A stretch of 64,000 nucleotides of DNA, taken from an uncultured Phycicoccus sp. (lineage in GTDB: Bacteria; Actinomycetota; Actinomycetes; Actinomycetales; Dermatophilaceae). How positions within the stretch are numbered: the stretch's first letter is position 1; each line of letters starts with the position of its first letter. This document shows positions 1-64,000 of this stretch, piece after piece. The translations under genes were made by a program, and so were the position numbers. The notes beneath the pieces were generated by a model. That model was not told the origin of the DNA and searched no databases. It saw only the letters and a list, made by a program, of their open reading frames with translations. The stretch is from contig NZ_CANLZR010000005.1 of NCBI RefSeq assembly GCF_947495705.1, forward strand, positions 1 to 64,000, given 5' to 3'.

Positions 1-116
1 GCAGTGCCGCGATCCGGCTGCTCAGCTGCCCCCTGTCCATGCCTCATCCTACTCGAACACCCGTACGACGACAAGCACATGTCCACAGGGATTGGGCTCC
101 ATGAGAGCCGAATTGC

Positions 117-677
117 TCAGCCCGCCCGGGCCACCCACTCCGACCGCAGCATCGCGTAGGTGTACCCGTCCACCCACCCGAGCTCGGCGTGCCACGAGTC
201 CTGGACGCCGTGCTGCTCGCGGCGCATCCCCACCCGCTCCATGACCCTCCACGAGCCCTCGTTGTCGGCGAAGCAGCCGGCGGTCACCCGGTGGACCGCG
301 AGCTCGTCGAAGGCCACGGCGAGGAGGGCCTCGGCCATCCTCGTGCCGAACCCCCGCCGATGGACGGCGGGGTCGACGTTCCAGCCGAGCAGCGCCTCGG
401 ACCGCACGTGGGCGCTGCCGAGGTCCTGCCCCATCCCGTCGCGCACGCTGAGGTACCCGGCCGCGACGACCCGACCGTCGAGGACCCCGACCAGGGTCAG
501 CTCGTTCGGGTCCGGCTCGCCCGCCAGCTCGTCCCGGAGCGTGGCACCGTCGGACCGGGTGTGCATGAGCCAGCGCGACACCTCGGGCGCATTCCGCCAC
601 GCGAGGTAGGGGTCGACGTCCTCGAGGGTCATCGGGCGGATCGTGAGGGGTGGGGCGGCGAGAGGGAGGTCGGTCAC
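117..677 (-). CDS. GNAT N-acetyltransferase, RimJ/RimL type
   Basis: This 186-residue protein has the GNAT fold and is expected to move an acetyl group from acetyl-CoA to an amine; the substrate cannot be read from sequence. The acetyl-CoA loop is visible as HRRGFGTRMAEALL, near residue 115, followed by FADNEGSWRVMERVGM, the usual end of the RimJ/RimL type. The start is taken as GTG at 677, because the conserved PLTIRPMTLEDVDPYLAWR stretch begins about ten residues later. No Shine-Dalgarno is seen; TGGGAT lies 6 nt before the GTG, a weak version of the leaderless -10 pattern used by many genes here. A hairpin separates it from the peptidase gene upstream. Confidence 0.85.
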   Translation of the reverse strand: MTDLPLAAPPLTIRPMTLEDVDPYLAWRNAPEVSRWLMHTRSDGATLRDELAGEPDPNELTLVGVLDGRVVAAGYLSVRDGMGQDLGSAHVRSEALLGWNVDPAVHRRGFGTRMAEALLAVAFDELAVHRVTAGCFADNEGSWRVMERVGMRREQHGVQDSWHAELGWVDGYTYAMLRSEWVARAG

Positions 678-697
678 GGGGCCATCCCAGCAGAGGT

Positions 698-738
698 GGG
701 CCGCGCCCTCCACCCGATTGTGGGGGAGGGCGCGGCCC
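698..738 (-). terminator. Hairpin terminator after the secreted peptidase gene
   Basis: Arms 698-711 (GGGCCGCGCCCTCC) and 725-738 are perfectly complementary over 14 bp around a 13-nt loop. It lies 16 nt after the stop of the minus-strand peptidase gene and before the acetyltransferase start. There is no U-tract, as is common for actinobacterial hairpins. Confidence 0.7.
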
Positions 739-754
739 GATGGCGGACGCAGCG

Positions 755-1276
755 TCAGCAGCCGCAGGTGTAGTAGGTGACGTCCCAGTGGTTGCCCTCG
801 TCGGCGTAGATGTTGCCCGAGGCGGCCTTGTACATCGGCGCCCCGTCGCTCCGTGTCCCGATGTACGCGTAGTGGCCCTTGACCCAGCTCGTCAGGCACG
901 TCGTCCGGCTGAAGTCGAGCTTGTACCCGTTGTAGTGGCTGTAGGTGCCGGAGGAGTGGCCGACCTCGGTCCCGCCGGTGATGTTGAGCGCGCACCCGCT
1001 GGCGCTCTTCAGCGTCTTGGCCCCGTCGATCGTCGCCTGGCGGAGGCCCTCGAACGAGGTGCACGTCGGGTTGCTCCGCGTCGTGCAGTTGCCGGACGAG
1101 GACCAGGTGATGCCGGCCGCGCGGAACTGCGACTCGGCGCTGGCCTGGGTCACGGCAGCCGCGGGGCCGGCGAAGCCGACGGCCGTGACCGCGGCCGTCG
1201 CCGCGGCGGCGAGGACGGACACGGTCCGGCGGCGGCGCGAAGCGGCTGTGGGAGCCGGGACAGTGGGTGCGTGCAT
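755..1276 (-). CDS. Small secreted M15-like peptidase
   Basis: The 173-residue protein starts with a signal peptide: RRRR at residues 14-17, a hydrophobic stretch, and likely cleavage after AAA at 39-41. The mature part has SHYNGYKLD (H114, D121) and NHWDV (H163), resembling the SxHxxGxAxD and second-histidine motifs of zinc M15 D,D-/L,D-peptidases. GGTEVGH precedes the first motif. Six cysteines (64, 72, 95, 127, 171, 173) suggest disulfides and action outside the cell, perhaps on peptidoglycan. The start at 1276 is chosen for its GGAGGA Shine-Dalgarno; a longer in-frame start at 1357 would place the signal peptide internally. Family assignment rests on motifs only. Confidence 0.7.
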   Translation of the reverse strand: MHAPTVPAPTAASRRRRTVSVLAAAATAAVTAVGFAGPAAAVTQASAESQFRAAGITWSSSGNCTTRSNPTCTSFEGLRQATIDGAKTLKSASGCALNITGGTEVGHSSGTYSHYNGYKLDFSRTTCLTSWVKGHYAYIGTRSDGAPMYKAASGNIYADEGNHWDVTYYTCGC

Positions 1277-1319
1277 GGGAATCCTCCGGTGGTTGCAGGG
1301 ATGTGACTTTCCACCAGCA

Positions 1320-1348
1320 TTGGTATGCCCGTCGTGAACCATGTGCAA
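1320..1348 (-). promoter_or_regulatory. Promoter of the secreted peptidase gene
   Basis: On the minus strand, TTGCAC (1343-1348) and TACCAA (1320-1325) are separated by 17 nt. Transcription would start about 37 nt before the ATG at 1276, leaving room for the GGAGGA site. Confidence 0.45.
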
Positions 1349-1368
1349 CTGGAGCACGAAGGTCGCAA

Positions 1369-1424
1369 GGATCTGCGGCTGACCGGATGTGCTGGTGCAG
1401 ATCCTGCGGTCCGATTGCTAGATT
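1369..1424 (+). promoter_or_regulatory. kamD promoter with inverted repeat over the -35 region
   Basis: TAGATT at 1419-1424 lies exactly 6 nt before the kamD GTG, implying a leaderless mRNA. The inverted repeat GGATCTGC (1369-1376) / GCAGATCC (1397-1404), with a 20-nt spacer, overlaps the expected -35 position. It is a candidate binding site for a pathway regulator; no regulator gene lies next to it. Confidence 0.5.
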
Positions 1425-1430
1425 GACGCC

Positions 1431-3038
1431 GTGTCTGCACGCCGCCCCGCCCTGCTCGACCTCGACCCCGCCGTCACGAGGCGGGCCCGCAGCCTGGCCC
1501 GCACCGCGGGCAAGCCGGTCGTCGACCTCGCGCGGGCGCACACGACGGTCTCGGTCGAGCGGGCGACGCTGCGCCTGGCCGGGCTCGCGGGCGCCGACCA
1601 CGAGGGCACCCCGTGGGTCAACCACCTCGTCGACGCGGTGCGCGCCGAGGTCGGGCTCGAGCACGGCGTCACGACCCCCGTGTGGGACGCCCTCCGCCGC
1701 GGCGAGGCGCCCGACCTGCTGACCCTCGCGCAGAAGGCGAGCAGCGGGGGAGTGACGTTCCGCCTCCCCGAGGGCCGCGACCTCACCGCCGGCCGCAAGG
1801 CCGCCCGCACCGCGGTCGCCAAGGGCATCCGGGCGGTCGACGCCCAGCGTCGCGCCCGCGAGCGGATGATCGCCAAGGTCGGCGACGCCCCGCGGACACC
1901 CTGGATCTACCTCATCGTCGCGACCGGAGACATCCACGAGGACATCCCGCAGGCCCAGGCCGCGGCGCGCGAGGGTGCCGACGTCATCGCCGTCATCCGG
2001 TCCACCGGCCAGAGCCTGCTCGACTTCGTGCCCGAGGGCGCGACCCGCGAGGGCTACGCGGGCACCTACGCCACCCAGGAGAACTTCCGGCTCATGCGGG
2101 CGGCGCTGGACGAGACGAGCCGCGAGCTGGGCCGGTACGTGCGCCTCACCAACTACGCGAGCGGGCTGTGCATGCCCGAGATCGCGGCGCTGGCCGGTCT
2201 GGAGCGTCTGGACATGATGCTCAACGACTCGATGTACGGGATCCTCTTCCGCGACATCAACCCGATCCGCACCTTCGTCGACCAGCGCTTCAGCCGCCAG
2301 GTCCACGCCCGGGCGGGGATCATCATCAACACCGGCGAGGACAACTACCTCACGACCGCCGACGCCGTCGAGGCCGCCCACACCGTCACCGTGAGCCAGC
2401 TGCTCAACGAGTACTTCGCCAAGGAGGCCGGGCTGGAGGACTGGCAGCTCGGGCTCGGCCACGCCTTCGAGATCAACCCCGACGTCCCGGACAGCTTCCG
2501 GATGGAGCTGGCGCACGCACTCCTGGCCCGCCAGCTGTTCCCGAAGGCGCCGCTGAAGTGGATGCCGCCGACCAAGCACATGACCGGCGACGTGTTCCGC
2601 GGCTACCTGCTCGACGGCTTCTTCAACCTCGTCGGCGCCATGACCGGCCAGGGCATCCTCCTCGTCGGGATGATGACCGAGGCCGTCGTGACCCCGTGGC
2701 TCTCCGACCGCGACCTCGCCCTCCAGAACGTCCGCTACGTGATGGACGCCGCCGGCGGGCTCACCGAGGACTTCCACCCGCCGCGGGACGGGTTCATCCA
2801 GACCCGCGCCCGCCAGGTGCTGTCCGAGGCCGTCGACCTCCTCGACGAGATCGTCGCGGACACCGCGACCGCCGGCACCGACTACCCGCAGCCCCTGCTC
2901 GCCGCCATCGCCGACGGCACCTTCGGGGCGATGAAGCGCCCGCCGGGCAAGGGCAAGGGCCTGGACGGGGTCGTCCGCAAGGCCGAGGGCTACGACAACC
3001 CCGCGACCACCCTGCTCGAGGAAGGATCGACCCGATGA
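1431..3038 (+). CDS. kamD: Lysine 5,6-aminomutase, alpha subunit
   Basis: This 535-residue protein is the large TIM-barrel subunit of the adenosylcobalamin- and PLP-dependent mutase that moves the terminal amino group of D-lysine or L-beta-lysine to C5. Recognisable blocks are WIYLIVATGDIHEDIP, IRSTGQSLLDFVPEGAT, TYATQENFRLM, MNDSMYGILFRDINP-like and KWMPPTKHMTGDVF. The GTG start has TAGATT 6 nt upstream and no Shine-Dalgarno, so it is probably leaderless. kamE follows with an ATGA overlap. In lysine-fermenting bacteria this gene sits with kamA, kdd and kce; none of those is in this window. Confidence 0.93.
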   Translation: MSARRPALLDLDPAVTRRARSLARTAGKPVVDLARAHTTVSVERATLRLAGLAGADHEGTPWVNHLVDAVRAEVGLEHGVTTPVWDALRRGEAPDLLTLAQKASSGGVTFRLPEGRDLTAGRKAARTAVAKGIRAVDAQRRARERMIAKVGDAPRTPWIYLIVATGDIHEDIPQAQAAAREGADVIAVIRSTGQSLLDFVPEGATREGYAGTYATQENFRLMRAALDETSRELGRYVRLTNYASGLCMPEIAALAGLERLDMMLNDSMYGILFRDINPIRTFVDQRFSRQVHARAGIIINTGEDNYLTTADAVEAAHTVTVSQLLNEYFAKEAGLEDWQLGLGHAFEINPDVPDSFRMELAHALLARQLFPKAPLKWMPPTKHMTGDVFRGYLLDGFFNLVGAMTGQGILLVGMMTEAVVTPWLSDRDLALQNVRYVMDAAGGLTEDFHPPRDGFIQTRARQVLSEAVDLLDEIVADTATAGTDYPQPLLAAIADGTFGAMKRPPGKGKGLDGVVRKAEGYDNPATTLLEEGSTR

Positions 3039-3817
3039 CGGCCCCGGCAGAGCGCGGCCCGCTCGTGCGCCCCTACGGCGACACCACCGGCGACGGCATG
3101 GTGCAGGTCTCCTTCACCCTGCCGCTGCCGCACGACAAGCGCGCCGAGGGTGCGGCCCTGCAGCTGGCCGCGAAGATGGGGCTGAGCCCGGCCCTGCTCG
3201 TCCACGCGAAGGCGATGGGCCCCGACTTCACCTTCTTCGTCGTCTACGGCTCGGTCACCCACCTCGTCGACCTGCGCGACGTCCACGTCGTCGAGCGCGA
3301 GTTCCCGCTGCTCACCCCCGCCGAGGTCAACCAGGCCGTCCGCACCCACCTGAAGCGCAAGCTCGTCGTCGTCGGGGCCTGCATCGGCACCGACGCGCAC
3401 ACCGTGGGCATCGACGCGATCCTCAACATCAAGGGGTTCGCGGGGGAGAAGGGCCTGGAGTACTACCGCGAGCTCAAGGTGGTGAACCTCGGCGCCCAGG
3501 TGCTCGTCCCCGAGCTCGTCGCCAGTGCGCGTGAGGTCGGCGCAGACGCGGTCCTGGTTTCCCAGGTCGTCACCCAGAAGGACGCCCACATCCACAACAC
3601 GACGACGATGTCGGCGGCCTTCCGCGAGGCGTTCCCCGCGGGCGAGGTGCCGCTGCTCGTCGTCGGCGGGCCGCGCTTCGAGGAGGGCTCGGCGGGCGCT
3701 CTCGGCGTCGACCGGGTCTTCGGCCGAGGCACCACCCCGGGCGAGGTCGCGTCCTACCTCGTCCACGAGCTCGTCGCCTCCCGCACGAGCCCGGACCCCC
3801 GAGGAGAGCAGCGATGA
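3035..3817 (+). CDS. kamE: Lysine 5,6-aminomutase, beta subunit (B12-binding)
   Basis: The 260-residue small subunit carries the cobalamin domain. The base-off DxHxxG motif is present as DAHTVG (D120, H122, G125). K133, in NIKGFAGEKG just after it, is the likely PLP Schiff-base lysine by analogy with the Clostridium sticklandii enzyme; that assignment is from family knowledge. QVVTQKDAHIHNTT is also typical. The ATG overlaps the kamD stop by four bases and the gene ends in an ATGA overlap with kal, so the three are translationally coupled. Confidence 0.93.
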   Translation: MTAPAERGPLVRPYGDTTGDGMVQVSFTLPLPHDKRAEGAALQLAAKMGLSPALLVHAKAMGPDFTFFVVYGSVTHLVDLRDVHVVEREFPLLTPAEVNQAVRTHLKRKLVVVGACIGTDAHTVGIDAILNIKGFAGEKGLEYYRELKVVNLGAQVLVPELVASAREVGADAVLVSQVVTQKDAHIHNTTTMSAAFREAFPAGEVPLLVVGGPRFEEGSAGALGVDRVFGRGTTPGEVASYLVHELVASRTSPDPRGEQR

Positions 3818-4206
3818 CGAACGCCGAGGTCGGACTCACCGTCACCCACCGCAGATACGTCCCGTACAGCCACGCGCACTATGCCGGGAATCTCGTCGAC
3901 GGGGCCTACAGCCTCGCGGCGTTCGGGGACGTCGCCACCGAGATGTGCATCCGGACCGACGGCGACGAGGGACTCTTCGCCTCCTACTCCGAGGTCCAGT
4001 TCCTGGCTCCGGTGCGGGCCGGCGACGTCATCGAGATCGAGGCCCGCATCGTGCGGGTCGGCACCCGCTCGCGCGAGCTCGAGTTCGAGGTGCGCGTCGT
4101 CGGGCGCGGCGCCCCGGAGCGCGGGGAGTCGGCGGCCGACGTCCTCGACCCGCCGCTCGTCGCGACGACCGCGCGAGGGGTCGTCGTCGTCCCACCAGCA
4201 CGGTGA
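3814..4206 (+). CDS. kal: 3-aminobutyryl-CoA ammonia lyase (hotdog fold)
   Basis: The 130-residue single hotdog-domain protein matches Kal of the lysine fermentation pathway, which removes ammonia from L-3-aminobutyryl-CoA to give crotonyl-CoA. Visible blocks are PYSHAHYAGNLVDGAYSLA at the N-terminus and SEVQFLAPVRAGDVIEIEA in the core. Length and the position directly behind kamDE support Kal rather than a general thioesterase. It begins with an ATGA overlap with kamE. A dehydrogenase (kdd) and cleavage enzyme (kce) would be needed between the mutase and this step and are not nearby. Confidence 0.88.
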   Translation: MTNAEVGLTVTHRRYVPYSHAHYAGNLVDGAYSLAAFGDVATEMCIRTDGDEGLFASYSEVQFLAPVRAGDVIEIEARIVRVGTRSRELEFEVRVVGRGAPERGESAADVLDPPLVATTARGVVVVPPAR

Positions 4207-4208
4207 CC

Positions 4209-4214
4209 TACCGT
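4209..4214 (+). promoter_or_regulatory. Leaderless -10 element of lnt
   Basis: TACCGT sits 6 nt before GTG 4221, inside the junction with the kal stop codon. It suggests lnt can be transcribed independently of kamDE-kal, and it favours GTG 4221 over GTG 4203. Confidence 0.5.
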
Positions 4215-4220
4215 GAGCGC

Positions 4221-5792
4221 GTGCCCTCCGCGCTCCGGTTCCCCCTCCAGCTCGTCCTGGCCGTCGTCGCGGGACTTCTGCTGTGGCTGGCCTTCCCGGA
4301 CCACGACCTGTGGTGGCTCGCCCCCCTCGGCGTGGCGGTGCTCGGCGGGGTCACGCTGCGGGCCGGGGGACCGCGGGGGTTCCTGCTCGGCCTCGTCGCC
4401 GGCCTGGGCTTCTTCGTGCCCACCCTGTCCTGGTCCGGGGTGTACGTCGGCGCCCTCCCGTGGCTCGCGCTGGCGACCCTCCAGGCCCTCTACGTCGCCT
4501 TCCAGGGCGCCGTCACCGGGTTCGCCGGACGCCGCCTCGTCGCGGCCGGCCACTCCCGGGCCGCGTACGCCCTCGTCCCCCTCGGCTGGGTCGCGCAGGA
4601 GTGGGCACGCAGCACGACGCCGTACGGCGGCTTCCCGTGGGCGCGCCTCGCCTTCAGCCAGGCCGACAGCCCCCTCGCGCCGCTCGCCCGCTGGCTCGGC
4701 GCCCCCGGCGTGACGTTCGGGGTCGCGCTCGTCGGCACCCTCCTGCTGCTCGCCGCCGCCCTCGCCGTGCGTGGCCCCCGCGTCGCGGCCCCCGCGCCAC
4801 TCGTCCTCGCCGCCGTCGTCCTCCTGGCGCCGCTGGCCATCGCGCTCCCGACCGACGGGCGCACCGAGGCCGTCGGGTTCGTCCAGGGCAACGTGCCCAA
4901 GGCCGGGCTCGACTTCAACGCCGAGCGGCGCGCCGTGCTCGACAACCACGCGGCAGGCACCGAGCGGCTCGCCGGGACCGCCCCCGAAGACCTCAGCCTC
5001 GTCGTGTGGCCCGAGAACTCCTCGGACATCGACCCCCTGCGCAACCCGGACGCCGCGGCCCAGATCCGCCGGTCCCTGGAGGCGGTGGACGTGCCGATCG
5101 TCGTCGGCGCCGTGCTCGCCGAGCCGGTGGGGGCCAGCTCCAACGTCTCGCTCTTCTACACCGGCCCGGACGACGCCGACCCGCAGCGCTACACCAAGCT
5201 GCATCCGGTGCCGTTCGCCGAGTACATCCCGCACCGGGAGTTCTTCCGGATGTTCACGGCGGCCGCGGACCTCGCCGGCAACTTCGTCGCGGGCGACACC
5301 ATCGGCGTCTTCCGGGTGCCGGCCGCGACGGGGGAGTACGCCGCCCTGCCGACGATCTGCTTCGAGGTCGCCTACGACGGGCTGATGCGCGACAGCGTGG
5401 CGGCCGCCGGCGACCAGGACTCCGTGCTGCTCGTCCAGACGAACAACGCCACCTTCGGGTACACGGCCGAGTCCGAGCAGCAGTTCGCGATCTCGCGGAT
5501 CCGGGCCATCGAGCACGGGCGCAGCATCGTGCACGTCTCGACGGTCGGCGTCTCGGGCTTCGTCGCCCCCGACGGCACCGTCACCGAGAAGACCGGCCTG
5601 TTCACCGCCGAGCAGCGCATCGGCCGCGTCGTCCTGCGCAACGAGCAGACCCCGTCGGACCGGCTCGGTGAGGCGCCCCAGGCGCTCGCCGGCATCGTCC
5701 TGCTGCTGCTCGTCCTCGCAGCAGTCCGCAGCGGGCGGCGCGTTAAGGTGGCGCGAGCCCCCCGAACCCCCGAGGACCACGACGTTGCCTGA
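4221..5792 (+). CDS. lnt: Apolipoprotein N-acyltransferase
   Basis: This 523-residue membrane enzyme transfers an acyl chain to the N-terminal cysteine of lipoproteins. About six hydrophobic segments fill the first ~230 residues. A nitrilase domain follows with the triad E265 (WPENSSD), K326 (TKLHPVPFAEY) and C380 (TICFEVAYDG), matching E267/K335/C387 of E. coli. A C-terminal membrane helix lies near residues 495-515. GTG 4221 is preferred because TACCGT lies 6 nt upstream; GTG 4203, overlapping the kal stop, is the alternative. The next gene, a polyprenol mannosyltransferase, overlaps its end by 8 nt; in M. tuberculosis the two are fused as Ppm1. Confidence 0.9.
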   Translation: MPSALRFPLQLVLAVVAGLLLWLAFPDHDLWWLAPLGVAVLGGVTLRAGGPRGFLLGLVAGLGFFVPTLSWSGVYVGALPWLALATLQALYVAFQGAVTGFAGRRLVAAGHSRAAYALVPLGWVAQEWARSTTPYGGFPWARLAFSQADSPLAPLARWLGAPGVTFGVALVGTLLLLAAALAVRGPRVAAPAPLVLAAVVLLAPLAIALPTDGRTEAVGFVQGNVPKAGLDFNAERRAVLDNHAAGTERLAGTAPEDLSLVVWPENSSDIDPLRNPDAAAQIRRSLEAVDVPIVVGAVLAEPVGASSNVSLFYTGPDDADPQRYTKLHPVPFAEYIPHREFFRMFTAAADLAGNFVAGDTIGVFRVPAATGEYAALPTICFEVAYDGLMRDSVAAAGDQDSVLLVQTNNATFGYTAESEQQFAISRIRAIEHGRSIVHVSTVGVSGFVAPDGTVTEKTGLFTAEQRIGRVVLRNEQTPSDRLGEAPQALAGIVLLLLVLAAVRSGRRVKVARAPRTPEDHDVA

Positions 5793-6564
5793 CTCCACCC
5801 GCCCACCGCTCCAGCGCGTGGTCGTGCTCATCCCCACGTACAACGAGCGCGACACCCTGCCCGACGCGGTCCACGGCGTCCGTGCGGCCGTCCCCTCGGC
5901 CGACGTGCTCGTCCTCGACGACAACTCACCCGACGGCACCGGCGCCGTCGCCGACGCCCTGGCCGCCGCCGACCCCCAGGTGCAGGTGCTGCACCGGGCC
6001 GGCAAGGAAGGCCTCGGCGCGGCCTACCTCGCGGGGTTCCGGTGGGCCCTGGACGCCGGGTACGACGCCGTCGTCGAGATGGACGCCGACGGCTCGCACC
6101 GGCCCGAGCACCTGCCCTCTCTGCTCACCGCCGCCGAGCACGCCGACGCCGTCATCGGGTCCCGCTGGATACCCGGTGGCAGGGTCGTCAACTGGCCGCT
6201 GCACCGCAAGGCGCTGTCGGTGGGCGGCAACCTGTACGTCAAGCTGCTGCTCGGGATGCCCGTCAACGACGCGACCGCCGGCTTCCGCGTGTACCGGGCC
6301 GACGCGCTGCGCACCATGGGCCTGGACGACGTCGCGTCCCAGGGGTACTGCTTCCAGACCGACCTCACGTGGCGCGCGGTGCGCACGGGCCTCACGGTCG
6401 TCGAGGTGCCCATCACCTTCGTCGAGCGCGAGGTCGGGGCCTCCAAGATGAGCGGCGACATCATGACCGAGTCGCTGCGGCGGATCACCGGCTGGGGCGT
6501 CCGGCACCGGGCGCGTCAGCTGCGCTCGCTCGTCGACCGCCCGGAGCGGTGGCACCAGCTGTGA
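5785..6564 (+). CDS. ppm1: Polyprenol monophosphomannose synthase
   Basis: The 259-residue GT2-family enzyme is expected to make polyprenyl-phosphate-mannose from GDP-mannose at the inner membrane. That product is the mannose donor for lipoglycans and O-mannosylated proteins. Motifs are VVLIPTYNERDTLP, VLVLDDNSPDGTG and the metal/nucleotide site VVEMDADGSHRPEHLP, then GSRWIPGG and FRVYRADAL of the DPM1 group. The start is TTG 5785, with GAGGA 8 nt upstream; the next in-frame choice, GTG 5818, would cut into the first strand. It overlaps lnt by 8 nt and fxsA by 4 nt (GTGA). Confidence 0.9.
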   Translation: MPDSTRPPLQRVVVLIPTYNERDTLPDAVHGVRAAVPSADVLVLDDNSPDGTGAVADALAAADPQVQVLHRAGKEGLGAAYLAGFRWALDAGYDAVVEMDADGSHRPEHLPSLLTAAEHADAVIGSRWIPGGRVVNWPLHRKALSVGGNLYVKLLLGMPVNDATAGFRVYRADALRTMGLDDVASQGYCFQTDLTWRAVRTGLTVVEVPITFVEREVGASKMSGDIMTESLRRITGWGVRHRARQLRSLVDRPERWHQL

Positions 6565-7052
6565 GCCGGCCCGGGTCGACCCCCGCCGCCGCCCGCTGGC
6601 GGCGCGGCCGGGTCCTGCGCTGGGTGTTCCTCGCGATCCTGCTCGTCCCGATGCTCGAGATCGCCGTCATCATCGCGGTCGGGCGCTCCATCGGCGGGTG
6701 GCCGACGTTCGGCCTGCTCCTTCTGGAGTCGCTCATCGGCGCGGTCATCGTCCGGCGCGAAGGGGGGCGGGCGTGGTCGGCCCTGCGCGAAGCCCTGCGC
6801 AGCGGCCGGATGCCGAGCCGTCAGCTCGCCGACGCGGCTCTCGTGCTCGTGGGCGGCACGCTCCTGCTCACGCCGGGGTTCGTCACCGACGCGGTCGGCT
6901 TCTTCGTCGTCCTGCCCGCCACCCGCCCCATCACGCGGCGCTGGCTCGAGGCGCTCGTGGCGCGTCGCCTCCTCGGGTCCTTCGGCGACTGGCCCGGGGG
7001 CCGCGGCCCCGACGGCCCCCCCGACGTCATCCAGGGCGAGGTCGTCGACTGA
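6561..7052 (+). CDS. fxsA: FxsA-family membrane protein
   Basis: This 163-residue protein matches the FxsA family: a hydrophobic first segment (WVFLAILLVPMLEIAVIIAVG), a second (WPTFGLLLLESLIGAVIVRREG), and the typical LTPGFVTDAVGFFVVLP loop. E. coli FxsA relieves exclusion of phage T7 by the F plasmid; its normal role is unclear. Start GTG 6561 overlaps the ppm1 stop (GTGA), so it is translated from the same message. Confidence 0.87.
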   Translation: MSRPGSTPAAARWRRGRVLRWVFLAILLVPMLEIAVIIAVGRSIGGWPTFGLLLLESLIGAVIVRREGGRAWSALREALRSGRMPSRQLADAALVLVGGTLLLTPGFVTDAVGFFVVLPATRPITRRWLEALVARRLLGSFGDWPGGRGPDGPPDVIQGEVVD

Positions 7053-7068
7053 CCGGGACCACGACGAC

Positions 7069-7104
7069 GAACGCGCCGGCCACCCGAGGGTGACCGGCGC
7101 GTTC
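7069..7104. terminator. Bidirectional hairpin between fxsA and rbpA
   Basis: GAACGCGCCGG...CACCC pairs with GGGTG.CCGGCGCGTTC over about 16 bp with one mismatch and a tiny loop. It lies between two convergent genes, 16 nt after fxsA and 17 nt after rbpA, so it can serve both. Confidence 0.75.
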
Positions 7105-7121
7105 GCGCTCGACGGGGCTTC

Positions 7122-7481
7122 TCAGGCCGTCTTCTTCTTCGTCTTCTCGCCGCGGGAGGCGCGCAGCAGTGTCAGCCGCTCCTCGAGCAGCTCCTCGAGC
7201 TCGGGGATCGAGCGACGCTCGAGCAGCATGTCCCAGTGGGTGCGCACGTGCTTGACCGGCTTGGTGTCCGGCTCCGCGCCACCACCCTGGAGCTTGGCCT
7301 CCGCACCGCACCGGCACTCCCAGGTGGCGGGCACATCGGCCTCCACCGAGAAGGGGAGCTCGATGGAGTGCCCGTTGGGGCACAGGTAGGTGGTGATCCG
7401 GCGCTCCGACGGAACGACGTTCTGGTCCGTCTCCATGCTGAGGGCGCCGAGCCGGCTGCCGCGCAGGCTGCGTTCTGCCAT
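7122..7481 (-). CDS. rbpA: RNA polymerase-binding protein RbpA
   Basis: The 119-residue protein binds RNA polymerase and group 1/2 sigma factors in actinobacteria and helps open promoters. The core is visible as ERRITTYLCPNGHSIELPF and TWECRCGAEAKL, giving the C/H...CxC pattern of zinc-binding members. The C-terminal sigma-interaction segment is KPVKHVRTHWDMLLERRS, with a basic tail. The start at 7481 has a GGGAG Shine-Dalgarno. An ECF-type promoter lies about 60 nt upstream, consistent with stress control of rbpA known from Streptomyces. Confidence 0.95.
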   Translation of the reverse strand: MAERSLRGSRLGALSMETDQNVVPSERRITTYLCPNGHSIELPFSVEADVPATWECRCGAEAKLQGGGAEPDTKPVKHVRTHWDMLLERRSIPELEELLEERLTLLRASRGEKTKKKTA

Positions 7482-7545
7482 GGGTGTCTCCCGAGGTAAT
7501 GGATGTCCCGAACCGGGGTCCTCGCGGCCGGGTCAATGAAGAGAG

Positions 7546-7571
7546 AACGTGCATGGGGTGTTCGTTGTTCC
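7546..7571 (-). promoter_or_regulatory. ECF (SigR/SigH/SigE-type) promoter of rbpA
   Basis: Read on the minus strand, GGAAC (7567-7571) is followed by 18 nt and GTT (7546-7548). This fits the GGAAY-N18-GTT pattern of redox and envelope-stress ECF sigma factors. The predicted leader to the rbpA ATG is about 58 nt. Confidence 0.55.
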
Positions 7572-7692
7572 ACCCGTTACCGATTGGTAGGCCTGCGTGT
7601 GATGCGTCTCACACCCAGTGCCTGCATACGCCTCGCGCCACCAGATCATAGCGACTTCCGCGTTGCGTCGGCGACGGAGGGGCCCGCGTCGC

Positions 7693-7698
7693 TACCGT
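7693..7698 (+). promoter_or_regulatory. Leaderless -10 element of the UMF1-type carrier
   Basis: TACCGT lies exactly 6 nt before GTG 7705. No Shine-Dalgarno is present. Confidence 0.55.
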
Positions 7699-7704
7699 GC
7701 CCGT

Positions 7705-9060
7705 GTGAGCACCCCGCCCGTAGTGCCGGCCGACATCATCGGGCCCAGCGCCCTCGACCTCGCACCGCCGACGTCCCGGCGCCGGGTGCTCGCGTGGGGG
7801 ATGTGGGACTGGGGGACTCAGCCGTTCAACACCGTGATCACGACGTTCGTCTTCTCGGTGTACATCACCAGCGAGGCCTTCGGCGCCACGAACACGACCT
7901 CGACCGCCCTCGCCATCTCGACGGCGCTCGCCGGGCTGTTCGTCGCCGTCCTCGCTCCGGTCCTCGGCCAGAACTCCGACCGCTCGGGGCGCACCGTCTC
8001 CCACCTGCGGGCCCAGACCTGGCTCCTCGCCGGCCTCTCGGCGTCGCTCTTCTTCGTCGTGCCCGAGCCGGGGTTCCTGTGGGTCGGTCTCGGCCTGCTG
8101 GCCGTCGGGTCGGTGGTCTCCGAGATCGCGGGGGTCAACTACAACTCGACGATCGACCAGGTCGCGACGACGCGGACGGTCGGACGCGTGTCGGGCTTCG
8201 GCTGGGGGATGGGCTACCTCGGCGGGATCATCGTCCTGCTGCTCATCTACTTCGCCTTCATCCAGCCCGACGTCGGCCTGTTCGGCGTCACGAGCGCGAA
8301 CGGGCTCGACATCCGGGTCTCGATGCTCGTGTGCGGCGTGTGGACCCTGCTGTTCACGATCCCGGCGTTCCTCCTGCTCAAGGACCGTCCCCGGGAGCGG
8401 ACGCCGCGGGTGGGGGTCGCCCAGTCCTACCGGCTCGTGTGGCGGTCCATCCGCGGGCTGTGGGCGGTGTCGAGGCACACGGTGTACTTCCTCCTCGCCT
8501 CGGCGCTCTTCCGGGACGGGCTCGCCGGCGTCTTCGCCTTCGGTGCGATCCTCGCCGCGGGGACCTTCGGGCTCACGGCGGGTGACGTCATCATCTTCGG
8601 CGCGGCGGCCAACATCGTGGCCGGGGTGGCCACGATGGGCTTCGGGCTGCTCGACGACCGGCTCGGGCCCAAGCGGGTCATCCTCATCTCACTCGGCGCC
8701 CTCGTCGTCCTCGGCATCCTCATCTTCGTCCTGCACGACGGCGGGAAGGCCGTGTTCTGGCCGCTCGGGCTGGCCATGACGGTGTTCGTCGGCCCGGCCC
8801 AGGCCGCGTCGCGCAGCTTCCTGGCCCGCCTCGTGCCCGAGGGGAAGGGCGGCGAGATCTTCGGGCTGTACGCGACGACCGGACGGGTCGTCTCGTTCCT
8901 GTCGCCGCTGCTGTTCGGGCTGTTCATCGCCGTGGGCGCCGCGGTCACCGGTCAGGAGAACACCCAGTACTGGGGGATCCTCGGGATCGTGGTCATCCTC
9001 GCGGCCGGCTTCGCCGTCATGATCCCGGTCAAGGAGCACGGCGAGCACCGCGTGTCGTGA
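7705..9060 (+). CDS. MFS transporter, UMF1/Atg22-like family
   Basis: The 451-residue protein has about twelve hydrophobic segments. It opens with WGMWDWGTQPFNTVITTFVFSVYI, the signature first helix of the UMF1/Atg22 group (YDWANSAYxT in relatives). A charged loop DRSGR after helix 2 is the MFS loop motif, and the middle loop carries LLKDRPRERTPR. The related vacuolar Atg22 effluxes amino acids; bacterial substrates are unknown. The GTG start is set by TACCGT 6 nt upstream. It converges with the peptidase gene, leaving 13 nt between stops. Confidence 0.85.
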   Translation: MSTPPVVPADIIGPSALDLAPPTSRRRVLAWGMWDWGTQPFNTVITTFVFSVYITSEAFGATNTTSTALAISTALAGLFVAVLAPVLGQNSDRSGRTVSHLRAQTWLLAGLSASLFFVVPEPGFLWVGLGLLAVGSVVSEIAGVNYNSTIDQVATTRTVGRVSGFGWGMGYLGGIIVLLLIYFAFIQPDVGLFGVTSANGLDIRVSMLVCGVWTLLFTIPAFLLLKDRPRERTPRVGVAQSYRLVWRSIRGLWAVSRHTVYFLLASALFRDGLAGVFAFGAILAAGTFGLTAGDVIIFGAAANIVAGVATMGFGLLDDRLGPKRVILISLGALVVLGILIFVLHDGGKAVFWPLGLAMTVFVGPAQAASRSFLARLVPEGKGGEIFGLYATTGRVVSFLSPLLFGLFIAVGAAVTGQENTQYWGILGIVVILAAGFAVMIPVKEHGEHRVS

Positions 9061-9073
9061 GAGGCAACGGGCG

Positions 9074-10525
9074 TCAGCCCGCGTACTCCCAGTGCCACGG
9101 CTCGGGCAGCGGGCCCCCGGCCTCGGCCCAGGCCGGGTGGAACCAGCCGTAGAGCGGTGCGTTGATGCGCAGCCACCGGTGCACCGCGGACCCGAAGTCC
9201 TCGACGCCGCCGCACAGGTCGAGGGCCCGGCCGAGGCCGTGCCGGCTCGTGCCGGGCGTGGCCGCGAACCGACCGTGGGTGACCTTGACCGAGATCTGCT
9301 CGGACAGCGGACGGTAGGAGTCGGTGACGCAGATCGGGGTCCCGGTCTGGGCGGCGTACGCCTTGCTCAGCGCGTTGAACGACGCGGCGGCGTCGGGGGC
9401 GAGCCGCTCGCCCGGCGCGCGCCACAGCTCGCAGAGCGCGGACCGCGGGAAGAGACCGTTCGGGTGGGCGCCGGTGTCCTCGGAACACGGCTTGCCGATG
9501 TCGGCGGTCTCGACGACGGACGCGCTCAGCGCGGCCCGCAGCCGCTGCGAGGCGGCCTGGGCCTCGGGGGTGCGAGCGCCGATCAGCGCGTTGGCGATGG
9601 GCCCGGCCTTCTCGACCTCTGCCATCTGCAGAGCGCGGAGGTCGCCGATCTTGGCCCGCTGGACCTTCATCAGCGCGTCGAGCTTCTTCTTGGCGGTCTC
9701 GATCCGAGCCCGAGCCTCGGTGGCGGCGGCCTCGGCCTTCTCGGCGGTCGCGGTGAGGCTGACCTGCTCGGCGGTGAGGATGCGCACCTCCTCGAGGGCG
9801 CGGGTGCGCTGGTCGGTGATGTAGGCGAGGTCGCCGAGCGGGTTGCCGGCGGAGTTCTCGTCGGTGCTCAGCGCGTCGAGCATCCCGGAGATGTCGGCGT
9901 CGCCGCCACCGCCCGAGTAGACGTCGAACACCCAGTCCTTGATGACCGCGCGGGCCCGGGCGAGCCGGCCCTCGAGCTGGGCGAGCCCGGCCCGTGCGGC
10001 CGCGGCCTCCTTCTGGGAGGCCTCCTCGCTGTCCTTGGCCGCGGCGAGGTCCTCGAGGAGGTCGTTGGAGCGGTCGGACATCTCGTCCATCCGCTCCATC
10101 TCGACCGCCACCTGGGAGGTGGAGGACTCGAGCTGGGCCGAGATGCGCGCGGCCTCGGCGATCTGCGACTGGAGCACGACGCCGGAGAGCGGCTCGGGGT
10201 GTGCGGGCTCGGCGTGACCGCTGTCGGGACCCGGCGGGGGAGGAGGGGTGGAGGTGCTGGGCCTCGGTGCCGGGGTGGCCTTCGCGGTGGTCTTGGGAGT
10301 GCTCGTCGGCTTCGGCGTGGCCTTCGGGGTCGCGGTCGGCGTCGGAGCGGGCGTCGCGGTGCTCTGGAAGAGGCCGGTGGGAGTGGGCAGCGGGTCACCG
10401 TCGGCCATCGCGGAGGCGGGGGCCAGGAGGGCGGCCGCAACGGCGATCACCGCGACGGCACCGACCCCACGGGTCGGCGCCCAGCGCATGTACGGACGCA
10501 CCACGAACTCGTTTCCACACGTCAT
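9074..10525 (-). CDS. Secreted coiled-coil M15 D-Ala-D-Ala carboxypeptidase
   Basis: The 483-residue exported protein has a signal segment (GAVAVIAVAAALLAPASAMA), then a Pro/Thr/Lys-rich linker with repeated TPKATPKPT-like units. A long alpha-helical coiled-coil region (about residues 130-330) follows, then a C-terminal M15 domain. The zinc motif SRHGLGRALD gives H429 and D436, and PWHWEY gives H478, as in VanY-type enzymes that trim the terminal D-alanine of cell-wall peptides. The coiled coil resembles that of regulated wall hydrolases. Starts at 10525 and 10489 are both possible and neither has a clear Shine-Dalgarno; TATGGT about 50 nt upstream could be the -10 element. Confidence 0.85.
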   Translation of the reverse strand: MTCGNEFVVRPYMRWAPTRGVGAVAVIAVAAALLAPASAMADGDPLPTPTGLFQSTATPAPTPTATPKATPKPTSTPKTTAKATPAPRPSTSTPPPPPGPDSGHAEPAHPEPLSGVVLQSQIAEAARISAQLESSTSQVAVEMERMDEMSDRSNDLLEDLAAAKDSEEASQKEAAAARAGLAQLEGRLARARAVIKDWVFDVYSGGGGDADISGMLDALSTDENSAGNPLGDLAYITDQRTRALEEVRILTAEQVSLTATAEKAEAAATEARARIETAKKKLDALMKVQRAKIGDLRALQMAEVEKAGPIANALIGARTPEAQAASQRLRAALSASVVETADIGKPCSEDTGAHPNGLFPRSALCELWRAPGERLAPDAAASFNALSKAYAAQTGTPICVTDSYRPLSEQISVKVTHGRFAATPGTSRHGLGRALDLCGGVEDFGSAVHRWLRINAPLYGWFHPAWAEAGGPLPEPWHWEYAG

Positions 10526-10622
10526 GAACGGGCCGGGACGGCCCAGAGCACGCCCTGCTCGTGCTCCGGTTCCCACCATAGGCACAGGGGAACCCCGCTG
10601 AGCAGGGTCTTTCGGCAAATAG

Positions 10623-10634
10623 GGCCGATCGGCC
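10623..10634. repeat. Perfect 12-bp palindrome in a divergent intergenic region
   Basis: GGCCGATCGGCC lies in the 268-bp region between the M15 peptidase (minus) and the SSB-like gene (plus). The rest of this region shows no RNA element I recognise. A DNA-binding role is possible but unsupported. Confidence 0.3.
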
Positions 10635-10793
10635 GGGGCATCGAGCCCCACTCGTCCCAGCCGCCCCATCCGCGTGCCCGCCGCCGTCCACAGGGCGCCG
10701 ACGTCGCTCCGCTCGTCCACAGACCGACCGGCGGGCCTGGTCCGGGGACCCGCCGCCCGGGAGGCTGGCCGGACAGGACGAACGGAGGGCACG

Positions 10794-11168
10794 ATGGCGG
10801 CCGAGAAGGACGAGGGCGACGAGAACGCGGTGCGGCTCGTCGGCCGGCTCACGGGGGCCGGGGAGCCGGTGACGCTCCCCAGCGGGGACGTGGTCCACAC
10901 CGTCCGGGTCACGGTGTCCCGTCCGGGGCGCAGGGCCTCCCCGCGGGCGGCGGTCGACGCCATCGACGTGGCCTGTTGGAGCGCCGCCACGCGCCGGGTC
11001 GCCGGTCGGCTGGCCGTCGGGGACCGGGTCGTCGTCGACGGAGCCCTGCGACGCCGGTTCTTCCGCGCCGGGGGAGGGGCGGTGAGCCGCTACGAGGTGG
11101 AGGCGACGCGGGTGCGCCGCCTTCCGGCGCTCACTCGCGCTCGCGCAGCATCTCCTCCATCAGGGTGA
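10794..11168 (+). CDS. Single-stranded DNA-binding-like OB-fold protein
   Basis: The 124-residue protein has an SSB-type OB fold: VRLVGRLTGAGEPVTLPSGD, then VTVSRPGRR, DAIDVACWSA, RVAGRLAVGDRVVVDGALRRRFFR and SRYEVEATRVRRL. It lacks the acidic DDDIPF tail of the replicative SSB, so it is probably an accessory paralogue. GGAGGG lies about 7 nt before the ATG. Its last 38 bases overlap the end of the convergent DUF305 gene. Confidence 0.78.
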   Translation: MAAEKDEGDENAVRLVGRLTGAGEPVTLPSGDVVHTVRVTVSRPGRRASPRAAVDAIDVACWSAATRRVAGRLAVGDRVVVDGALRRRFFRAGGGAVSRYEVEATRVRRLPALTRARAASPPSG

Positions 11169-11769
11169 TCTCGGCGGCCTGCGCGCGCTCGATCGCGCCG
11201 GCCAGGCTGAGGACCTCGTCGGTGGTCGCGTCGGCCAGTGCCGCCTCGGCCATCACGACCCCGCCCCGGTGGTGCTCGATCATGAGCCGCAGGAAGATCC
11301 GGTCCGCGTCGACGCCGGACGCCTCGCGCAGGGTGTCGAGCTGCTCGGCGCTCGCCATGCCCTGCATCGGCTCACCCGCCTCCACGTGCGCGCTGTGCTC
11401 ACCGCCGACCCACGCCATCGGCGCCGCCGGCGCGGTCTGCGGCAGCCCCCACTGGACGAGCCAGCCGTACATCTGGCCGGCCTGCTGCTGCTGGCTCGTG
11501 ATGATGTCGTACGCCAGGGTGCGCACGGTCGGGTCGGTGCTGCGGTCGCGGATGAGGAAGCCCATCTCCACGGCCTGCCGGTGGTGGGTCTGCATGTCCC
11601 GGGCGAAGCCGGCGTCCGCGCCGAAGTCGGGCACCGAGGTCGAGGACGTTGCCCGCACCGCCAGCAGCGTGCCCGCCACACCGAGGACGAGGGCCACGAC
11701 CGCCGCCAGGACGACGGCACGCCGCGAGAACGTCTGGGTGGTCGTGTCGTGCTCTGCCGAGGTCGTCAC
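11131..11769 (-). CDS. DUF305 membrane-anchored protein
   Basis: The 212-residue protein has one N-terminal membrane helix (AVVLAAVVALVLGVAGTLLAV) and a ferritin-like four-helix DUF305 region outside the membrane. Two histidine motifs, MQTHHRQAVEM and IEHHRGGVVMAEAAL, mark the duplicated unit; in relatives such sites are linked to copper. It starts in a 4-nt ATGA overlap with the DUF3105 gene, so both are made together. Metal binding is inferred from family context. Confidence 0.85.
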   Translation of the reverse strand: MTTSAEHDTTTQTFSRRAVVLAAVVALVLGVAGTLLAVRATSSTSVPDFGADAGFARDMQTHHRQAVEMGFLIRDRSTDPTVRTLAYDIITSQQQQAGQMYGWLVQWGLPQTAPAAPMAWVGGEHSAHVEAGEPMQGMASAEQLDTLREASGVDADRIFLRLMIEHHRGGVVMAEAALADATTDEVLSLAGAIERAQAAEITLMEEMLRERE

Positions 11770-12404
11770 GACGTCGGCTGCTCCATGCCGGTGCCCTCGG
11801 TGGTGCTCCCGTCGCTGCCGCCGGTGCAGGCGGCCCCGGGCTCCGGGGTCTGCGGGCCCTGGCGGTACTCGCGGATGAACTCGGCCAGCCGCGGGTCCTC
11901 GACACCGTCGAGCGCGATCTGGTGGCCCCAGGCCGACGCCACGACCGGGGTGCTGAGGCCCTCGAGGGGCGAGATGAGCATGTACTCGTCCGGCACGCTG
12001 TCGACGAGCTTCTGCACCTGGTCCGCCGGCAGGTCAGGCTGGTACGTCACCCACACGGCCCCGTGCTCGAGGGAGTGCACGGCGAGCTCGTTGGGGACGG
12101 GGGCGTCGTAGACCCCGCAGTTGAGCCACACCGGGTTGTGGTCGCCGCCGACCGGCGGGGTCTGCTCGTAGCTGACCGGCGTCGTCACGTGGTTGGCCGT
12201 GACGTCGTCGAAGGTCTTGACGGCGTCGAGGGTCGGCCGGTTGGACACGTCGCGCCACACCGTGACACCGATGACGCCGGCGATGACGAGGATGACCGCG
12301 CTGATCCCCCCGATGAAGGCGAGCCGGCTGCGCCGCTCCTTCGCCTGCTGGGCCTTCTTCAGCTCATCGAGGGCGGCACGGGACTGGCGCGATGACGGGG
12401 ACAC
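11766..12404 (-). CDS. DUF3105 membrane-anchored protein
   Basis: This 212-residue protein has a charged cytoplasmic start (AALDELKKAQQAKERRSR), one membrane helix (LAFIGGISAVILVIAGVIGV) and an external DUF3105 domain. Typical motifs are GGDHNPVWLNCGVYD and HSLEHGAVWVTY. The function is unknown. GTG 12404 is chosen because GAGGAG lies 9 nt upstream; an upstream in-frame start at 12509 has no such signal. It forms a two-gene unit with DUF305, a pairing often seen in actinobacteria. Confidence 0.82.
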   Translation of the reverse strand: MSPSSRQSRAALDELKKAQQAKERRSRLAFIGGISAVILVIAGVIGVTVWRDVSNRPTLDAVKTFDDVTANHVTTPVSYEQTPPVGGDHNPVWLNCGVYDAPVPNELAVHSLEHGAVWVTYQPDLPADQVQKLVDSVPDEYMLISPLEGLSTPVVASAWGHQIALDGVEDPRLAEFIREYRQGPQTPEPGAACTGGSDGSTTEGTGMEQPTS

Positions 12405-12636
12405 AGGGGATGGCTCCTCGGGAGTCAGGCTCAGGGGTCTCATGGTCAGCGAACGAGATGCCACGGGAGTTCCGCGTCCGGGTCCGAGTGCCGACCATGC
12501 GACCTCCATGATGCCGCACGCCCCCGTCCGAGGTCCGGCACCCCGCGCGGCGGCGCCCCGAGCGCCGACGCTCTAGCGTGGTGCCCGGGGCGCCCGCAGC
12601 GGCACCACCGCCGCAGCCCGACGGACGGAGACGACG

Positions 12637-15000
12637 ATGCAGCCCAGGACGGCCGCCGACAGCCACGACGTGATCCGGGTCCAGGGCGCCCGCGAAAACA
12701 ACCTCAAGGACATCAGCGTCGAGCTGCCCAAGCGCCGGCTCACCGTCGTGACGGGGGTGTCGGGGTCCGGGAAGAGCTCGCTCGTCTTCGGCACGATCGC
12801 GGCCGAGTCGCAGCGGCTCATCAACGAGACGTACAGCGCCTTCGTCCAGGGGTTCATGCCGACCCTGGCGCGCCCGGACGTCGACGTCCTCTCCGGGCTC
12901 ACGACGGCGATCCTCGTCGACCAGGAACGCCTCGGAGCGAACCCACGCTCGACCGTCGGCACCGTCACCGACGCGAACGCGATGCTCCGGATCCTCTTCA
13001 GCCGGCTCGGGCAGCCGCAGATCGGGTCACCGGCCGCGTACTCGTTCAACGTCCCGACCGTCCGGGCGGCGGGAGCCCTCACCGTCGAGCGGGGGGAGGG
13101 CCGGACCAAGGCCGAGAAGGTGACCTTCAACCGGCTCGGCGGCATGTGCCCACGCTGCGAGGGCACGGGTGCGGTCACCGACATCGACCTCACCGCGCTC
13201 TACGACGACCGGCTGTCGCTGGGGGAGGGGGCCCTGACCATCCCGGGCTGGTCGATGGACGGGTGGTACGGGCGGATCTTCAGCGGCTCCGGGTTCTTCG
13301 ACATGGACAAGCCGATCCGCCGCTTCACCAAGCGCGAGATGCACGACCTGCTCTACCGCGAGGCCACCAAGGTCAAGATCGACGGCATCAACCTCACCTA
13401 CGAGGGCATCATCCCGAAGATCCAGAAGTCGATGCTCTCCAAGGACCGGGAGGCGATGCAGCCGCACATCCGCGCCTTCGTCGACCGGGCCGTCACCTTC
13501 ACGACCTGCCCGGACTGCGACGGCACCCGGCTGGGCCCCGAGGCGCGCTCGTCGCGGATCGCCGGCAAGAACATCGCCGACCTCTGCTCGATGCAGATCA
13601 GCGACCTCGCGGAGTGGCTCCGAACGTACGAAGAGCCCTCTGTCGCACCACTTCTCGCGGGGCTCCAGCACCTTCTCGACTCGTTCACCGCGATCGGTCT
13701 CGGCTACCTGTCGCTGGACCGGTCGTCGGGCACGCTGTCCGGGGGAGAGGCCCAGCGCACGAAGATGATCCGCCACCTGGGCTCCTCGCTCACCGACGTC
13801 ACGTACGTGTTCGACGAGCCGTCGATCGGCCTGCACCCGCACGACATCGAACGGATGAACCAGCTGCTCGTCCGCCTGCGCGACAAGGGCAACACCGTGC
13901 TCGTCGTGGAGCACAAGCCGGAGATGATCGCGATCGCCGACCACGTCGTCGACCTCGGCCCCGGGGCGGGCACCGGCGGCGGGTCGGTCTGCTACGAAGG
14001 GCCCGTCGACGGGCTGCGGGGGAGCGACACCCCGACCGGCCGGCATCTCGACGACCGGGCCACGCTGAAGGGGTCCGTACGCAGCGCGTCGGGCGCCCTG
14101 GAGGTCCGGGGCGCCGACAGCCACAACCTGCGCTCGGTCGACGTCGACATCCCGCTCGGGGTCCTGTGCGTCCTCACCGGCGTCGCCGGCTCCGGCAAGA
14201 GCTCGCTCGTGCAGGGCTCGGTGGCCGGCCTGGACGGGGTCGTCGTCGTCGACCAGGGGGCGATCAAGGGGTCCCGGCGGAGCAACCCGGCGACGTACAC
14301 GGGCATGCTCGACCCGATCCGGAAGGCCTTCGCCAAGGCCAACGGCGTCAAGCCCGCGCTGTTCAGCTCCAACTCCGAGGGCGCCTGCCCGGCCTGCAAC
14401 GGCGCCGGCGTGATCTTCACCGACCTCGGAGTCATGGCGACCGTCGAGACGACCTGCGAGGAGTGCGAGGGCCGGCGGTTCCAGGCCGCCGTCCTGGAGT
14501 ACACGCTGGGTGGGCGCACCATCGCCGAGGTGCTCGCCCTGTCGGTCACCGAGGCCGAGGCGTTCTTCGGGGGTGGCCCGGCCCGCACCCCGGCGGCTCA
14601 CGCCGTCCTCGAGCGGCTGGCCGACGTCGGCCTCGGCTACATCACGCTGGGGCAGCCGCTCACGACGCTGTCCGGGGGTGAGCGCCAGCGGCTCAAGCTC
14701 GCGACGCAGATGGCCGACAAGGGCGAGGTGTACGTGCTCGACGAGCCGACGACCGGCCTGCACCTCGCCGACGTGCAGAACCTGCTCGGCCTGCTCGACC
14801 GGCTCGTCGACGGCGGCCGGTCGGTGGTCGTCATCGAGCATCACCAGGCCGTCATGGCGCATGCCGACTGGATCATCGACCTCGGGCCTGGCGCCGGGCA
14901 CGACGGCGGGCGCGTCGTCTTCGAAGGAACCCCCGCCGACCTCGTCGCCGCACGGGCCGGGCTCACCGGCGAGCACCTGGCGGCGTACGTCGGCGCCTGA
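12637..15000 (+). CDS. UvrA-like ABC-ATPase (class II, without UvrB-binding domain)
   Basis: The 787-residue protein has two ABC ATPase halves. The first has Walker A GVSGSGKSS, signature LSGGEAQR and Walker B TYVFDEPSIGLHP; the second has GVAGSGKSS, LSGGERQRLK and VYVLDEPTTGLH. Zinc modules appear as CPRCEGTG/CPDCDGTR and CPACNGAG/CEECEGRR. At about 150 residues shorter than canonical UvrA, it lacks room for the UvrB-binding insertion, as in UvrA2/DrrC-like proteins linked to tolerance of DNA-binding drugs. GGAG lies 8 nt before the ATG. Excision repair itself should depend on a separate uvrA elsewhere. Confidence 0.85.
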   Translation: MQPRTAADSHDVIRVQGARENNLKDISVELPKRRLTVVTGVSGSGKSSLVFGTIAAESQRLINETYSAFVQGFMPTLARPDVDVLSGLTTAILVDQERLGANPRSTVGTVTDANAMLRILFSRLGQPQIGSPAAYSFNVPTVRAAGALTVERGEGRTKAEKVTFNRLGGMCPRCEGTGAVTDIDLTALYDDRLSLGEGALTIPGWSMDGWYGRIFSGSGFFDMDKPIRRFTKREMHDLLYREATKVKIDGINLTYEGIIPKIQKSMLSKDREAMQPHIRAFVDRAVTFTTCPDCDGTRLGPEARSSRIAGKNIADLCSMQISDLAEWLRTYEEPSVAPLLAGLQHLLDSFTAIGLGYLSLDRSSGTLSGGEAQRTKMIRHLGSSLTDVTYVFDEPSIGLHPHDIERMNQLLVRLRDKGNTVLVVEHKPEMIAIADHVVDLGPGAGTGGGSVCYEGPVDGLRGSDTPTGRHLDDRATLKGSVRSASGALEVRGADSHNLRSVDVDIPLGVLCVLTGVAGSGKSSLVQGSVAGLDGVVVVDQGAIKGSRRSNPATYTGMLDPIRKAFAKANGVKPALFSSNSEGACPACNGAGVIFTDLGVMATVETTCEECEGRRFQAAVLEYTLGGRTIAEVLALSVTEAEAFFGGGPARTPAAHAVLERLADVGLGYITLGQPLTTLSGGERQRLKLATQMADKGEVYVLDEPTTGLHLADVQNLLGLLDRLVDGGRSVVVIEHHQAVMAHADWIIDLGPGAGHDGGRVVFEGTPADLVAARAGLTGEHLAAYVGA

Positions 15001-15047
15001 GGGACCGACCCGTGCCAGCGCCCCTCCCGCATCATCCCGTTTCGCCG

Positions 15048-15061
15048 ATAATCCACATTAT
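15048..15061. repeat. AT-rich inverted repeat upstream of the SGNH hydrolase gene
   Basis: ATAAT (15048-15052) and ATTAT (15057-15061) form an inverted repeat around CCAC, an AT-rich island in otherwise GC-rich sequence. It may be a promoter or operator for the downstream gene. A 7-bp hairpin (15080-15086 / 15095-15101) follows. Confidence 0.35.
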
Positions 15062-15118
15062 GTCAGTTTGTCACCTAGAGAGGGGAACAGGCCCTCCCCT
15101 CACCGTCGTTGTCCCACC

Positions 15119-15853
15119 GTGACCTCCCCATCCCTGGTGCCGCACGGCTACGACAACCGCACCGGCCGGGGCCCGGGCCTGCTGACCCGCGGGCTGAGCC
15201 TGGTGCTCCCGGGCGTCCGGCGCGTGGGCGCCCAGGTCGAGCCGTATGCGCGCGCCTGGGCCGAGCACAACCACCGTGCCCTCAGCGCTCCGGGCCGCCG
15301 CTGGGTCGTCCTCGGCGACTCCATGGCGCAGGGTGTGGGCGCGTCCGCGTGGAACGCGGGGTGGGTCGACCAGCTGCGGGCCCGGCTGGCCTCGCACGGC
15401 CACCCACTCGTCGTCGTCAACCTCTCGGCCACCGGGGCCCGCACCGCCGACGTCGTCGAGCAGCAGCTACCGGTGCTGCGCGACCTGCCCCCGGCGGCCA
15501 GTACCGAGGCGACCGACCTCGTGACCGTGCTGGTCGGCTCCAACGACCTCTTCGCCGGCGGCGGGCACCGGGAGCGGCTGCCCGACGAGTTCGGGCGGCT
15601 GGTCCGGGCACTCCCCCGCGCCGCGGTGGTCGCGACCCTCCCCCAGCCCCGCGCCGCGGCCCGGCGCGCCAACCGCCACGTGCAGGACGCAGCGGGCCGG
15701 GGCGACATCGTCATGGTCGACATGCGCGCCGAGGGCCCCAGCAGCTGGCGGGGCCGGCTCGCGCCGGACTTCTTCCACCCCAACGACGCGGGCTACGCCG
15801 AGATGGCGCGGGCCTTCGAGCCGTACGCGCTGCACGCCCTCACGGCGGGCTGA
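15119..15853 (+). CDS. SGNH/GDSL-family hydrolase
   Basis: The 244-residue protein is a GDSL-type esterase/lipase. Block I is VVLGDSMAQGVGAS with the nucleophile Ser, block II lies around LSATGARTADV, block III is VLVGSNDLF, and block V is PDFFHPNDAGYAEMA with the catalytic Asp and His. No signal peptide is evident. The GTG start overlaps the stop of a 20-codon reading frame at 15060-15122; no good Shine-Dalgarno is seen, so the start is uncertain. The substrate is unknown. Confidence 0.83.
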   Translation: MTSPSLVPHGYDNRTGRGPGLLTRGLSLVLPGVRRVGAQVEPYARAWAEHNHRALSAPGRRWVVLGDSMAQGVGASAWNAGWVDQLRARLASHGHPLVVVNLSATGARTADVVEQQLPVLRDLPPAASTEATDLVTVLVGSNDLFAGGGHRERLPDEFGRLVRALPRAAVVATLPQPRAAARRANRHVQDAAGRGDIVMVDMRAEGPSSWRGRLAPDFFHPNDAGYAEMARAFEPYALHALTAG

Positions 15854-15856
15854 GGC

Positions 15857-16432
15857 TCACCCCTCCCCCGCCTGGGGGGCGGTGTAGGTGACATCGCCGG
15901 CGTCGACGACGGCGGCTCGGCGGCCGGGTGCGTCCTGGAACCGCCAGTACAGGTTGGTGTGGGCGATGACGTCGGCGGGCGGGGGCGCACCCCAGTCGCT
16001 CTTGTCGCCGGTGGTGTGCGCGTCGCCGACGAGCGTCACGTCGTAGCCGCGGGTGAAGGCGCCGTGGATGGTCGAGCGCACGCAGGCGTCGCTCTCGGCG
16101 CCCGTGACGACGAGATGGCCGACTCCCGCCGCCGCGAGGGCGGCCTCGAGGTCGGTGCCCTCGAAGGAGTCGCCGTACCGCTTGTGGACCACGGCCTCGG
16201 CGTCGGAGGGCTCGAGCTCGGGGACGATCCGCCAGGCCTCGCTCCCCCGCTGCAGCTCGTCGTCAGAGCTGTGCTGGACCCAGACGACGGGGACGTCCTC
16301 GGCGCGGGCCCGCCGGACCAGCCCGTCGATGCGGGCGACGACGCCGTCACGGTCGAGCGCGCCGTCGACCACCCCGTTCTGGACGTCGATGACGAGCAGC
16401 GCCGTGCCGCCCCTGCCGTCGATGGTGCTCAT
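15857..16432 (-). CDS. Isochorismatase-family cysteine hydrolase
   Basis: The 191-residue protein carries the D-K-C triad of the family: D16 (LLVIDVQNG), K84 (VVHKRYGDSF) and C117 (GAESDACVRST). Members hydrolyse isochorismate, nicotinamide or related amides; this one cannot be assigned further. The start at 16432 has GGAG six bases upstream; a longer frame to 16540 would run into the promoter region of the divergent ArsR operon. It converges with the SGNH gene with only 3 nt between stops. Confidence 0.85.
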   Translation of the reverse strand: MSTIDGRGGTALLVIDVQNGVVDGALDRDGVVARIDGLVRRARAEDVPVVWVQHSSDDELQRGSEAWRIVPELEPSDAEAVVHKRYGDSFEGTDLEAALAAAGVGHLVVTGAESDACVRSTIHGAFTRGYDVTLVGDAHTTGDKSDWGAPPPADVIAHTNLYWRFQDAPGRRAAVVDAGDVTYTAPQAGEG

Positions 16433-16508
16433 ACCCCGCTCCTGCCGGTCGATGACGTGATGCCACCCGACGCTAGGGCCCGGCACCGACACCGTCGAGG
16501 TCGCGGGG

Positions 16509-16555
16509 TTGACAGCGCCTCGGCTCACGCCTAGTTTCATAGTTGGTTAATAAAC
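16509..16555 (+). promoter_or_regulatory. Consensus promoter and operator of the ArsR/SRPBCC operon
   Basis: TTGACA (16509-16514), 17 nt and TAGTTT (16532-16537) form a near-consensus housekeeping promoter. The imperfect palindrome GTTGGTTAATAAAC (16542-16555, 10 of 14 positions symmetric) covers the predicted transcription start, where an ArsR repressor would block it. Confidence 0.6.
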
Positions 16556-16577
16556 GCGAATGGAAAGTGGCGAGACC

Positions 16578-16952
16578 ATGCCGACGGACGCTCCGACCGC
16601 ACCACTCGACGAGGCCCGTCTGGACGAGACCTTCGCGGCGCTCGCGAACTCGACGCGGCGCGCGATCCTCGCCCGCCTCGCCGACGGGGAGGCGAGCGTC
16701 AACGACCTGGCCGCACCCTTCGACCTGACGCTGCCCGCGATCTCCAAACACATCAAGGTGCTCGAGCAGGCCGGGCTGGTCACCCGAGGTCGCCGCGCCC
16801 AGTTCCGGCCTTGCACCATCGCCGCCGCTCCCCTCGCCCAGGTCGCGGACTGGACCGACCAGTACCGGCACATCTGGGACGACCGCTTCGACCGCATGGA
16901 CCACTACGTCCGGAACCTCCAGAACCCCGACACGACAGAGGAAGACCGATGA
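16578..16952 (+). CDS. ArsR-family winged-helix repressor
   Basis: The 124-residue protein has the ArsR fold: FAALANSTRRAILARLADGEASV, then the recognition helix LTLPAISKHIKVLEQAGLV and the wing RGRRAQFRPC. This form, paired with an SRPBCC protein, belongs to the SdpR-like/AHSA1-linked group and has no clear metal site. ATG 16578 has GGAAAG ten bases upstream; ATG 16560 is the alternative and would leave almost no leader. The downstream gene overlaps by 4 nt. Confidence 0.85.
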   Translation: MPTDAPTAPLDEARLDETFAALANSTRRAILARLADGEASVNDLAAPFDLTLPAISKHIKVLEQAGLVTRGRRAQFRPCTIAAAPLAQVADWTDQYRHIWDDRFDRMDHYVRNLQNPDTTEEDR

Positions 16953-17449
16953 CCAACACCCAGGACGTCCGGATCGAGCGCACCTTCGAGGCCCCCATCG
17001 ACCTCATCTGGGCGATGTGGACCGATCCCGAGCACTTCGCCGGCTGGTACGGCCCGGCGGGCGCCACGATCCCGCGAGCCGAGATGGACGTGCGCGTCGG
17101 CGGCCGGCGCCACATCGCCATGGAGGTCGAGACCCCAGGCGGTCCGAGGCAGCTGTTCTTCGTCGGCGAGTACCGGGAGGTCGACCCCAAGACCCGCCTC
17201 GTGTACACCGAGAGCCTGGCCGACGCGGACGGCCGCGCACTGACCTCCGAACAGATGGGGATGCCCGCCGGCATGCCGACGGACACCTCGATCGTGGTCG
17301 AGCTGACCGATCTCGGGCATCGCACCGCAATGGTCCTGACCCATGTCGGCGTGCCCGCCGACTCGCCCGGTGGTCAGGGCTGGGCAACGGCGATCGACAC
17401 GATGGAGCACCGGGTCGCCGAGCTCGTGGGGCGCGACGACCCCGCGTGA
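16949..17449 (+). CDS. SRPBCC (AHSA1-like) domain protein
   Basis: The 166-residue protein has the START/Bet v1-like fold of the AHSA1 family: RIERTFEAPIDLIWAMWTDPEHFAGWYGP at the N-terminus, VGGRRHIAMEVETP in the middle and GWATAIDTMEHRVAEL in the last helix. Such proteins bind hydrophobic ligands. It begins in an ATGA overlap with the ArsR gene, with GAGGAAG upstream, so regulator and ligand-binding protein are made together. The ligand is unknown. Confidence 0.85.
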   Translation: MTNTQDVRIERTFEAPIDLIWAMWTDPEHFAGWYGPAGATIPRAEMDVRVGGRRHIAMEVETPGGPRQLFFVGEYREVDPKTRLVYTESLADADGRALTSEQMGMPAGMPTDTSIVVELTDLGHRTAMVLTHVGVPADSPGGQGWATAIDTMEHRVAELVGRDDPA

Positions 17450-17476
17450 CGCCGCCGGTCCAGGAGGGGACCGGGC

Positions 17477-18232
17477 TCAGAGGACCTTCGACAGGAAGGC
17501 CTGGGTGCGCTCCTCCTGGGGGTTGCCGAGCACCTCGACCGGGTCGCCCTCCTCGACGATGACGCCGCCGTCCATGAAGACGAGGTTGTCGCCGACCTCC
17601 CGGGCGAACCCCATCTCGTGGGTGACCACCATCATCGTCATGCCCTCGGAGGCGAGGTCCTTCATGACGTCGAGGACGTCGCCGACGAGCTCGGGGTCCA
17701 GGGCCGACGTCGGCTCGTCGAAGAGCATGAGGTCCGGGGTCATCGACAGGGCCCGCGCGATCGCGATGCGCTGCTGCTGACCGCCGGACAGGTGCGCGGG
17801 GTAGGCGTCCTCGCGGTCGGCGAGGCCGACCTTCTCGAGGGTCTGGCGCGCGATGGCCACCGCCTCGTCCTTGGAGCGCTTCTTCACCTTCGTCTGGGCG
17901 ATGGTGAGGTTGTCCATGACGGTCAGGTGCGGGAACAGGTTGAACTGCTGGAAGACCATCCCGATCCGGCTGCGCAGGGCATCGAGGTCGACGTCGGGGT
18001 CGGTGACCTCGACCCCCTCGACGAAGATCTTGCCCGAGGTGGGCTCCTCGAGCCGGTTGACGCAGCGCAGCAGGGTCGACTTGCCGGAGCCGGAGGGCCC
18101 GATGACGCACACGACAGAGGCGGGGGCGACGGTGAAGTTGATCCCGGTGAGGACCTGGTTGTCGCCGAAGTACTTGTGCAGCTCCTGGACGTCGATGGCC
18201 GGGGCGTCCTTGTCGATGTGGATCTCGGTCAT
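17477..18232 (-). CDS. Polar amino acid ABC transporter, ATP-binding protein
   Basis: The 251-residue ATPase has Walker [11 protein letters not shown]-loop FQQFNLFPH, signature LSGGQQQR and Walker [15 protein letters not shown], then the H-loop [12 protein letters not shown]. The FPHLTVMDN and GFAREV blocks are typical of GlnQ/HisP-type amino acid importers. Its start overlaps the end of the permease gene by one base. The specific amino acid is not determined. Confidence 0.93.
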
Positions 18233-19026
18233 CAGCGGGCCCTGTCGGCTTGGGCCTCCATGCGCCTGACGACGATGGAGAGCGGGACGGTGATCATGAG
18301 GTAGCAGAGGGCCGCGATGAACAGCGGCGTGAGGCTCGTGTACTGCGACAGCCCCTCACGGCCGAACTTGGTCAGCTCGTAGCCGCTGAGGCTCAGCCCG
18401 ATGACGTAGACGAGCGAGGAGTCCTTGGTGAGCAGGATGAGCTCGTTGGTCAGCGGCGGCAGGATGATGCGGAACGCCTGCGGGATGATGATCGAGACCA
18501 TCGCCCGGCCGGGCTTCATGCCCAGCGACCGCGCGGCCTCGGTCTGCCCCTTCGGCACCGCCTGGATGCCCGCCCGGATCGTCTCGGCCATGTAGGCCGC
18601 ACCGACGAGGCCGAGCGCGATCGTGACGGTGCCGAAGGTGCCACCCGGCAGCTGACGGCCCGGGAAGGCGATCGGCAGGCCGTAGTAGAAGCCGATGAAG
18701 ACGATCAGGGCCGGGACCCCGCGGAAGAACTCGACGAACGTCGTGGCGATCCACCGGTACGGACCCACCGGCGAGAGCCGCATGAGGGCCAGGATCAGGC
18801 CCAGGATCAGGCCGAACACGAAGGCGCCCGCCGTGTAGAAGATCGTGTTCTTCAGGGCGATCGTCAGGATCTCCGGGAAGAGCTGGGGGGTGATCTCGGG
18901 GGAGATGAAGGTGTCCTTGAGCGTCGGCCAGTCGGCGGCGAACGCGATCGCCACCACCACCACCGCGAGGATCGCGTACTGCACGCCCCTGCTGACTTGG
19001 GCACGCTTACGGGGGCTCATTGCCAT
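18232..19026 (-). CDS. Polar amino acid ABC transporter, permease
   Basis: The 264-residue protein has about five membrane helices and the His/Glu/Gln permease (HEQRO) signature: [19 protein letters not shown] and later [23 protein letters not shown], the EAA loop contacting the ATPase. GAGGAT lies 9 nt before the ATG at 19026. A single permease gene suggests a homodimer. Confidence 0.92.
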
Positions 19027-19085
19027 GTGCTGGATCCTCGCGGTGTGGTGGCGACGTGGACGGGTAGTGCGGATGCGGCTGCGGG

Positions 19086-19880
19086 TCAGCCCTGCTCAGG
19101 CGCCGTGCCGAACCACTGCTCGTAGATCTTGTCGTAGGTCCCGTCGGACTTGATCTTGGCGAGGGTGTCGTTGATGGACTTCAGGAGGACGTCGTTGCCG
19201 TCCTTCTTCACCGCGAACCCGTAGGCCTCGCCGGTGTCGAACTCCGCCGTGACCTGGACCTTGTCGTTGCCCTTGGCGTAGTCGAGCAGCGGACCGTTGT
19301 CCTGGATGATCGCGTCGACCTGGCCGTTGGAGATGGCCTGGGTCTGGAGCCCGAGGTCCTCGAAGGACTTGAGCTCGACGTCGTCGGGGGCGTTGTCCTT
19401 GGCGTACAGCTCGCCGGTGGTGCCCGACATGACACCGAGGGTCTTGCCGCTGAGGTCCTCGAGGCTCTTGATGTTCGGGTCCTGGGTCATGAGGGCCTGG
19501 GTGGCCTCGAAGTACGGGTCGGAGAAGTCGATGACCTCGGCCCGCGCGTCGGTGATCGTCATGCCGGCCGCGGCCACGTCGCAGACGCCCGAGTTCAGGG
19601 CCTGCCCGGACTGGATGCCCTCGAAGCCGGTGATCTCGACCGCCTTCTCGAGGCCGTTGGCCTTGGCGATCTCGTCGATGAGGGACATGTCGAAGCCGAC
19701 GACGTCGTTGCCCTCCTTGAACTCGAACGGCTCGTAGGGCAGGGACGTGCAGACGGTGAGCTTGCCGTCGGCGACGACGTTGGCACCGCTCTCGGTGGTG
19801 GTGGTCTCGGTGGCGCAGGCGGAGGCGGTGAGAGCGAGAGCTCCGCCGGCGATGAGGGTCAGTGTGCGACGCGTGTTCAT
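19086..19880 (-). CDS. Amino acid ABC transporter, substrate-binding lipoprotein
   Basis: The 264-residue family-3 binding protein begins with a lipoprotein signal ending ALTASAC. The mature part has LTVCTSLPYEPFEFKEGNDVVGFDMSLIDEIA, the usual first lobe, and GKTLGVMSGTTGELYAKDN in the second. The ATG at 19880 is preceded by TAGGGT at 7 nt, so translation is probably leaderless, and the three transporter genes follow in one transcript. The ligand is a polar amino acid by family; which one is not shown. Confidence 0.92.
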   Translation of the reverse strand: MNTRRTLTLIAGGALALTASACATETTTTESGANVVADGKLTVCTSLPYEPFEFKEGNDVVGFDMSLIDEIAKANGLEKAVEITGFEGIQSGQALNSGVCDVAAAGMTITDARAEVIDFSDPYFEATQALMTQDPNIKSLEDLSGKTLGVMSGTTGELYAKDNAPDDVELKSFEDLGLQTQAISNGQVDAIIQDNGPLLDYAKGNDKVQVTAEFDTGEAYGFAVKKDGNDVLLKSINDTLAKIKSDGTYDKIYEQWFGTAPEQG

Positions 19881-19887
19881 GCCCTGC

Positions 19888-19893
19888 ACCCTA
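19888..19893 (-). promoter_or_regulatory. Leaderless -10 element of the amino acid importer operon
   Basis: TAGGGT on the minus strand lies 7 nt before the ATG of the binding-protein gene. Confidence 0.5.
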
Positions 19894-20003
19894 TGGTGGA
19901 GAGGTGGCCAGGTCACGGCCATCCATGTTTCGTGTCTGCAACATCCTCGCGCCGGCCCCCGCTCGGCCGAGGATCGTCCGGGCCCGCCGTAGGCTGGCCG
20001 ACG

Positions 20004-21125
20004 ATGCACTGCGACTACTTCGACGCGGGACGCTGCCGCTCCTGCACGCTGATGGGCACGCCCTACGGGGCCCAGCTCGCCGACAAGCAGCGCCGGGTCG
20101 CGGGCGTGCTCGCACCGCACGGCGAGCACCTCGAGTGGCTCGACCCCATCACCTCCCCCGAGTCGCACTTCCGGACCAAGGCCAAGCTCGTGGTCGGCGG
20201 GCGGCCCGGTCGGCCCACCCTGGGCATCCTCGACGAGCGCGGCCGCGGGGTCGACCTGCGGCGGTGCGGCCTGTACGAGCCCGGGCTCGCGGCGACGTTC
20301 GACCCGATCCACCGGTTCGTCAGCGAGCTCGGCATCACCCCTTACGACGTCCCGCGGCGCGCGGGGGAGCTCAAGCACGTCATCGTCACCCACTCCCCCG
20401 ACGGCGAGCACCTCGTGCGCTTCGTCACCCGGTCCGCCGACGGCCTGGCGCTGGTCCGCGACGCACTCCCCCGGCTCCGGGCGCTCCTGCCGTCAGCCCG
20501 GGTCGTCACGGTCAACCTGCTGCCCGAGCACAAGGCGGTCCTCGAAGGTGACACCGAGGTCGTGCTCACCGACGATGCCCTGCTGCCGATGCGTCTCGGC
20601 CCGGTGACCCTCCAGCTCGGCCCGCGCGCTTTCTTCCAGACCAACACCACGGTCGCCCGGGGGCTGTACGCGCAGGCCCGCGCCTGGGCCGACGAGCTGC
20701 AGCCGGCCACCGTGTGGGACCTGTACTGCGGGGTGGGCGGGTTCGCGCTGCACCTGGCCGCGGCGGACCGGCGGGTGGTCGGCGTCGAGTCGTCGGAGGA
20801 GGCAGTGGAGGCCGCCCGCGCCGCGGCCGCCGAGGTGCCCCTGGAGGTGACGTTCCACGCCGGGGACGCGACGGCAGGGCCGCCTCCCGGCCCGGCGCCG
20901 GACCTCGTCGTCGTCAACCCGCCGCGCCGCGGCCTCGGCCCCGCGCTGGCCGACTGGCTCGAGCACAGCCCGGCCGAGCACGTCGTGTACTCCAGCTGCA
21001 ACGTCGACAGCCTCGCCCGCGATCTCGCCGCCATGCCCTCGCTGCGCCCGGTCCGGGGCCGGGTTGCCGACATGTTCCCGCAGACCCACCACGTCGAGAC
21101 CCTCCTGCTCCTGCACCGGACCTAG
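20004..21125 (+). CDS. rlmC: 23S rRNA (uracil-C5)-methyltransferase, RlmC/RumB type
   Basis: The 373-residue protein starts with the iron-sulfur ligand cluster seen in RlmC: MHCDYFDAGRCRSCTLM. The SAM-binding domain shows VWDLYCGVGGFALHLA, DLVVVNPPRRGLGP is the acceptor-site loop, and YSSCNVDSLARDL contains the catalytic Cys. The order and the compact N-terminus without a TRAM domain fit RlmC (U747) better than RlmD. TAGGCT lies 8 nt before the ATG. DUF1028 follows directly. Confidence 0.87.
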   Translation: MHCDYFDAGRCRSCTLMGTPYGAQLADKQRRVAGVLAPHGEHLEWLDPITSPESHFRTKAKLVVGGRPGRPTLGILDERGRGVDLRRCGLYEPGLAATFDPIHRFVSELGITPYDVPRRAGELKHVIVTHSPDGEHLVRFVTRSADGLALVRDALPRLRALLPSARVVTVNLLPEHKAVLEGDTEVVLTDDALLPMRLGPVTLQLGPRAFFQTNTTVARGLYAQARAWADELQPATVWDLYCGVGGFALHLAAADRRVVGVESSEEAVEAARAAAAEVPLEVTFHAGDATAGPPPGPAPDLVVVNPPRRGLGPALADWLEHSPAEHVVYSSCNVDSLARDLAAMPSLRPVRGRVADMFPQTHHVETLLLLHRT

Positions 21126-21128
21126 GCT
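21123..21128 (+). promoter_or_regulatory. Leaderless -10 element of DUF1028, sharing the rlmC stop codon
   Basis: TAGGCT lies 6 nt before ATG 21135. Its first three bases are the TAG stop codon of rlmC, so the promoter is embedded in the end of the upstream gene. Confidence 0.55.
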
Positions 21129-21134
21129 CGCGTC

Positions 21135-21971
21135 ATGACCTTCTCGATCGCGGCCCGCGACGGCGACGCGTGGGGCGTCGCGGTCGCGAGCAAGTTCCTC
21201 GCCGTCGGCTCCGTCGTCCCGCGCGTGGTCCCCGGGCTCGCCGCCGTCGCGACCCAGGCGATGGCCCGGGTCGCCTACCTCGACGAGCTCCAGGACTCCC
21301 TCGCCCGGGGCCGGGCGACCGGTGACGCGCTGGCGTCGGCGGTCTCGGGCGATCCCGGCCGCGAGCACCGGCAGGTGGGTCTCGTAGGCCCCGACGGGGC
21401 GGCGTCGTGGACCGGCGCCGAGTGCCTGAGCTGGGCGGGCGGCCGGTCCGGCTCGACGCCCGACAGCGCGTTCGCGGTGCAGGGCAACATCCTCGTCGGC
21501 CCGCAGGTCGTGGACGCGATGGAGACGACGTGGCAGGCGACGGCGGGCCAGCGGCTCGACCACCGGCTCCTCGCGGTCCTCCTCGCCGGCGACGACGCCG
21601 GTGGGGACGCGCGCGGCCGGCAAAGCGCGGCGCTGCTCGTCCGCTCGCCCGGTGCCGGCTACGACGGTGCCGGGGTGCTGGCCGACCTACGGGTCGACGA
21701 CCACCCGGACGCGCCCCGGGAGCTGGCCCGGCTGCACCGGCTCTCGACCCTGTACTTCGGCTCGGCCGAGGACGTGCAGCCGCTTCGGGGGCCCCTCGCC
21801 GAGGAGGTCGAGGGGCTGCTCGCCCACGCCGGGTACCCGGTCCGGGTGGACCGCGACCTGCCCGCCTCCCTCGAGGCGTGGATGGGCGAGGTCAACCTCG
21901 AGAACCGGCTCAGCACCGGCGGGATCGACGCTCGGGTGCTGGAGGTGCTGCGCGGGGCGGAGCCACGCTGA
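21135..21971 (+). CDS. DUF1028 family protein (Ntn-hydrolase-like)
   Basis: The 278-residue protein matches DUF1028: MTFSIAARDGDAWGVAVASKFLAVGSVVP at the start, then TQAMARVAYLDELQ and FAVQGNILVGPQVVDAM. The family has an Ntn-hydrolase-like core and is suspected to be hydrolytic; no substrate is established. A C-terminal extension contains a DHPDAPRELARLHRL segment. No Shine-Dalgarno is seen; the start is defined by the leaderless -10 element. Confidence 0.85.
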   Translation: MTFSIAARDGDAWGVAVASKFLAVGSVVPRVVPGLAAVATQAMARVAYLDELQDSLARGRATGDALASAVSGDPGREHRQVGLVGPDGAASWTGAECLSWAGGRSGSTPDSAFAVQGNILVGPQVVDAMETTWQATAGQRLDHRLLAVLLAGDDAGGDARGRQSAALLVRSPGAGYDGAGVLADLRVDDHPDAPRELARLHRLSTLYFGSAEDVQPLRGPLAEEVEGLLAHAGYPVRVDRDLPASLEAWMGEVNLENRLSTGGIDARVLEVLRGAEPR

Positions 21972-22154
21972 GGGCGCGCGGGTCCTGACCGAATCCTTAC
22001 CGAGTCCTGACACTGCGGGGGTGGCACGGGGCGCCCGGGCGCTCCTACCGTGGTCGGAGGTGGCCTTCCCGCCGGCCCACGGCAGACGCCCTCAGCGGAC
22101 GTCGCCAGTCCTCCCCTCGGGTCCGCGCGGAACTGCTTCGAGCGGTCACCTCGG

Positions 22155-22192
22155 GCGCCTCGGTGTCGGTCGGCTCACCGACACCGAGGCGC
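22155..22192. terminator. Perfect 16-bp hairpin between DUF1028 and yciO
   Basis: GCGCCTCGGTGTCGGT (22155-22170) pairs perfectly with 22177-22192 around a 6-nt loop. It lies 8 nt after the yciO stop on the minus strand and can also end plus-strand transcripts. The 180 bases between DUF1028 and this hairpin contain no gene I can support, apart from a possible small RNA described in the findings. Confidence 0.75.
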
Positions 22193-22200
22193 TACACCTC

Positions 22201-22821
22201 TCAGCGCGGCGGCCAGGGTGCGGCGCCCTGGCGGGCCACCTCGCCGGCGGGGTCGGTCGTGAAGTCGACGACCGTCGTCGGGTCCGCCCCGCACTCCCCC
22301 GAGTCGAGAACGACGTCGACGACGTGGTCGAGCGCCTCCTTGACGGCCCAGCCGTCGGTCATCGGCTCGGTCTCGTCGGGGAGGATGAGGGTGGAGGACA
22401 ACAGCGGCTCGCCGAGCTCGGCCAGCAGCTCCCGGACCACCGGGTGCTCCGGGATCCGGACGCCGACGGTCTTCTTCTTGGCGTGCAGCAGCCGCCTCGG
22501 CACCTCCTGGGTCGCCGGGAGGATGAAGGTGTAGGGGCCCGGAGTGGCGGCCTTGACGGCGCGGAACACGTGGTTGTCGACGTGGACGAGCTGGCCGAGC
22601 TGGGCGAAGTCGCGGCAGACCAGCGTGTAGTGGTGCCGGTCGTCGAGCCGTCGGATCGTGCGGATCCGCTCCTTGGCCTGCTGGTCGCCCATCAGCGCGC
22701 CGAGCGCGTACCCCGAGTCGGTCGGGTACGCCACCAGTCCGCCGTCGCGCAGGACGGCGACGGTCTGGGCGATCGCCCGCGGCTGGGGGTCGACCGGATG
22801 CACGTCGAGGTATCGGGCCAC
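22201..22821 (-). CDS. YciO/YrdC/Sua5-family protein
   Basis: The 206-residue protein has the YrdC fold of the threonylcarbamoyl-AMP synthase family. Visible motifs are GGLVAYPTDSGYALGA, the binding site KERIRTIRRLDDRHHYTLVC and PGPYTFILPAT. Length and the LDDRHHYTLVC form (rather than KxR of Sua5/TsaC) fit the YciO branch, whose role in tRNA t6A synthesis is uncertain. GTG 22821 is chosen because TACGCT lies exactly 6 nt upstream; GTG 22827 would begin immediately after that element. Confidence 0.83.
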   Translation of the reverse strand: MARYLDVHPVDPQPRAIAQTVAVLRDGGLVAYPTDSGYALGALMGDQQAKERIRTIRRLDDRHHYTLVCRDFAQLGQLVHVDNHVFRAVKAATPGPYTFILPATQEVPRRLLHAKKKTVGVRIPEHPVVRELLAELGEPLLSSTLILPDETEPMTDGWAVKEALDHVVDVVLDSGECGADPTTVVDFTTDPAGEVARQGAAPWPPR

Positions 22822-22827
22822 CGGCAC

Positions 22828-22833
22828 AGCGTA
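22828..22833 (-). promoter_or_regulatory. Leaderless -10 element of yciO
   Basis: TACGCT, read on the minus strand, lies 6 nt before GTG 22821 and decides between two in-frame GTG codons. Confidence 0.5.
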
Positions 22834-22854
22834 GGACCCGCCGGGTGCCGGCCG

Positions 22855-23721
22855 TCACCCCCGGCGCAGCCCCTTGGACCACAGCTCCGCGGTCTGGACG
22901 ACCCAGAAGACGGCGAAGAGGGTGATGAGGACGACCTCGACCCAGAGGACGAGCGAGGACGACCGCGTCGCGAGGCTCACGACGACGGTGACGACGAGCG
23001 CGACGAGCATCGCCGTGGAGATACCCCGGTACGCCGCGACGTAGCGCACGTTGGCCGCCGGCGCGGCCCCCGCCCGCACCGACTGCTGCGCGTCACGGCC
23101 GTTGAGCCAGATGACGGCGATGATGCACAGGAACATCGGCACCGCCGCGAAGCCGTGCGCGAGGCTCAGGAAGAGCTCGCGGTCGACGTAGAACCAGGCC
23201 GCTCCCCCGCCGAGCAGGAGGACGGTGCCGACCAGGCCGAGCCGCTCCCAGCGTCCGAGCCCGCCCCCGGCGGCCTCGCGCCGGGCGATGGCGAAGACGG
23301 CGAGCCCCACCAGTGCTCCCGCGACGAAGAGCGCCTGCATGTTGTTCGCGACCCGCGCCGGCACGTCGGCGACGACGAACGGGACCGACCGGCAGGCGCC
23401 CACCTCGGCCGTCGGCACGAAGGCCACTCCCGGGGCGAGCATCCCCGCGATGTTGAGCAGGATGTCCTCGGCCTCGGTGTTCCCCTTGAGCGCGATGAGG
23501 CACACGCCCATCGTCACGAGGACCCCGACGAACACCGCCTGCACCGGAGTGTGGAAGTACGCGCTGATGGAGCCCTGGACGCAGCTGCGGCCCGTGGCCC
23601 ACCACTCGAGGGCCACCGCGGCGAACAGCAGGACCACGAGCGCCACGAGGGCCACCCGCAGATAGCGGTAGGTCTTCACCGCACCGAGCGCCGGATCGGG
23701 CTCCACGTCGCGCATCTCCAC
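22855..23721 (-). CDS. Multi-pass membrane protein of unknown function
   Basis: The 288-residue protein has about seven or eight hydrophobic segments, the first at YLRVALVALVVLLFAAVALEWW. An external loop after the first helix contains SCVQGSISAYFHTPVQ, and two further cysteines lie near residue 110. I do not recognise an enzyme motif. The ISAYFHTPVQAVFVG stretch recalls DUF998-like membrane proteins. GTG 23721 has GGAGG six bases upstream; ATG 23715 is an alternative. It follows OsmC on the same strand with a 46-nt gap. Confidence 0.7.
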   Translation of the reverse strand: MEMRDVEPDPALGAVKTYRYLRVALVALVVLLFAAVALEWWATGRSCVQGSISAYFHTPVQAVFVGVLVTMGVCLIALKGNTEAEDILLNIAGMLAPGVAFVPTAEVGACRSVPFVVADVPARVANNMQALFVAGALVGLAVFAIARREAAGGGLGRWERLGLVGTVLLLGGGAAWFYVDRELFLSLAHGFAAVPMFLCIIAVIWLNGRDAQQSVRAGAAPAANVRYVAAYRGISTAMLVALVVTVVVSLATRSSSLVLWVEVVLITLFAVFWVVQTAELWSKGLRRG

Positions 23722-23767
23722 CTCGCACCTCCAGTCCTGAGGACGCCCTCCGGGCGACCCTGATACG

Positions 23768-24226
23768 TCAGTCGACGCGGTACGCGATCTCTGCGCCCCG
23801 CTGCACGGTCCGCGACACCGTGCAGAGCCGGTCGCGGCTCTGGGCGACGGCGCGCGGCAGGCGCTCGCGGGCCCGGTCGCCGTCCGGACCCTCCGGGAAG
23901 CGGACCCGGACGGTGATCTCGATGTCACCGAGGTGGTTCCCGTCCTCGTCCTTCATCTTCTCGCCCGCGGAGACGACGTCGAAGGACTCGGGCTCCGCGA
24001 TGCGGCTCGTGATGAAGTCGACGTCGGTGGCGCTGCAGGCCGCCATCGCCGTGAGGAAGAGCTCCACCGCGGTGAACTCCTGGGTCTCGCCGCCGCCGCC
24101 GACCCGCATCGTCCCGCCGCGCGGGTTGGTCACCTCGTACAGGCCCTGCTCGACGCGTGTCATGGACACGCTGCGGTGGCCGAGGCCGGTGCCTCCGGTC
24201 GGCGGGCTGGGGTCGGGTGCGGTCAT
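23768..24226 (-). CDS. OsmC family peroxiredoxin-like protein
   Basis: The 152-residue OsmC/Ohr-fold protein shows FTAVELFLTAMAACSATDVDFI, containing the first conserved Cys, and later AVAQSRDRLCTVSRTV, containing the second. The spacing is that of the OsmC/YhfA group, which reduce organic hydroperoxides with a Cys pair. The ATG overlaps the stop of the DUF1697 gene by 4 nt. Stress regulation is likely from the family; I see no ECF promoter here. Confidence 0.85.
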   Translation of the reverse strand: MTAPDPSPPTGGTGLGHRSVSMTRVEQGLYEVTNPRGGTMRVGGGGETQEFTAVELFLTAMAACSATDVDFITSRIAEPESFDVVSAGEKMKDEDGNHLGDIEITVRVRFPEGPDGDRARERLPRAVAQSRDRLCTVSRTVQRGAEIAYRVD

Positions 24227-24765
24227 CGGTCACTCCACTTCTCGGCGACGGCACGGACGACGCCGAGGTCACGCCACGTCGTCGTCAGGCCGGTCATCCG
24301 CTCGATCCGGGCGTTGGTCAGGGTAGAGGCGTGGAAGCCCTTGCCGAGCTCGGCGAGGACGGCGCCGGTGACGACGCGGGCGCGTTCACCATCGGTGGAC
24401 CAGGCGTCGAGCCGCTCGCCGGCAGGCGCCGGCACCGGCCCGTCGGCGATGGCGAGGTAGCGCTTCGTGGGGCCCGGCAGCAGTGGCGGGATCGCGTCGA
24501 CCTCGTCGACGAGCGCGGCGAGCTCGGCCGGGGTACGCACGATGCACGGCACCTCGAACCCCGCCCAGTCGGTGAGGACTCCGGCCAGCTCGGCCGCGAC
24601 CCGCGCCGTGGAGCGACGCCGGCTGGTGACCGCCACGTTGCCGGACTGGATGTGGGTCTCGACGTCCAGGAATCCGGCGGACTCCAGAGCCGCCCGCAGC
24701 TCGGCCATCTTGACGAAGCGACCGGAGACGTTCACCGCGCGCAGAAAGGCGACGTAGCCGGGCAT
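24223..24765 (-). CDS. DUF1697 family protein
   Basis: The 180-residue protein matches DUF1697: MPGYVAFLRAVNVSGRFVKMAELR, then the LDVETHIQSGNVAV core, and ARVVTGAVLAELGKGFHASTLTNAR near the end. Its biochemical function is unknown. AAGGA lies 7 nt before the ATG at 24765. It is the first gene of a pair with OsmC. Confidence 0.85.
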   Translation of the reverse strand: MPGYVAFLRAVNVSGRFVKMAELRAALESAGFLDVETHIQSGNVAVTSRRRSTARVAAELAGVLTDWAGFEVPCIVRTPAELAALVDEVDAIPPLLPGPTKRYLAIADGPVPAPAGERLDAWSTDGERARVVTGAVLAELGKGFHASTLTNARIERMTGLTTTWRDLGVVRAVAEKWSDR

Positions 24766-24905
24766 GCGTCGATCCTTGCAGGTCGCGCCGACAAGTGTCG
24801 CGTGCACCCGCCGGGGCGGTGTCGCCGGCGCGTGATCCCGCCCGTTCCACCCGGATCCCGGGCAGAGCCGCCTCGTGTAGAGCATCCACCGCGATCATCC
24901 CTGCC

Positions 24906-24911
24906 TAGGGT
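24906..24911 (+). promoter_or_regulatory. Leaderless -10 element of VOC gene
   Basis: TAGGGT lies 6 nt before ATG 24918. The intervening GGAGCG could be misread as a Shine-Dalgarno but is too close to the start. Confidence 0.5.
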
Positions 24912-24917
24912 GGAGCG

Positions 24918-25265
24918 ATGGACCTCATCCGCGCCGTCCCGATCCTGACAGTCACCGATGTCGACGCCGCCGTCCAGGAGTACCGCGAGCTGTTAGGACT
25001 CGAGGTCCTCATGAACCTCGGCTGGGTGGCGACGTTGGGCACCAGCGGGGCCGCCCAGTTCAGTGTCATGGACGTCGACCGGTCCGCTCCGTGCAACCCA
25101 CAGATGTCGGTCGAGGTCCCCGATGTCGACGCCGCGTACGAGCGGGCGCGAGAGACAGGGGCCGACATCGTCCACCCGCTGCAGGACGAGGACTGGGGCG
25201 TGCGCCGCTTCTTCGTGCGCACGAGCGACGGCCAGGTGGTGAACGTGCTCGGCCATCGCGCTTGA
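24918..25265 (+). CDS. VOC superfamily (glyoxalase-like) protein
   Basis: The 115-residue single-domain protein has paired beta-alpha-beta-beta-beta units: PILTVTDVDAAVQEYRELLGLE and then EVPDVDAAYERARETGADIVHPLQDEDWGVRRFFVRTSDGQVVNV. Metal ligands of true glyoxalase I are not all present, so the activity is unknown; bleomycin-resistance-type binding or an enzyme role are both open. Confidence 0.83.
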   Translation: MDLIRAVPILTVTDVDAAVQEYRELLGLEVLMNLGWVATLGTSGAAQFSVMDVDRSAPCNPQMSVEVPDVDAAYERARETGADIVHPLQDEDWGVRRFFVRTSDGQVVNVLGHRA

Positions 25266-25329
25266 GCCTCACGTGCCGAGACGGCAGTCGCAGCCCCTCG
25301 TGGCGCATGGGCCGGCGCCGCCGCGTCCC

Positions 25330-25743
25330 TCAGACCGTGAGCCCCTGCGAGGCCATCCACTCCGGGTCGGGCTCGACGGGCTGGACGAGCTCGACGACGA
25401 GCCCGTCCGGGCCCGCCACCTGCAGCCGGCGCTGGCCCCAGGGCTCGGTGACGAGCGCCTTGAGGACCGGGACCCCCGCGGCCACCAGCCGGTCGTGCCG
25501 CGCGTCGACATCCGGGACGACGACCGCCACCATCGCGCCGCTGACGCCGTCGACCCTGTCGACCCAGGTCGAGTGGTCGTGCCGGACGAAGTCCACCCGG
25601 AGCCCCTCGTGGTCCGGGTGCTGGGTGCTCACGTACCAGCCGAGGTCCACGAGCACGTGGAACCCGAGGTGCTCGGTGAACCACGCACCAGCAGCCGACG
25701 GCTCGCTGCTCGCGTACGCGGCGCCGATTCCGATGACCTGCAT
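25330..25743 (-). CDS. VOC superfamily protein
   Basis: The 137-residue protein has the same fold as its convergent neighbour: YASSEPSAAGAWFTEHLGFHVLVDLGWY, then VAVVVPDVDARHDRLVAAGVPVLKAL and GQRRLQVAGPDGLVVELVQPVEP. Similar HLGFxVLxxLGW segments in both suggest related origin. The ATG has only a weak G-rich site upstream. The function is unknown. Confidence 0.82.
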   Translation of the reverse strand: MQVIGIGAAYASSEPSAAGAWFTEHLGFHVLVDLGWYVSTQHPDHEGLRVDFVRHDHSTWVDRVDGVSGAMVAVVVPDVDARHDRLVAAGVPVLKALVTEPWGQRRLQVAGPDGLVVELVQPVEPDPEWMASQGLTV

Positions 25744-25828
25744 GCCAACCCCCGTCTCGTCGATGGACCGAGCGGCGATGCTGTCATGCGGGCATGACGC
25801 GGCGCCAGCGGGATACCGGACGCACGGG

Positions 25829-27310
25829 TCAGGGCAGGGGCCAGGTGTGGACCGGCTCGTTGCCGTCCATGAGCTCGATGTAGCGCGCGAGCATCCGGCG
25901 CAGCGCCTCGCGGCGCTCCAGGCCCTGGTCCTCGAAGTGCTGCACGACCCGGGTCTGCCACTCCGCGCCGTTGAGACCGGTGGTGGCCCGGCCCTCGATG
26001 ATGCCGAGGTAGCGCTCGCGGACGGCGTCCGAGACGCCCCAGGCCTTGAGGCCCTCGTGGGCCATCGGGAGCAGGTGCCGCAGCACGAGCTCGTCGGCTG
26101 AGACCTCCCCGAACCCGGGCCAGTAGAGCCTGGCCTCGATCCCGTCGCGCGCCGCCCGCCGGAAGTTCTCCTCGCACGCCGCGAAGCTCATCTTCGTCCA
26201 CACCGGACGGTCGGCGGCCGCCAGGTACCGCACCGCGCCGTAGTAGAAGGCCGCGTTGGCGAGCACATCGGCGATCGTCGGGCCCGCAGGCAGGACGCGG
26301 TTCTCGACCCGCAGGTGCGGGGTGCCGTCGACGATGTCGTAGATGGGCCGGTTCCACCGGTAGACGGTGCCGTTGTGCAGGCGCAGCTCGGCGAGGTCGG
26401 GGGCGATACCGGCCTCGAGCTTCGCCATCGGGTCCTCGTCGGTGATGTCGGCGAGCAGGGTCGGGAAGTACCGGACGTTCTCCTCGAAGAGGTCGAAGAT
26501 CGAGGTGATCCAGCGCTCCCCGAAGAAGACCCGGGGCCGGACCCCCTGGTTCTTCAGCTCGACCGGCCGGGTGTCAGTGGCCTGGCTGAACAGCTCGATG
26601 CGGGTCTCCGCGTGGAGCCGCTTGCCGAAGAAGTACGGGCTGTTGGCTGCCAGGGCGATCTGCACCGACGACAGGGCCTGGGCCGCGTTCCAGTGGTTGG
26701 CGAAGTCGTGCGGGGCGACCTGGAGGTGCAGCTGCACCGAGGTGCACGCGGACTCCGGCGCGATGGACGTGCAGTACGTCGCCACCCGCTCCCCCGTCGG
26801 CCCTTCGATGTCGAGGTACACGTCCTCGCCGCGGGCCAGGAAGATCGAGTCGTTGAGCGCGGTGTAGCGGTTGTTCTCGCTGATCCAGTCGCCCTCGTAG
26901 TGCTCGGGCATGATCGTCGGGAGGATGCCGATGGCGACGATCTTGGAGCCCACGTCCTGCGCCGCGCGGTCGGCGGCGTTGAGGCTCGCCCGCAGGTCGT
27001 GCTCGAGCTCGATCGCCGAGTCGCCGGGCAGCGGCCGGGGCAGCACGTTGAGCTCGATGTTGTAGCGCGCGAGCTCGGTCTGGTAGCCCGGGTCGGCGAT
27101 CGCCTCGAGCACCTGGGCGTTGTGGAAGTGCGGCTGCTGGTCGCCGTCGACGAGGTTGAGCTCGATCTCGAGACCCGTCATCGGGCGGTCGAACTCGAAG
27201 GAGCTGCGGGTGAGCATGCGTTCGAAGACGTCGAGGTCCTGGCGCACCTTCTCGCGATAGCGCTGACGCTGCTCGCGCGTGTAGCTCTGCGCGCTGACCT
27301 CGGCTCCCAT
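25829..27310 (-). CDS. Glutamate-cysteine ligase-like (GCS2) enzyme
   Basis: The 493-residue protein belongs to the GCS2/carboxylate-amine ligase group. ATP-grasp-like GCS motifs are TGLEIELNLVD, ARYNIELNVLPRPL, ENNRYTALNDSIF, TSVQLHLQVAPHDFANHWNAAQ and NSPYFFGKRLHAETRIELF. Members join glutamate to an amine or cysteine; whether this one makes gamma-glutamylcysteine is unknown, and actinobacteria mostly use mycothiol. ATG 27310 is chosen by likely protein start; ATG 27328 is possible. It is divergent from sbcD, with 93 bp between. Confidence 0.83.
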   Translation of the reverse strand: MGAEVSAQSYTREQRQRYREKVRQDLDVFERMLTRSSFEFDRPMTGLEIELNLVDGDQQPHFHNAQVLEAIADPGYQTELARYNIELNVLPRPLPGDSAIELEHDLRASLNAADRAAQDVGSKIVAIGILPTIMPEHYEGDWISENNRYTALNDSIFLARGEDVYLDIEGPTGERVATYCTSIAPESACTSVQLHLQVAPHDFANHWNAAQALSSVQIALAANSPYFFGKRLHAETRIELFSQATDTRPVELKNQGVRPRVFFGERWITSIFDLFEENVRYFPTLLADITDEDPMAKLEAGIAPDLAELRLHNGTVYRWNRPIYDIVDGTPHLRVENRVLPAGPTIADVLANAAFYYGAVRYLAAADRPVWTKMSFAACEENFRRAARDGIEARLYWPGFGEVSADELVLRHLLPMAHEGLKAWGVSDAVRERYLGIIEGRATTGLNGAEWQTRVVQHFEDQGLERREALRRMLARYIELMDGNEPVHTWPLP

Positions 27311-27390
27311 GACGACAACCAACCACATCGGGCCAGCACGCGGTAGCCGGGTTGCGCGTTTCGGTCACCGGGACTGTCGGACCGCTCTCC

Positions 27391-27396
27391 TAGCGT
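27391..27396 (+). promoter_or_regulatory. Leaderless -10 element of sbcDC
   Basis: TAGCGT lies 7 nt before ATG 27404. An upstream in-frame GTG at 27395 falls inside this element and is therefore unlikely as a start. Confidence 0.55.
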
Positions 27397-27403
27397 GGAC
27401 CCC

Positions 27404-28576
27404 ATGCGGCTCCTCCACACCTCCGACTGGCACCTGGGACGGTCGTTCCACGGTGTCGGGCTGCTCGGAGCGCAGGCCGCCTCCCTCGACCACCTCGTCG
27501 ACACCGTCCGGGCCGAGCGGGTCGACGCCGTCCTCGTCAGCGGCGACGTCTACGACCGGGCCCTCCCCTCCCCCGACACCGTCGCCCTCCTGTCGCAGTC
27601 CCTCGAGCGACTGGTCGACGCCGGTGCCCGGGTCGTGGTCTCCAGCGGCAACCACGACTCCGCCACGCGTCTCGGGTTCGCCGCCGGCCTCCTCGAGCGC
27701 GCCGGCGTCCACGTCCGCACGTCGATTGCCGACATCGGGCGTCCCGTCCTGCTCGGCGACGTCGCCGTCCACCCCCTTCCCTACCTCGAGCCCGCCCTCG
27801 TCGCCGACCCGCTGGGCGCCACCGAGCGCACCCACGGCGCGGTGCTCCGGGCCGCGATGGACCGGGTCCGGGCCGACGCCGCCACCCGCGGCGGCCGCAC
27901 CGTCGTCATGGCCCACGCCTTCGTCGCCGGGGCCGCGACGAGCGAGTCCGAGCGCGACATCGCCGTGGGCGGGGTGTCCGTCGTCGGCGCCGACGTCTTC
28001 GACGGTGTCGACTACGCGGCCCTCGGCCATCTGCACGGCCGGCAGGCCGTCACCTCCACGGTCCGCTACAGCGGGTCGCCGGTGGCCATGTCGTTCAGCG
28101 AGTGGCGCCACACCAAGGGCGGCCTCCTCGTCGATCTCGGGGGCTCGCAGCCCGTCGTCGAGGAGGTCGACGGCCCGGTGCAGCGGCCGCTGGCCGTCCT
28201 GCGGGGCACCCTCGACGAGCTGCTCGCCGACCCCCGCCACGTCGGGGCCGAGACCGCATGGTGCCAGGTCACCCTCACCGACGCGGTCCGCCCCCTCGGC
28301 GCGATGGACCGGGTCCGGCGGCGCTTCCCGCACACCCTCGAGCTGCGCTTCGACCCGCAGGGCGCGGCCGTCCCCATCCGGCCGTACGCCGAGCGGGTCG
28401 CCGGCCGCTCCGACGTCGACGTGTGCTGCGACTTCCTCACCCACGTCCGGGGTGGGCGTGCCGCCAGCGCCGACGAGCGCGCCCTCCTCGACGAGGCGGT
28501 CGAGGCGGCCCGGGTCGCCCGCGGGCTCGCCGACGACGAAGGTGCTGCGGCGCCGCGGGCGACGGGCGCGGCATGA
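27404..28576 (+). CDS. sbcD: Exonuclease subunit SbcD (Mre11 homologue)
   Basis: The 390-residue calcineurin-fold nuclease shows the phosphoesterase motifs in order: HTSDWHLGRSF (D8, H10), VSGDVYDRALPS, SSGNHDSATR, VVMAHAFVAG and YAALGHLHGRQ. With SbcC it cleaves hairpins and protein-blocked DNA ends. A C-terminal capping region follows the nuclease core from about residue 260. The gene ends in an ATGA overlap with sbcC. Confidence 0.95.
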   Translation: MRLLHTSDWHLGRSFHGVGLLGAQAASLDHLVDTVRAERVDAVLVSGDVYDRALPSPDTVALLSQSLERLVDAGARVVVSSGNHDSATRLGFAAGLLERAGVHVRTSIADIGRPVLLGDVAVHPLPYLEPALVADPLGATERTHGAVLRAAMDRVRADAATRGGRTVVMAHAFVAGAATSESERDIAVGGVSVVGADVFDGVDYAALGHLHGRQAVTSTVRYSGSPVAMSFSEWRHTKGGLLVDLGGSQPVVEEVDGPVQRPLAVLRGTLDELLADPRHVGAETAWCQVTLTDAVRPLGAMDRVRRRFPHTLELRFDPQGAAVPIRPYAERVAGRSDVDVCCDFLTHVRGGRAASADERALLDEAVEAARVARGLADDEGAAAPRATGAA

Positions 28577-31500
28577 GGCTCCACCGCCTCGAGGTCGAGG
28601 CCTTCGGTCCCTTCGCCGGGCGGGTCTCGCTCGACCTCGACGCCGTCTCGGCGTCCGGGCTGTTCCTCGTGCACGGGCCCACCGGCTCCGGCAAGACGAG
28701 CCTGCTCGACGCCGTCTGTTTCGCCCTCTACGCGGACGTCCCGGGGGCGCGCCAGAAGCACGGCCTGCGCAGCGACCACGCGGCTCCCGAGGCCGTGCCC
28801 CGGGTCGTCCTCGAGCTCACCGTCGCGGGGCGGCGGCTGCGCATCACCCGCTCCCCGGCCTGGCAGCGCCCGAAGAAGCGAGGCGCCGGGACCACCCCGG
28901 TCCAGGCCTCGGTCGTCCTCGAGGAGCGCCGTGACGGCGGCTGGCAGGCCGTGAGCATCCGCAACGATGAGGTGGCCGATGAGGTGCGCTCGATCCTCGG
29001 CATGGGCCTGGCGCAGTTCGCGACGGTCGTTCTGCTCCCCCAGGGCGAGTTCGCCGCCTTCCTGCGGGCCACCCCCGAGGACCGGCGCGACGTCCTCGAG
29101 CGGCTCTTCGACGTCGGGGTGTTCGCCGACGTCGAGCAGTGGCTCGTCGAGGCCCGGCGCACCGGGGCCGCGGCCCTGGAGGCCGCGCGGTCCGGCCTCG
29201 ACACCGACCTCCTGCGCCTCGACGACGCCCTCGCGGGCGTGCCCGGGCTCCTCGCCGACCCCGCCGACCCCGCCGACGCCGACGGCGACGCGCCCCCGCC
29301 GCTGGGGTCGGTGGGCGTCGACGGCCTGGCGGCCCGGCTCGCGGACGTCGCGGACGCCCTGGCGCTGCGCCTCACCGGCACCCTCGCGGCGGTCGACGCC
29401 GCAGAGACCGCGGAGGCCTCCGCCCAGTCGGCCCTCGACACCGCCCGTGAGCTGGCCGGCCGGCAGCAGCGCGGCCGCACGGCCCGCGCCCGCCTGGAGC
29501 ACCTGGCCGCGGCGGCCACCGAGCACACCGCTCGCCGCGACGAGCTCGACGCGGCCGATCGCGCCGCCACCGTGGCGGGTCACCTCCAGGCCCGCCACCG
29601 CGCGGTGGCCGAGGTCGACTCCGCCGAGGCCCTGGTAACCCGTCGGCGAGCCGCCGCGGTGGGCCTCGGGCTCGACACCGACCTGCCCGCCGCCGACCTC
29701 CTCACCGCCGTCCGGGCGCTCGACGCGGCGGCCGAGGCCGTAGGGCGCGAGGCCGGCCCCGCCCGCGACCTCGCGGCGGCCCTGGACGCCGCCGTCCTCG
29801 ACGCGCAGTCCCTCGCGGCCGAGCGCGACGCCCTCGCGGAGTCGCTCCCGGCCCTCGCCGCCGCGGCCTCGTCGGCGGAGCTCGAGCTGACCCGCGTCCT
29901 CGGCGAGGTGGCCCGGCTCCCCGGGCTCGAGCACAGCGTCCAGGTGCTCCGGGGCCGCCTCGGCACCCTCGACGAGGTCGACGCCGGCACCGCGCGGCTG
30001 GAGGCCCTCGCGCCTCGGCTCGTCGAGGCCCGCGACGACCTGCTCGCCCGCCAGAGCGAGCTGCTCACGCTCCGGTCACGCCGGCTCGACCAGATGGCGG
30101 CCGAGCTCGCCGCCGGACTGGGCTCCGGCGACCCCTGCCCGGTGTGCGGCTCGGCCGAGCACCCCGCCCCCGCGGTCGCCGCCGACCCGGTCACCCCCGA
30201 GGCGCTCAGCACGGCCGAGTCCCGGCTCGAGGCCGCCCAGGCGGCGGTCTCCGAGCTCGACCGCGAGGTCAGCGCCCTCCAGGCGTCCGTCCGCGCCCGG
30301 GCCGAGGACCTCGACGGCGTCACGCGCGACGCTCTCACCGCCGACCTCACCCGGGCCGGCGCAGCGCTCGAGCGCGCCCGCGCCGCCGGCAGCGGGCTCG
30401 ACGCGGCCCGCGCAACCCGCGACACCCACCGGTCCGCCGCCGCGTCCGCCGAGGTCCGCCATGAGCGGGTCCTGGCCACCCTCGAGGTCACCGACGAGCG
30501 CCTCACGGCACTGACCGAGGAGGCCGGGCAGGCGGCGTCCCGGCTCGAGGAGGCTCTCGCGACCCACGCGACGTGCCCGTGCGCCTCCCCCGACCCGGCC
30601 GGGCACACCCGGGCCCGGGACGCCCTGGCGCACCTGCTGCGCGCCGAGGAGGAGGCCGAGGCGGCCCGCACCCGGCTCGCCACCGTCACCGCCGACCTCG
30701 ACGCCGCGGCTGAGGCGGCCGGCTTCGGCTCGGCAGCCGAGGCCGGGGCCGCGGTCCGCGACGCCGGCGCCACCGACCGGCTCCGCGACGCGGTGCTCGG
30801 CCATGCCCGCGACCTCGACGCCGCGCGCGCCGTGCTGGCCGAGCCCGAGGTCGAGGCCGCCCTGAAGGCCGACGCGCCCCCGGTCGAGGATCTCGTCGCC
30901 GCGTCGCGCGCCGCACGACGGGCCGTGCTCGAGGCCGTCTCCACCCACGAGGCCGTCGGCCGCGCCGTCCGGGCCCTGGAGGCGCTGCGTCCCGGCCTCG
31001 AGGCGCGGTGCGCCGACCTCGCCGGGCTCGCCGCGCGGCAGGCCGGCGTTCGCGAGCTCGCCGACGCCGTCGGGGGCACCGGCGGCGACAACACGCTGCG
31101 GATGCGGCTCAGCTCGTTCGTCCTCGCCGCCCGGCTCGAGAAGGTCGCGACCCTCGCCAACGAGCGGCTCGCGGTCATGGGAGCCGGTCGCTACGTCCTC
31201 GAGCACACCGACGAGCGCGCCGCGCGCGGGGCCCGCTCGGGGCTCGGGCTGCGGGTGCTCGACCAGTGGACGGGCCGGGCCCGCGACACCGCCTCGCTCT
31301 CGGGCGGCGAGACCTTCATGGCCTCCCTCGCCCTCGCCCTGGGGCTGGCCGACGCCGTCCGCGAGGAGTCGGGCGGGCTCGACCTCGGCACGCTGTTCAT
31401 CGACGAGGGCTTCGGCAGCCTCGACGACGAGAGCCTCGAGCAGGTGCTCACCGTCCTCGACGGGCTGCGTGAGGGCGGCCGCGCGGTGGGCGTCGTCAGC

Positions 31501-31608
31501 CACGTCGCCGATCTCCGGGCCCGCATCCCGCACCAGATCGTCGTCACCAAGGGCGCGGCGGGCAGCAGCGTCGCCACCCGGACCGCGGCGGAGGCGCCGG
31601 CGGCCTGA
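28573..31608 (+). CDS. sbcC: Exonuclease subunit SbcC (Rad50 homologue)
   Basis: The 1011-residue SMC-like ATPase has Walker A HGPTGSGKTS at residues 34-43. Two long Ala/Arg/Glu-rich coiled-coil arms flank a zinc hook CPVC (C522, C525). C-terminally, signature LSGGETFMASLALALGLAD and Walker B TLFIDEGFGSLD (D944, E945) complete the head. It tethers DNA ends and drives SbcD. The ATG overlaps the sbcD stop, so the two are coupled. Length is normal for the family. Confidence 0.95.
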   Translation: MRLHRLEVEAFGPFAGRVSLDLDAVSASGLFLVHGPTGSGKTSLLDAVCFALYADVPGARQKHGLRSDHAAPEAVPRVVLELTVAGRRLRITRSPAWQRPKKRGAGTTPVQASVVLEERRDGGWQAVSIRNDEVADEVRSILGMGLAQFATVVLLPQGEFAAFLRATPEDRRDVLERLFDVGVFADVEQWLVEARRTGAAALEAARSGLDTDLLRLDDALAGVPGLLADPADPADADGDAPPPLGSVGVDGLAARLADVADALALRLTGTLAAVDAAETAEASAQSALDTARELAGRQQRGRTARARLEHLAAAATEHTARRDELDAADRAATVAGHLQARHRAVAEVDSAEALVTRRRAAAVGLGLDTDLPAADLLTAVRALDAAAEAVGREAGPARDLAAALDAAVLDAQSLAAERDALAESLPALAAAASSAELELTRVLGEVARLPGLEHSVQVLRGRLGTLDEVDAGTARLEALAPRLVEARDDLLARQSELLTLRSRRLDQMAAELAAGLGSGDPCPVCGSAEHPAPAVAADPVTPEALSTAESRLEAAQAAVSELDREVSALQASVRARAEDLDGVTRDALTADLTRAGAALERARAAGSGLDAARATRDTHRSAAASAEVRHERVLATLEVTDERLTALTEEAGQAASRLEEALATHATCPCASPDPAGHTRARDALAHLLRAEEEAEAARTRLATVTADLDAAAEAAGFGSAAEAGAAVRDAGATDRLRDAVLGHARDLDAARAVLAEPEVEAALKADAPPVEDLVAASRAARRAVLEAVSTHEAVGRAVRALEALRPGLEARCADLAGLAARQAGVRELADAVGGTGGDNTLRMRLSSFVLAARLEKVATLANERLAVMGAGRYVLEHTDERAARGARSGLGLRVLDQWTGRARDTASLSGGETFMASLALALGLADAVREESGGLDLGTLFIDEGFGSLDDESLEQVLTVLDGLREGGRAVGVVSHVADLRARIPHQIVVTKGAAGSSVATRTAAEAPAA

Positions 31609-31646
31609 GCCGCCGACGCCCCCGAACGCCACGGTCCAGCGACCCC

Positions 31647-34523
31647 TCAGTCCTCGAACGCCTCCGGCGCCGGGCACGAGCACACGAGATGCCGGTCGCC
31701 GTAGGCCCCGTCGATGCGGCGCACCGGCGGCCAGTACTTGGCGGCGGGGTCGACGCCCTCGGGGTAGGCCGCAGCGGTGCGGTCGTACGGGTGGTCCCAG
31801 TCCCCGGCGAGCGAGACCGCGGTGTGCGGTGCGTGGCGCAGCACGCTGTCGGCGATGGCCACCGCCCCGTTCCCGACCTCGGCGATCTCGCCGCGGATCG
31901 CGATCATCGCGTCGCAGAACCGGTCCAGCTCGCCGAGGTCCTCGCTCTCGGTCGGCTCCACCATCAAGGTGCCCGCGACGGGGAACGACATCGTCGGCGC
32001 GTGGAAGCCGTAGTCGACAAGCCGCTTGGCGACGTCGTCGACGGTGACCCCGGTCTCCTTGGTGATGCCCCGCAGGTCGAGGATGCACTCGTGGGCCACG
32101 AGGCCGTCGGTGCCGGAGTACAGCACCGGGTAGTGCTCCCGCAGCCGCGCCGCGACGTAGTTGGCGTTGAGGATGGCCACCTCGGTGGCGCGGGTCAGCC
32201 CCGCGCCGCCCATGAGCCGGACGTAGGCCCACGAGATCGGCAGGATGCTCGCCGACCCGTACGGAGCCCCCGAGACCGGACCCACGCCCGTCTCGGGGCC
32301 CGCCTCGGGGTCCAGCGGGTGGTTGGGCAGGTAGGGGGCCAGGTGCTCGCGGCACGCGACCGGGCCCACGCCCGGGCCGCCACCGCCGTGCGGGATGCAG
32401 AACGTCTTGTGCAGGTTGAGGTGCGACACGTCGGCGCCGAAGCGGCCCGGGCGGGCGACCCCGACGAGAGCGTTGAGGTTGGCCCCGTCGACGTAGACCT
32501 GGCCACCGGCGTCGTGGACGAGCGCGCACAGGTCGGTGATCGTGTCCTCGAACACCCCGTGCGTCGAGGGGTAGGTGACCATGATCGCCGCCAGCGTGGC
32601 CCGGTGCTCGTCGACCTTGGCGCGCAGGTCGTCGAGGTCGACGTTGCCCGTGACGGGGTCGGTCTTGACGACGACGACCTTCATCCCTGCCATCACCGCG
32701 CTGGCGGCGTTCGTGCCGTGGGCGCTGCTGGGGATGAGGCAGACGCGGCGCTCGTGGTCGCCGTTCGCCCGGTGGTAGGCGGCGATGGCGAGTAGCCCCG
32801 CGAGCTCGCCCTGGGAGCCGGCGTTGGGCTGGAGCGAGACCGCGTCGTACCCGGTGATGTCGCACAGCCAGGCCGAGAGCTCGTCGACGAGCCCCCGGAT
32901 GCCCTTGGTCTGGGCGTGCGGGGCGAACGGGTGGAGGTGCGCGAACTCAGGCCACGTGACGGCCACCATCTCGGTCGTCGCGTTGAGCTTCATCGTGCAC
33001 GACCCGAGCGGGATCATCCCCCGGTCCAGTGCGAAGTCACGGTCGGCGAGACGGCGCAGGTAGCGCAGCATCGCGGTCTCGGACCGGTACGCGGCGAAGA
33101 CCGGGTGGGTGAGGTACTCGGAGTCCCGGGTCAGGGCGTCCGGCCACGAGGGCGCGGCCGCCGGGACGGTGTCGGGAGCGGTGGCCCCGAAGGCCCGGCA
33201 GACCTTGCCGAGCACCATGGCGTCGGTGGTCTCGTCGACGCTCACGAGCACGGTGTCGTCGTCGCGGTGCCAGACGTTGACCCCCTGCGCGAGGGCCGCC
33301 GCCACCAGGTCGCCGGCACGGCCTGGGGCCCGGACGGCCAGGGTGTCGAAGAAGGGGCCCTCCCCCACGTCGAGCCCAGCGGCCCGCAGCGCGTCGGCGA
33401 GGGCGCGGGTGTGGCTGTGGACGCGCACCGCGATGCCGCGCAGGCCCTCGGGCCCGTGGTACACCGCGTACATGCTCGCCATGACCGCGAGCAGCACCTG
33501 GGCGGTGCAGATGTTGGACGTCGCCTTCTCGCGCCGGATGTGCTGCTCGCGGGTCTGCAGCGCGAGTCGGTACGCCGGAGCGCCGTCGGCGTCCACGGAC
33601 ACCCCGACGAGGCGGCCGGGCAGCGTCCGCTCGAGCCCGGGACGCACGCTCATGTAGCCGGCGTGCGGCCCCCCGAAGCCCATCGGCACCCCGAACCGCT
33701 GGGTCGTCCCGACCGCGATGTCGGCGCCCCACTCCCCCGGCGGCGTGGCCAGGGTGAGCGCGAGCAGGTCCGCGGCCGCCGTGACGAGCGCACCCGCCTC
33801 GTGCGCGGCTGCGGCCAGTGCCGTGTGGTCGTGGAGCCGGCCGTCCATCGCCGGGTACTGGACGAGGACGCCGAACACCTCACGGCCCCCGGCCGCAGCG
33901 CGCAGCGTCTCGGCGGAGTCGACCCCGGTCAGGTCGGCGACGACGACCGGGAGGTCCAGCGGCACCGAGCGGGTGCGGATCACGGCGAGGGTCTGCGGGA
34001 ACACCTGCTCGTCGACGAGCAGAACGGCGTCGGCCGGGGCCTTGGACCCGCGACGCATGAGGGTCATCGCCTCCGCGGCGGCCGTGGACTCGTCGAGGAG
34101 CGACGCCCCTGCGACGGGCAGCCCGGTGAGGTCGCTGACGACGGTCTGGAAGTTGAGCAGGGCCTCGAGCCGCCCCTGCGAGATCTCCGGCTGGTACGGG
34201 GTGTAGGCCGTGTACCAGGCGGGGTTCTCGAGCACGTTGCGCTGGATGACGGCCGGGGTCACGGTGCCGTAGTACCCGAGGCCGATGAGCGAGGTGAGGA
34301 CGTGGTTGCGGACGGCGACCGACCGGAGCTCGGCGACGACCGCGGACTCGGACGCGGCGGGCTCGACGTCGAGGGTGCCCTCGAACCGGATGCCGCCGGG
34401 GACGGCGGTGTCGACGAGGTCGGCGAGCGACTCGCGGCCGACGACCTTGAGCATCCCGGCCAGGTCGGACTCTCGCGGACCGATGTGGCGACCGGCGAAC
34501 TCGGGAAGGGGGGACGTGCTCAC
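31647..34523 (-). CDS. gcvP: Glycine decarboxylase (P-protein)
   Basis: The 958-residue PLP enzyme removes CO2 from glycine and passes the aminomethyl group to the lipoyl arm of GcvH. The N-terminal half begins [19 protein letters not shown]. The C-terminal half carries the PLP lysine K706 in [19 protein letters not shown], and [14 protein letters not shown] is also diagnostic. GTG 34523 has GGAGG eight bases upstream. A glycine riboswitch lies in its leader. gcvH is about 3 kb away on the same strand, behind regulators; gcvT is not in the window. It converges with sbcC, 38 nt between stops. Confidence 0.96.
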
Positions 34524-34580
34524 GAGGATGACCTCCGGGGGCAGACGGTGTTGTCGTCCTCCCCCTCTGTCGAGCCGGGG

Positions 34581-34687
34581 GGCCTCCAGAGGTGCCTGCG
34601 CCGTGCGGTCCTTTGCGCCTGAGAGGTTCTGGGGAGTGTTGCCCCTTCGGCGCCCCGGTAAGCAGAACCGAGGACTCTCCCGCACGG
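34581..34687 (-). ncRNA. Glycine riboswitch (single aptamer) in the gcvP leader
   Basis: Read on the minus strand, the conserved core is present in order: GGGAGAG, then GCGCCGAAGGGGCAAC, then CTCTCAGGCGCAAAGGACCG, and a terminal CCTCTGGAGG hairpin. These are the glycine aptamer consensus blocks. Only one aptamer is seen, with flanking helix sequence rather than a second copy. The expression platform to the GTG contains a C5/G5 hairpin close to the Shine-Dalgarno. In bacteria such elements usually turn on glycine cleavage when glycine is high. Confidence 0.9.
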
Positions 34688-34703
34688 TGTGAGCGGCACA
34701 CTC

Positions 34704-34709
34704 AATCTA
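34704..34709 (-). promoter_or_regulatory. -10 element upstream of the glycine riboswitch
   Basis: TAGATT on the minus strand would start transcription near 34697, about 10 nt before the riboswitch. TTGACC at 34731-34736 is 21 nt away, too far for a normal -35. Confidence 0.45.
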
Positions 34710-34748
34710 GCACCGTGGGTGCGCGGCTCCGGTCAACCGGAGCGGAGG

Positions 34749-35333
34749 TCAGGCGAGACGGGCGGCGCGGCGGGCGTGCAGCTCGTCGTCGGGGTGCGCC
34801 TCGGCGGTCTCGTGCTCGGCACGCTCGCTGGGGAGCTCGGAGAGCTCGCCCTCGACCTCGCGCCAGACCCGGCCGACGGCGATGCCGAAGACGCCCTGCC
34901 CGCCCTGGAGGAGGTCGATGACTTCGTCGCTGGAGGTGCACTCGTACACCGAGGCACCGTCGCTCATCAGCGTGATCCCCGCGAGGTCCTCGACGCCGCG
35001 GTGCCGCAGCACGTCGATGGCGCCTCGGATCTGCTGCAGGGAGACCCCGGTGTCGAGCAGCCGCTTGACGACCTTGAGGACGAGGATGTCGCGGAAGCCG
35101 TAGAGCCGCTGGGTGCCCGACCCGCCGGCCGCGCGGACCGAGGGGTCGACGAGCCCGGTGCGTGCCCAGTAGTCGAGCTGCCGGTAGGTGATGCCGGCCG
35201 CCTTGCAGGCCGTGGGCCCGCGGTAGCCGACCTCCTCGTCGAGCTCCGGGAGGTCGTCGGAGAAGAGCATGCCCTGCGCCACGACCGGGACCGAGCCCGA
35301 GCCCGGGTGCCGTGCCTCGCCGGTGGAGCCCAC
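34749..35333 (-). CDS. MerR-family regulator (Rv1830/ResR-like)
   Basis: The 194-residue protein has a MerR winged helix: VGYRGPTACKAAGITYRQLDYWARTGLVDPS, then QRLYGFRDILVLKVVKRLLDTGVSLQQIR. Its C-terminal part (SVYECTSSDEVIDLLQGGQGVFGIAVG) matches the Rv1830 type, a growth and division regulator in mycobacteria. The position between gcvP and DUF151 is the same as in M. tuberculosis. GTG 35333 is chosen for GGAGG five bases upstream. A striking half-site array lies before its promoter and may be its own target. Confidence 0.87.
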   Translation of the reverse strand: MGSTGEARHPGSGSVPVVAQGMLFSDDLPELDEEVGYRGPTACKAAGITYRQLDYWARTGLVDPSVRAAGGSGTQRLYGFRDILVLKVVKRLLDTGVSLQQIRGAIDVLRHRGVEDLAGITLMSDGASVYECTSSDEVIDLLQGGQGVFGIAVGRVWREVEGELSELPSERAEHETAEAHPDDELHARRAARLA

Positions 35334-35369
35334 GCCTACCTCCAAATGATGAGCCGCCTTGTGCTGACG

Positions 35370-35375
35370 ACTGTA
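35370..35375 (-). promoter_or_regulatory. -10 element of the MerR gene
   Basis: TACAGT on the minus strand gives a start near 35363 and a 30-nt leader containing GGAGG. The GTGAC array begins about 20 nt further upstream. Confidence 0.45.
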
Positions 35376-35395
35376 CGCCCGGAAATGACATCGAC

Positions 35396-35461
35396 GTCAC
35401 TTCCTTCGTCACTTCTGTGACGGGTGTGACAGTAGGTGCGGATGTGACGTGGGTCAACGAC
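35396..35461. repeat. Array of GTGAC/GTCAC half-sites on a 9-bp register
   Basis: GTCAC or GTGAC occurs at 35396, 35408, 35417, 35426 and 35444, and GTCAA at 35453. From 35408 the sequence divides into six 9-mers, of which four start GT(C/G)AC. GTCACTTCTGTGAC (35408-35421) is a perfect inverted repeat of the half-site. The array lies between DUF151 and the MerR promoter, where a regulator would bind. It is not a CRISPR array. Confidence 0.7.
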
Positions 35462-35514
35462 CGTGGCACTCAGCGCGCGTCGGCGTGTCGGGCTCGGCGT
35501 GTCGGCCGGGAGGC

Positions 35515-36006
35515 TCAGGAGTCGCTCTCGGTGTCGAAGTCGTCGGCCGAGACGTGGTCGAGGAAGGCCTTGAACTTCTCGACCTCGTCCTCCTCCGGCT
35601 CGGCCATCTCGACGCCGGCCTCCTCGAGCAGGGACTCCTCGGCGACGATGTCGGCGCCGGCGCGCAGGGCCAGGGCGATCGCATCGGAGGACCGGGAGTC
35701 GATGTCGACCCCGCCGCCGGCGGCTCCCCCGTCGATGGCGAGGATCGCGTGGAAGACCCCGTCCTGGAGCGCCGTGATGCGCACGTGGGTCAGGGTGTGC
35801 CCGGTCTCGTCGATGACCGTCCTCAGGAGGTCGTGGGTGAGCGGGCGGGGCGGGACGACACCTTGCTGGGCGTACGCGATGGCGGTGGCCTCGGCCGCAC
35901 CGATCCAGATCGGCAGGTAGCGGACGCCGTCGCGCTCGCGCAGGAGGACGATCGGATGGTTCGTCGGCATCTCGACCCGCACCCCGAGGACGTCCAGGAC
36001 CTTCAT
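35515..36006 (-). CDS. DUF151 (bifunctional nuclease-like) protein
   Basis: The 163-residue protein is the Rv1829 counterpart. Family motifs are MPTNHPIVLLRERDGVRYLPIWIGAAEATAIA, PRPLTHDLLRTVI and VDIDSRSSDAIALALRAGADI. An acidic tail follows residue 130. Plant relatives were reported as nucleases; the bacterial role is unknown. ATG 36006 is 6 nt downstream of TACGGT, so it is probably translated leaderless. Confidence 0.9.
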   Translation of the reverse strand: MKVLDVLGVRVEMPTNHPIVLLRERDGVRYLPIWIGAAEATAIAYAQQGVVPPRPLTHDLLRTVIDETGHTLTHVRITALQDGVFHAILAIDGGAAGGGVDIDSRSSDAIALALRAGADIVAEESLLEEAGVEMAEPEEDEVEKFKAFLDHVSADDFDTESDS

Positions 36007-36012
36007 ATCGCC

Positions 36013-36018
36013 ACCGTA
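36013..36018 (-). promoter_or_regulatory. Leaderless -10 element of the DUF151 gene
   Basis: TACGGT on the minus strand lies 6 nt before ATG 36006, in the 21-bp gap after ftsR. Confidence 0.55.
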
Positions 36019-36027
36019 CCCCCAGGC

Positions 36028-36717
36028 TCAAGACGGCGCGTCGAGCCCGCCCCGCACGAGCGCCGCGTGCAGCGCGAGGACGAGGCGCAGCGCCTCGCTC
36101 CGGGCCTCGGCGGCGCCGGCCCCGCGCAGGCTCGCCGTGGCCTGCTCGAGGAGCCCCGACTCGCGGTCGGCCGCGGCGCGGACGACCCGGAGGTGGCGCG
36201 CCTCGAGCCCGTACCGCGCGAGGCCGGCGGCCGCCGTGGCCGCCCGCAGGTCGTCGGCGCGGTAGGAGCCGTCGGGGTGGGGTCGCAGCAGCCCGTGCTC
36301 CCCGAGCGCGGTGACCTCCGCTGCGCTGAGCCCGGTGGCCTCGGCGAGCTCACCAGCGCTGATCCGCAGCGGCCCCCGCGCGAGGAGCCCGTCGTCGTCC
36401 GGGAGGTCCGGGTCGAGGGCGGGGTCGGGCACCGCCGCCCGCCCGGCGGCCGCGGGGTCCAGGCCCCGGTCGGCGGCCTCGAGGGCCTCCCGGATGGCGG
36501 TGAGCGGCCAGAACCGGTCTCGCTGCATCCGCAGCACCCAGCGCAGTCGGTCGACGTCGGCCTTCGCGTACTGCCGGTAGCCGGAGCCGGTGCGGGCCGG
36601 GCTGAGAAGCCCCTCGGTCTCGAGGAACCGCACCTTCGAGATCGTCAGCTCCGGGAACTCGTCGGCCAGCGCATGCACGACCGCGCCGATGCTGAGCGGC
36701 CTCGGGGCGGGCGCCAC
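36028..36717 (-). CDS. ftsR: MerR-family cell division regulator FtsR
   Basis: The 229-residue protein has an N-terminal MerR helix-turn-helix (LSIGAVVHALADEFPELTISKVRFLETEGLLSP...RQYAKADVDRLRWVLRMQRDRFWPL) and an Ala-rich C-terminal region. It corresponds to Rv1828; the Corynebacterium homologue FtsR activates ftsZ. GTG 36717 lies 9 nt after the garA stop, so it shares the garA transcript. Confidence 0.88.
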   Translation of the reverse strand: MAPAPRPLSIGAVVHALADEFPELTISKVRFLETEGLLSPARTGSGYRQYAKADVDRLRWVLRMQRDRFWPLTAIREALEAADRGLDPAAAGRAAVPDPALDPDLPDDDGLLARGPLRISAGELAEATGLSAAEVTALGEHGLLRPHPDGSYRADDLRAATAAAGLARYGLEARHLRVVRAAADRESGLLEQATASLRGAGAAEARSEALRLVLALHAALVRGGLDAPS

Positions 36718-36726
36718 GAGCGAGCG

Positions 36727-37185
36727 TCAGCCGCGTGCTGCGGCCGCGTAGAACACGAGCCGGAACTTGCCGATCTGGACCTCGTCACCGGTGTGCAGCG
36801 TCGCCTCGTCGACGAGGTCGCGGTTGACGTAGGTGCCGTTGAGCGAGCCGACGTCCTGCACGACGAAGGTGTCGGCGGTGCGCACGAACTTCGCGTGCTT
36901 GCGCGACACGGTGACGTCGTCGAGGAAGATGTCGCTGTCGGGGTGGCGCCCCGAGGTGACCTCGTCGTCGTCGAGGAGGAAGCGGGCCCCGGTGTTGGGA
37001 CCGCGCAGCACCACCAGGAGGGCGGTCCCCGGACGCAGCGCCTCGACCGTCGCGAGGTCGGCCTTGGTGAGGGCGTGCTCGCCCTCCTGCGGCTCGACCC
37101 GCGCGGACCCTTCGACCGCCTGGAGCCGCATCGTCGTGGGCTCGGGAACGGCGCTCTGCTGGTCCTCGCGCTCGTCTGCTGTCAT
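36727..37185 (-). CDS. garA: FHA-domain metabolic regulator GarA/OdhI
   Basis: The 152-residue protein has a flexible N-terminus and a C-terminal FHA domain with SGRHPDSDIFLDDVTVSRKHAKF and GSLNGTYVNRD. In relatives the FHA domain inhibits 2-oxoglutarate dehydrogenase and glutamate metabolism enzymes until an N-terminal ETTS threonine is phosphorylated by PknB/PknG-type kinases. Here that motif is not intact; PEPTTMRL around residues 14-21 may take its place. ATG 37185 has AGAGG/GGAGG upstream; TAGGGT at 37225-37230 is the likely -10. Confidence 0.9.
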   Translation of the reverse strand: MTADEREDQQSAVPEPTTMRLQAVEGSARVEPQEGEHALTKADLATVEALRPGTALLVVLRGPNTGARFLLDDDEVTSGRHPDSDIFLDDVTVSRKHAKFVRTADTFVVQDVGSLNGTYVNRDLVDEATLHTGDEVQIGKFRLVFYAAAARG

Positions 37186-37224
37186 TCGGCCTCTGGCCTC
37201 CATCGTCACTCGTGCGGGAATGCC

Positions 37225-37230
37225 ACCCTA
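37225..37230 (-). promoter_or_regulatory. -10 element of garA-ftsR
   Basis: TAGGGT on the minus strand gives a predicted 30-nt leader with GGAGG before the garA ATG. It lies in the 110-bp gap after gcvH. Confidence 0.45.
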
Positions 37231-37295
37231 GATCACGGCCGCGGGGTTGTCCCGCGGTGCTGCCCGCCCGCCGGCGCTGCGTCGCGGCGCCCGGC

Positions 37296-37682
37296 TCAGC
37301 TGAGCTGGGCGGTGTACGCCTCGACGTCGAGCAGTGCCTCGACGTCGGCCGGGTTCGCGGGGCGCAGCTCGTACATCCAGCCCTCGCCGTAGGGGTCGGA
37401 GTTGACGAGCTCGGGCGTCGCGTCGAGGGCCGGGTTGACCGCGGTGATCTCGCCGGCGACGGGCGCGTACAGGTCGCTGACGGACTTGGTGGACTCCACC
37501 TCGCCGCAGGTGTCGCCGGCCGCCACGGAGTCGCCGACGGTGGGCGGGCTCACGTAGACGACGTCGCCGAGTGCCTCCTGGGCGAAGGCGGTGATGCCCA
37601 CCCGGACGTTCTCGCCCTCGGTGCGGACCCACTCGTGCTCGGCGGTGTATCGCAGGCCTGCGGGGTACTCGAGGTCGCTCAT
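37296..37682 (-). CDS. gcvH: Glycine cleavage system H protein
   Basis: The 128-residue lipoyl carrier shuttles the aminomethyl group from GcvP to GcvT. The lipoylated lysine is K66 in EVESTKSVSDLYAP, followed by GEITAVNPALDATPELVNSDPYGEGW. AGGA lies 7 nt before the ATG. It follows the DUF881 gene by 28 nt and likely shares its transcript, as in mycobacteria. Confidence 0.96.
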   Translation of the reverse strand: MSDLEYPAGLRYTAEHEWVRTEGENVRVGITAFAQEALGDVVYVSPPTVGDSVAAGDTCGEVESTKSVSDLYAPVAGEITAVNPALDATPELVNSDPYGEGWMYELRPANPADVEALLDVEAYTAQLS

Positions 37683-37710
37683 GTCGTTCCTGTCTCGGGC
37701 CGTGGCCACG

Positions 37711-38475
37711 TCAGGGGTTGGTCGTGGGGACGGGGCGAGCGTACTGAGGCGTGGCGACACTCAGCAACGCGTCGACGACGACGCGGGTCCGGATGTCGAC
37801 GGTGGCCTCGGCGCCGACCCGTCGCGAGGTCGCCGTGACCCCGCCGGGGATCTGCATGGCACCGGCCAGGGTGTTCGCGTCGCCGATGGCGGTGATGACG
37901 TACGGCGGGCGGACTTCGGTGCCCGAGACCGAGACCCCGTCCGGGGTGTCGGCGAACCACGTGTTGGCCACGATCCGGACGTCGCCGATCTGCATCGCCT
38001 CCGCGCCGGCGTCCCGCAGCTCCTGGACGGCGTCCAGCAGCAGCGTCGCCTCCACCGCCCGCTGGGGGTCGCTGATCCGCAGGATGATCCCGGGCCCGGC
38101 TGCCGGTGCCGTGCCCGCGAGGATCCCGAGGGCGTCGAGCCGCTCCTGGGCCGCCCGCTGCGCCTCGGCCTCCCCCGTCGTCCGGCTCTCGAGGAGCTCG
38201 AGGGAGGTCTGGAGGTCGCGGACCTCGTCGCCCAGCCGCTCACCGTCCTGGTCGACGTCGGCGAAGATCCGGACCAGCTCGTCCTCGCGGAGGTTCTCGA
38301 GGCCCTGGACCGAGGTCTGGCGGACCTGCGTGATGATCGCGAACCCCAGGGAGGCGGCGAGCAGCATCGCGAGCAGGTTCGAGCGACTGAACGACGGCGC
38401 GCCGGCGCGGCGCAGCCGGGACCACGCGTGGCGCGCGTTCTCCGGGGATCGAGGTTCGCGGTCCGGCGTCGTCAT
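37711..38475 (-). CDS. DUF881 membrane protein (Rv1825-like)
   Basis: The 254-residue protein has one membrane helix (LLAMLLAASLGFAIITQV), a short coiled coil (DQDGERLGDEVRDLQTSLELLESRT) and a DUF881 domain with GPGIILRISDPQRAVEATLLLDAVQELRDAGAEAMQIGDVRIV. Related proteins in mycobacteria and Bacillus YlxW/YlxX lie near division genes and may act in septal wall control. The ATG overlaps the stop of the small basic protein gene. Confidence 0.87.
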   Translation of the reverse strand: MTTPDREPRSPENARHAWSRLRRAGAPSFSRSNLLAMLLAASLGFAIITQVRQTSVQGLENLREDELVRIFADVDQDGERLGDEVRDLQTSLELLESRTTGEAEAQRAAQERLDALGILAGTAPAAGPGIILRISDPQRAVEATLLLDAVQELRDAGAEAMQIGDVRIVANTWFADTPDGVSVSGTEVRPPYVITAIGDANTLAGAMQIPGGVTATSRRVGAEATVDIRTRVVVDALLSVATPQYARPVPTTNP

Positions 38476-38804
38476 GCGTCGAACAGGTGCCTGCGGATCG
38501 AGGCGACGTTGGAGAAGATGCGCACCCCGAGGACGACGACGACCCCGGTGGACAGCTGGCTGCCGACGCCCAGCTTGTCGCCGAGGAAGACGATGAACGC
38601 CGCGACGACGACGTTGGACAGGAACGAGACGACGAACACCTTGTCGCTGAAGATGCCGTCGAGGATCGCCCGGACGGCGCCGAAGACCGCGTCAAGCGCC
38701 GCGATGACGGCGATCGGCAGGTAGGGCTGCAGCCAGATGGGCACCGCCGGCTCCAGCAGGAGGCCGACGACGATGCCGAGGGCGAGCCCGATGGCAGGGA
38801 TCAC
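38472..38804 (-). CDS. Small basic protein, DUF1290 (Rv1824-like)
   Basis: The 110-residue membrane protein has three hydrophobic segments: IPAIGLALGIVVGLLLEP, YLPIAVIAALDAVFGAVRA and VVSFLSNVVVAAFIVFLGDKLG. It belongs to the Sbp family named in Bacillus, encoded beside ftsAZ there. GTG 38804 overlaps the stop of the upstream DUF881 gene; GGAG precedes it. The function is unknown. Confidence 0.88.
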   Translation of the reverse strand: MIPAIGLALGIVVGLLLEPAVPIWLQPYLPIAVIAALDAVFGAVRAILDGIFSDKVFVVSFLSNVVVAAFIVFLGDKLGVGSQLSTGVVVVLGVRIFSNVASIRRHLFDA

Positions 38805-39730
38805 GGCGCTCCGCCTTCCGTCTCGCTCGCGGTCGATGCCCCGCTGCTCGGGGACGACCCAGTATCCACAATGCGCGCGAAGCGCGTCGTCAGGCCCACC
38901 GCGGCGGGCACCTCGAGGTCCGCGGAGACCTCGGTGTCTGCCCGGATCCCGAAGGTGCTGTGCAGCGTCGAGAGGTAGCTGCCGCCCGCGCCGTCGGCGA
39001 ACCGGGCCGGCAGCTCGCGCGGGTCGCCGAGGGCGGTCACGACGTACGGGCGGGCCAGGGGCCGGTAGTCGACGACGAGCGCGGACCCGGCGAACCGGAT
39101 CGCGGACACCGACGTGAGCCGGTGGCCGTTGATGCTCACGGACTCGGCTCCGGCCGCCCACAGCGCGTTGACGACGAACTGGAGGTCCCGGGCGAAGACG
39201 CGCTTCTGGTCGGCGTCGTCGCCCGTCGCCTCGTCGGCGTCCGGTGCGTCGTCGAGGGTGACCCGCACGCCCGGCCCCTCCATCGGCAGGGCACCGACGG
39301 CGATGGCGAGCTCGCGGCTCCGCTCGCCGTCACCCTGGCCGGCGAGCTGAGCCGCCTCCAGCGTCGTGACCCGGGCCTGGAGGTCCTGGGCCTGCGCGGA
39401 CAGCACGTCGACCTCGGTGCGGCGGTCCTCGATCTGCTGCATGAGCTCCTCGCGGGCGGCCGCGCGAGGTGAGTCCTCCGCGGTGAGGTTGGCCGCGGCC
39501 ACCCCGAGGAGGAGTCCGAGCCCGATCGTCGCCAGGGCGAGCCGCGGTGACCGCAGGGACGTGGAGCCGGGCAGCCCGGCCCGGTGGCGCCGCTCGGCCG
39601 CAGCCGCGTAGCCCGGGTCGAGCGGACGCTCCATCATCGTGCGGATCAGGGTCATGGACGCGTCCGGGCGGCGCTCCGGGCGGTTGCCGCCGCGACGCTC
39701 CTTGCGCGGCCCGGGCGTCTCGTCGGTCAT
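38801..39730 (-). CDS. DUF881 membrane protein (Rv1823-like)
   Basis: The 309-residue protein resembles its paralogue two genes downstream: a charged N-terminus, a membrane helix LALATIGLGLLLGVAAANL, a coiled coil IEDRRTEVDVLSAQAQDLQARVTTL and a DUF881 domain ending YRPLARPYVVTALGDPRELPARFADG. An insert of acidic residues (DAPDADEATGDDAD) interrupts the domain. It overlaps pgsA by 4 nt at its start. Confidence 0.87.
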   Translation of the reverse strand: MTDETPGPRKERRGGNRPERRPDASMTLIRTMMERPLDPGYAAAAERRHRAGLPGSTSLRSPRLALATIGLGLLLGVAAANLTAEDSPRAAAREELMQQIEDRRTEVDVLSAQAQDLQARVTTLEAAQLAGQGDGERSRELAIAVGALPMEGPGVRVTLDDAPDADEATGDDADQKRVFARDLQFVVNALWAAGAESVSINGHRLTSVSAIRFAGSALVVDYRPLARPYVVTALGDPRELPARFADGAGGSYLSTLHSTFGIRADTEVSADLEVPAAVGLTTRFARIVDTGSSPSSGASTASETEGGAP

Positions 39731-40323
39731 GCGGCGGCCAGGCGTCGATGGGCGAGCAACCGGCGCAGCTGGACGGCGTAGAGCCCCGCGGAGAACCAGT
39801 AGAGCGTGATGCCCCACCACGCGAAGCCCCACCCGATCGGTTCGGCGATCCGGGCGGCGGTGCCGTCGCCGTCGGCGAGGAGCAGGATCGGGAAGGCGTA
39901 CAGGAGGTTGAACGTGGCGGCCTTGCCGGCGAAGTGGACCGGCAGCCCCAGCCAGCCGTGCCGCTTGGCGATGAGCACGACGACGGCCATGAACGCCTCC
40001 CGGGCGAACAGGACGGCGACGACCCACCACGGGAGCACGTCGCGCCACGCGAGCCCCAGCAGGGTGGACGCGATGTAGAGCCGGTCGGCCACGGGGTCCA
40101 GCAGTTGCCCCAGCCGGGACTCGAGGCCGTACCGGCGGGCGATCTTGCCGTCGAGGTAGTCGGTGATGCCCGAGGCGGTGAGAAGGACGATCGCGAGCGC
40201 GTCCCGCTCGGTGAGGAGCGCCCAGAGGAACACGGGCACCCCGACGAACCGGAGGGCGGACAGGACGTTGGGGACGGTGAGGACACGCGTGCTCACCGGG
40301 TGCTGCGACCCCTCGCCGGACAT
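39727..40323 (-). CDS. CDP-alcohol phosphatidyltransferase (PgsA-like)
   Basis: The 198-residue membrane enzyme carries the CDP-alcohol signature DxxDGxxAR...GxxxDxxxD as DYLDGKIARRYGLESRLGQLLDPVADR. About five hydrophobic segments follow. It corresponds by place to M. tuberculosis pgsA2 (Rv1822). The product could be phosphatidylglycerophosphate or cardiolipin. ATG 40323 is 7 nt downstream of TACAGT and heads the operon pgsA-DUF881-sbp-DUF881-gcvH. Confidence 0.88.
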   Translation of the reverse strand: MSGEGSQHPVSTRVLTVPNVLSALRFVGVPVFLWALLTERDALAIVLLTASGITDYLDGKIARRYGLESRLGQLLDPVADRLYIASTLLGLAWRDVLPWWVVAVLFAREAFMAVVVLIAKRHGWLGLPVHFAGKAATFNLLYAFPILLLADGDGTAARIAEPIGWGFAWWGITLYWFSAGLYAVQLRRLLAHRRLAAA

Positions 40324-40330
40324 GCGCGCC

Positions 40331-40406
40331 ACTGTATGTCGTCGCGCCGGGCATCCGCGCCGACCTCCGCACCGGAGCCGGTCCTGGTGTCGCGGTTCCA
40401 TACAGT
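40331..40406. promoter_or_regulatory. Divergent leaderless promoters of pgsA and the PatB-like gene
   Basis: TACAGT on the minus strand (40331-40336) is 7 nt before the pgsA ATG, and TACAGT on the plus strand (40401-40406) is 6 nt before ATG 40413. The two identical -10 elements face away from each other. Confidence 0.6.
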
Positions 40407-40412
40407 GGCGGG

Positions 40413-41564
40413 ATGAGCACCGCCATCCTCGGCGCGACCGAGAGGGAACTCCGCCGGGACCGGACCAGCGTCAAGTGGCTGGCCTACCCGCCGGACGTCC
40501 TGCCGCTGTGGGTCGCCGAGATGGACGCCGCGCCGTGCCCGGCCGTCGTCGAGGCCGTGAGCGCGGCGATGGCCCGCGGCGACACCGGGTACGGCTGGGC
40601 ACCGCGCTACGCGGCGGAGGTCGCCCGCTACGCCTCGGACATGTGGGACTGGTCCGTGGATCCCGCCGATGCGGTCGTCGTCGCCGACGTCATGATCGGC
40701 GTGAGCGAGATGCTCCGGGTCCTCACCGACGAGGGCGGCCCGGTCATCGTGTCGCCTCCGGTGTACGACTCGTTCTTCGGCTTCGTCGAGGCGATCGGCC
40801 GTCGCCGCGTGGACGCCCCGCTCGGGCCGGACGGCCGTCTCGACCTCGCGGGCCTCGCGGCCGCGTTCCGGGCCGCGACGGCGTCGGGGCAGCGCGCCGC
40901 GTACCTCCTGTGCAACCCGCAGAACCCCACGGGGACGGTGCACACGGCCGAGGAGCTCGCTGCCCTGGCGGCGCTCGCCCACGACCACGGCGTCCGGGTC
41001 GTCAGCGACGAGATCCACGCCCCGCTCGTGTACCCCGGCGGGCCGGGCTTCACGCCGTACCTGACGGTGCCCGGCGGCGAGCACGGCTTCGCGGCGTTCT
41101 CGCCCTCGAAGGGGTGGAACCTCGCCGGGCTCAAGTCCGCCGTCGTCGTGGCGGGCGCGGAGGCGCGCGACGATCTCGGCCTGCTCCACGAGGTCCACAC
41201 CCACGGCTCCTCGCATCTCGGCGAGATCGGGCACGTGGCCGCGATGCGCGACGGCCGGGTCTGGCAGGCGCACCTGCTCACCGAGCTCGCCGACAACCGC
41301 GCGCTGCTCGGGCGGCTCCTGACCGAGCACCTGCCGGACGTGCGCTGGCGGGCACCCGCCGCGACGTACCTCGCCTGGCTCGACTGTCGGCCGCTGCGGC
41401 TCCGGCACGACCCCGCCACCGTCTTCCGGGAGAAGGCCCGGGTCGCGCTGGGCTCCGGGCCCCGCTACGACCCGGGGGGCGGCCAGGGTTTCGTCCGGCT
41501 CAACTTCGCGACCTCCCCCGGCATCATCGAGGAGGCCGTGCGCCGGATGGCATCCGTGCTCTGA
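40413..41564 (+). CDS. PatB/MalY-family PLP aminotransferase or C-S lyase
   Basis: The 383-residue fold-type I PLP enzyme has LPLWVAEMDAAPCPAV, GDTGYGW, the cofactor site LLCNPQNPTGTVHT, VVSDEIHAPLVY and the Schiff-base lysine K233 in SPSKGWNLAGLKSA. This pattern is that of MalY/PatB cystathionine beta-lyases rather than AspC-type transaminases. It probably releases homocysteine or cleaves other beta-thioethers. The start is leaderless. Confidence 0.87.
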   Translation: MSTAILGATERELRRDRTSVKWLAYPPDVLPLWVAEMDAAPCPAVVEAVSAAMARGDTGYGWAPRYAAEVARYASDMWDWSVDPADAVVVADVMIGVSEMLRVLTDEGGPVIVSPPVYDSFFGFVEAIGRRRVDAPLGPDGRLDLAGLAAAFRAATASGQRAAYLLCNPQNPTGTVHTAEELAALAALAHDHGVRVVSDEIHAPLVYPGGPGFTPYLTVPGGEHGFAAFSPSKGWNLAGLKSAVVVAGAEARDDLGLLHEVHTHGSSHLGEIGHVAAMRDGRVWQAHLLTELADNRALLGRLLTEHLPDVRWRAPAATYLAWLDCRPLRLRHDPATVFREKARVALGSGPRYDPGGGQGFVRLNFATSPGIIEEAVRRMASVL

Positions 41565-41574
41565 GACGCCGGCG

Positions 41575-42747
41575 TCACGGCACGAGCCGGGTATCGGGGT
41601 GGAACGCCACCCACGCGAACCAGAAGGTGTCCAGGAACAGGGACGGGGTCAGCTCGGCCCCGTCCAGCGGACCGGATGTGGCTCGACCCAGGACGTCCCA
41701 CCGGCTCCCCGTCTCCCGGTCCACGATGTCCTCGCCGCGCAGCTCGAAATGGAGCAGCCGGTCCCCCACCAGGGGCTCGAACACCCCGACCGACCCGATC
41801 TCGGCGCCGTCGGCGATCCGGCTGGTGTCCAGGGCCGAGGCCTGCCCCGGCCGATGCCAGAGCACGACGTCCCGACTCCCCACCGTCAGCTCCAGCGGTC
41901 CACGCCCGACGAGCGAGGCCCGCCGGACCGCGACGGCGTCCGACCCGTCGCTGACGCCGACGACCCGCTCCTTGACGGAGAGCCGGGTGTCGGGGTCGCC
42001 GGGCAGGGCGAACAGCAGCCGGCCGTCCGGGTCGTCGTATCCCGCGTACGGGTTGGTGCCGTACGGCCGGGCGAAGCCGGTGTCCTGCGACAGGACGAGC
42101 GCCTCGGGGTGGGCGGCCGCGAAGTCCCGCCAGCCGACGGTCCCCATCGGGATCGCCTCCAGCGCGGTGCCCGTGAGGGCCCCCACCGAGGCCACGCCGG
42201 TGAGCTGCGGCCAGAGGGACTCGGTCTGGCGGTCGTACATCACGAGGTTGTCCGCGTAGAGCTGCCCGGAGGTGCCGAAGGACAGCACCCCGCGGTCGGC
42301 CACGGTTCGGAGGAAGGCCACACCGGAGGTGCACAAGGGGCAGAAGGTGACCGCCACCGGGACCCCTCCGACCTCGTCGTTGACGATCTCGTGCCAGGTC
42401 ATGACGCGCAGCGGGTACGCCCTGGTCTCCCCCGCGACCGTCAGCGACAGGACCGGCTCGTCGCCCTCCAGCCAGTCCACCGTCCCGGCCGGCTCGAAGC
42501 GGGGTTCGTCGATCGGCGGGATGCCGTCCGGCGGGGGGCCCCCGGACAGGAGGTCGTCGAGGTCGATCAGTGGGTCCGGGAAAGTGTCGTTCCGGGGGTC
42601 GTCCAGGGCCGAGGGGACGTCCTCGCGGGGTGCCTGGACGGACCGACCGGACGAGGACCCGGCGGGCTCCTCGACGGTGGTCGTGCCCGCGCAGGCGGTC
42701 ACGAGGGCGAGACCGGCGACGGCCAGCAGGGGTGCGATCCGGCTCAT
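41575..42747 (-). CDS. DUF3179 lipoprotein with CxxC motif
   Basis: The 390-residue protein has a lipoprotein signal (LALVTAC, C19) and a DUF3179 domain. Its characteristic block is MTWHEIVNDEVGGVPVAVTFCPLCTSGVAFLR with C136-P-L-C139, followed by SLWPQLTGVA and TGFARPYGTNPYAGYDD. The CPLC pair looks redox-active or metal-binding. GGGAGGT lies before ATG 42747. It is divergent from a TlpA/CcdA pair that could supply reducing power outside the membrane; that link is inferred. Confidence 0.85.
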   Translation of the reverse strand: MSRIAPLLAVAGLALVTACAGTTTVEEPAGSSSGRSVQAPREDVPSALDDPRNDTFPDPLIDLDDLLSGGPPPDGIPPIDEPRFEPAGTVDWLEGDEPVLSLTVAGETRAYPLRVMTWHEIVNDEVGGVPVAVTFCPLCTSGVAFLRTVADRGVLSFGTSGQLYADNLVMYDRQTESLWPQLTGVASVGALTGTALEAIPMGTVGWRDFAAAHPEALVLSQDTGFARPYGTNPYAGYDDPDGRLLFALPGDPDTRLSVKERVVGVSDGSDAVAVRRASLVGRGPLELTVGSRDVVLWHRPGQASALDTSRIADGAEIGSVGVFEPLVGDRLLHFELRGEDIVDRETGSRWDVLGRATSGPLDGAELTPSLFLDTFWFAWVAFHPDTRLVP

Positions 42748-42899
42748 GGTCAGTACCTCCCGTGCGTACCCGGGCGCCGAGGTGGCGCGTCGGGCCTGCC
42801 CCGAGCATGGGTCCGGCGGTGGGTCGGGTTCCGTGACCGCGGACACGGACGGGGCCACGCGCCACCCGCACACTGAGGTCTCCCGACGAGGAGGGCGAC

Positions 42900-43409
42900 A
42901 TGCGGTCGACGGTGCTCACGCGGCTGGTCCTCGGGGTGGCCCTGGCCCTGAGCGGATGTACCGCCCCGGCCGGGGACGACCCGGATCCCGGTCCAGGAGC
43001 CCTCCCTGCCGCCCCCGCCAGCCTGTCGTTCACCGCCGAGACGCTGGACGGCTCGACCCTCGACGGCCGGTCGCTGGCCGGGCGGCCCGCGGTGTTCTGG
43101 TTCTGGGCGCCCTGGTGCCCCACGTGCCGAGCACAAGCGGGAACGGTCCAGGCCGTGAGCGCGACGTACGCCGGCCGGGTGCACGTCGTCGGGGTCGGCG
43201 GGCTCGCCCCGCCCGCGGACATCCGGGACTACGGCAGCTCCGTCGACGGGGTCACCCACCTCGTCGACGAGGACGGCTCGCTCTGGGTGCACTTCGCCGT
43301 CACGGCCCAGAGCACCTACGTCCTCCTGGACGCCGACGGGCGCGTGGCCGCTCAGGGGTACCTCGACAACGAGGACCTCGCCGCCCGGGTGGCGGAGCTG
43401 GTGGGCTGA
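42900..43409 (+). CDS. TlpA-like thioredoxin-fold lipoprotein
   Basis: The 169-residue protein has a lipobox ALSGC (C20) and a thioredoxin fold with FWFWAPWCPTCRAQAG (C73, C76), then DVTHLVDEDGSLWVHFAVTAQSTYVLLDADG. The cis-proline position, usually P, is replaced near QSTYVLL, as in some AhpC/TlpA members. GAGGAGGG precedes the ATG. CcdA follows one base after its stop and would keep it reduced. Confidence 0.87.
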   Translation: MRSTVLTRLVLGVALALSGCTAPAGDDPDPGPGALPAAPASLSFTAETLDGSTLDGRSLAGRPAVFWFWAPWCPTCRAQAGTVQAVSATYAGRVHVVGVGGLAPPADIRDYGSSVDGVTHLVDEDGSLWVHFAVTAQSTYVLLDADGRVAAQGYLDNEDLAARVAELVG

Positions 43410-43410
43410 G

Positions 43411-44262
43411 GTGCTGACCGGCACCGCGGCTCTGGCCCTCGCCGCCGGGATGCTCGCGGCGCTCAACCCCTGCGGTTTCGCCCTCCTCCCGGCGTACCTG
43501 TCGCTGCTGGTCACGGGTGAGGACCCGAGCCGGACGGCCGCGGTGGTGCGGGCGCTGCGGATGACGGTGGCGATGACGGCAGGGTTCACCGCCGCCTTCG
43601 CCGTCTTCGGCGCCGTCGTGGCTCCCGTCGCGAGCTCGGCCCAGCGGTACCTGCCGTGGTTCAGCGTGCTGGCCGGAGCAGCGGTGTTCGGGGCCGGGCT
43701 CTGGCTCGTGACCGGCCACGGGCTCGTCCTGCCCGCGTGGGGCTCCCGGCCCGGCAGGCCGGTCACCCGCTCGCTGGGCTCGATGTTCGGGTTCGGGGTC
43801 TCCTACGCGCTCGCCAGCCTCACCTGCACCATCGCCCCGTTCCTCGCCGTCGTCGTCTCTTCCTTCCGCGCCGAGTCCCCACTCGCGGGCCTCGGCCTCT
43901 TCGCTCTCTACGCGGCGGGCATGGGTCTGGTCGTCGGGTCGGCCGCACTGGCCGTGGCCCTGGCGCGCAGCTCGCTGGTCCGGGGCGCGCGCCGGGTGGG
44001 CCGGAGGATGCCGCTCATCAGTGGCTCCCTGCTGCTGGTCGTCGGTGCCTACGTCGCCTACTACGGGTGGTGGGAGATCCGGGTCCTCGGCGGAGCCGGA
44101 CCCGACGACCCGGTGATCGAGGCGGCCGCGCAGGTCCAGCAGTCGCTGGCCCAGGCCGTCGCAGCGGTGGGGCCGACCGGGTTCGTCGTCGTCGTGGTCG
44201 GGGCGCTCGCGTCCATCGGCGCGGTGCGAGCGGTCCGGCTGGTCACGAGCCGGCGCCGGTGA
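43411..44262 (+). CDS. CcdA/DsbD-like thiol-disulfide transporter
   Basis: The 283-residue membrane protein has about six to seven helices. CcdA motifs are ALNPCGFALLPAYLSLL, with the first redox Cys, and SYALASLTCTIAPFLAVV with the second. It carries electrons from cytoplasmic thioredoxin to external thioredoxin-fold partners. The partner is most likely the preceding lipoprotein. GTG 43411 is used because it is one base after the upstream stop. Confidence 0.88.
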   Translation: MLTGTAALALAAGMLAALNPCGFALLPAYLSLLVTGEDPSRTAAVVRALRMTVAMTAGFTAAFAVFGAVVAPVASSAQRYLPWFSVLAGAAVFGAGLWLVTGHGLVLPAWGSRPGRPVTRSLGSMFGFGVSYALASLTCTIAPFLAVVVSSFRAESPLAGLGLFALYAAGMGLVVGSAALAVALARSSLVRGARRVGRRMPLISGSLLLVVGAYVAYYGWWEIRVLGGAGPDDPVIEAAAQVQQSLAQAVAAVGPTGFVVVVVGALASIGAVRAVRLVTSRRR

Positions 44263-44435
44263 GCGGCGTGGGACCCGACACCGTGGACGGGACGGCCGGC
44301 GCGGTCGACAATGGGATGGTCGGGTTGCCGCGCCGGACCGGGGGCTCGACACCGGGTCCGGTGGCGTGTCGTGGCGCGCTCGACGTCTGCCGCCCCCCAC
44401 CCTGGGCGCCGCGACACCGCGAGGAGCTGAGCGAC

Positions 44436-45137
44436 GTGGACGGCCACACCGTGACCCCCGACCCCTGGTGCATCGCCGAGGTCGACATCTTCGCCGACCT
44501 CGAGGACCGGGAGATGGCGGCGATCGCCGCCGCAGCCCCGATGCGACGGTTCACGCCCGGCGACCTGGTGTACTCACCACCCCAGCCGGCCGAGGTGCTC
44601 TTCATCCTCAAGGAGGGCCGGGTCCGCATCTTCCGGGTCTCCGCCGACGGACACGCCCTGACCACGGCGATCATCACCCCAGGAACGATCTTCGGCGAGA
44701 TGCTCGTGCTCGGCCAGCAGATGCACGACAACTTCGCCGAGGCCCTCGACGACGTCACGGTCTGTGTGCTGAGCCGAGCCGACGTCCAGCGCTTCCTGCT
44801 CTCGGACCCCCGCATCACCGCCCGCATCCTCGGGATCCTGGGCGCCCGGGTCTCCCAGCTCGAGCGGCGGCTGTCCGACAGCGTCTTCAAGAGCGCCCCG
44901 CAGCGCATCGCCGGCACCCTCTGCCTCGTCGCCGAGGCCGAACCGCCGCGGCGGCTGGGCGGCCGGCCGCAGGTCCGGCTCACCCACGAACAGGTGGCGG
45001 CCCTCGCCGGCACCTCGCGCGAGACGGCGACGAAGGTGCTCAACGAGTACGCCGACCGGGGACTCGTGGCACTCGGGCGCGGGCGGGTGGCCATCCTCGA
45101 CCTGGCCGCCCTCGCGGCGTCGGCCGGCGAGCCCTGA
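44436..45137 (+). CDS. Crp/Fnr-family transcription regulator
   Basis: The 233-residue protein has an N-terminal cyclic-nucleotide-like sensor domain (DIFADLEDREMAAIAAAAPMRRF, LFILKEGRVRIFRVS, PGTIFGEMLVLGQ) and a C-terminal Crp helix-turn-helix with LTHEQVAALAGTSRETATKVLNEYADRGLV. Two or fewer cysteines are present, so an Fnr iron-sulfur cluster is unlikely. GAGGAG lies 9 nt before GTG 44436. Its place after CcdA suggests control of the redox group. The ligand is unknown. Confidence 0.87.
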   Translation: MDGHTVTPDPWCIAEVDIFADLEDREMAAIAAAAPMRRFTPGDLVYSPPQPAEVLFILKEGRVRIFRVSADGHALTTAIITPGTIFGEMLVLGQQMHDNFAEALDDVTVCVLSRADVQRFLLSDPRITARILGILGARVSQLERRLSDSVFKSAPQRIAGTLCLVAEAEPPRRLGGRPQVRLTHEQVAALAGTSRETATKVLNEYADRGLVALGRGRVAILDLAALAASAGEP

Positions 45138-45159
45138 CCGTCGGCGGCGCAGCCCGCGG

Positions 45160-45327
45160 CTACCGGTGGCCCACCGGGGCCACCCAGCGGAAGGCGCTGA
45201 GGAGTGGCCGGCGACACCAGCACGTGGACGAGCAGTGGCACTGCTGGTATCCCGCCGCCTCCGCGGCGCGGGTCGCGACGGCCGCGGTCAGGTACACACC
45301 GACCGCGACGACTGCAGCGCGTCTCAT
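45160..45327 (-). CDS. 55-residue membrane-linked Cys-rich peptide
   Basis: A small reading frame on the minus strand encodes a hydrophobic segment (AAVVAVGVYLTAAVATRAA) and then GYQQCHCSSTCWCRRPLLS with C30, H31, C32, C36 and C38. TACCCT lies exactly 6 nt before the ATG, the same leaderless layout as larger genes here, which supports it as real. I do not recognise a family. CxCx3CxC could bind a metal or form disulfides. It converges with the Crp/Fnr gene (22 nt between) and diverges from the Trx-fold gene. Confidence 0.6.
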   Translation of the reverse strand: MRRAAVVAVGVYLTAAVATRAAEAAGYQQCHCSSTCWCRRPLLSAFRWVAPVGHR

Positions 45328-45333
45328 CCGTCG

Positions 45334-45387
45334 AGGGTAGACCCGCTCGGTCGGCGCCGATCCGCCGCGCCGTCCGCCGTCTACCGT
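45334..45387. promoter_or_regulatory. Divergent leaderless promoters for two small redox-type genes
   Basis: TACCCT on the minus strand (45334-45339) is 6 nt before the Cys-rich peptide ATG, and TACCGT on the plus strand (45382-45387) is 6 nt before ATG 45394. Both are in a 66-bp intergenic region. Confidence 0.6.
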
Positions 45388-45393
45388 CGGGGG

Positions 45394-45693
45394 ATGGAGA
45401 TCACGCTGCTGTACTTCGGGGGCTGCCCGCACTGGGAGGTGGCCGACCAGCGCGTGCGCGAGCTCGCGGCGGGCCGCCCCGACATCACCATCACCCACCG
45501 GCTGGTGGAGACCCCCGAGGAGGCCGACCGCGTGGGATTCCTCGGCTCGCCGAGCATCCTCGTCGACGGCGTCGACCCGTTCGCGGAGCCCGGAGAACAG
45601 CCGGGGCTGTCGTGTCGCAGGTACCGGACCCCGGACGGGTACGCGGGCGCACCGACCCTCGAGCAGCTCCGAGCGGTCCTCGGCGCCGGCTGA
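45394..45693 (+). CDS. Thioredoxin-fold protein of the DF (seleno)protein type
   Basis: The 99-residue protein begins MEITLLYFGGCPHWEVADQ, with C11 where selenocysteine-containing relatives have a redox centre, and has RVGFLGSPSILVDGVDPFA and GLSCRRYRTPDGYAG. These match a small thioredoxin-like family often found near mercury or metal genes. Only one Cys is in the first motif. The start is leaderless. The Zur-type promoter region begins 30 nt after its stop. Confidence 0.75.
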   Translation: MEITLLYFGGCPHWEVADQRVRELAAGRPDITITHRLVETPEEADRVGFLGSPSILVDGVDPFAEPGEQPGLSCRRYRTPDGYAGAPTLEQLRAVLGAG

Positions 45694-45725
45694 GCGCGCC
45701 GGTCCAGCCGCGGCCGGCAGCCTTT

Positions 45726-45754
45726 TTGACATTGACAATCGTTATCAATACTGT
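45726..45754 (+). promoter_or_regulatory. Promoter with Zur box for the Opp-type importer operon
   Basis: TTGACA (45726-45731), 17 nt, and TACTGT (45749-45754) make a strong promoter. The spacer contains TGACAATCGTTATCA (45733-45747), a 7-1-7 inverted repeat of the Fur/Zur type, so bound repressor would exclude RNA polymerase. A zur-like gene closes the operon. Transcription would start near 45761. Confidence 0.75.
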
Positions 45755-45796
45755 CCGGGGCGCATCCTCTCCCCCACCCCGGAAGGCAGACCTCAC

Positions 45797-47344
45797 ATGC
45801 GTCGCCCCCTTCGCCTCCTGGGTCCCGCGGTCGTCTCCGCGGGACTCATCGGGCTCACCGCCTGCAGCACGGGCACCGGCCCCACGAGCTCCCCCGACAC
45901 GCTCCGGATCGCGGGTCCGTTCGAGGTCCACAGCCTCGACCCGGCCGTGGACGGGGAGGTCTTCACCCGCCTGCAGGTCGCCGAGACCCTGGTGACCAGC
46001 GACATCGACGGGGAGCTGGCCCCCGCCCTGGCCACCGACTGGTCCTCCTCGAGCGACCACACCGAGTGGACGTTCGACCTCGTGGAGGGCGCCACCTTCC
46101 ACGACGGGACGCCGGTCACGCCCGACACGGTCATCGGCGCCCTCGAGACGGCCGCCGCGCAGGAGGCGAGCCCCCTGGCCGAGACGCCGATCGAGGCACT
46201 CCGGGCCCAGGGGTCCTCGGTCGTCGTCGAGCTCGCCGCGCCCTACCTCACGCTGCCGGCCGTGCTGACGCACTACAGCACCGCCGTCCTCGCCCCCGGG
46301 TCCTACGACGACGCGGGCCGTGTCACCTCGGTCATCGGGTCCGGCCCCTACGAGGTGGAGCGGGTCCAGCTGCCGGCGTCGATCAGGACCACCCGCTTCG
46401 ACGGGTGGCGGGACGCGCCGCCCGCGATCCGGAACGTCTCGTTCCAGTCCGTCGGGCGGGCCGAGACCCGCGCGCTGATGGCAGCCAGCGACCAGGCCGA
46501 CGTGGTCTTCGGCCTGGAGCCCGCCGGACGCCAGCGCATCGAGACCACCGCCGGAGTCGGCCTGGAGTCGAGCCTCCAGCCCCGGACGATCCTGCTCAAG
46601 GTCAACGCCGGCCACCCGGCGCTCGCCGACGTGCGGGTGCGCCGAGCGCTCAGCCTGGCCCTGGACCGCGAGGCGATGGCGGGGGCGGTGCTCCGCGAGG
46701 AGGGGCTGGCCGCGACCCAGCTGCTGCCGCCCTCGCTGGACTCCTGGCAGGCCGACCTCGAGCCCCTCCGCCACGACCGGGAGGCCGCCCGGGCCCTGCT
46801 GGCCGAGGCGGGGTGGGCACCCGGGGCCGACGGCATGCTGCACCGGGACGGCGAGCCGCTCCGGCTCGACCTCCTGACCTACCCCGACCGTGCCGAGCTG
46901 CCGGCCCTGGCCACGGCGATCCAGGCCGCGCTCGCCGACGTGGGCGTCGCCGTCGACGTCGAGGTGGCCAACTCGAGCGAGATCCCGGCCGCGCAGGCCG
47001 ACGACAGCCTCGAGCTCGCCCTCATCGCCAAGCACTTCGCCCTCGTCTCGGACCCGCTGATCGACGTGGCCGCCGTCTTCGACCCCGACGGCGCGGACTG
47101 GGGCGTCATGAACTGGCGCGACCCGGCCGTCGAGACCGCCGTGGAGGCACTGCTGGCCGGCGCCCCCGAGGACGCGGCCGTTGAGCACCGCCGGGCCATC
47201 GTCGGCACCGCCCAGAGCCAGCTGCCGCTCATCCCGGTGGCGTGGTACCGCATGAACGCCGCTGTCAGCGAGAGCGTCGAGGGCTTCGTGCTGGACCCCC
47301 TCGAGACCAGCTGGCGCATCACCGACCTGCGGTGGGCCTCGTGA
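45797..47344 (+). CDS. Opp/Nik-type ABC substrate-binding lipoprotein
   Basis: The 515-residue family-5 binding protein has a lipoprotein signal ending IGLTACS. SBP5 blocks are FEVHSLDPAVDGEVFTRLQVAETLV, WTFDLVEGATFHDGTPVTPDTV, VIGSGPYEVERVQ and DVRVRRALSLALDREAM. Members bind peptides, nickel or metal-chelator complexes. The Zur box ahead of it and zur behind it point to zinc or a zinc metallophore. GGAAGG lies 10 nt before the ATG. No His-rich loop for bare zinc is seen, which favours a chelated ligand. Confidence 0.88.
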   Translation: MRRPLRLLGPAVVSAGLIGLTACSTGTGPTSSPDTLRIAGPFEVHSLDPAVDGEVFTRLQVAETLVTSDIDGELAPALATDWSSSSDHTEWTFDLVEGATFHDGTPVTPDTVIGALETAAAQEASPLAETPIEALRAQGSSVVVELAAPYLTLPAVLTHYSTAVLAPGSYDDAGRVTSVIGSGPYEVERVQLPASIRTTRFDGWRDAPPAIRNVSFQSVGRAETRALMAASDQADVVFGLEPAGRQRIETTAGVGLESSLQPRTILLKVNAGHPALADVRVRRALSLALDREAMAGAVLREEGLAATQLLPPSLDSWQADLEPLRHDREAARALLAEAGWAPGADGMLHRDGEPLRLDLLTYPDRAELPALATAIQAALADVGVAVDVEVANSSEIPAAQADDSLELALIAKHFALVSDPLIDVAAVFDPDGADWGVMNWRDPAVETAVEALLAGAPEDAAVEHRRAIVGTAQSQLPLIPVAWYRMNAAVSESVEGFVLDPLETSWRITDLRWAS

Positions 47345-48309
47345 GTCTGCGCATCCGCGCCCTCGGAGGGGTGCTCGCCCGGCGCGGCGCCCAGTCGGTC
47401 GGCGTTGCCGTCCTGGTCTCCGTGCTCTGCTTCCTGGTCGTCCGGCGGCTACCCGGCGACGCCGCGTACCGGATCGCCGCCGGCCGCTACGGCTACGACC
47501 TGGTCGACGAGAAGGCCGCGGACGCCGTCCGGGCCGAGCTCGGGCTGGACCGGCCCGCGTGGCAGCAGCTGGGCGGCTGGCTGGGCGACCTGTTCCGGCT
47601 CGACCTCGGACGGTCCCTCGTGACCTCGCGCCCGGTGGTCGAGGAGGTCGGGTACTACCTGCTCGGCACGCTGCAGCTGGCCGCTGTCGCCCTCGCCTTC
47701 GCCACCGTCCTCGGCGGCGCAGCCGGCGTCCTGGCCGCCCGCCGGCCCGGCGGCCCGGTGGACCGCCTGGCCACGGCATGGGTCGCCGGGGTCCGGGCGG
47801 TGCCGCCGTTCCTGCTCGGCCTCGTGCTCGTGATCGTCCTCTCCGCCCAGCTCGGGCTGCTCCCGGCCGTGGGCCACGACAGCGCGTCCGGGATCGTGCT
47901 GCCGGCACTCACCCTCGGCATCGGCCTGTCCGGCCTGGTGGCCAGGGTCACGCGCGACGCCGTGGTCGAGGTGCGGCAGTCCGACTACGTCCGGTTCGCC
48001 CACACCAAGGGACTCGCCGAGCGCTGGGTGCTCCTGCGCCACGTCGTCCGCAACGCCGCCGTCGTCCTGGTCCCCTACCTGGGCGTCCAGGCGGTCATCC
48101 TCGTCGAGGGAGTCGTCGTCGTCGAGAGCCTCTTCGCCTGGCAGGGCCTCGGGCACGCCCTGGTCCATGCGGTGTTCTGGCGCGACGTGCCGGTCCTCCA
48201 GGCCGCCGCGCTCGCCCTGGCCCTGCTCATCGTCACGCTCAACACGCTGGTCGACGTCGCCGGGTTGTGGCTCGACCCTCGACCCCGCCGACAGGAGGCC
48301 CGCGCATGA
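47341..48309 (+). CDS. Opp-type ABC permease 1
   Basis: The 322-residue protein corresponds to the DppB/NikB subunit. After the first helix (SVGVAVLVSVLCFLVVRRLPGD), it has the DLGRSLVTSRPVVEEVGYYLLGTLQL region and the EAA loop RQSDYVRFAHTKGLAERWVLLRHVVRNA. About six helices are expected. GTG 47341 overlaps the binding-protein stop (GTGA). Confidence 0.9.
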   Translation: MSLRIRALGGVLARRGAQSVGVAVLVSVLCFLVVRRLPGDAAYRIAAGRYGYDLVDEKAADAVRAELGLDRPAWQQLGGWLGDLFRLDLGRSLVTSRPVVEEVGYYLLGTLQLAAVALAFATVLGGAAGVLAARRPGGPVDRLATAWVAGVRAVPPFLLGLVLVIVLSAQLGLLPAVGHDSASGIVLPALTLGIGLSGLVARVTRDAVVEVRQSDYVRFAHTKGLAERWVLLRHVVRNAAVVLVPYLGVQAVILVEGVVVVESLFAWQGLGHALVHAVFWRDVPVLQAAALALALLIVTLNTLVDVAGLWLDPRPRRQEARA

Positions 48310-49139
48310 CGACCCCGCTGCTCGAGGCGGCGGCGACGGTCGACGGGGCGCGCCGACGACGCCCGCTCACGCGCGTGGTGGCCCTCGGGGGGCTCCTGGC
48401 GCTGGCGGTCTTCGCGGTCATCGGCCCCCTCATGCTCCCCGACCCTGCCGCCCAGGACCTGAGCCGCTACCTCGAAGCCCCGACCCTCGCCGAGCCGCTC
48501 GGCCGGGACGACTACGGCCGGAGCGTGCTGGCCCGGCTCGCGCACGCGGCCCGGCTCTCACTCGTCCTGGCGGCGGGGTGCGTCGCCACCGCGCTGGTCC
48601 TCGGCACCACCGCGGGCGTGGTGTCGGCGTGGCTCGGCGGGTGGGTCGACGCCCTCCTGCGCGCGGTGTCGGAGGCCTTCGTCGCCATCCCCGCCCTGCT
48701 CGTCGTCCTCCTCGTCTCGGCCCTCGGCTCCGGCGGCATCTGGGCGCTCTACCTCGGGCTCGCGCTCGCCCAGTGGGTGGAGTACTTCCGGGTCGTGCGG
48801 GCGCGCACCGGCCTGGTCCTCGGCTCCCCCGCCGTCGAGGCGGCCCGGCTGCTCCGCCTCGGCCCGGTCCATGTGGTCCGGCGGCACCTGTGGCCCGACC
48901 TGCGGCAGCTGCTGACCACGCTCGCCTCGCTCGGCATGGTCACCTCCATCCTCGCCATGTCGACGCTCGGCTTCGTCAAGGTCGGCCTCCAGCCACCGCG
49001 CGCCGAGCTCGGCCTGATGATCACCGACTCCTTCCCCTTCTACGACATCGCGCCCTGGCTCGCGCTGGCACCGGTCACGGTGCTCTTCCTGCTCACCGTC
49101 TGCTTCCTGGGCCTGCGCACCTCCGAGGACCCCTCATGA
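48306..49139 (+). CDS. Opp-type ABC permease 2
   Basis: The 277-residue protein is the DppC/NikC-type partner: LMLPDPAAQDLSRYLEAPTLAEPLGRDDYGRSVLARLAHAARLSL is the usual opening, and RTGLVLGSPAVEAARLLRLGPVHVVRRHL the EAA-type loop. It starts in an ATGA overlap with permease 1 and ends in one with the ATPase gene. Confidence 0.9.
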   Translation: MTTPLLEAAATVDGARRRRPLTRVVALGGLLALAVFAVIGPLMLPDPAAQDLSRYLEAPTLAEPLGRDDYGRSVLARLAHAARLSLVLAAGCVATALVLGTTAGVVSAWLGGWVDALLRAVSEAFVAIPALLVVLLVSALGSGGIWALYLGLALAQWVEYFRVVRARTGLVLGSPAVEAARLLRLGPVHVVRRHLWPDLRQLLTTLASLGMVTSILAMSTLGFVKVGLQPPRAELGLMITDSFPFYDIAPWLALAPVTVLFLLTVCFLGLRTSEDPS

Positions 49140-50578
49140 CCGAGACCGCTCTCGTCACCGACCGCGGCACCGACCACGCCCTGAGCGTCCCGAGGGCCAC
49201 CGTCAGGCACGGCACCGTGACGCTCGTCGACGTCGCCGACCTGCGCATCGCCCCGGGCCGACCCCTGACCATCGTGGGCGAGAGCGGGTCGGGGAAGTCC
49301 GTGCTCGCGCATGCCCTCATGGGCACCCTCCCGCCCGAGCTCGTCGCCGAGGGATCCATGGCGATCGGGCCGGCCCGGTTCGACCTCGCCGACCGCAGCG
49401 GCCGCCGTCACCTGTGGGGACGCGAGCTGGCACTGCTCCCCCAGGAACCGGGCCTGTCGCTCGACCCGACGATGCGGGTGCGCGCTCAGGTCGCCGAGGG
49501 GGCACGTGGCTGGCGGCCCCGCGACCGCGCGGCCCTGCGCCTGGCCGATGAGCGGCTCGACCACGTCGGGCTGGCCGGCTCCGGGGCGGCCTACCCTCAC
49601 ACCCTGTCGGGTGGCATGGCTCAGCGTGTCGCGTATGCGGCGGCGACCATCGGCGGGGCCCGGATCCTCGTCGTCGACGAACCGTCGAAGGGGCTCGACC
49701 CGGCGTCGCTGGACCGGCTCGCCGACCTGCTCGCCGGCCACGTCGCCGACGGCGGCCTCCTGCTGACGATCACCCACGACCTGCGCCTGGCCCGCCGGCT
49801 GGGCGGCGAGGTGCTGGTGATGCGGGACGCCTCGGTCGTGGAGGGCGGCCCCGCCGACCGGGTCCTCACCGCGCCGCGCCACGCCTACACCGAGCGCCTG
49901 GTGGCCGCCGAGCCGTCCCGCTGGAGGCACGCGTGGACCAGCCCGCCCACGGCGGACCGGACGGCCGAGCCCTTGGTCAGCGCGCGGGGGATCTCGAAGT
50001 CGTACGGGGACCACGTGCTGTTCCGCGACCTCTCCCTGGACATCCGGGCCGGCGAGCGGTGGGCCTTCACCGGCCCGAGCGGTGCCGGCAAGACCACGCT
50101 CGGCAACGCGGTGGTCGGCCTGGCGAGCCTGGACGCCGGCTCGGTCGCGCGCCATCCCGCCACCCGCGGCGGCCGGGTGCAGAAGCTCTACCAGGACCCC
50201 ACCTCGTCCTTCCCCCGCCGGGTCCCGCTCGAGGGCCCGCTGCGCGACGTGCTGCGCCGCCACGGCGCCGGCGAGGACCGTTTGAGGTCGCTCCTGGCGC
50301 ACGTCGGCCTGCCCCCCGAGATCCTGCGCCGGCGGCCCGGCCAGGTGTCCGGTGGCGAGCTGCAGCGCATCGCCGTCGTGCGGGCGATGCTCGCCCGCCC
50401 CGTCCTGGTCTTCGCCGACGAGGCCACCTCCCGCCTGGACCTGGCCACCCAGGAGACGACGATGGACCTCCTCATGACCGAGGTCACCGGCACCGGGTGC
50501 GCGCTGCTCCTGGTCACCCACGACCCGGCCCTGGCCGCTGCGGTCACCGAGCACCGCATCGAGCTCGGGCAGGCGTGA
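49136..50578 (+). CDS. Fused double ATP-binding protein of the Opp-type importer
   Basis: The 480-residue protein joins two ABC ATPases that are normally separate (DppD/DppF, NikD/NikE). Domain 1 has Walker A GESGSGKS (~48-55), signature LSGGMAQR (from 157) and Walker B ILVVDEPSKGLDP. Domain 2 has GPSGAGKTT (from 313), VSGGELQR (from 404) and VLVFADEATSRLD. A roughly 30-residue linker (around SRWRHAWTSPPTADRT) joins them. Both domains keep the ATP-binding residues, so both are probably active. The ATG overlaps permease 2. Confidence 0.9.
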   Translation: MTETALVTDRGTDHALSVPRATVRHGTVTLVDVADLRIAPGRPLTIVGESGSGKSVLAHALMGTLPPELVAEGSMAIGPARFDLADRSGRRHLWGRELALLPQEPGLSLDPTMRVRAQVAEGARGWRPRDRAALRLADERLDHVGLAGSGAAYPHTLSGGMAQRVAYAAATIGGARILVVDEPSKGLDPASLDRLADLLAGHVADGGLLLTITHDLRLARRLGGEVLVMRDASVVEGGPADRVLTAPRHAYTERLVAAEPSRWRHAWTSPPTADRTAEPLVSARGISKSYGDHVLFRDLSLDIRAGERWAFTGPSGAGKTTLGNAVVGLASLDAGSVARHPATRGGRVQKLYQDPTSSFPRRVPLEGPLRDVLRRHGAGEDRLRSLLAHVGLPPEILRRRPGQVSGGELQRIAVVRAMLARPVLVFADEATSRLDLATQETTMDLLMTEVTGTGCALLLVTHDPALAAAVTEHRIELGQA

Positions 50579-50643
50579 CGGCAACTCCGCTCCCCCGCAC
50601 CCGGCCCGAGGTACGGTGAGTCGACCCCACCCAGCGAGGTCGC

Positions 50644-51111
50644 GTGCCCACAGGATCCACTTCCGGCGCCCCGTCGAACCGTGCCGGGCGCGAGCGGTCG
50701 ACGCGGCAGTTCCAGGGCGTGCGGGACGAGCTCGGGAGGAGCCGGGACTTCCGCAGCGCCCAGGACATCCACGCCGCCATGCGAACCGGGGGCGCGTCGG
50801 TGGGGCTCGCCACCGTCTACCGCGCGCTGCAGACCTTGGTCGAGGCCGGGACCGCCGACGCGATGCGCACCGACGCCGGCGAGACCGTCTACCGCGAGTG
50901 CGGCTCGACGCACCACCACCACCTGGTGTGCCGCTCGTGCGGGCGGACGATCGAGGTGCGGGGGGCTGCGGTCGAGACCTGGGCCGACGACGTGGCCACC
51001 CGGCACGGGTTCGCCGAGGTCGGTCACACCCTGGAGCTGTCCGGCATCTGCCCGCCCTGCCAGGACGCTGCCCGGCGGGCCTCGCCGACATCGGCCTCCT
51101 CGCCCCGGTGA
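50644..51111 (+). CDS. zur: Zur-type Fur-family regulator
   Basis: The 155-residue Fur-fold repressor has a winged helix (SAQDIHAAMRTGGASVGLATVYRALQTLVEAG). Its zinc ligands are C86 and H90-H93 in YRECGSTHHHHLVCRSCG, the structural pair C96/C99, and C136/C139. The YRxCxxxHHHH form is characteristic of Zur in actinobacteria rather than iron Fur. GTG 50644 has GAGGT upstream. TACGGT at 50612-50617 could give it its own promoter in the 65-nt gap after the ATPase gene. Confidence 0.87.
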   Translation: MPTGSTSGAPSNRAGRERSTRQFQGVRDELGRSRDFRSAQDIHAAMRTGGASVGLATVYRALQTLVEAGTADAMRTDAGETVYRECGSTHHHHLVCRSCGRTIEVRGAAVETWADDVATRHGFAEVGHTLELSGICPPCQDAARRASPTSASSPR

Positions 51112-51136
51112 CGGCGCGGAGACGGGTCGAGCGGGA

Positions 51137-52456
51137 TCAGGGCTCCGACGGTCGGCTCCCGTACCGCTGGTCGTAGGCGCGGCGGACGCGGTCGCGGTCC
51201 GCCTCCGGCACGTCCGCTTCTTCGTTCATCGCCCGGACCAGGTCAGCCTGCCTCCGGAGAGCGTCGACGGCGTCGCGCCGGTCCAGGCCGTGGAGCGACT
51301 GCTCGACCTGGTCCAGCACCGCGAGCAGATAGATGAGCACCGTCGGCTGCTCCGCGGAGGCGATCCGCACCTCGTCGAAGGCGAGGTCCACGAGCCGGGC
51401 GTGGGTGGTGGCGTGCGGAACCAGCAGGACCTGACCCTCCCGGCCGCGCAGCGTCCGGGCGGGTGGCCGGCGGCGGAGCAGGTCAGCCAGGACGCTGCCG
51501 AGGTGCGAGACCGCGTCGTGCGCCGTCGTCGGGTCGTTGATGCCGGGCGACATGGCCTTGAGCGCCACATCGGCGAGCTGCCGCACCCCGTACGCGACAT
51601 CCTGCTGCAGCGTGCGGGTCTCACCCACGATCACCGCGGCTCTGACCGCGCGCTCGACCGCGGCGGCGTCCTCGGGGGGCGGGAAGACATGACAGATCGG
51701 CGTCTCCTGCACGGCGTACTGCCCGGCGAAGGTGTCCAAGCGCGTCCGCGACCCGGACGGCAGGCCGGCCAGGAGTGCGTCGTAGTCGACGTTCTGCACC
51801 CACCCGTGGGCGGAGAAGCGGACCGCGGCGGCGCCCTGGGGCAGGTTCGCCGTCGCCTCGCCTGCCGCCTCCTCGGGGGCCTCCGGCTCCGGTTCCGGCC
51901 AGGCGTCGTCGGCCTGGCTCAGCACCTCGTCGGTGACGCGGCGCAGGATCTGCGAGACGTCCATGGAGTGCGCCGCGTGGTTGATGAAGGCGACGATCGA
52001 GAGGATCGAGGCGATGCCGAGCACGACGGTGAGCAGGATCGAGACGCTGGGGACGATGGCCTCGCCGCTGCCCTCCAACGGGCTGCGCACCGCGCGCAGG
52101 ACGACGAGGCAGTAGGTGAAGGTGCCGATGACCAGCCCCATCACGCGCTTGTTGAACGGGTCCCGGAACATGCCGTGCACGACGCGGGGCGAGTACTGGC
52201 TCGACGCGAGCGAGATGAGCAGCAGACTGACCGAGAACGCGATCCCGGCGAACGTCAGCGTGGCACCGGCCACCGTCGTGAGAACCGTGCGGGCACTGTC
52301 GACCGTGGCGGTCAGGCGAGGGTGGATGCCGGTGACCTGGGAGTCGACCAGGAGCATCGCCTCCCCGAGGACGATGCCGCCCACGACGAACATCATCGGA
52401 ACGAAGAAGAGACTGCTCCGCAACCGGTCACTGACGGCGGTCAGTCGGGAGAGCAT
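51137..52456 (-). CDS. DUF2254 membrane protein
   Basis: The 439-residue protein has four N-terminal membrane helices (FFVPMMFVVGGIVLGEAML, VLTTVAGATLTFAGIAFSVSLLLI, VMGLVIGTFTYCLVVL, VSILLTVVLGIASILSIVAF) and a long cytoplasmic part. That part contains the family block SPGINDPTTAHDAVSHLGSVL and CHVFPPPED. The function is unknown; transport of ions or predicted signalling have been suggested for the family. GGAGGAG precedes the ATG. It converges with zur with 25 nt between. Confidence 0.87.
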   Translation of the reverse strand: MLSRLTAVSDRLRSSLFFVPMMFVVGGIVLGEAMLLVDSQVTGIHPRLTATVDSARTVLTTVAGATLTFAGIAFSVSLLLISLASSQYSPRVVHGMFRDPFNKRVMGLVIGTFTYCLVVLRAVRSPLEGSGEAIVPSVSILLTVVLGIASILSIVAFINHAAHSMDVSQILRRVTDEVLSQADDAWPEPEPEAPEEAAGEATANLPQGAAAVRFSAHGWVQNVDYDALLAGLPSGSRTRLDTFAGQYAVQETPICHVFPPPEDAAAVERAVRAAVIVGETRTLQQDVAYGVRQLADVALKAMSPGINDPTTAHDAVSHLGSVLADLLRRRPPARTLRGREGQVLLVPHATTHARLVDLAFDEVRIASAEQPTVLIYLLAVLDQVEQSLHGLDRRDAVDALRRQADLVRAMNEEADVPEADRDRVRRAYDQRYGSRPSEP

Positions 52457-52585
52457 CAGGCTCCTCCTGCCCCTGTCGTGCCGAGGTCCGGTCGATCCGC
52501 GAGCTCAGGGCCGCCATCCTGCCACGCCCTCGGCAACGATCGGCGCGGGTCGGCTGTCGGCGCCGCCCGCGGGCAGACTGCCAGG

Positions 52586-53257
52586 ATGCAGACGTTCCTC
52601 CCCTACGCCGACTTCGAGCGGTCGGCGCGCGCGCTCGACCGCAAGCGCCTGGGCAAGCAGCGGGTGGAGACGATCCAGGTGATCCGGGCGCTGACCTGGC
52701 CGGGCTACGGATGGGCGAACCACCCCGCGGCCCTCATGTGGCGCGGCTTCGAGGAGGCGCTCGGGCGCTACGGGGTCACGTGCTGCGAGGTCTGGACAGA
52801 GCTGGGCTTCGGAGACACCTGCGCCCTGACGATGACGACCGACCTGCGGGCGGCCGGGGTCGACCGGCTGCGCACCCAGTCCGAGCTGGCCGCCGCGAAC
52901 GCACTACCCGACTGGCTCGGCGACGACGCGCTGCATCGGAGCCATCGGTCGGCGCTGGTGCGCAAGGACCCCGAGCACTATCGACCGTTGTTCCCCGACG
53001 TCGCGGACGACCTGCCCTACGTGTGGCCCGTGCGGTCACCGGCCGTGCTGGCGGCCGAACGGCGCAAGGCCGAGGCCGCCGCTCGCCGCCAGCAGCGAGC
53101 CGAGGAGCGTGCGCGGCTGGAGGCGCAGCGGGAGCACCGCCGACGCAGCCGCGCAGCCACGAAGGCGTGGCAGACGCGCCGACGCAACGCCGCCCAGGAG
53201 AGCGCCGGCACCGAGCCGGGGCAGAAGGACTCCTCGCGGAGGGCCGAACGGCCCTGA
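52586..53257 (+). CDS. MSMEG_6728-type (pyrimidine dimer glycosylase-like) protein
   Basis: The 223-residue protein begins MQTFLPYADFERSARALDRKRLGKQRVE, typical of the MSMEG_6728 family and related to the T4 endonuclease V-like group. WPGYGWANHPAALMWRGFEEAL and HRSHRSALVRKDPEHYRPLFP follow. A long Arg/Ala/Glu-rich helical tail (RRQQRAEERARLEAQREHRRR) could bind nucleic acid. CAGACT lies 6 nt before the ATG, a near match to the leaderless pattern. DNA repair activity is inferred from the family and not shown. Confidence 0.77.
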   Translation: MQTFLPYADFERSARALDRKRLGKQRVETIQVIRALTWPGYGWANHPAALMWRGFEEALGRYGVTCCEVWTELGFGDTCALTMTTDLRAAGVDRLRTQSELAAANALPDWLGDDALHRSHRSALVRKDPEHYRPLFPDVADDLPYVWPVRSPAVLAAERRKAEAAARRQQRAEERARLEAQREHRRRSRAATKAWQTRRRNAAQESAGTEPGQKDSSRRAERP

Positions 53258-53362
53258 ACGGCGCCCGCCTGCCCGGGCCAGTCTTGAATCACACACGGGC
53301 AGACGGTTGGCACTCGAGCAGCCGGTCCCCGGAACCGTCGTGAAGGGCAGGGTCTGATCGTC

Positions 53363-54298
53363 ATGCACCCAGCGACCGAGACGCAGGTGAGACGCGAGAC
53401 ACGGGTGACACCGAGCTCGCGGACACGTCGCAGCAGCCGCGAGTGGTTCTTGGCCGGGGTTCTGTTCACCCTCGCCACCGGCGTCGCCACGATGGCGCTG
53501 CTCGGCCCACTGGCCCTGGGGTGGGTCGACTACCACGTCGTCGATGACGTCGAGAACCAGGTGGTCGGCGGGGATCTCGCCGCCGTGGCCCTGGTCGCGC
53601 CGACCTGCGCCCTCGCCGGGGCGCTCGTCCTCCGCGGCCACCGTGCCGGCCCGGTGCTGGCGCTGGCACCGACGGCGTTCGTGATGTACCTCTACACCCA
53701 GCTCGCCATCGGCGGTGAGTTCGCGGCCGTGTCCGGCAACAGCGAGCGCGCCTTCCCGCTGATGCTCGCCCTGTTCTGGCTCGCCGGCGCCGGGTTCGTC
53801 CTCGCGTGGCGAGCAGTGGATGCGGCAGCGCTGCCGGAGCCCCGCGACGCGCTGCGTCGGTCGATCGGCGGCGCGCTCCTCCTGGTCGCGGTGTTCCTCA
53901 CCGTCGGACTCCACCTCCGCGGCGTGGTCGACGTCCTCGACGGCGCCCCGAACGGCGTGGAGTACACCCAGGGACCGACCGTGTTCTGGGTCGTGAAGTG
54001 GATGGACCTCGGCCTCGTCGTCCCGCTGACGCTGGTCACCGCAGTAGGGGTCCTTCGGCGTGCCGCGTGGTCACGGCTGCTCGTCTACGCCGTCGTCGGC
54101 TGGGCGGCGCTGCTGGGGACCGCGGTGGCGGCCATGGCACTGGTGATGGTGACCAACGACGATCCCGCCGCGAGTCCACTGCTGGCCGGCGGGTTCGTCG
54201 GCTTCGCCGTGGTGTTCCTGGCTCTGGCCGGCTGGCTGTTCCGCCTGCTCCGCGATCAGACGTGGCCGGCAGGTGCCGGCGGCCACCCTCCGAGGTGA
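53363..54298 (+). CDS. Multi-pass membrane protein of unknown function
   Basis: The 311-residue protein has about eight hydrophobic segments; the first is EWFLAGVLFTLATGVATMALLGPLALGW. A basic N-terminus (RTRRSSR) probably faces the cytoplasm. Short external loops include DYHVVDDVENQVVGGD and DGAPNGVEYTQGPTVFWVVKWMD. I do not recognise a family or catalytic residues. It heads a same-strand set reaching the tRNA gene. A weak GGGCAGGG site lies before the ATG. Confidence 0.72.
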   Translation: MHPATETQVRRETRVTPSSRTRRSSREWFLAGVLFTLATGVATMALLGPLALGWVDYHVVDDVENQVVGGDLAAVALVAPTCALAGALVLRGHRAGPVLALAPTAFVMYLYTQLAIGGEFAAVSGNSERAFPLMLALFWLAGAGFVLAWRAVDAAALPEPRDALRRSIGGALLLVAVFLTVGLHLRGVVDVLDGAPNGVEYTQGPTVFWVVKWMDLGLVVPLTLVTAVGVLRRAAWSRLLVYAVVGWAALLGTAVAAMALVMVTNDDPAASPLLAGGFVGFAVVFLALAGWLFRLLRDQTWPAGAGGHPPR

Positions 54299-54374
54299 CC
54301 TTCGACCCTTACCCCCCTCGCGCCGTGCGTGGAGGCTGGAGGTGCACCACCTGTGGCGACGTCGAGGAGCCCAC

Positions 54375-55886
54375 ATGCACGTCCGGGCGGACCACCCAAC
54401 AGCTGCTCTCTCCAGGACGGGAGGTCGCTGGCTGGTTGCGGTGTTACCCGCGACCGCAGCCGGGATCCTGGCGGGCTGGCTGATCCCACGCGGCCCGGTC
54501 ACGACCGTGGAGGCGGTGGGCGCCGTGATCGCGGCGATCCTGGTAGGAGCCGCCACAGGGTGGTGGACCAGGTCCCCCTGGGCGATGGTGCTCGCGCCGG
54601 TGACGTTCATGCTCGTCTTCGAGCTGGCCCGGATGCGGGTGGATGGCCCGACCGTCGACGGCATCCGGCTCGACGGTCTCTACGGGGTGATGGCGCTGGT
54701 CGCCGGCCGGGGGGTCGACGCCGTGCTCATCCTGCTGCCGATGATGGTGGGCGCGAGCCACGGAGCCGCCCTGGCCCGCCGCCGTCGTGGGCCCGGTCAG
54801 GTCGAGCCGCGCCCACACCTCGTCAGGCGCACCGGACTGGGGATCGCCACCGTGGCCGTGCTGGCGCTGCTGGCCGGTCTGCTGCGTCCCGCCTCGACCA
54901 CCCCCGTCGTGGATGCCGACGGCGATCCGATCCCCGGGAGCATCGCCGAGCTCGTCGATGTGCCGATCGGCGGGCACGACCAGTCGATCATGCTCCGCGG
55001 GGTCTCGGCCGACATGCCGGTGCTCTTGTACCTCGAGGGTGGACCGGGCGGGACCGGCATCGGCCGGATCCGGAACTCCGGGGAGAACCTGGAGCAGTCG
55101 TTCGTCGTGGCCACCTGGGACCAGCGCGGCACCGGGAAGTCGTACGACGCCCTGGAGCCGGCCGTCACGTTGACCCTGGACCAGATGGTGCAGGACACCA
55201 TCGCGGTCACGGCCTACCTGCGTGAGCGCTTCGACGAGGACAAGATCTACCTGGTCGGCAGCTCCTGGGGCACCGTCATCGGCACCCTCGCGGTGCAGCG
55301 CTCCCCCGAGCTCTTCCACGCCTACGTCGGCACCGGCCAGATGGTCGATCCGTTCGCCACCGACAGGCTGATGTATGCCGAGTCCATCGCCGACGCCGAC
55401 GCACGAGGCGACACCGGCACCGCCGACACGCTCAGGGCGATGGGGCCACCGCCCTACGACGACACCCTGGACTACCCGGTCGCGATCGCGTCGAACCCGA
55501 GGTGGATGAACTTCGACCACGGAGCCGACTACCACGCCGACTCGGAGTACCCGATGAGCCTGTTCGTCTCCGAGTACGCCCTCATCGAGCAGCTGCGCGG
55601 GATGGCCGCGATCGCCGAGACGTACGCCGTGCTCTACCCGCAGCTGTCCGAGATCGACTTCCGCAGCCAGGTGACACGACTCGACGTCCCGGTCTACCTC
55701 GTCCAAGGACGCCACGAGGCTGCCGGCCGCGGGACCTTGGCCGACGAGTGGTTCGAGCTCCTGTCCGCCCCGCGCAAGGAGTACGTCTCCTTCGACCGTT
55801 CCGGCCACACCCCGCCCTACGACGAGCCGGGCCGGTTCGCCGACCTGATGTCCGGCGTGCGTGCCGCGACCGAGGGCGAACCGTGA
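54375..55886 (+). CDS. Membrane-anchored alpha/beta hydrolase (S33 proline iminopeptidase-like)
   Basis: The 503-residue protein fuses an N-terminal membrane region (about four helices in residues 15-165) to an external or cytoplasmic alpha/beta hydrolase domain. The latter shows YLEGGPGGTG (the S33 HGGPG motif with E for H), DQRGTGKS, the nucleophile in VGSSWGTVIG, DVPVYLVQGRH for the acid and FDRSGHTPPYDEPGRF for the histidine. GAGGAG lies five bases before ATG 54375. Substrates could be N-terminal proline peptides or small esters; the membrane fusion is unusual for the family. Confidence 0.82.
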   Translation: MHVRADHPTAALSRTGGRWLVAVLPATAAGILAGWLIPRGPVTTVEAVGAVIAAILVGAATGWWTRSPWAMVLAPVTFMLVFELARMRVDGPTVDGIRLDGLYGVMALVAGRGVDAVLILLPMMVGASHGAALARRRRGPGQVEPRPHLVRRTGLGIATVAVLALLAGLLRPASTTPVVDADGDPIPGSIAELVDVPIGGHDQSIMLRGVSADMPVLLYLEGGPGGTGIGRIRNSGENLEQSFVVATWDQRGTGKSYDALEPAVTLTLDQMVQDTIAVTAYLRERFDEDKIYLVGSSWGTVIGTLAVQRSPELFHAYVGTGQMVDPFATDRLMYAESIADADARGDTGTADTLRAMGPPPYDDTLDYPVAIASNPRWMNFDHGADYHADSEYPMSLFVSEYALIEQLRGMAAIAETYAVLYPQLSEIDFRSQVTRLDVPVYLVQGRHEAAGRGTLADEWFELLSAPRKEYVSFDRSGHTPPYDEPGRFADLMSGVRAATEGEP

Positions 55887-55992
55887 TGAGCCTCGTGCGT
55901 GAGCTGACGGCCAGGACTCCCCCACCTCACCGGGCCGCCAGGACGGTTGCACCTCTCGAGCTTCATCGACAACACCCAGGAAGGTGATCATC

Positions 55993-57444
55993 ATGCGACC
56001 GGCACGCATCGCTGCGCTCATCGTGGGGTGCCTCCTCGCACCTCTCGCGTTCGCGCTCTTCCTCGGGGGAGGTGCTCTCGGCCTGGGATATCTCACCCAG
56101 CGCGACGCCGACGGCTATGTCACCACTGACACCAGGCCCCTTGGCACCGGCACTGCCGCCGTCACCGCGGAGAACGTCACGCTGATCTCAGACGGCGACG
56201 CCCCTCGCTGGCTGCTGCGCGTGCTCGACAGCGATCTGCGGGTGACGGTCACAGGACCGGAGTCAGCAGCCGTGTTCGTCGGCTTGGCGTCCACCGCGGA
56301 CGTCGCCGCCTATCTCGACGGCGTCGCCCACGACCGCGTCGTCGAGCTCGGCCCCGACGCGACCCCGGTCTACGAACGGGTCGCGGGTGACGCCACGGCC
56401 GCGCCTCCCCTCGAGCAGTCCTTCTGGGTGGCGCAGGCGAGCGGGCCAGGAGAACAGCAGCTCGAGTGGCAGCCTCGGGCCGGCAGCTGGGCGCTGGTCG
56501 TCATGAACCCGGACGGCCGCACACCGGTGAGCGCCGATGCCAGCGTGGCGGTCGCATCTGGCGCCATCGCTCCCTTGCTCACCAGCATGGTGGTCGCCGG
56601 CATCCTGCTGACGATCTCCGCGGTCTGGCTGGTCCTCTGGGGAGCCACCGGTGCCGGCTCCCTTCCGCCCGCAGATGCCTCCGCGTCGGCATCTGCCACG
56701 GGGCAGGCCACGGCACCGGCCACCGCCGGCCGCTACCCCCTGACCCTCAACGCGCGTCTCGACCCCGACCTCTCCCGGTGGCTCTGGCTGGTCAAGTGGT
56801 TCCTCGCGATCCCCCACTTCGTCCTGCTGGCGTTCCTCTGGATGGCGTTCCTGCTGCTGACCGCCGTCGCCGGGGTCGCCATCCTCTTCACCGGACGCTA
56901 TCCGCGGGGGATCTTCACCTTCAACGTCGGAGTGTTGCGGTGGTCCTGGCGCGTCGCGCACTACGCCACGACCGGAGGGATCGGCACCGACCGCTATCCG
57001 CCCTTCACCCTCGAGCCGATGCCGAACGACCCGGCCACCCTCGACGTCGTCTACCCCGAACGGCTCTCCAGGAGCCTGGTGCTGGTCAAGTGGTGGCTGC
57101 TGGCGATCCCGCACTACCTGATCGTGGCACTGCTGGTGGGCTCGGTGCGGTGGACCCGGCTCGGAGACAACCCGCTCAATGTCGACGCCACCGGCGGCGC
57201 AGGGATCCTCGGTCTGCTGGTCCTGGTCGCCGGCGTCGTGCTGCTCGTCACGGCGCGGTACCCGCACGCGCTGTTCGACCTGATCGTCGGGCTGAACCGC
57301 TGGGTCTACCGGGTGATCGCCTACGCCGCCCTCATGACCGACGAGTACCCACCCTTCCGGCTCGATCAAGGCGGGACCGAGCCGCCACCGAGCCTGTCTC
57401 CTTCCCCGACCCAGGGCGCGTCGTTGGTCGAGCGAGCGAGGTGA
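55993..57444 (+). CDS. DUF4389 membrane protein
   Basis: The 483-residue protein starts with a membrane helix and an external part of about 170 residues. Then come two DUF4389 repeats, each with the YPLTLNARLDPDLSRWLWLVKWFLAIPHFVLL / YPERLSRSLVLVKWWLLAIPHYLIV pattern and a following RYPRGIFTFNVGVLRW / RYPHALFDLIVGLNRW block. The family is membrane-bound and of unknown function. AGGAAGG lies 8 nt before ATG 55993; GTG 55984 is less likely. Confidence 0.82.
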   Translation: MRPARIAALIVGCLLAPLAFALFLGGGALGLGYLTQRDADGYVTTDTRPLGTGTAAVTAENVTLISDGDAPRWLLRVLDSDLRVTVTGPESAAVFVGLASTADVAAYLDGVAHDRVVELGPDATPVYERVAGDATAAPPLEQSFWVAQASGPGEQQLEWQPRAGSWALVVMNPDGRTPVSADASVAVASGAIAPLLTSMVVAGILLTISAVWLVLWGATGAGSLPPADASASASATGQATAPATAGRYPLTLNARLDPDLSRWLWLVKWFLAIPHFVLLAFLWMAFLLLTAVAGVAILFTGRYPRGIFTFNVGVLRWSWRVAHYATTGGIGTDRYPPFTLEPMPNDPATLDVVYPERLSRSLVLVKWWLLAIPHYLIVALLVGSVRWTRLGDNPLNVDATGGAGILGLLVLVAGVVLLVTARYPHALFDLIVGLNRWVYRVIAYAALMTDEYPPFRLDQGGTEPPPSLSPSPTQGASLVERAR

Positions 57445-57448
57445 GGCG

Positions 57449-58051
57449 GTGAACACAGGCAGCGCCGTCCACCTCTTCTGGATCCCACTCGGCGCCGGAG
57501 GGCACGTGGTCCGCTGGAACGGCCGGATCTACGAAGCCATCGCGGCCAGGGCGGCCCACCGGCCCCCGCGCGACATCTACCATGCAGCGCTCACCGTCGG
57601 CCTCGACGGCATCACCACGAGCATCGAGATGGGCCCGGTCTGGAACGTCCCGGACGCGGACCGTGGGGTCGTCGGCACAGGACCGGTCGGCTCACCGCTG
57701 CTCGGTCGCGTCCGGATGTTCCGGTACGAGATCCGCTGCTGGCCGGGCGGACGCATCCCGGACCTCGACGACGCCGTCGAGTCGTCGCAGGTGAGCGCGG
57801 ACCCAGCGCGTGCCACCCGAGTGCTGGAACTCACCCGCGAGGTCCCCCTGGCCACGTGGGGTCGGGACGAACACCGAGCGGGCGAGATGTGGAACTCCAA
57901 CTCCATGATCTCGTGGCTCCTCTCGCGCAGCGGACACGACCTCTCCCGGGTGCACCCACCGGCCCGCGGACGAGCCCCGGGCTGGGACGCCGGCCTGGTC
58001 GTCGCCGCCAGAGCCACATCAGCCGGTCAACGGGAAAGGGAGACGTCATGA
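57449..58051 (+). CDS. Unknown protein with H45 and N151-S152 motifs
   Basis: The 200-residue protein is not recognised. It begins with a hydrophobic VHLFWIPLGAGGHVVRWNG and has an RDIYHAALTV segment (H45) and EMWNSNSMISWLL (N151, S152) late in the chain. This spacing resembles NlpC/P60- or LRAT/PPPDE-type cysteine hydrolases, in which a His is followed by an Asn-Cys pair, but with Ser in place of Cys. GTG 57449 follows DUF4389 by 4 nt. It overlaps the GerW gene by 4 nt. Function unknown. Confidence 0.62.
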   Translation: MNTGSAVHLFWIPLGAGGHVVRWNGRIYEAIAARAAHRPPRDIYHAALTVGLDGITTSIEMGPVWNVPDADRGVVGTGPVGSPLLGRVRMFRYEIRCWPGGRIPDLDDAVESSQVSADPARATRVLELTREVPLATWGRDEHRAGEMWNSNSMISWLLSRSGHDLSRVHPPARGRAPGWDAGLVVAARATSAGQRERETS

Positions 58052-58410
58052 AGGTGACCGAAGCACTGAGCACGACGAGGGACACCCTCACCGTCAAGCG
58101 GGTGTTCGCCGAGCCCTACGAGCGGGACGGCATCACCCTCATCGCAGCCGCAGCCGTGCTCGGTGGTGCTGGCGGGGGCCATGGCACGGACCCGAAGGGT
58201 CAGGAGGGCGAGGGCGGCGGCTATGCCGTCCACGCTCGACCCGTCGGCGCCTACATCCTCGAGAACGGGCGGGTCGCCTGGAGGCCGGCACTCGATCTGA
58301 ACAGGCTTCTGACGCTCCTCGGCGTGGTGGCCCTCGCGTTCGTCCTGCGTCGGCCACGCTCAGGAGGCAGCGTGCGCCGAGCCTCTGCCGACGCGAGCTC
58401 GGATTCGTAG
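58048..58410 (+). CDS. GerW-family (YtfJ-like) protein
   Basis: The 120-residue protein shows the GerW/YtfJ pattern: MKVTEALSTTRDTLTVKRVFAEPYERDGITLIAAAAVLGGAGGGHG, a Gly-rich loop GEGGGYAVHARPVGAYIL and a C-terminal hydrophobic segment LLTLLGVVALAFVL. Bacillus GerW is a spore germination protein; homologues occur in non-spore-forming actinobacteria with unknown role. AAAGGGAG precedes the ATG. Confidence 0.8.
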   Translation: MKVTEALSTTRDTLTVKRVFAEPYERDGITLIAAAAVLGGAGGGHGTDPKGQEGEGGGYAVHARPVGAYILENGRVAWRPALDLNRLLTLLGVVALAFVLRRPRSGGSVRRASADASSDS

Positions 58411-58461
58411 GCCTCGAAGTCGTTCACGCCCAGTCCCGACCATGCTGAGGATCCCCGTCAA

Positions 58462-58513
58462 GACCGGAACTGCCTCTGACCCGCGTTTCTGCAGGTCAGA
58501 GGCAGTTCTTCGG

Positions 58514-58515
<2 letters not shown>
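58462..58515. terminator. Long hairpin between the GerW gene and tRNA-Pro
   Basis: GAACTGCCTCTGACC (58467-58481) pairs perfectly with 58494-58508 around a 12-nt loop. A further GACCG/CGGTC pair (58462-58466, 58511-58515) extends the stem past a 2-nt bulge to the tRNA end. It separates convergent transcripts and probably ends both. Confidence 0.75.
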
Positions 58516-58587
<72 letters not shown>

Positions 58588-58672
58588 TGGCTCGCTCCCG
58601 GAGGAGCGGTGGAAACCATATCCCACGCCCTCGGGCCGGACCCAATCGCCCGGACCCCGACGGCGGCTGGCC

Positions 58673-60142
58673 TCAGCGGCGGGCGCTGCGCTTCTCCCGG
58701 ACCCGCACCGAGATCTCGATCGGGGTGCCCTCGAAGCCGAACTCCTCACGCAGCCGGCGCTCGATGAAGCGCCGGTACCCGGCCTCGATGAACCCCGACG
58801 CGAAGAGGACGAACCGGGGCGGTCGGGTGCCCGCCTGGGTGGCGAAGAGGATGCGGGGCTGCTTGCCGCCGCGCACCGGGTGCGGGTGGCCCGCGACGAC
58901 CTCGCCGAGGAACGCGTTGAGCCGGCCGGTGGAGATCCGGCTCTCCCAGGACTCCAGCGCCCGGTCGATCGCCGGCACGAGCCGCTCGAGGTGGCGCCCG
59001 GTGCGGGCCGACACGTTGACCCGCGGGGCCCACGGCACCTGGACCAGGTCGCGCTCGATCTCGCGCTCGAGGAAGTGCCGCCGCTCCTCGTCGGTGAGGT
59101 CCCACTTGTTGTAGGCGATGACGAGGGCGCGCCCGGCGTCGATGACCTGCTGGATGACCCGGACGTCCTGCTCGGCGATCCGGTCGCTCGCGTCGACGAG
59201 GACGACCGCGACCTCGGCCTTCTCGAGGGCCGTCTGGGTGCGCAGCGAGGCGTAGAAGTCGGCGCCACGGGTCTGGTGGACCCGGCGGCGGATGCCCGCG
59301 GTGTCGACGAAGCGCCACGTGCGCCCGCCGAGCTCGACGACCTCGTCGACGGGGTCGCGGGTGGTGCCCGCGACGTCGTCGACGACGACCCGGTCGGTGC
59401 CCGTGAGCTTGTTGAGCATCGAGGACTTGCCGACGTTCGGCCGGCCCAGCAGGGCGACCCGTCGCGGCCCGCCCGGCTGGTACTCCGAGACCTGCGAGAC
59501 CTCCGGCAGCACCTCGAGCAGCGCGTCGAGGACGTCGCCGCTGCCGCGCCCGTGCAGGGCGGACACGGGCCACGGCTGACCGAGGCCGAGGTTCCACAGC
59601 GCCGCCGCGTCGGCCTCGGTGCGCTGGTCGTCGACCTTGTTCGCCACGAGGATGACGGGCTTGCCCGACCTCCGCAGCATCTTGACGACGGCCTCGTCGT
59701 CGTCGGTCGCGCCGACGGTGGCGTCGACGACGAACATGACGGCGTCGGCGAGCTCGACGGCGATCTCGGCCTGCTCGGCCACCCGCAGGTGGATGCCGGT
59801 GGCGTCGACCTCCCAGCCGCCGGTGTCGACGACGGTGAAGCGGTGACCCGTCCACTCGGCGTCGTAGGCGACCCGGTCACGGGTGACCCCCGGCACGTCC
59901 TCGACGACGGCCTCGCGGCGGCCGAGGACCCGGTTGACGAAGGTGGACTTGCCGACGTTGGGGCGCCCGACGATGGCGACGACCGGGACCGGGCCGCGCG
60001 GCTGTCCGTCGTCGTCGAGCAGGCCCTCGGAGTCGAGCAGCGAACGGTCCTCGTCGCTGAGCTCGAAGTCGTCGAGACCGGCCCGCAGGGCTCGCTCGAC
60101 CGCGGCGGGGTCCTGGGTCTGGGTCGGGTCGTCGGTGCTCAC
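58673..60142 (-). CDS. der: Ribosome-associated GTPase Der (EngA)
   Basis: The 489-residue protein has tandem GTPase domains: [31 protein letters not shown] for the first, and [33 protein letters not shown] for the second. A C-terminal KH-like domain follows. It acts in 50S ribosome assembly. A 65-residue acidic N-terminal extension ([14 protein letters not shown]) is typical of actinobacterial Der. GTG 60142 is chosen for GGGAGGAT upstream. Confidence 0.96.
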
Positions 60143-60183
60143 CGGGCCATCCTCCCGCACCGGGGCCCACTCCCCCGAATCGC

Positions 60184-60885
60184 TCAGTGGGCGGCGTCGT
60201 CCGCGGTGGCGCCCGCGACGACGTCGAGCACCGCCTCGATGCTGCCCTCCAGGGACAGGTCGGAGGTGTCGACGACGACGACGCCCTCGGCCGCGTCGGT
60301 GAAGTCCGAGACCGTGGAGTCGTCGCGGTCGCGCCGGAGCACCTGGTCACGGGTCGCCTCGACGGCTGCGGCGTCGGCGGTGCCGTGCAGCTCGGTGGAG
60401 CGGCGCCGCAGCCGCGCCTCCTCGGAGGCCGTCAGCAGGATGCGCACCCGGGCGTCCGGGGCGACCACCGTCGTGATGTCGCGCCCTTCGGCCACGACTC
60501 CCCCGGTCTCGGCCGCGATCCGCGTCACCTCCTCGCGCTGCAGCTGCTGCAGGATGCCGCGGACCTCCTGGTTCGTCGCGACCGTGGACACCGCCGTGCT
60601 GACCTCGGAGGTGCGGATCGCCGCGGTCACGTCGGTCCCGCCCACGACGACCACCGGATGCGCCGGGTCGGTGCCGAGCTCGAGCGGCATGGTGCGAGCG
60701 GCGGCGGCGACCTCGGCCCGGTCCTCGAGGTCGACGCCCTGGTCGACGCACCACCAGGTGAGCGCCCGGTACATCGCACCGGTGTCGAGGTACCCGATGC
60801 CGAGACGCTGCGCGGCGGCGCGCGCGACGCTGCTCTTCCCGGATCCGGAGGGGCCGTCGATGGCGATCGTGAGGGCGGCGGTCAT
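60184..60885 (-). CDS. cmk: Cytidylate kinase
   Basis: The 233-residue kinase phosphorylates CMP/dCMP. P-loop is [15 protein letters not shown]; then [38 protein letters not shown] and [10 protein letters not shown] for nucleotide binding. TAGGCT lies 8 nt before ATG 60885. The der start is 41 nt after its stop. Confidence 0.95.
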
Positions 60886-60908
60886 GGCCGAGAAGCCTAG
60901 TGGCGGTC

Positions 60909-61991
60909 TCAGCCGTGGATGCGCCACCCCCGGGTGGCGAGGGCGTCGGCGAGCCCGGCCGCGGCGGCGGGGACGACGTCGACCTCGGCGAGCCCGAAGT
61001 CCTGGCCGAGCCCGTGGTCGAGGTGGAACTCCTCGATGTTCGTCCCGATCTCCCCGATGTCCGCGAAGAGCCGCCCCAGCTGCCCGGGCTCGTCGGGAAC
61101 GAGGACGCGCACGGTCTCGTAGATGGTCGGTGCCGCACCGTGCTTGCCCGGGATCCGGGCGTGCCCGGCGTTGCCCGCGGCGATCGTCGTGGCCAGGGTG
61201 CCGCGGGCACCCGGGGCGTCCGCGCCCGCCTCCAGCGCCGCGAGGGCGTCGACGACGGCGCCGAGGTCGGCCGCCAGCCCGTCGAGGACCTCCCGGACGG
61301 CGCCCGCGTTGCCCGCGAGGATCTGGGTCCAGAGGTGGGGGTCGCTCTCGGCGATGCGGGTGACGTCGCGCAGGCCCTGGCCGGCCAGCGCGACGGCGGC
61401 CTCGTCGAGCGCCTCGAGGCGGGCCGCGACGAGGCTCGCGGCGAGCTGGGGCACGTGCGAGACGGCGGCCACGGCCCGGTCGTGCTCCGCCGGCGGCAGG
61501 CGGCGCACCGCGGCGCCGGCGGCGCGGGCGACGTCGCTGACCAGGGCCGTCACCTCGGGCAGCGTCTCGGGGGTCGGAGTGACGACCCACGCGCGGCCGT
61601 CGAACAGGTCATGGCGCCCGGACACCGCCCCGGAGCGCTCGCGCCCCGCCATCGGGTGCGACCCGCAGTACCGCGCCAGCTCGGCCCCCGAGGCGCGCAC
61701 CGCGGCGAGCACGGAGCCCTTGACCGACGCGACGTCGGTGACCGCCGCCCCGGGGAAGCGCGCCAGGGCCGCGACGACGCAGCCGGCGGTGACGTCCGGC
61801 GGTGCGGCGACGACGACGAGGTCGGGCTCGAGCACCTCGTCGGGGCCGGGCAGTCGCCCCGCCCCGAGGTCCCGGGCCAGGGCGGCGTGGGTCGGGACGG
61901 CGTCCTCGAGGGTCACCTCGTCGCCGTGCCGCGTCAGGGCGAGCCCGAGGCTCGTCCCGATGAGGCCCGTGCCGACCAGGTGGACCCGCAT
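60909..61991 (-). CDS. tyrA: Prephenate dehydrogenase
   Basis: The 360-residue NAD-dependent enzyme makes 4-hydroxyphenylpyruvate for tyrosine. Nucleotide fold VHLVGTGLIGTSLGLAL, then TDVASVKGSV, GSHPMAGRERSG with the active-site His, and SHVPQLAASLVAARL. A C-terminal ACT-like domain (ETVRVLVPDEPGQLGRLFADIGEIGTNIEEF) suggests amino-acid feedback control. Its start overlaps the rluB stop. Confidence 0.93.
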   Translation of the reverse strand: MRVHLVGTGLIGTSLGLALTRHGDEVTLEDAVPTHAALARDLGAGRLPGPDEVLEPDLVVVAAPPDVTAGCVVAALARFPGAAVTDVASVKGSVLAAVRASGAELARYCGSHPMAGRERSGAVSGRHDLFDGRAWVVTPTPETLPEVTALVSDVARAAGAAVRRLPPAEHDRAVAAVSHVPQLAASLVAARLEALDEAAVALAGQGLRDVTRIAESDPHLWTQILAGNAGAVREVLDGLAADLGAVVDALAALEAGADAPGARGTLATTIAAGNAGHARIPGKHGAAPTIYETVRVLVPDEPGQLGRLFADIGEIGTNIEEFHLDHGLGQDFGLAEVDVVPAAAAGLADALATRGWRIHG

Positions 61992-62890
61992 CAGAGGCCC
62001 GCGGCCTTGTAGAGCGCCGCGACCTCCGCCGACGACAGCGCCCGCCACTTGCCGGGCTTGGTCTCACCGAGCCGGACCGGCCCGACCTCGGTGCGCACGA
62101 GCGAGATGACCGGGTGCCCGACCTCCGCGAGCAGCCGCCGGACGATGTGCTTGCGCCCCTCGTGCAGGACGACCTCGACGATGGCCTTGCCCGGCTGGGA
62201 GTCGACGATCTTGAACGAGTCGACGACGACGGGTCCGTCCTCGAGCTCGACACCCTCGCGGAGCCGGCGGCCGAGGTCGCGCGGCACCGGGCCGGGGATC
62301 TGCGCGAGGTAGGTCTTCAGCACCCCGTACCGCGGGTGCTGGAGCCGGTGCGCGAGGTCGCCGTCGTTGGTGAGCAGCAGCAGGCCCTCGGTGTCGGCGT
62401 CCAGCCGGCCCACGTGGAAGAGCCGCTCCTTGCGCGCGCCGAGGTAGTCGCCGATGTCGACCCGCCCGAGGTCGTCGCTCATCGACGTCACGACGTTGAG
62501 CGGCTTGTTGAACGCGAGGTACACCCGCGACTCGTCGAGCTGGACGCGCTCGCCGTCGACGTGAACGACCTGCGTAGGCCGGATCCGGACGCCGAGCTCG
62601 GTGACGACCTGGCCGTCGACCTGCACCCGGCCCTGGGTGATGAGGTCCTCGCACACCCGCCGCGAGCCGACGCCGGCAGCGGCGAGCAGCTTCTGCAGCC
62701 GGACGCCGTCGGGGTCGTGCACGTCGGTGCCGGGCCGGACGGGCTCGCGCTTGGTCTGGGTCGGCTGGCTGGGACGGGTCGTCCCGGTACCCCGGGCCCG
62801 CTGCTGCGGCCCGGCGGTGGGTCGTCCACGGCCTGCTGCTGGGCGCTTGGGGCCCTTGCCCCGCGCACCTCGGTCCTTCGGCGGTGTCAT
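61991..62890 (-). CDS. rluB: Ribosomal large subunit pseudouridine synthase RluB type
   Basis: The 299-residue protein has a basic disordered N-terminus (KGPKRPAAGRGRP), an S4 domain (VRLQKLLAAAGVGSRRVCEDLI) and an RsuA-type catalytic core with GRLDADTEGLLLLTNDG containing the catalytic Asp. It probably modifies U2605 of 23S rRNA. The ATG overlaps the scpB stop by 4 nt. Confidence 0.92.
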   Translation of the reverse strand: MTPPKDRGARGKGPKRPAAGRGRPTAGPQQRARGTGTTRPSQPTQTKREPVRPGTDVHDPDGVRLQKLLAAAGVGSRRVCEDLITQGRVQVDGQVVTELGVRIRPTQVVHVDGERVQLDESRVYLAFNKPLNVVTSMSDDLGRVDIGDYLGARKERLFHVGRLDADTEGLLLLTNDGDLAHRLQHPRYGVLKTYLAQIPGPVPRDLGRRLREGVELEDGPVVVDSFKIVDSQPGKAIVEVVLHEGRKHIVRRLLAEVGHPVISLVRTEVGPVRLGETKPGKWRALSSAEVAALYKAAGL

Positions 62891-63516
62891 CCGCGGCCTC
62901 CTTCGGCGATCTCGTCGAGCACGTCGACCTCGGGCAGGTACGGCGCGAGGGCGGGCAGCTCGTCGATGCCCTGGAGCCCCAGCCGTTCGAGGAAGTAGGA
63001 CGTCGTTCCGTACAGGATGGCAGTGGACTCCTCGTCGTGGCCGACCTCCTCGATGAGCCCCCGGCTCAGGAGGGTCCGGATGACGCCGTCGACGTTGACG
63101 CCACGGACCGCGGCGACCCGCGAGCGGGACACCGGCTGCCGGTAGGCGATGACGGCGAGGGTCTCGAGCGAGGCCTGGGTGAGTCGGGCCTGCTGGCCGT
63201 CGAGGACGAACCGCTCGACGACCGGGGCGTACTCGTGCCGGCTGTACATCCGCCAGCCGCCGCCGACCTGGCGCAGGGTGAAGCCGCGGCGCTGCTCCTC
63301 GTACCCGGCCTCGAGGTCGGCGAGGGCGGCCTCGACGTCCTGCACCGGCTGCTCCAGCGCGGACGCCAGCGACGCCGTCGTGACCGGCTCGTCGACGACC
63401 ATGAGCACGGCCTCCACGGCCCCGTGGATCCCGCCGGGGAAGTCGGCGACGTCGAACGCGAGCTGCTCCTCGGGCAAGGGGGGCTCGGGCGGGGCGAGCT
63501 CGGGGGGCTCACTCAT
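62887..63516 (-). CDS. scpB: Segregation and condensation protein B
   Basis: The 209-residue protein has two winged-helix domains: GAVEAVLMVVDEPVTTASLASALEQ and RLTQASLETLAVIAYRQPVSRSRVAAVRGVNVDGVIRTLLSRGLIEEVG. It binds ScpA and the SMC heads. ATG 63516 has GAGGAG 7 nt upstream; it overlaps the end of scpA by 8 nt. Confidence 0.94.
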   Translation of the reverse strand: MSEPPELAPPEPPLPEEQLAFDVADFPGGIHGAVEAVLMVVDEPVTTASLASALEQPVQDVEAALADLEAGYEEQRRGFTLRQVGGGWRMYSRHEYAPVVERFVLDGQQARLTQASLETLAVIAYRQPVSRSRVAAVRGVNVDGVIRTLLSRGLIEEVGHDEESTAILYGTTSYFLERLGLQGIDELPALAPYLPEVDVLDEIAEGGRG

Positions 63517-64000
63517 CGGGGGTCTCCTCGGGGGTGGGCTGGGGGGCGGCGTCCTGCGGCTCGTCGAACTCGTCGGTGACCTCGATGTCACCCTCCTCGG
63601 GCCCGGTCCACCGGACGGTGAGCTCGCCGAGCGCCTCGGCCTGCTCGAAGCCGATGGCCGACTCCCGGAACAGCTCGAGCAGGGCCAGGAACCGCGCGAC
63701 GACGACGAGGGTGCTGTCGGCGTCCGCCACGAGGGTACGGAACGACGCGACCCGCTCGCGCCGGAGCCGGGCCCCGATGATCGTCGCCTGCTCGCGCACG
63801 CTGACCGCGGGGGCGTGCAGGTGGCCGAGCCCGACGGTGGGCGGGATCTTCGGGGTGAGGGCCGAGGCCGCGATCATCGCGAGCTGCTCGGGCGAGACGG
63901 TCATGACGAGCTCGGGCAGCAGCGCGGCCAGGTGCGGCTCCAGGGCGACCGACCGCGGATGGCGGCGGCCGGCCGTGGCCATCCGCTCCGCGAAGGTGTG
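63509..64000 (-). CDS. scpA: Segregation and condensation protein A (5' part cut off)
   Basis: Only the C-terminal part is in the window: HTFAERMATAGRRHPRSVALEPHL at the edge, then SPEQLAMIAASALTPK, REQATIIGARLRRERVASFRTLV and a C-terminal winged helix VVARFLALLELFRESAIGFEQAEALGELTVRW. It bridges SMC and ScpB. The reading frame continues beyond base 64000. Its end overlaps scpB. Confidence 0.92.
   Translation of the reverse strand, partial: HTFAERMATAGRRHPRSVALEPHLAALLPELVMTVSPEQLAMIAASALTPKIPPTVGLGHLHAPAVSVREQATIIGARLRRERVASFRTLVADADSTLVVVARFLALLELFRESAIGFEQAEALGELTVRWTGPEEGDIEVTDEFDEPQDAAPQPTPEETPDE

Follow-up and report, generated by a model that had tools for sequence, protein, structure and literature searches.

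ABC importers of the Opp/Nik type that are controlled by Zur have already been described in Paracoccus denitrificans, Corynebacterium diphtheriae and Staphylococcus aureus (the Cnt system). In P. denitrificans, the genes pden1341-1344 are up-regulated 12.6-16-fold in zinc depletion, a Zur motif is found before pden1341, and the substrate of this cluster C importer was called unassigned in 2017 (PMC5387054). In C. diphtheriae, repression by zinc and Zur has been described for the operons dip2162-2165 and dip2125-2128 (PMC6711530). The S. aureus CntABCDF (Opp1), an Opp/NikA-family importer under Zur, serves zinc acquisition, works with the metallophore staphylopine and is also controlled by Fur (PMC5666155).

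Here, we analyzed an operon within a 64,000-nucleotide stretch of DNA (the window) from an uncultured Phycicoccus sp., and likened it to the above systems by their published descriptions. Like pden1341-1344, it comprises a solute-binding protein (SBP), two permeases and one ATPase gene with a Zur motif at the promoter; however, the P. denitrificans genes belong to another phylum, bear another Zur motif, and no zur is given in the seven-gene region as published, which is headed by a COG0523 gene, as found likewise beside a Pseudosulfitobacter homolog considered below (PMC5387054). The C. diphtheriae operons show the actinobacterial SBP-permease-permease-ATPase arrangement, dip2162 being called NikA/OppA-like, but dip2162 is also controlled by iron and DtxR and lies beside the sidAB synthesis genes, and the account of these operons describes no zur next to them (PMC6711530). 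With CntABCDF, the window importer has in common its Opp/NikA-family character and, very probably, Zur control and a part in zinc acquisition (PMC5666155). The E. coli NikABCDE system resembles it in fold family and in the kinds of genes, but includes two ATPase genes and has nikR behind the operon, whereas the window bears a single double ATPase gene. The S. aureus Cnt also has two separate ATPases.

Organization of the operon and its promoter

The features of the locus are collected in Table 1. The sequence-only reading had proposed a coupled set made up of an SBP5 lipoprotein gene, two permease genes and a double ATPase gene, with a Fur-family gene after it, and this organization was borne out by the coordinates, the gene overlaps and Pfam. 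An SBP_bac_5 protein, two BPD_transp_1 permeases and an Opp/Nik-type ATPase encoded in one operon place the importer in the Opp/Nik type (SBP5, cluster C). The zur gene starts 65 bp past the double ATPase gene on the same strand.

Table 1. Features of the importer locus (positions in the window)
Feature	Positions	Strand	Basis and remarks
Terminator-like hairpin; T-run after it extends into the -35 element	45698..45718	+	Scan
-35 element TTGACA	45726..45731	+	Sequence reading
Zur-type box TGACAATCGTTATCA, 7-1-7	45733..45747	.	One of two exact genome matches
-10-like element TACTGT	45749..45754	+	Sequence reading; 3/6 consensus bases
SBP_bac_5 solute-binding lipoprotein, 515 aa (P0001)	45797..47344	+	Pfam SBP_bac_5, E 9.6e-65; LTAC, which we take to be the lipobox
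Opp/NikB-type permease	47341..48309	+	BPD_transp_1; GTGA overlap with the SBP gene
Opp/NikC-type permease	48306..49139	+	BPD_transp_1; ATGA overlap
Double ATPase, a single chain bearing two ABC_tran stretches	49136..50578	+	Pfam; ATGA overlap
Zur (Fur family; P0005), second Zur paralog of the genome	50644..51111	+	Pfam FUR, E 2.8e-25; trees

Direct reading of the sequence also confirmed the earlier proposal of a TTGACA-N17-TACTGT promoter bearing the box in its spacer: the spacer is 17 bp long and includes TGACAATCGTTATCA entirely. A generic scan listed no promoter at the importer operon, since TACTGT agrees with TATAAT at only three of six positions. The hairpin scan of positions 45600-51300 gave one terminator-like site vs. 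0.3 expected from shuffles.

The putative Zur operator at this promoter was identified by its motif. When up to two mismatches were allowed, the window gave two listings (a single site on both strands) vs. 0.39 expected, and 8 of 100 shuffles reached two as well, so that the window on its own says little and the case for the box is carried by the genome-wide and comparative counts. Over the whole genome (3.54 Mb), the pattern TGANAATNNTTNTCA is matched exactly at only two sites, namely at the window box and upstream of znuA (position 15440 of contig C15). With up to two mismatches, there were 40 listings (19 forward and 21 reverse, where one site may be listed on both strands) vs. 3 and 5 for the reversed-pattern control. 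Loci were given for 20 of the sites with two mismatches (10 further listings came without one); 15 of these 20 fell within likely genes and five were intergenic, none of them preceding a gene recognized as zinc-related. One L31 gene was found in the genome. A cobW search gave one weak match that passed the cut-off (25.2 vs. 20.7 bits), lying in a 1176-aa frame, and another below it; neither was accepted as a zinc chaperone.

Conservation of the operon and the box

The importer was found in at least 3 of 186 genomes of the family (E to 1e-60) and at least 7 of 394 genomes of the class (E to 1e-50), the window genome included in both. The search of other genomes for the same gene order, proposed along with the earlier reading, showed that the SBP-permease-permease-ATPase order is kept throughout the actinobacterial set of 14 distinct loci (13 besides the window, L058 being dropped as a duplicate of L032) as well as in four proteobacterial loci. 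The ATPase match of L061 was split and entered with its best piece alone, and the gene start of this locus was chosen by hand.

The box with no more than one mismatch precedes the operon in 12 of the 14 actinobacterial loci, vs. 0.005 loci expected from shuffles, and with two mismatches in the remaining two (L037 and L052); its consensus was settled only after the first sites had been viewed. The -35 element begins 7 bp ahead of the box in 11 of the 14 loci. Away from the operons, the same 261 kb hold four sites with at most one mismatch (in L032, L033, L035 and L059), all four preceding genes of the zinc-starvation type. The inspection of neighbors covered 3.2 kb after the operon and, for L031-L037 only, the whole locus, with gene calls from a crude script and names given by eye where a Pfam call was lacking. 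The zinc-type neighbors comprise a Cys-free L31 with a box (L032), L28/L31 with a box (L033), ZnuA and zur (L035), a boxed ArsP_1-type permease (L059) and zur (L060); in eight of the 14 loci, no zinc-type neighbor was recognized in the regions inspected.

For proteobacterial homologs, we used a motif built from five published P. denitrificans Zur sites, which differs from the actinobacterial box. With up to two mismatches, it was present in 18 of 20 upstream regions vs. 0.22 expected, and in three of four regions of a further set (counted without shuffles), i.e., in 21 of 24 overall; L102, an additional Aeromonas caviae record with the same motif, stands outside the 20-region count, and the gene starts of L111 and L112 were chosen by hand. 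The operons of Variovorax (L099), Cupriavidus (L111) and Pasteurella lack the motif upstream. A gene for a siderophore-type TonB receptor lies directly upstream of the operon in Cupriavidus and, as judged by eye, in Variovorax, and neither receptor gene has the motif in front at up to three mismatches. The neighbors include ZigA in Pantoea (L098), the aztA cluster in Skermanella (L101) and COG0523 in Pseudosulfitobacter (L100), while no zinc-type gene is annotated near the loci of Azospirillum, Agrobacterium vitis, Pseudoroseomonas, Aureimonas and Roseinatronobacter. Paracoccus aestuarii (L105) was rejected as a case of a zur-znu neighbor: its Fur-family neighbor has no CxxC pairs and, in NCBIfam, best matches Fur models with scores under the cut-off, so the "zinc" annotation there was not counted as evidence.

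Taken together, the box common to znuACB and the importer, its conservation across loci and the zinc neighbors in part of them support a zinc-starvation role. This comparative evidence and the published Zur control of similar transporters strongly support Zur control and a role in zinc starvation. The box counts in relatives agree with the sequence-only reading, according to which the operon encodes a zinc-starvation importer under a Zur box; this it very probably does, the cargo being likely a zinc chelate.

Two Zur proteins in one genome

The best PDB matches of the window Zur are 2o03 (M. tuberculosis FurB/Zur, E 1.3e-40), 3mwm and 7vo0, the latter two being presumably S. coelicolor Zur, and the next is a Fur at E 3.3e-16; by this comparison, its nearest relatives are proven Zur proteins. 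The Zur-type ligands claimed previously hold as well, in that all the positions that we take to be zinc ligands (CxxC twice, HHHH, an upstream Cys, Asp, Glu and a late His) are identical in the PDB alignments. No NCBIfam model exceeded its cut-off with this protein, the Zur model PRK11639 reaching 33 of 167 bits and scoring under the Fur models.

Since the second exact box precedes znuACB-zur on contig C15, and the Zur encoded there is distinct from the window Zur, the genome holds two Zur paralogs. Both have the stretch VGLATVYR-x-LQ in common, placed presumably at the recognition helix, so that both are probably able to bind the box. The window zur has no box of its own in front, and zur adjoins the importer operon in only 3 of the 14 actinobacterial loci. 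In view of these points, of the 65 bp between operon and zur, and of the znu-linked Zur, self-repression of the operon by the adjacent Zur, as proposed in the sequence-only reading, may or may not hold.

In the trees of 20 Zur-type sequences from 14 genomes (the FUR matches given as loci), the window Zur groups with the second Zur of a Nocardioides genome, G572 (support 98/96), and the C15 Zur with two same-family Zurs (96/93). The operon tree, built with L040-L046 omitted, joins the window to a Nocardioides MAG with support of only 83/88, and it is the same MAG to which the window Zur points. The different tree positions of the two Zurs suggest that the importer and the adjacent Zur were probably acquired together, from what would be a Nocardioidaceae-like source.

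Binding protein and substrate

In the profile search with P0001, NikA entries and 5yh5/5yh8, which we take to be CntA, score above DppA and OppA. The closest curated names for the importer proteins are NikA/Opp2B/Opp2C/NikD, and the closest solved structures are nickel-binding proteins. Nevertheless, the importer was rejected as a NikABCDE system: Opp5A_nikA gave 205.7 bits at a cut-off of 600 and TIGR02294 152.8 at 393, and the position of NikA His416 (a ligand by our assumed numbering) is Gly in 28 of 28 family SBPs, as aligned to E. coli NikA, where the identity of only 23% makes single positions unsure. The opine-metallophore Cnt identity was rejected as well, with CntA at 86.1 vs. 800 bits, CntC at 93.2 vs. 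440, CntD at 185.5 vs. 380 and CntF at 185.2 vs. 385, and with opine dehydrogenase (PF10100) in none of the 18 carriers. No positive control matched in that search; across the 394 class genomes, it gave one match (E 7.4e-196). The zincophore synthesis cluster suggested for a search by the earlier reading, sought as the opine type through this dehydrogenase, was not found in the 18 carriers. Condensation-domain matches occur in seven of the 18, the window genome having one weak match (33.7 bits, cut-off 30.6), so that an NRPS-made zincophore is conceivable.

P0001 is 44% and 43% identical to the SBPs of P. aestuarii and Pseudosulfitobacter. The SBP alignments omit L042, L044 and L046, and that of 28 family members also L061; these 28 have no conserved Cys, and their only near-invariant His is His102 (27/28), in an FHDG stretch that we take to be a general feature of SBP5 proteins. 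Chelated zinc is a plausible substrate, as suggested by the TonB receptor before two homologs, the lack of a conserved Cys in the family and the Gly at the NikA His416 position. As for nickel enzymes, Ni-SOD is present in the window genome and absent in six of the 18 carriers, and urease occurs in only four carriers, not in the window genome. By eye, a Nur-like gene of this genome adjoins a YgfZ-like gene.

Discussion

The explanation that we favor with good confidence is an Opp/Nik-type ABC importer (cluster C, SBP5) that is repressed by Zur and serves in zinc starvation. When zinc is sufficient, Zn-loaded Zur would occupy the box in the promoter spacer and keep RNA polymerase out; when zinc drops, Zur would leave it, allowing the coupled SBP-permease-permease-ATPase operon to be made. 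The binding protein would most likely capture a small organic zinc complex, either the neighbors' metallophore or another zinc chelate, to be imported by the permeases and the double ATPase. The downstream zur is probably transcribed by read-through from the operon promoter, and would thus provide the feedback arm.

The znuACB-linked Zur may be the one that controls the box, with the adjacent Zur serving other genes or being a passenger; the presence of two Zurs, the adjacency in only 3 of 14 loci and the lack of a box before the window zur make this possible, but we hold it to be less likely than not given that VGLATVYR-x-LQ occurs in both proteins, so that both probably bind, and that the operon and the window Zur lead to the same Nocardioides MAG.

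Concerning the cargo, a binding protein taking Zn2+ directly would fit the zinc-starvation control in common with znuACB and the 18 carriers lacking opine dehydrogenase, but it is rather unlikely in view of the 28 SBPs with no conserved Cys and the sole near-invariant His102 in FHDG, the TonB receptors ahead of two homologs, and znuACB, which already serves free zinc. Slightly less probable still are peptides or another nutrient useful in zinc starvation, e.g., His-rich peptides or those spared from zinc peptidases: many SBP5 transporters do import peptides, and the pden1341 specificity is stated as unassigned (PMC5387054), but NikA and CntA entries outrank DppA and OppA, and the siderophore-type receptors beside two homologs also speak for a metal complex. 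Least of all do we expect a NikABCDE-like nickel importer, with either Zur or the nickel sensor Nur as its regulator: the nearest curated names, the nickel-binding structures and a genome with Ni-SOD and a Nur-like gene point that way, against which stand the low Nik scores, the 23% identity to NikA and the Gly that takes the place of His416, a Zur-type box the same as at znuACB, and the patchy occurrence of urease and Ni-SOD among carriers.

Returning to the Zur-repressed zinc importer, we tentatively propose, as a possibility that we hold to be rather less than even, that such operons constitute a mobile zinc module with its own repressor, i.e., Zur-controlled SBP5 importers for a zinc chelate not produced by the carrier itself, where the adjacent Zur gives the acquired operon a separate zinc threshold. 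If so, the carriers would take up zincophores of other organisms, and the family would range over Actinomycetota, alpha- and gammaproteobacteria and have betaproteobacterial relatives. The family outlined here, with 28 SBPs, two Zur motif types and TonB receptors at two betaproteobacterial members, makes the chelate hypothesis testable in laboratory species that are harmless. Moreover, a genome with two Zurs that differ in ancestry allows one to examine, in a natural setting, whether an importer retains its own sensor and threshold once it has been acquired.

Organization of the Operon and Its Promoter

The sequence-only reading had described a promoter with a Zur-type box in its spacer, four coupled genes and a Fur-family gene, and all of these were present where it had placed them. 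The four genes downstream of the promoter are coupled by 4-bp stop/start overlaps, and the Fur-family gene follows 65 bp further on. A scan for terminator-like hairpins found none between the ATPase gene and zur. The TTGACA-N17-TACTGT promoter was not listed by a generic promoter scan because its −10 element keeps only 3 of the 6 consensus bases. The upstream neighbourhood (41575–45693) appears redox-like by eye, with DUF3179-like, TlpA-like thioredoxin and CcdA-like membrane proteins, a Crp/Fnr-type regulator and a small protein with GGCPHW. The window is C5:1–64000 of an actinobacterial genome (3.54 Mb, 31 contigs), and the region of the operon and its Zur does not stand out in base composition.

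Features of the operon, of its genome (G000) and of the neighbourhoods of related Zurs
Feature	Position	Remark
Terminator-like hairpin	45698–45718	precedes promoter
−35 TTGACA	45726	read from sequence
Zur-type box TGACAATCGTTATCA	45733–45747	inside 17-bp promoter spacer
−10 TACTGT	45749	read from sequence
Nickel superoxide dismutase gene	G000 C1:173972–174334	
Zur at locus L075		with S14, L28 and permease
Zur at locus L080		with ArsP_1 permease
Zur at locus L083		with own box
Zur at locus L084		with weakly CobW-like gene (19.7 bits vs. cut-off 20.7)

Distribution of the Importer Family

The same gene order, which it had been proposed to look for in other genomes, was indeed found: the SBP-permease-permease-ATPase arrangement is common to 18/18 loci compared (17 distinct, L058 being a repeat of the Nocardioides sp. 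SYSU D00038 locus L032). Named relatives comprise 17 loci, from five Nocardioides, Haloechinothrix, Cellulomonas, nine Aeromonas and Pasteurella bettyae. At least 3 of 186 genomes of the window's family and at least 7 of 394 of its class are carriers, the window's genome being counted in both. Plasmids gave 132 records at E ≤ 1e-40 (85 with ≥80% query cover), all below 60% identity; the carriers, seen among the 30 records listed, include Azospirillum, Paracoccus, Agrobacterium, Pantoea, Sinorhizobium, Cupriavidus and Variovorax, and 15 of the 30 were inspected. The Paracoccus aestuarii strain bears two transporter copies on two plasmids (L096, L105); behind each copy lies a metal ABC transporter SBP gene, and both of these SBP genes have one and the same protein accession. 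In Aeromonas salmonicida ATCC 33658 (L046, 7890–9448), the SBP gene lies in two overlapping frames and looks broken or misassembled, and the double ATPase match of actinobacterial locus L061 (10562–11955) is in two pieces, with a break near query residue 130.

Zur-Type Motifs Precede the Operon in Two Phyla

Within the window alone, the box statistic was weak. The whole genome contains two exact matches to TGANAATNNTTNTCA, the window site and C15:15440; the latter, with a second box at 15462 (one mismatch), lies at the start of znuA. The stretch examined there (L028, G000:C15:8000–20000) carries, by eye, znuA-znuC-znuB and a Fur-family zur gene behind these tandem boxes, flanked by uppS/recO-like and glycyl-tRNA synthetase-like genes.

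For the comparison we used the symmetrical pattern TGANAAYNRTTNTCA, fixed only after the first sites had been seen and close to the mycobacterial Zur consensus quoted in PMC7174638. In 12/14 actinobacterial operons, a site with ≤1 mismatch lies in the 260 bp ahead of the first gene, shuffles predicting 0.005 loci; the remaining two (L037, L052) have an upstream box with two mismatches. The −35 starts 7 bp ahead of the box in 11/14 loci, and the box thereby takes up the spacer of the promoter (the script used required a −10 with A as its second and T as its sixth base). At L035, the box precedes a ZnuA gene (Pfam ZnuA), which itself precedes the SBP gene. Across these operons, the window's own being one of the 14, the statistic is strong for the box proposed earlier, to which Zur is predicted to bind.

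For Proteobacteria, the motif was derived solely from the five Zur sites that PMC5387054 prints for P. denitrificans. At ≤2 mismatches, it was found in 18/20 proteobacterial upstream regions vs. 0.22 expected; these include nine Aeromonas regions, two copies from one Paracoccus strain and, for Pseudosulfitobacter, the stretch ahead of the COG0523 gene. A further set, analysed without shuffles, gave 3/4, and in the 24 regions scanned the motif was missed in Variovorax, Cupriavidus (L111) and Pasteurella. The presence of two unlike Zur motifs ahead of the same operon in two phyla is the strongest indication that the importer has a zinc role. In Aeromonas loci L039 and L041, TGATAATGATTATTG, resembling a Fur box, lies behind the Zur motif and upstream of the SBP gene, and double Zur/Fur control, as for S. 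aureus cnt, is possible.

Zinc-Related Neighbours

Several loci have zinc-related neighbours: an L31 gene without Cys and with its own box near the operon (L032), L28 and L31 genes that, by eye, flank a box (L033), ZnuA ahead of the operon and zur behind it with one gene between (L035), a boxed ArsP_1-type permease directly behind the operon (L059) and a tail-to-tail zur (L060); in the window, zur adjoins the operon. No zinc neighbour was recognised in 8/14 actinobacterial loci (L031, L034, L036, L037, L051, L052, L061, L062). At L052, CsoR-like, CopZ-like and copper-ATPase-like genes lie, by eye, ~0.9–3 kb behind the operon. A divergent ZigA adjoins the Pantoea operon (ZigA model above cut-off), an aztA cluster is divergent from that of Skermanella, and a COG0523 gene heads that of Pseudosulfitobacter; none of zinc type is annotated at the Azospirillum, A. 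vitis, Pseudoroseomonas, Aureimonas and Roseinatronobacter loci.

The Genome Encodes Two Zurs

Judging by its sequence, the Fur-family regulator of the window is a Zur. Among solved structures, it comes closest to M. tuberculosis FurB/Zur and S. coelicolor proteins, and the residues expected as Zur metal ligands are all present in the alignment; NCBIfam has a Zur model of a different type and gave nothing above cut-off. Besides this gene and the znu-linked one, the genome has two further Fur-family matches (four in all), one next to a KatG-like gene and the other next to a YgfZ-like gene (neighbours named by eye); PMC4531530 describes the latter arrangement for Nur.

Two Zur-type proteins were found in 6/14 actinobacterial carriers, among the loci inspected. 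In the Zur tree, the znu-linked Zur joins Zurs of two same-family genomes (96/93), and the window Zur joins first a Nocardioides MAG's second Zur (98/96) and next that of SYSU D00038 (86/82), which lies ~18 kb from its own importer on the same contig. In the operon tree, the window and this MAG are neighbours (83/88), and the same-family operons of G138 (87/86) and, past a 100/99 branch, of G079 stand apart. Since both trees point to the same MAG, the importer and the second Zur probably arrived together from a Nocardioidaceae-like source; the trees support this well for Zur and moderately for the operon, the direction of transfer being inferred. Relatives' Zurs not linked to znu lie in zinc-starvation neighbourhoods.

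Chelate, Free Metal or Nickel

By Pfam, the transporter belongs to the SBP5 group. NCBIfam gave Nik- or Opp-like names, every match listed being below cut-off (for the ATPase, among the best 25 of 184). Against PDB, DppA and OppA scored lower with the family profile than did NikA entries and 5yh5/5yh8/5yhe, presumably CntA (deposited as nickel transporter protein). The other 27 aligned SBPs are 34–75% identical to the window SBP vs. 23% for E. coli NikA. The 28 family SBPs share no conserved Cys, have Gly at the position aligned with NikA His416 (28/28) and keep Arg221 (27/28), Glu223, Arg225 and Lys268 (28/28), which suggests a charged organic complex as the substrate. Carriers may need nickel: Ni-SOD is encoded in 12/18, the window's genome included, and urease in 4/18, that genome not among them.

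At Cupriavidus L111 and Variovorax L099, a TonB-dependent receptor gene lies directly upstream of the SBP gene on the same strand; that of L111 matches the TIGR01783 siderophore-receptor model (405.9 bits vs. cut-off 223.5), and that of L099 was identified by eye. No Zur motif at ≤3 mismatches precedes these receptor genes in the stretches searched. Dipeptide-type importers are reported to adjoin opine-zincophore genes, in Actinobacteria too (PMC7438024). A zincophore synthesis cluster, which it had been proposed to look for, was not found for the opine type: opine dehydrogenase was found in 0/18 carrier genomes (the same search matched 1/394 class genomes). NRPS condensation matches occur in 7/18, weak in the window's genome, and may reflect a zincophore of that type.

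Discussion

Zur-controlled Opp/Nik-type importers are described for P. denitrificans (pden1341–1344, called “somewhat unusual”, with no specificity assigned; PMC5387054), C. diphtheriae (dip2162–2165 and dip2125–2128; PMC6711530) and S. aureus (CntABCDF; PMC5666155), and a second Zur is reported for one Frankia strain (PMC4531530). Among the literature matches listed, mostly without subscription papers, none was recognised by title or abstract start as treating the family as such, or the operon within the group to which the window belongs; PMC6103462, PMC7174638, PMC4298942, PMC2770081, PMC10563805, PMC2823685, PMC7029138 and PMC7912956 are, in the portions available, background or without bearing on it. 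Importers of this type under Zur control are already published, and the unusual part here is the adjacent second Zur.
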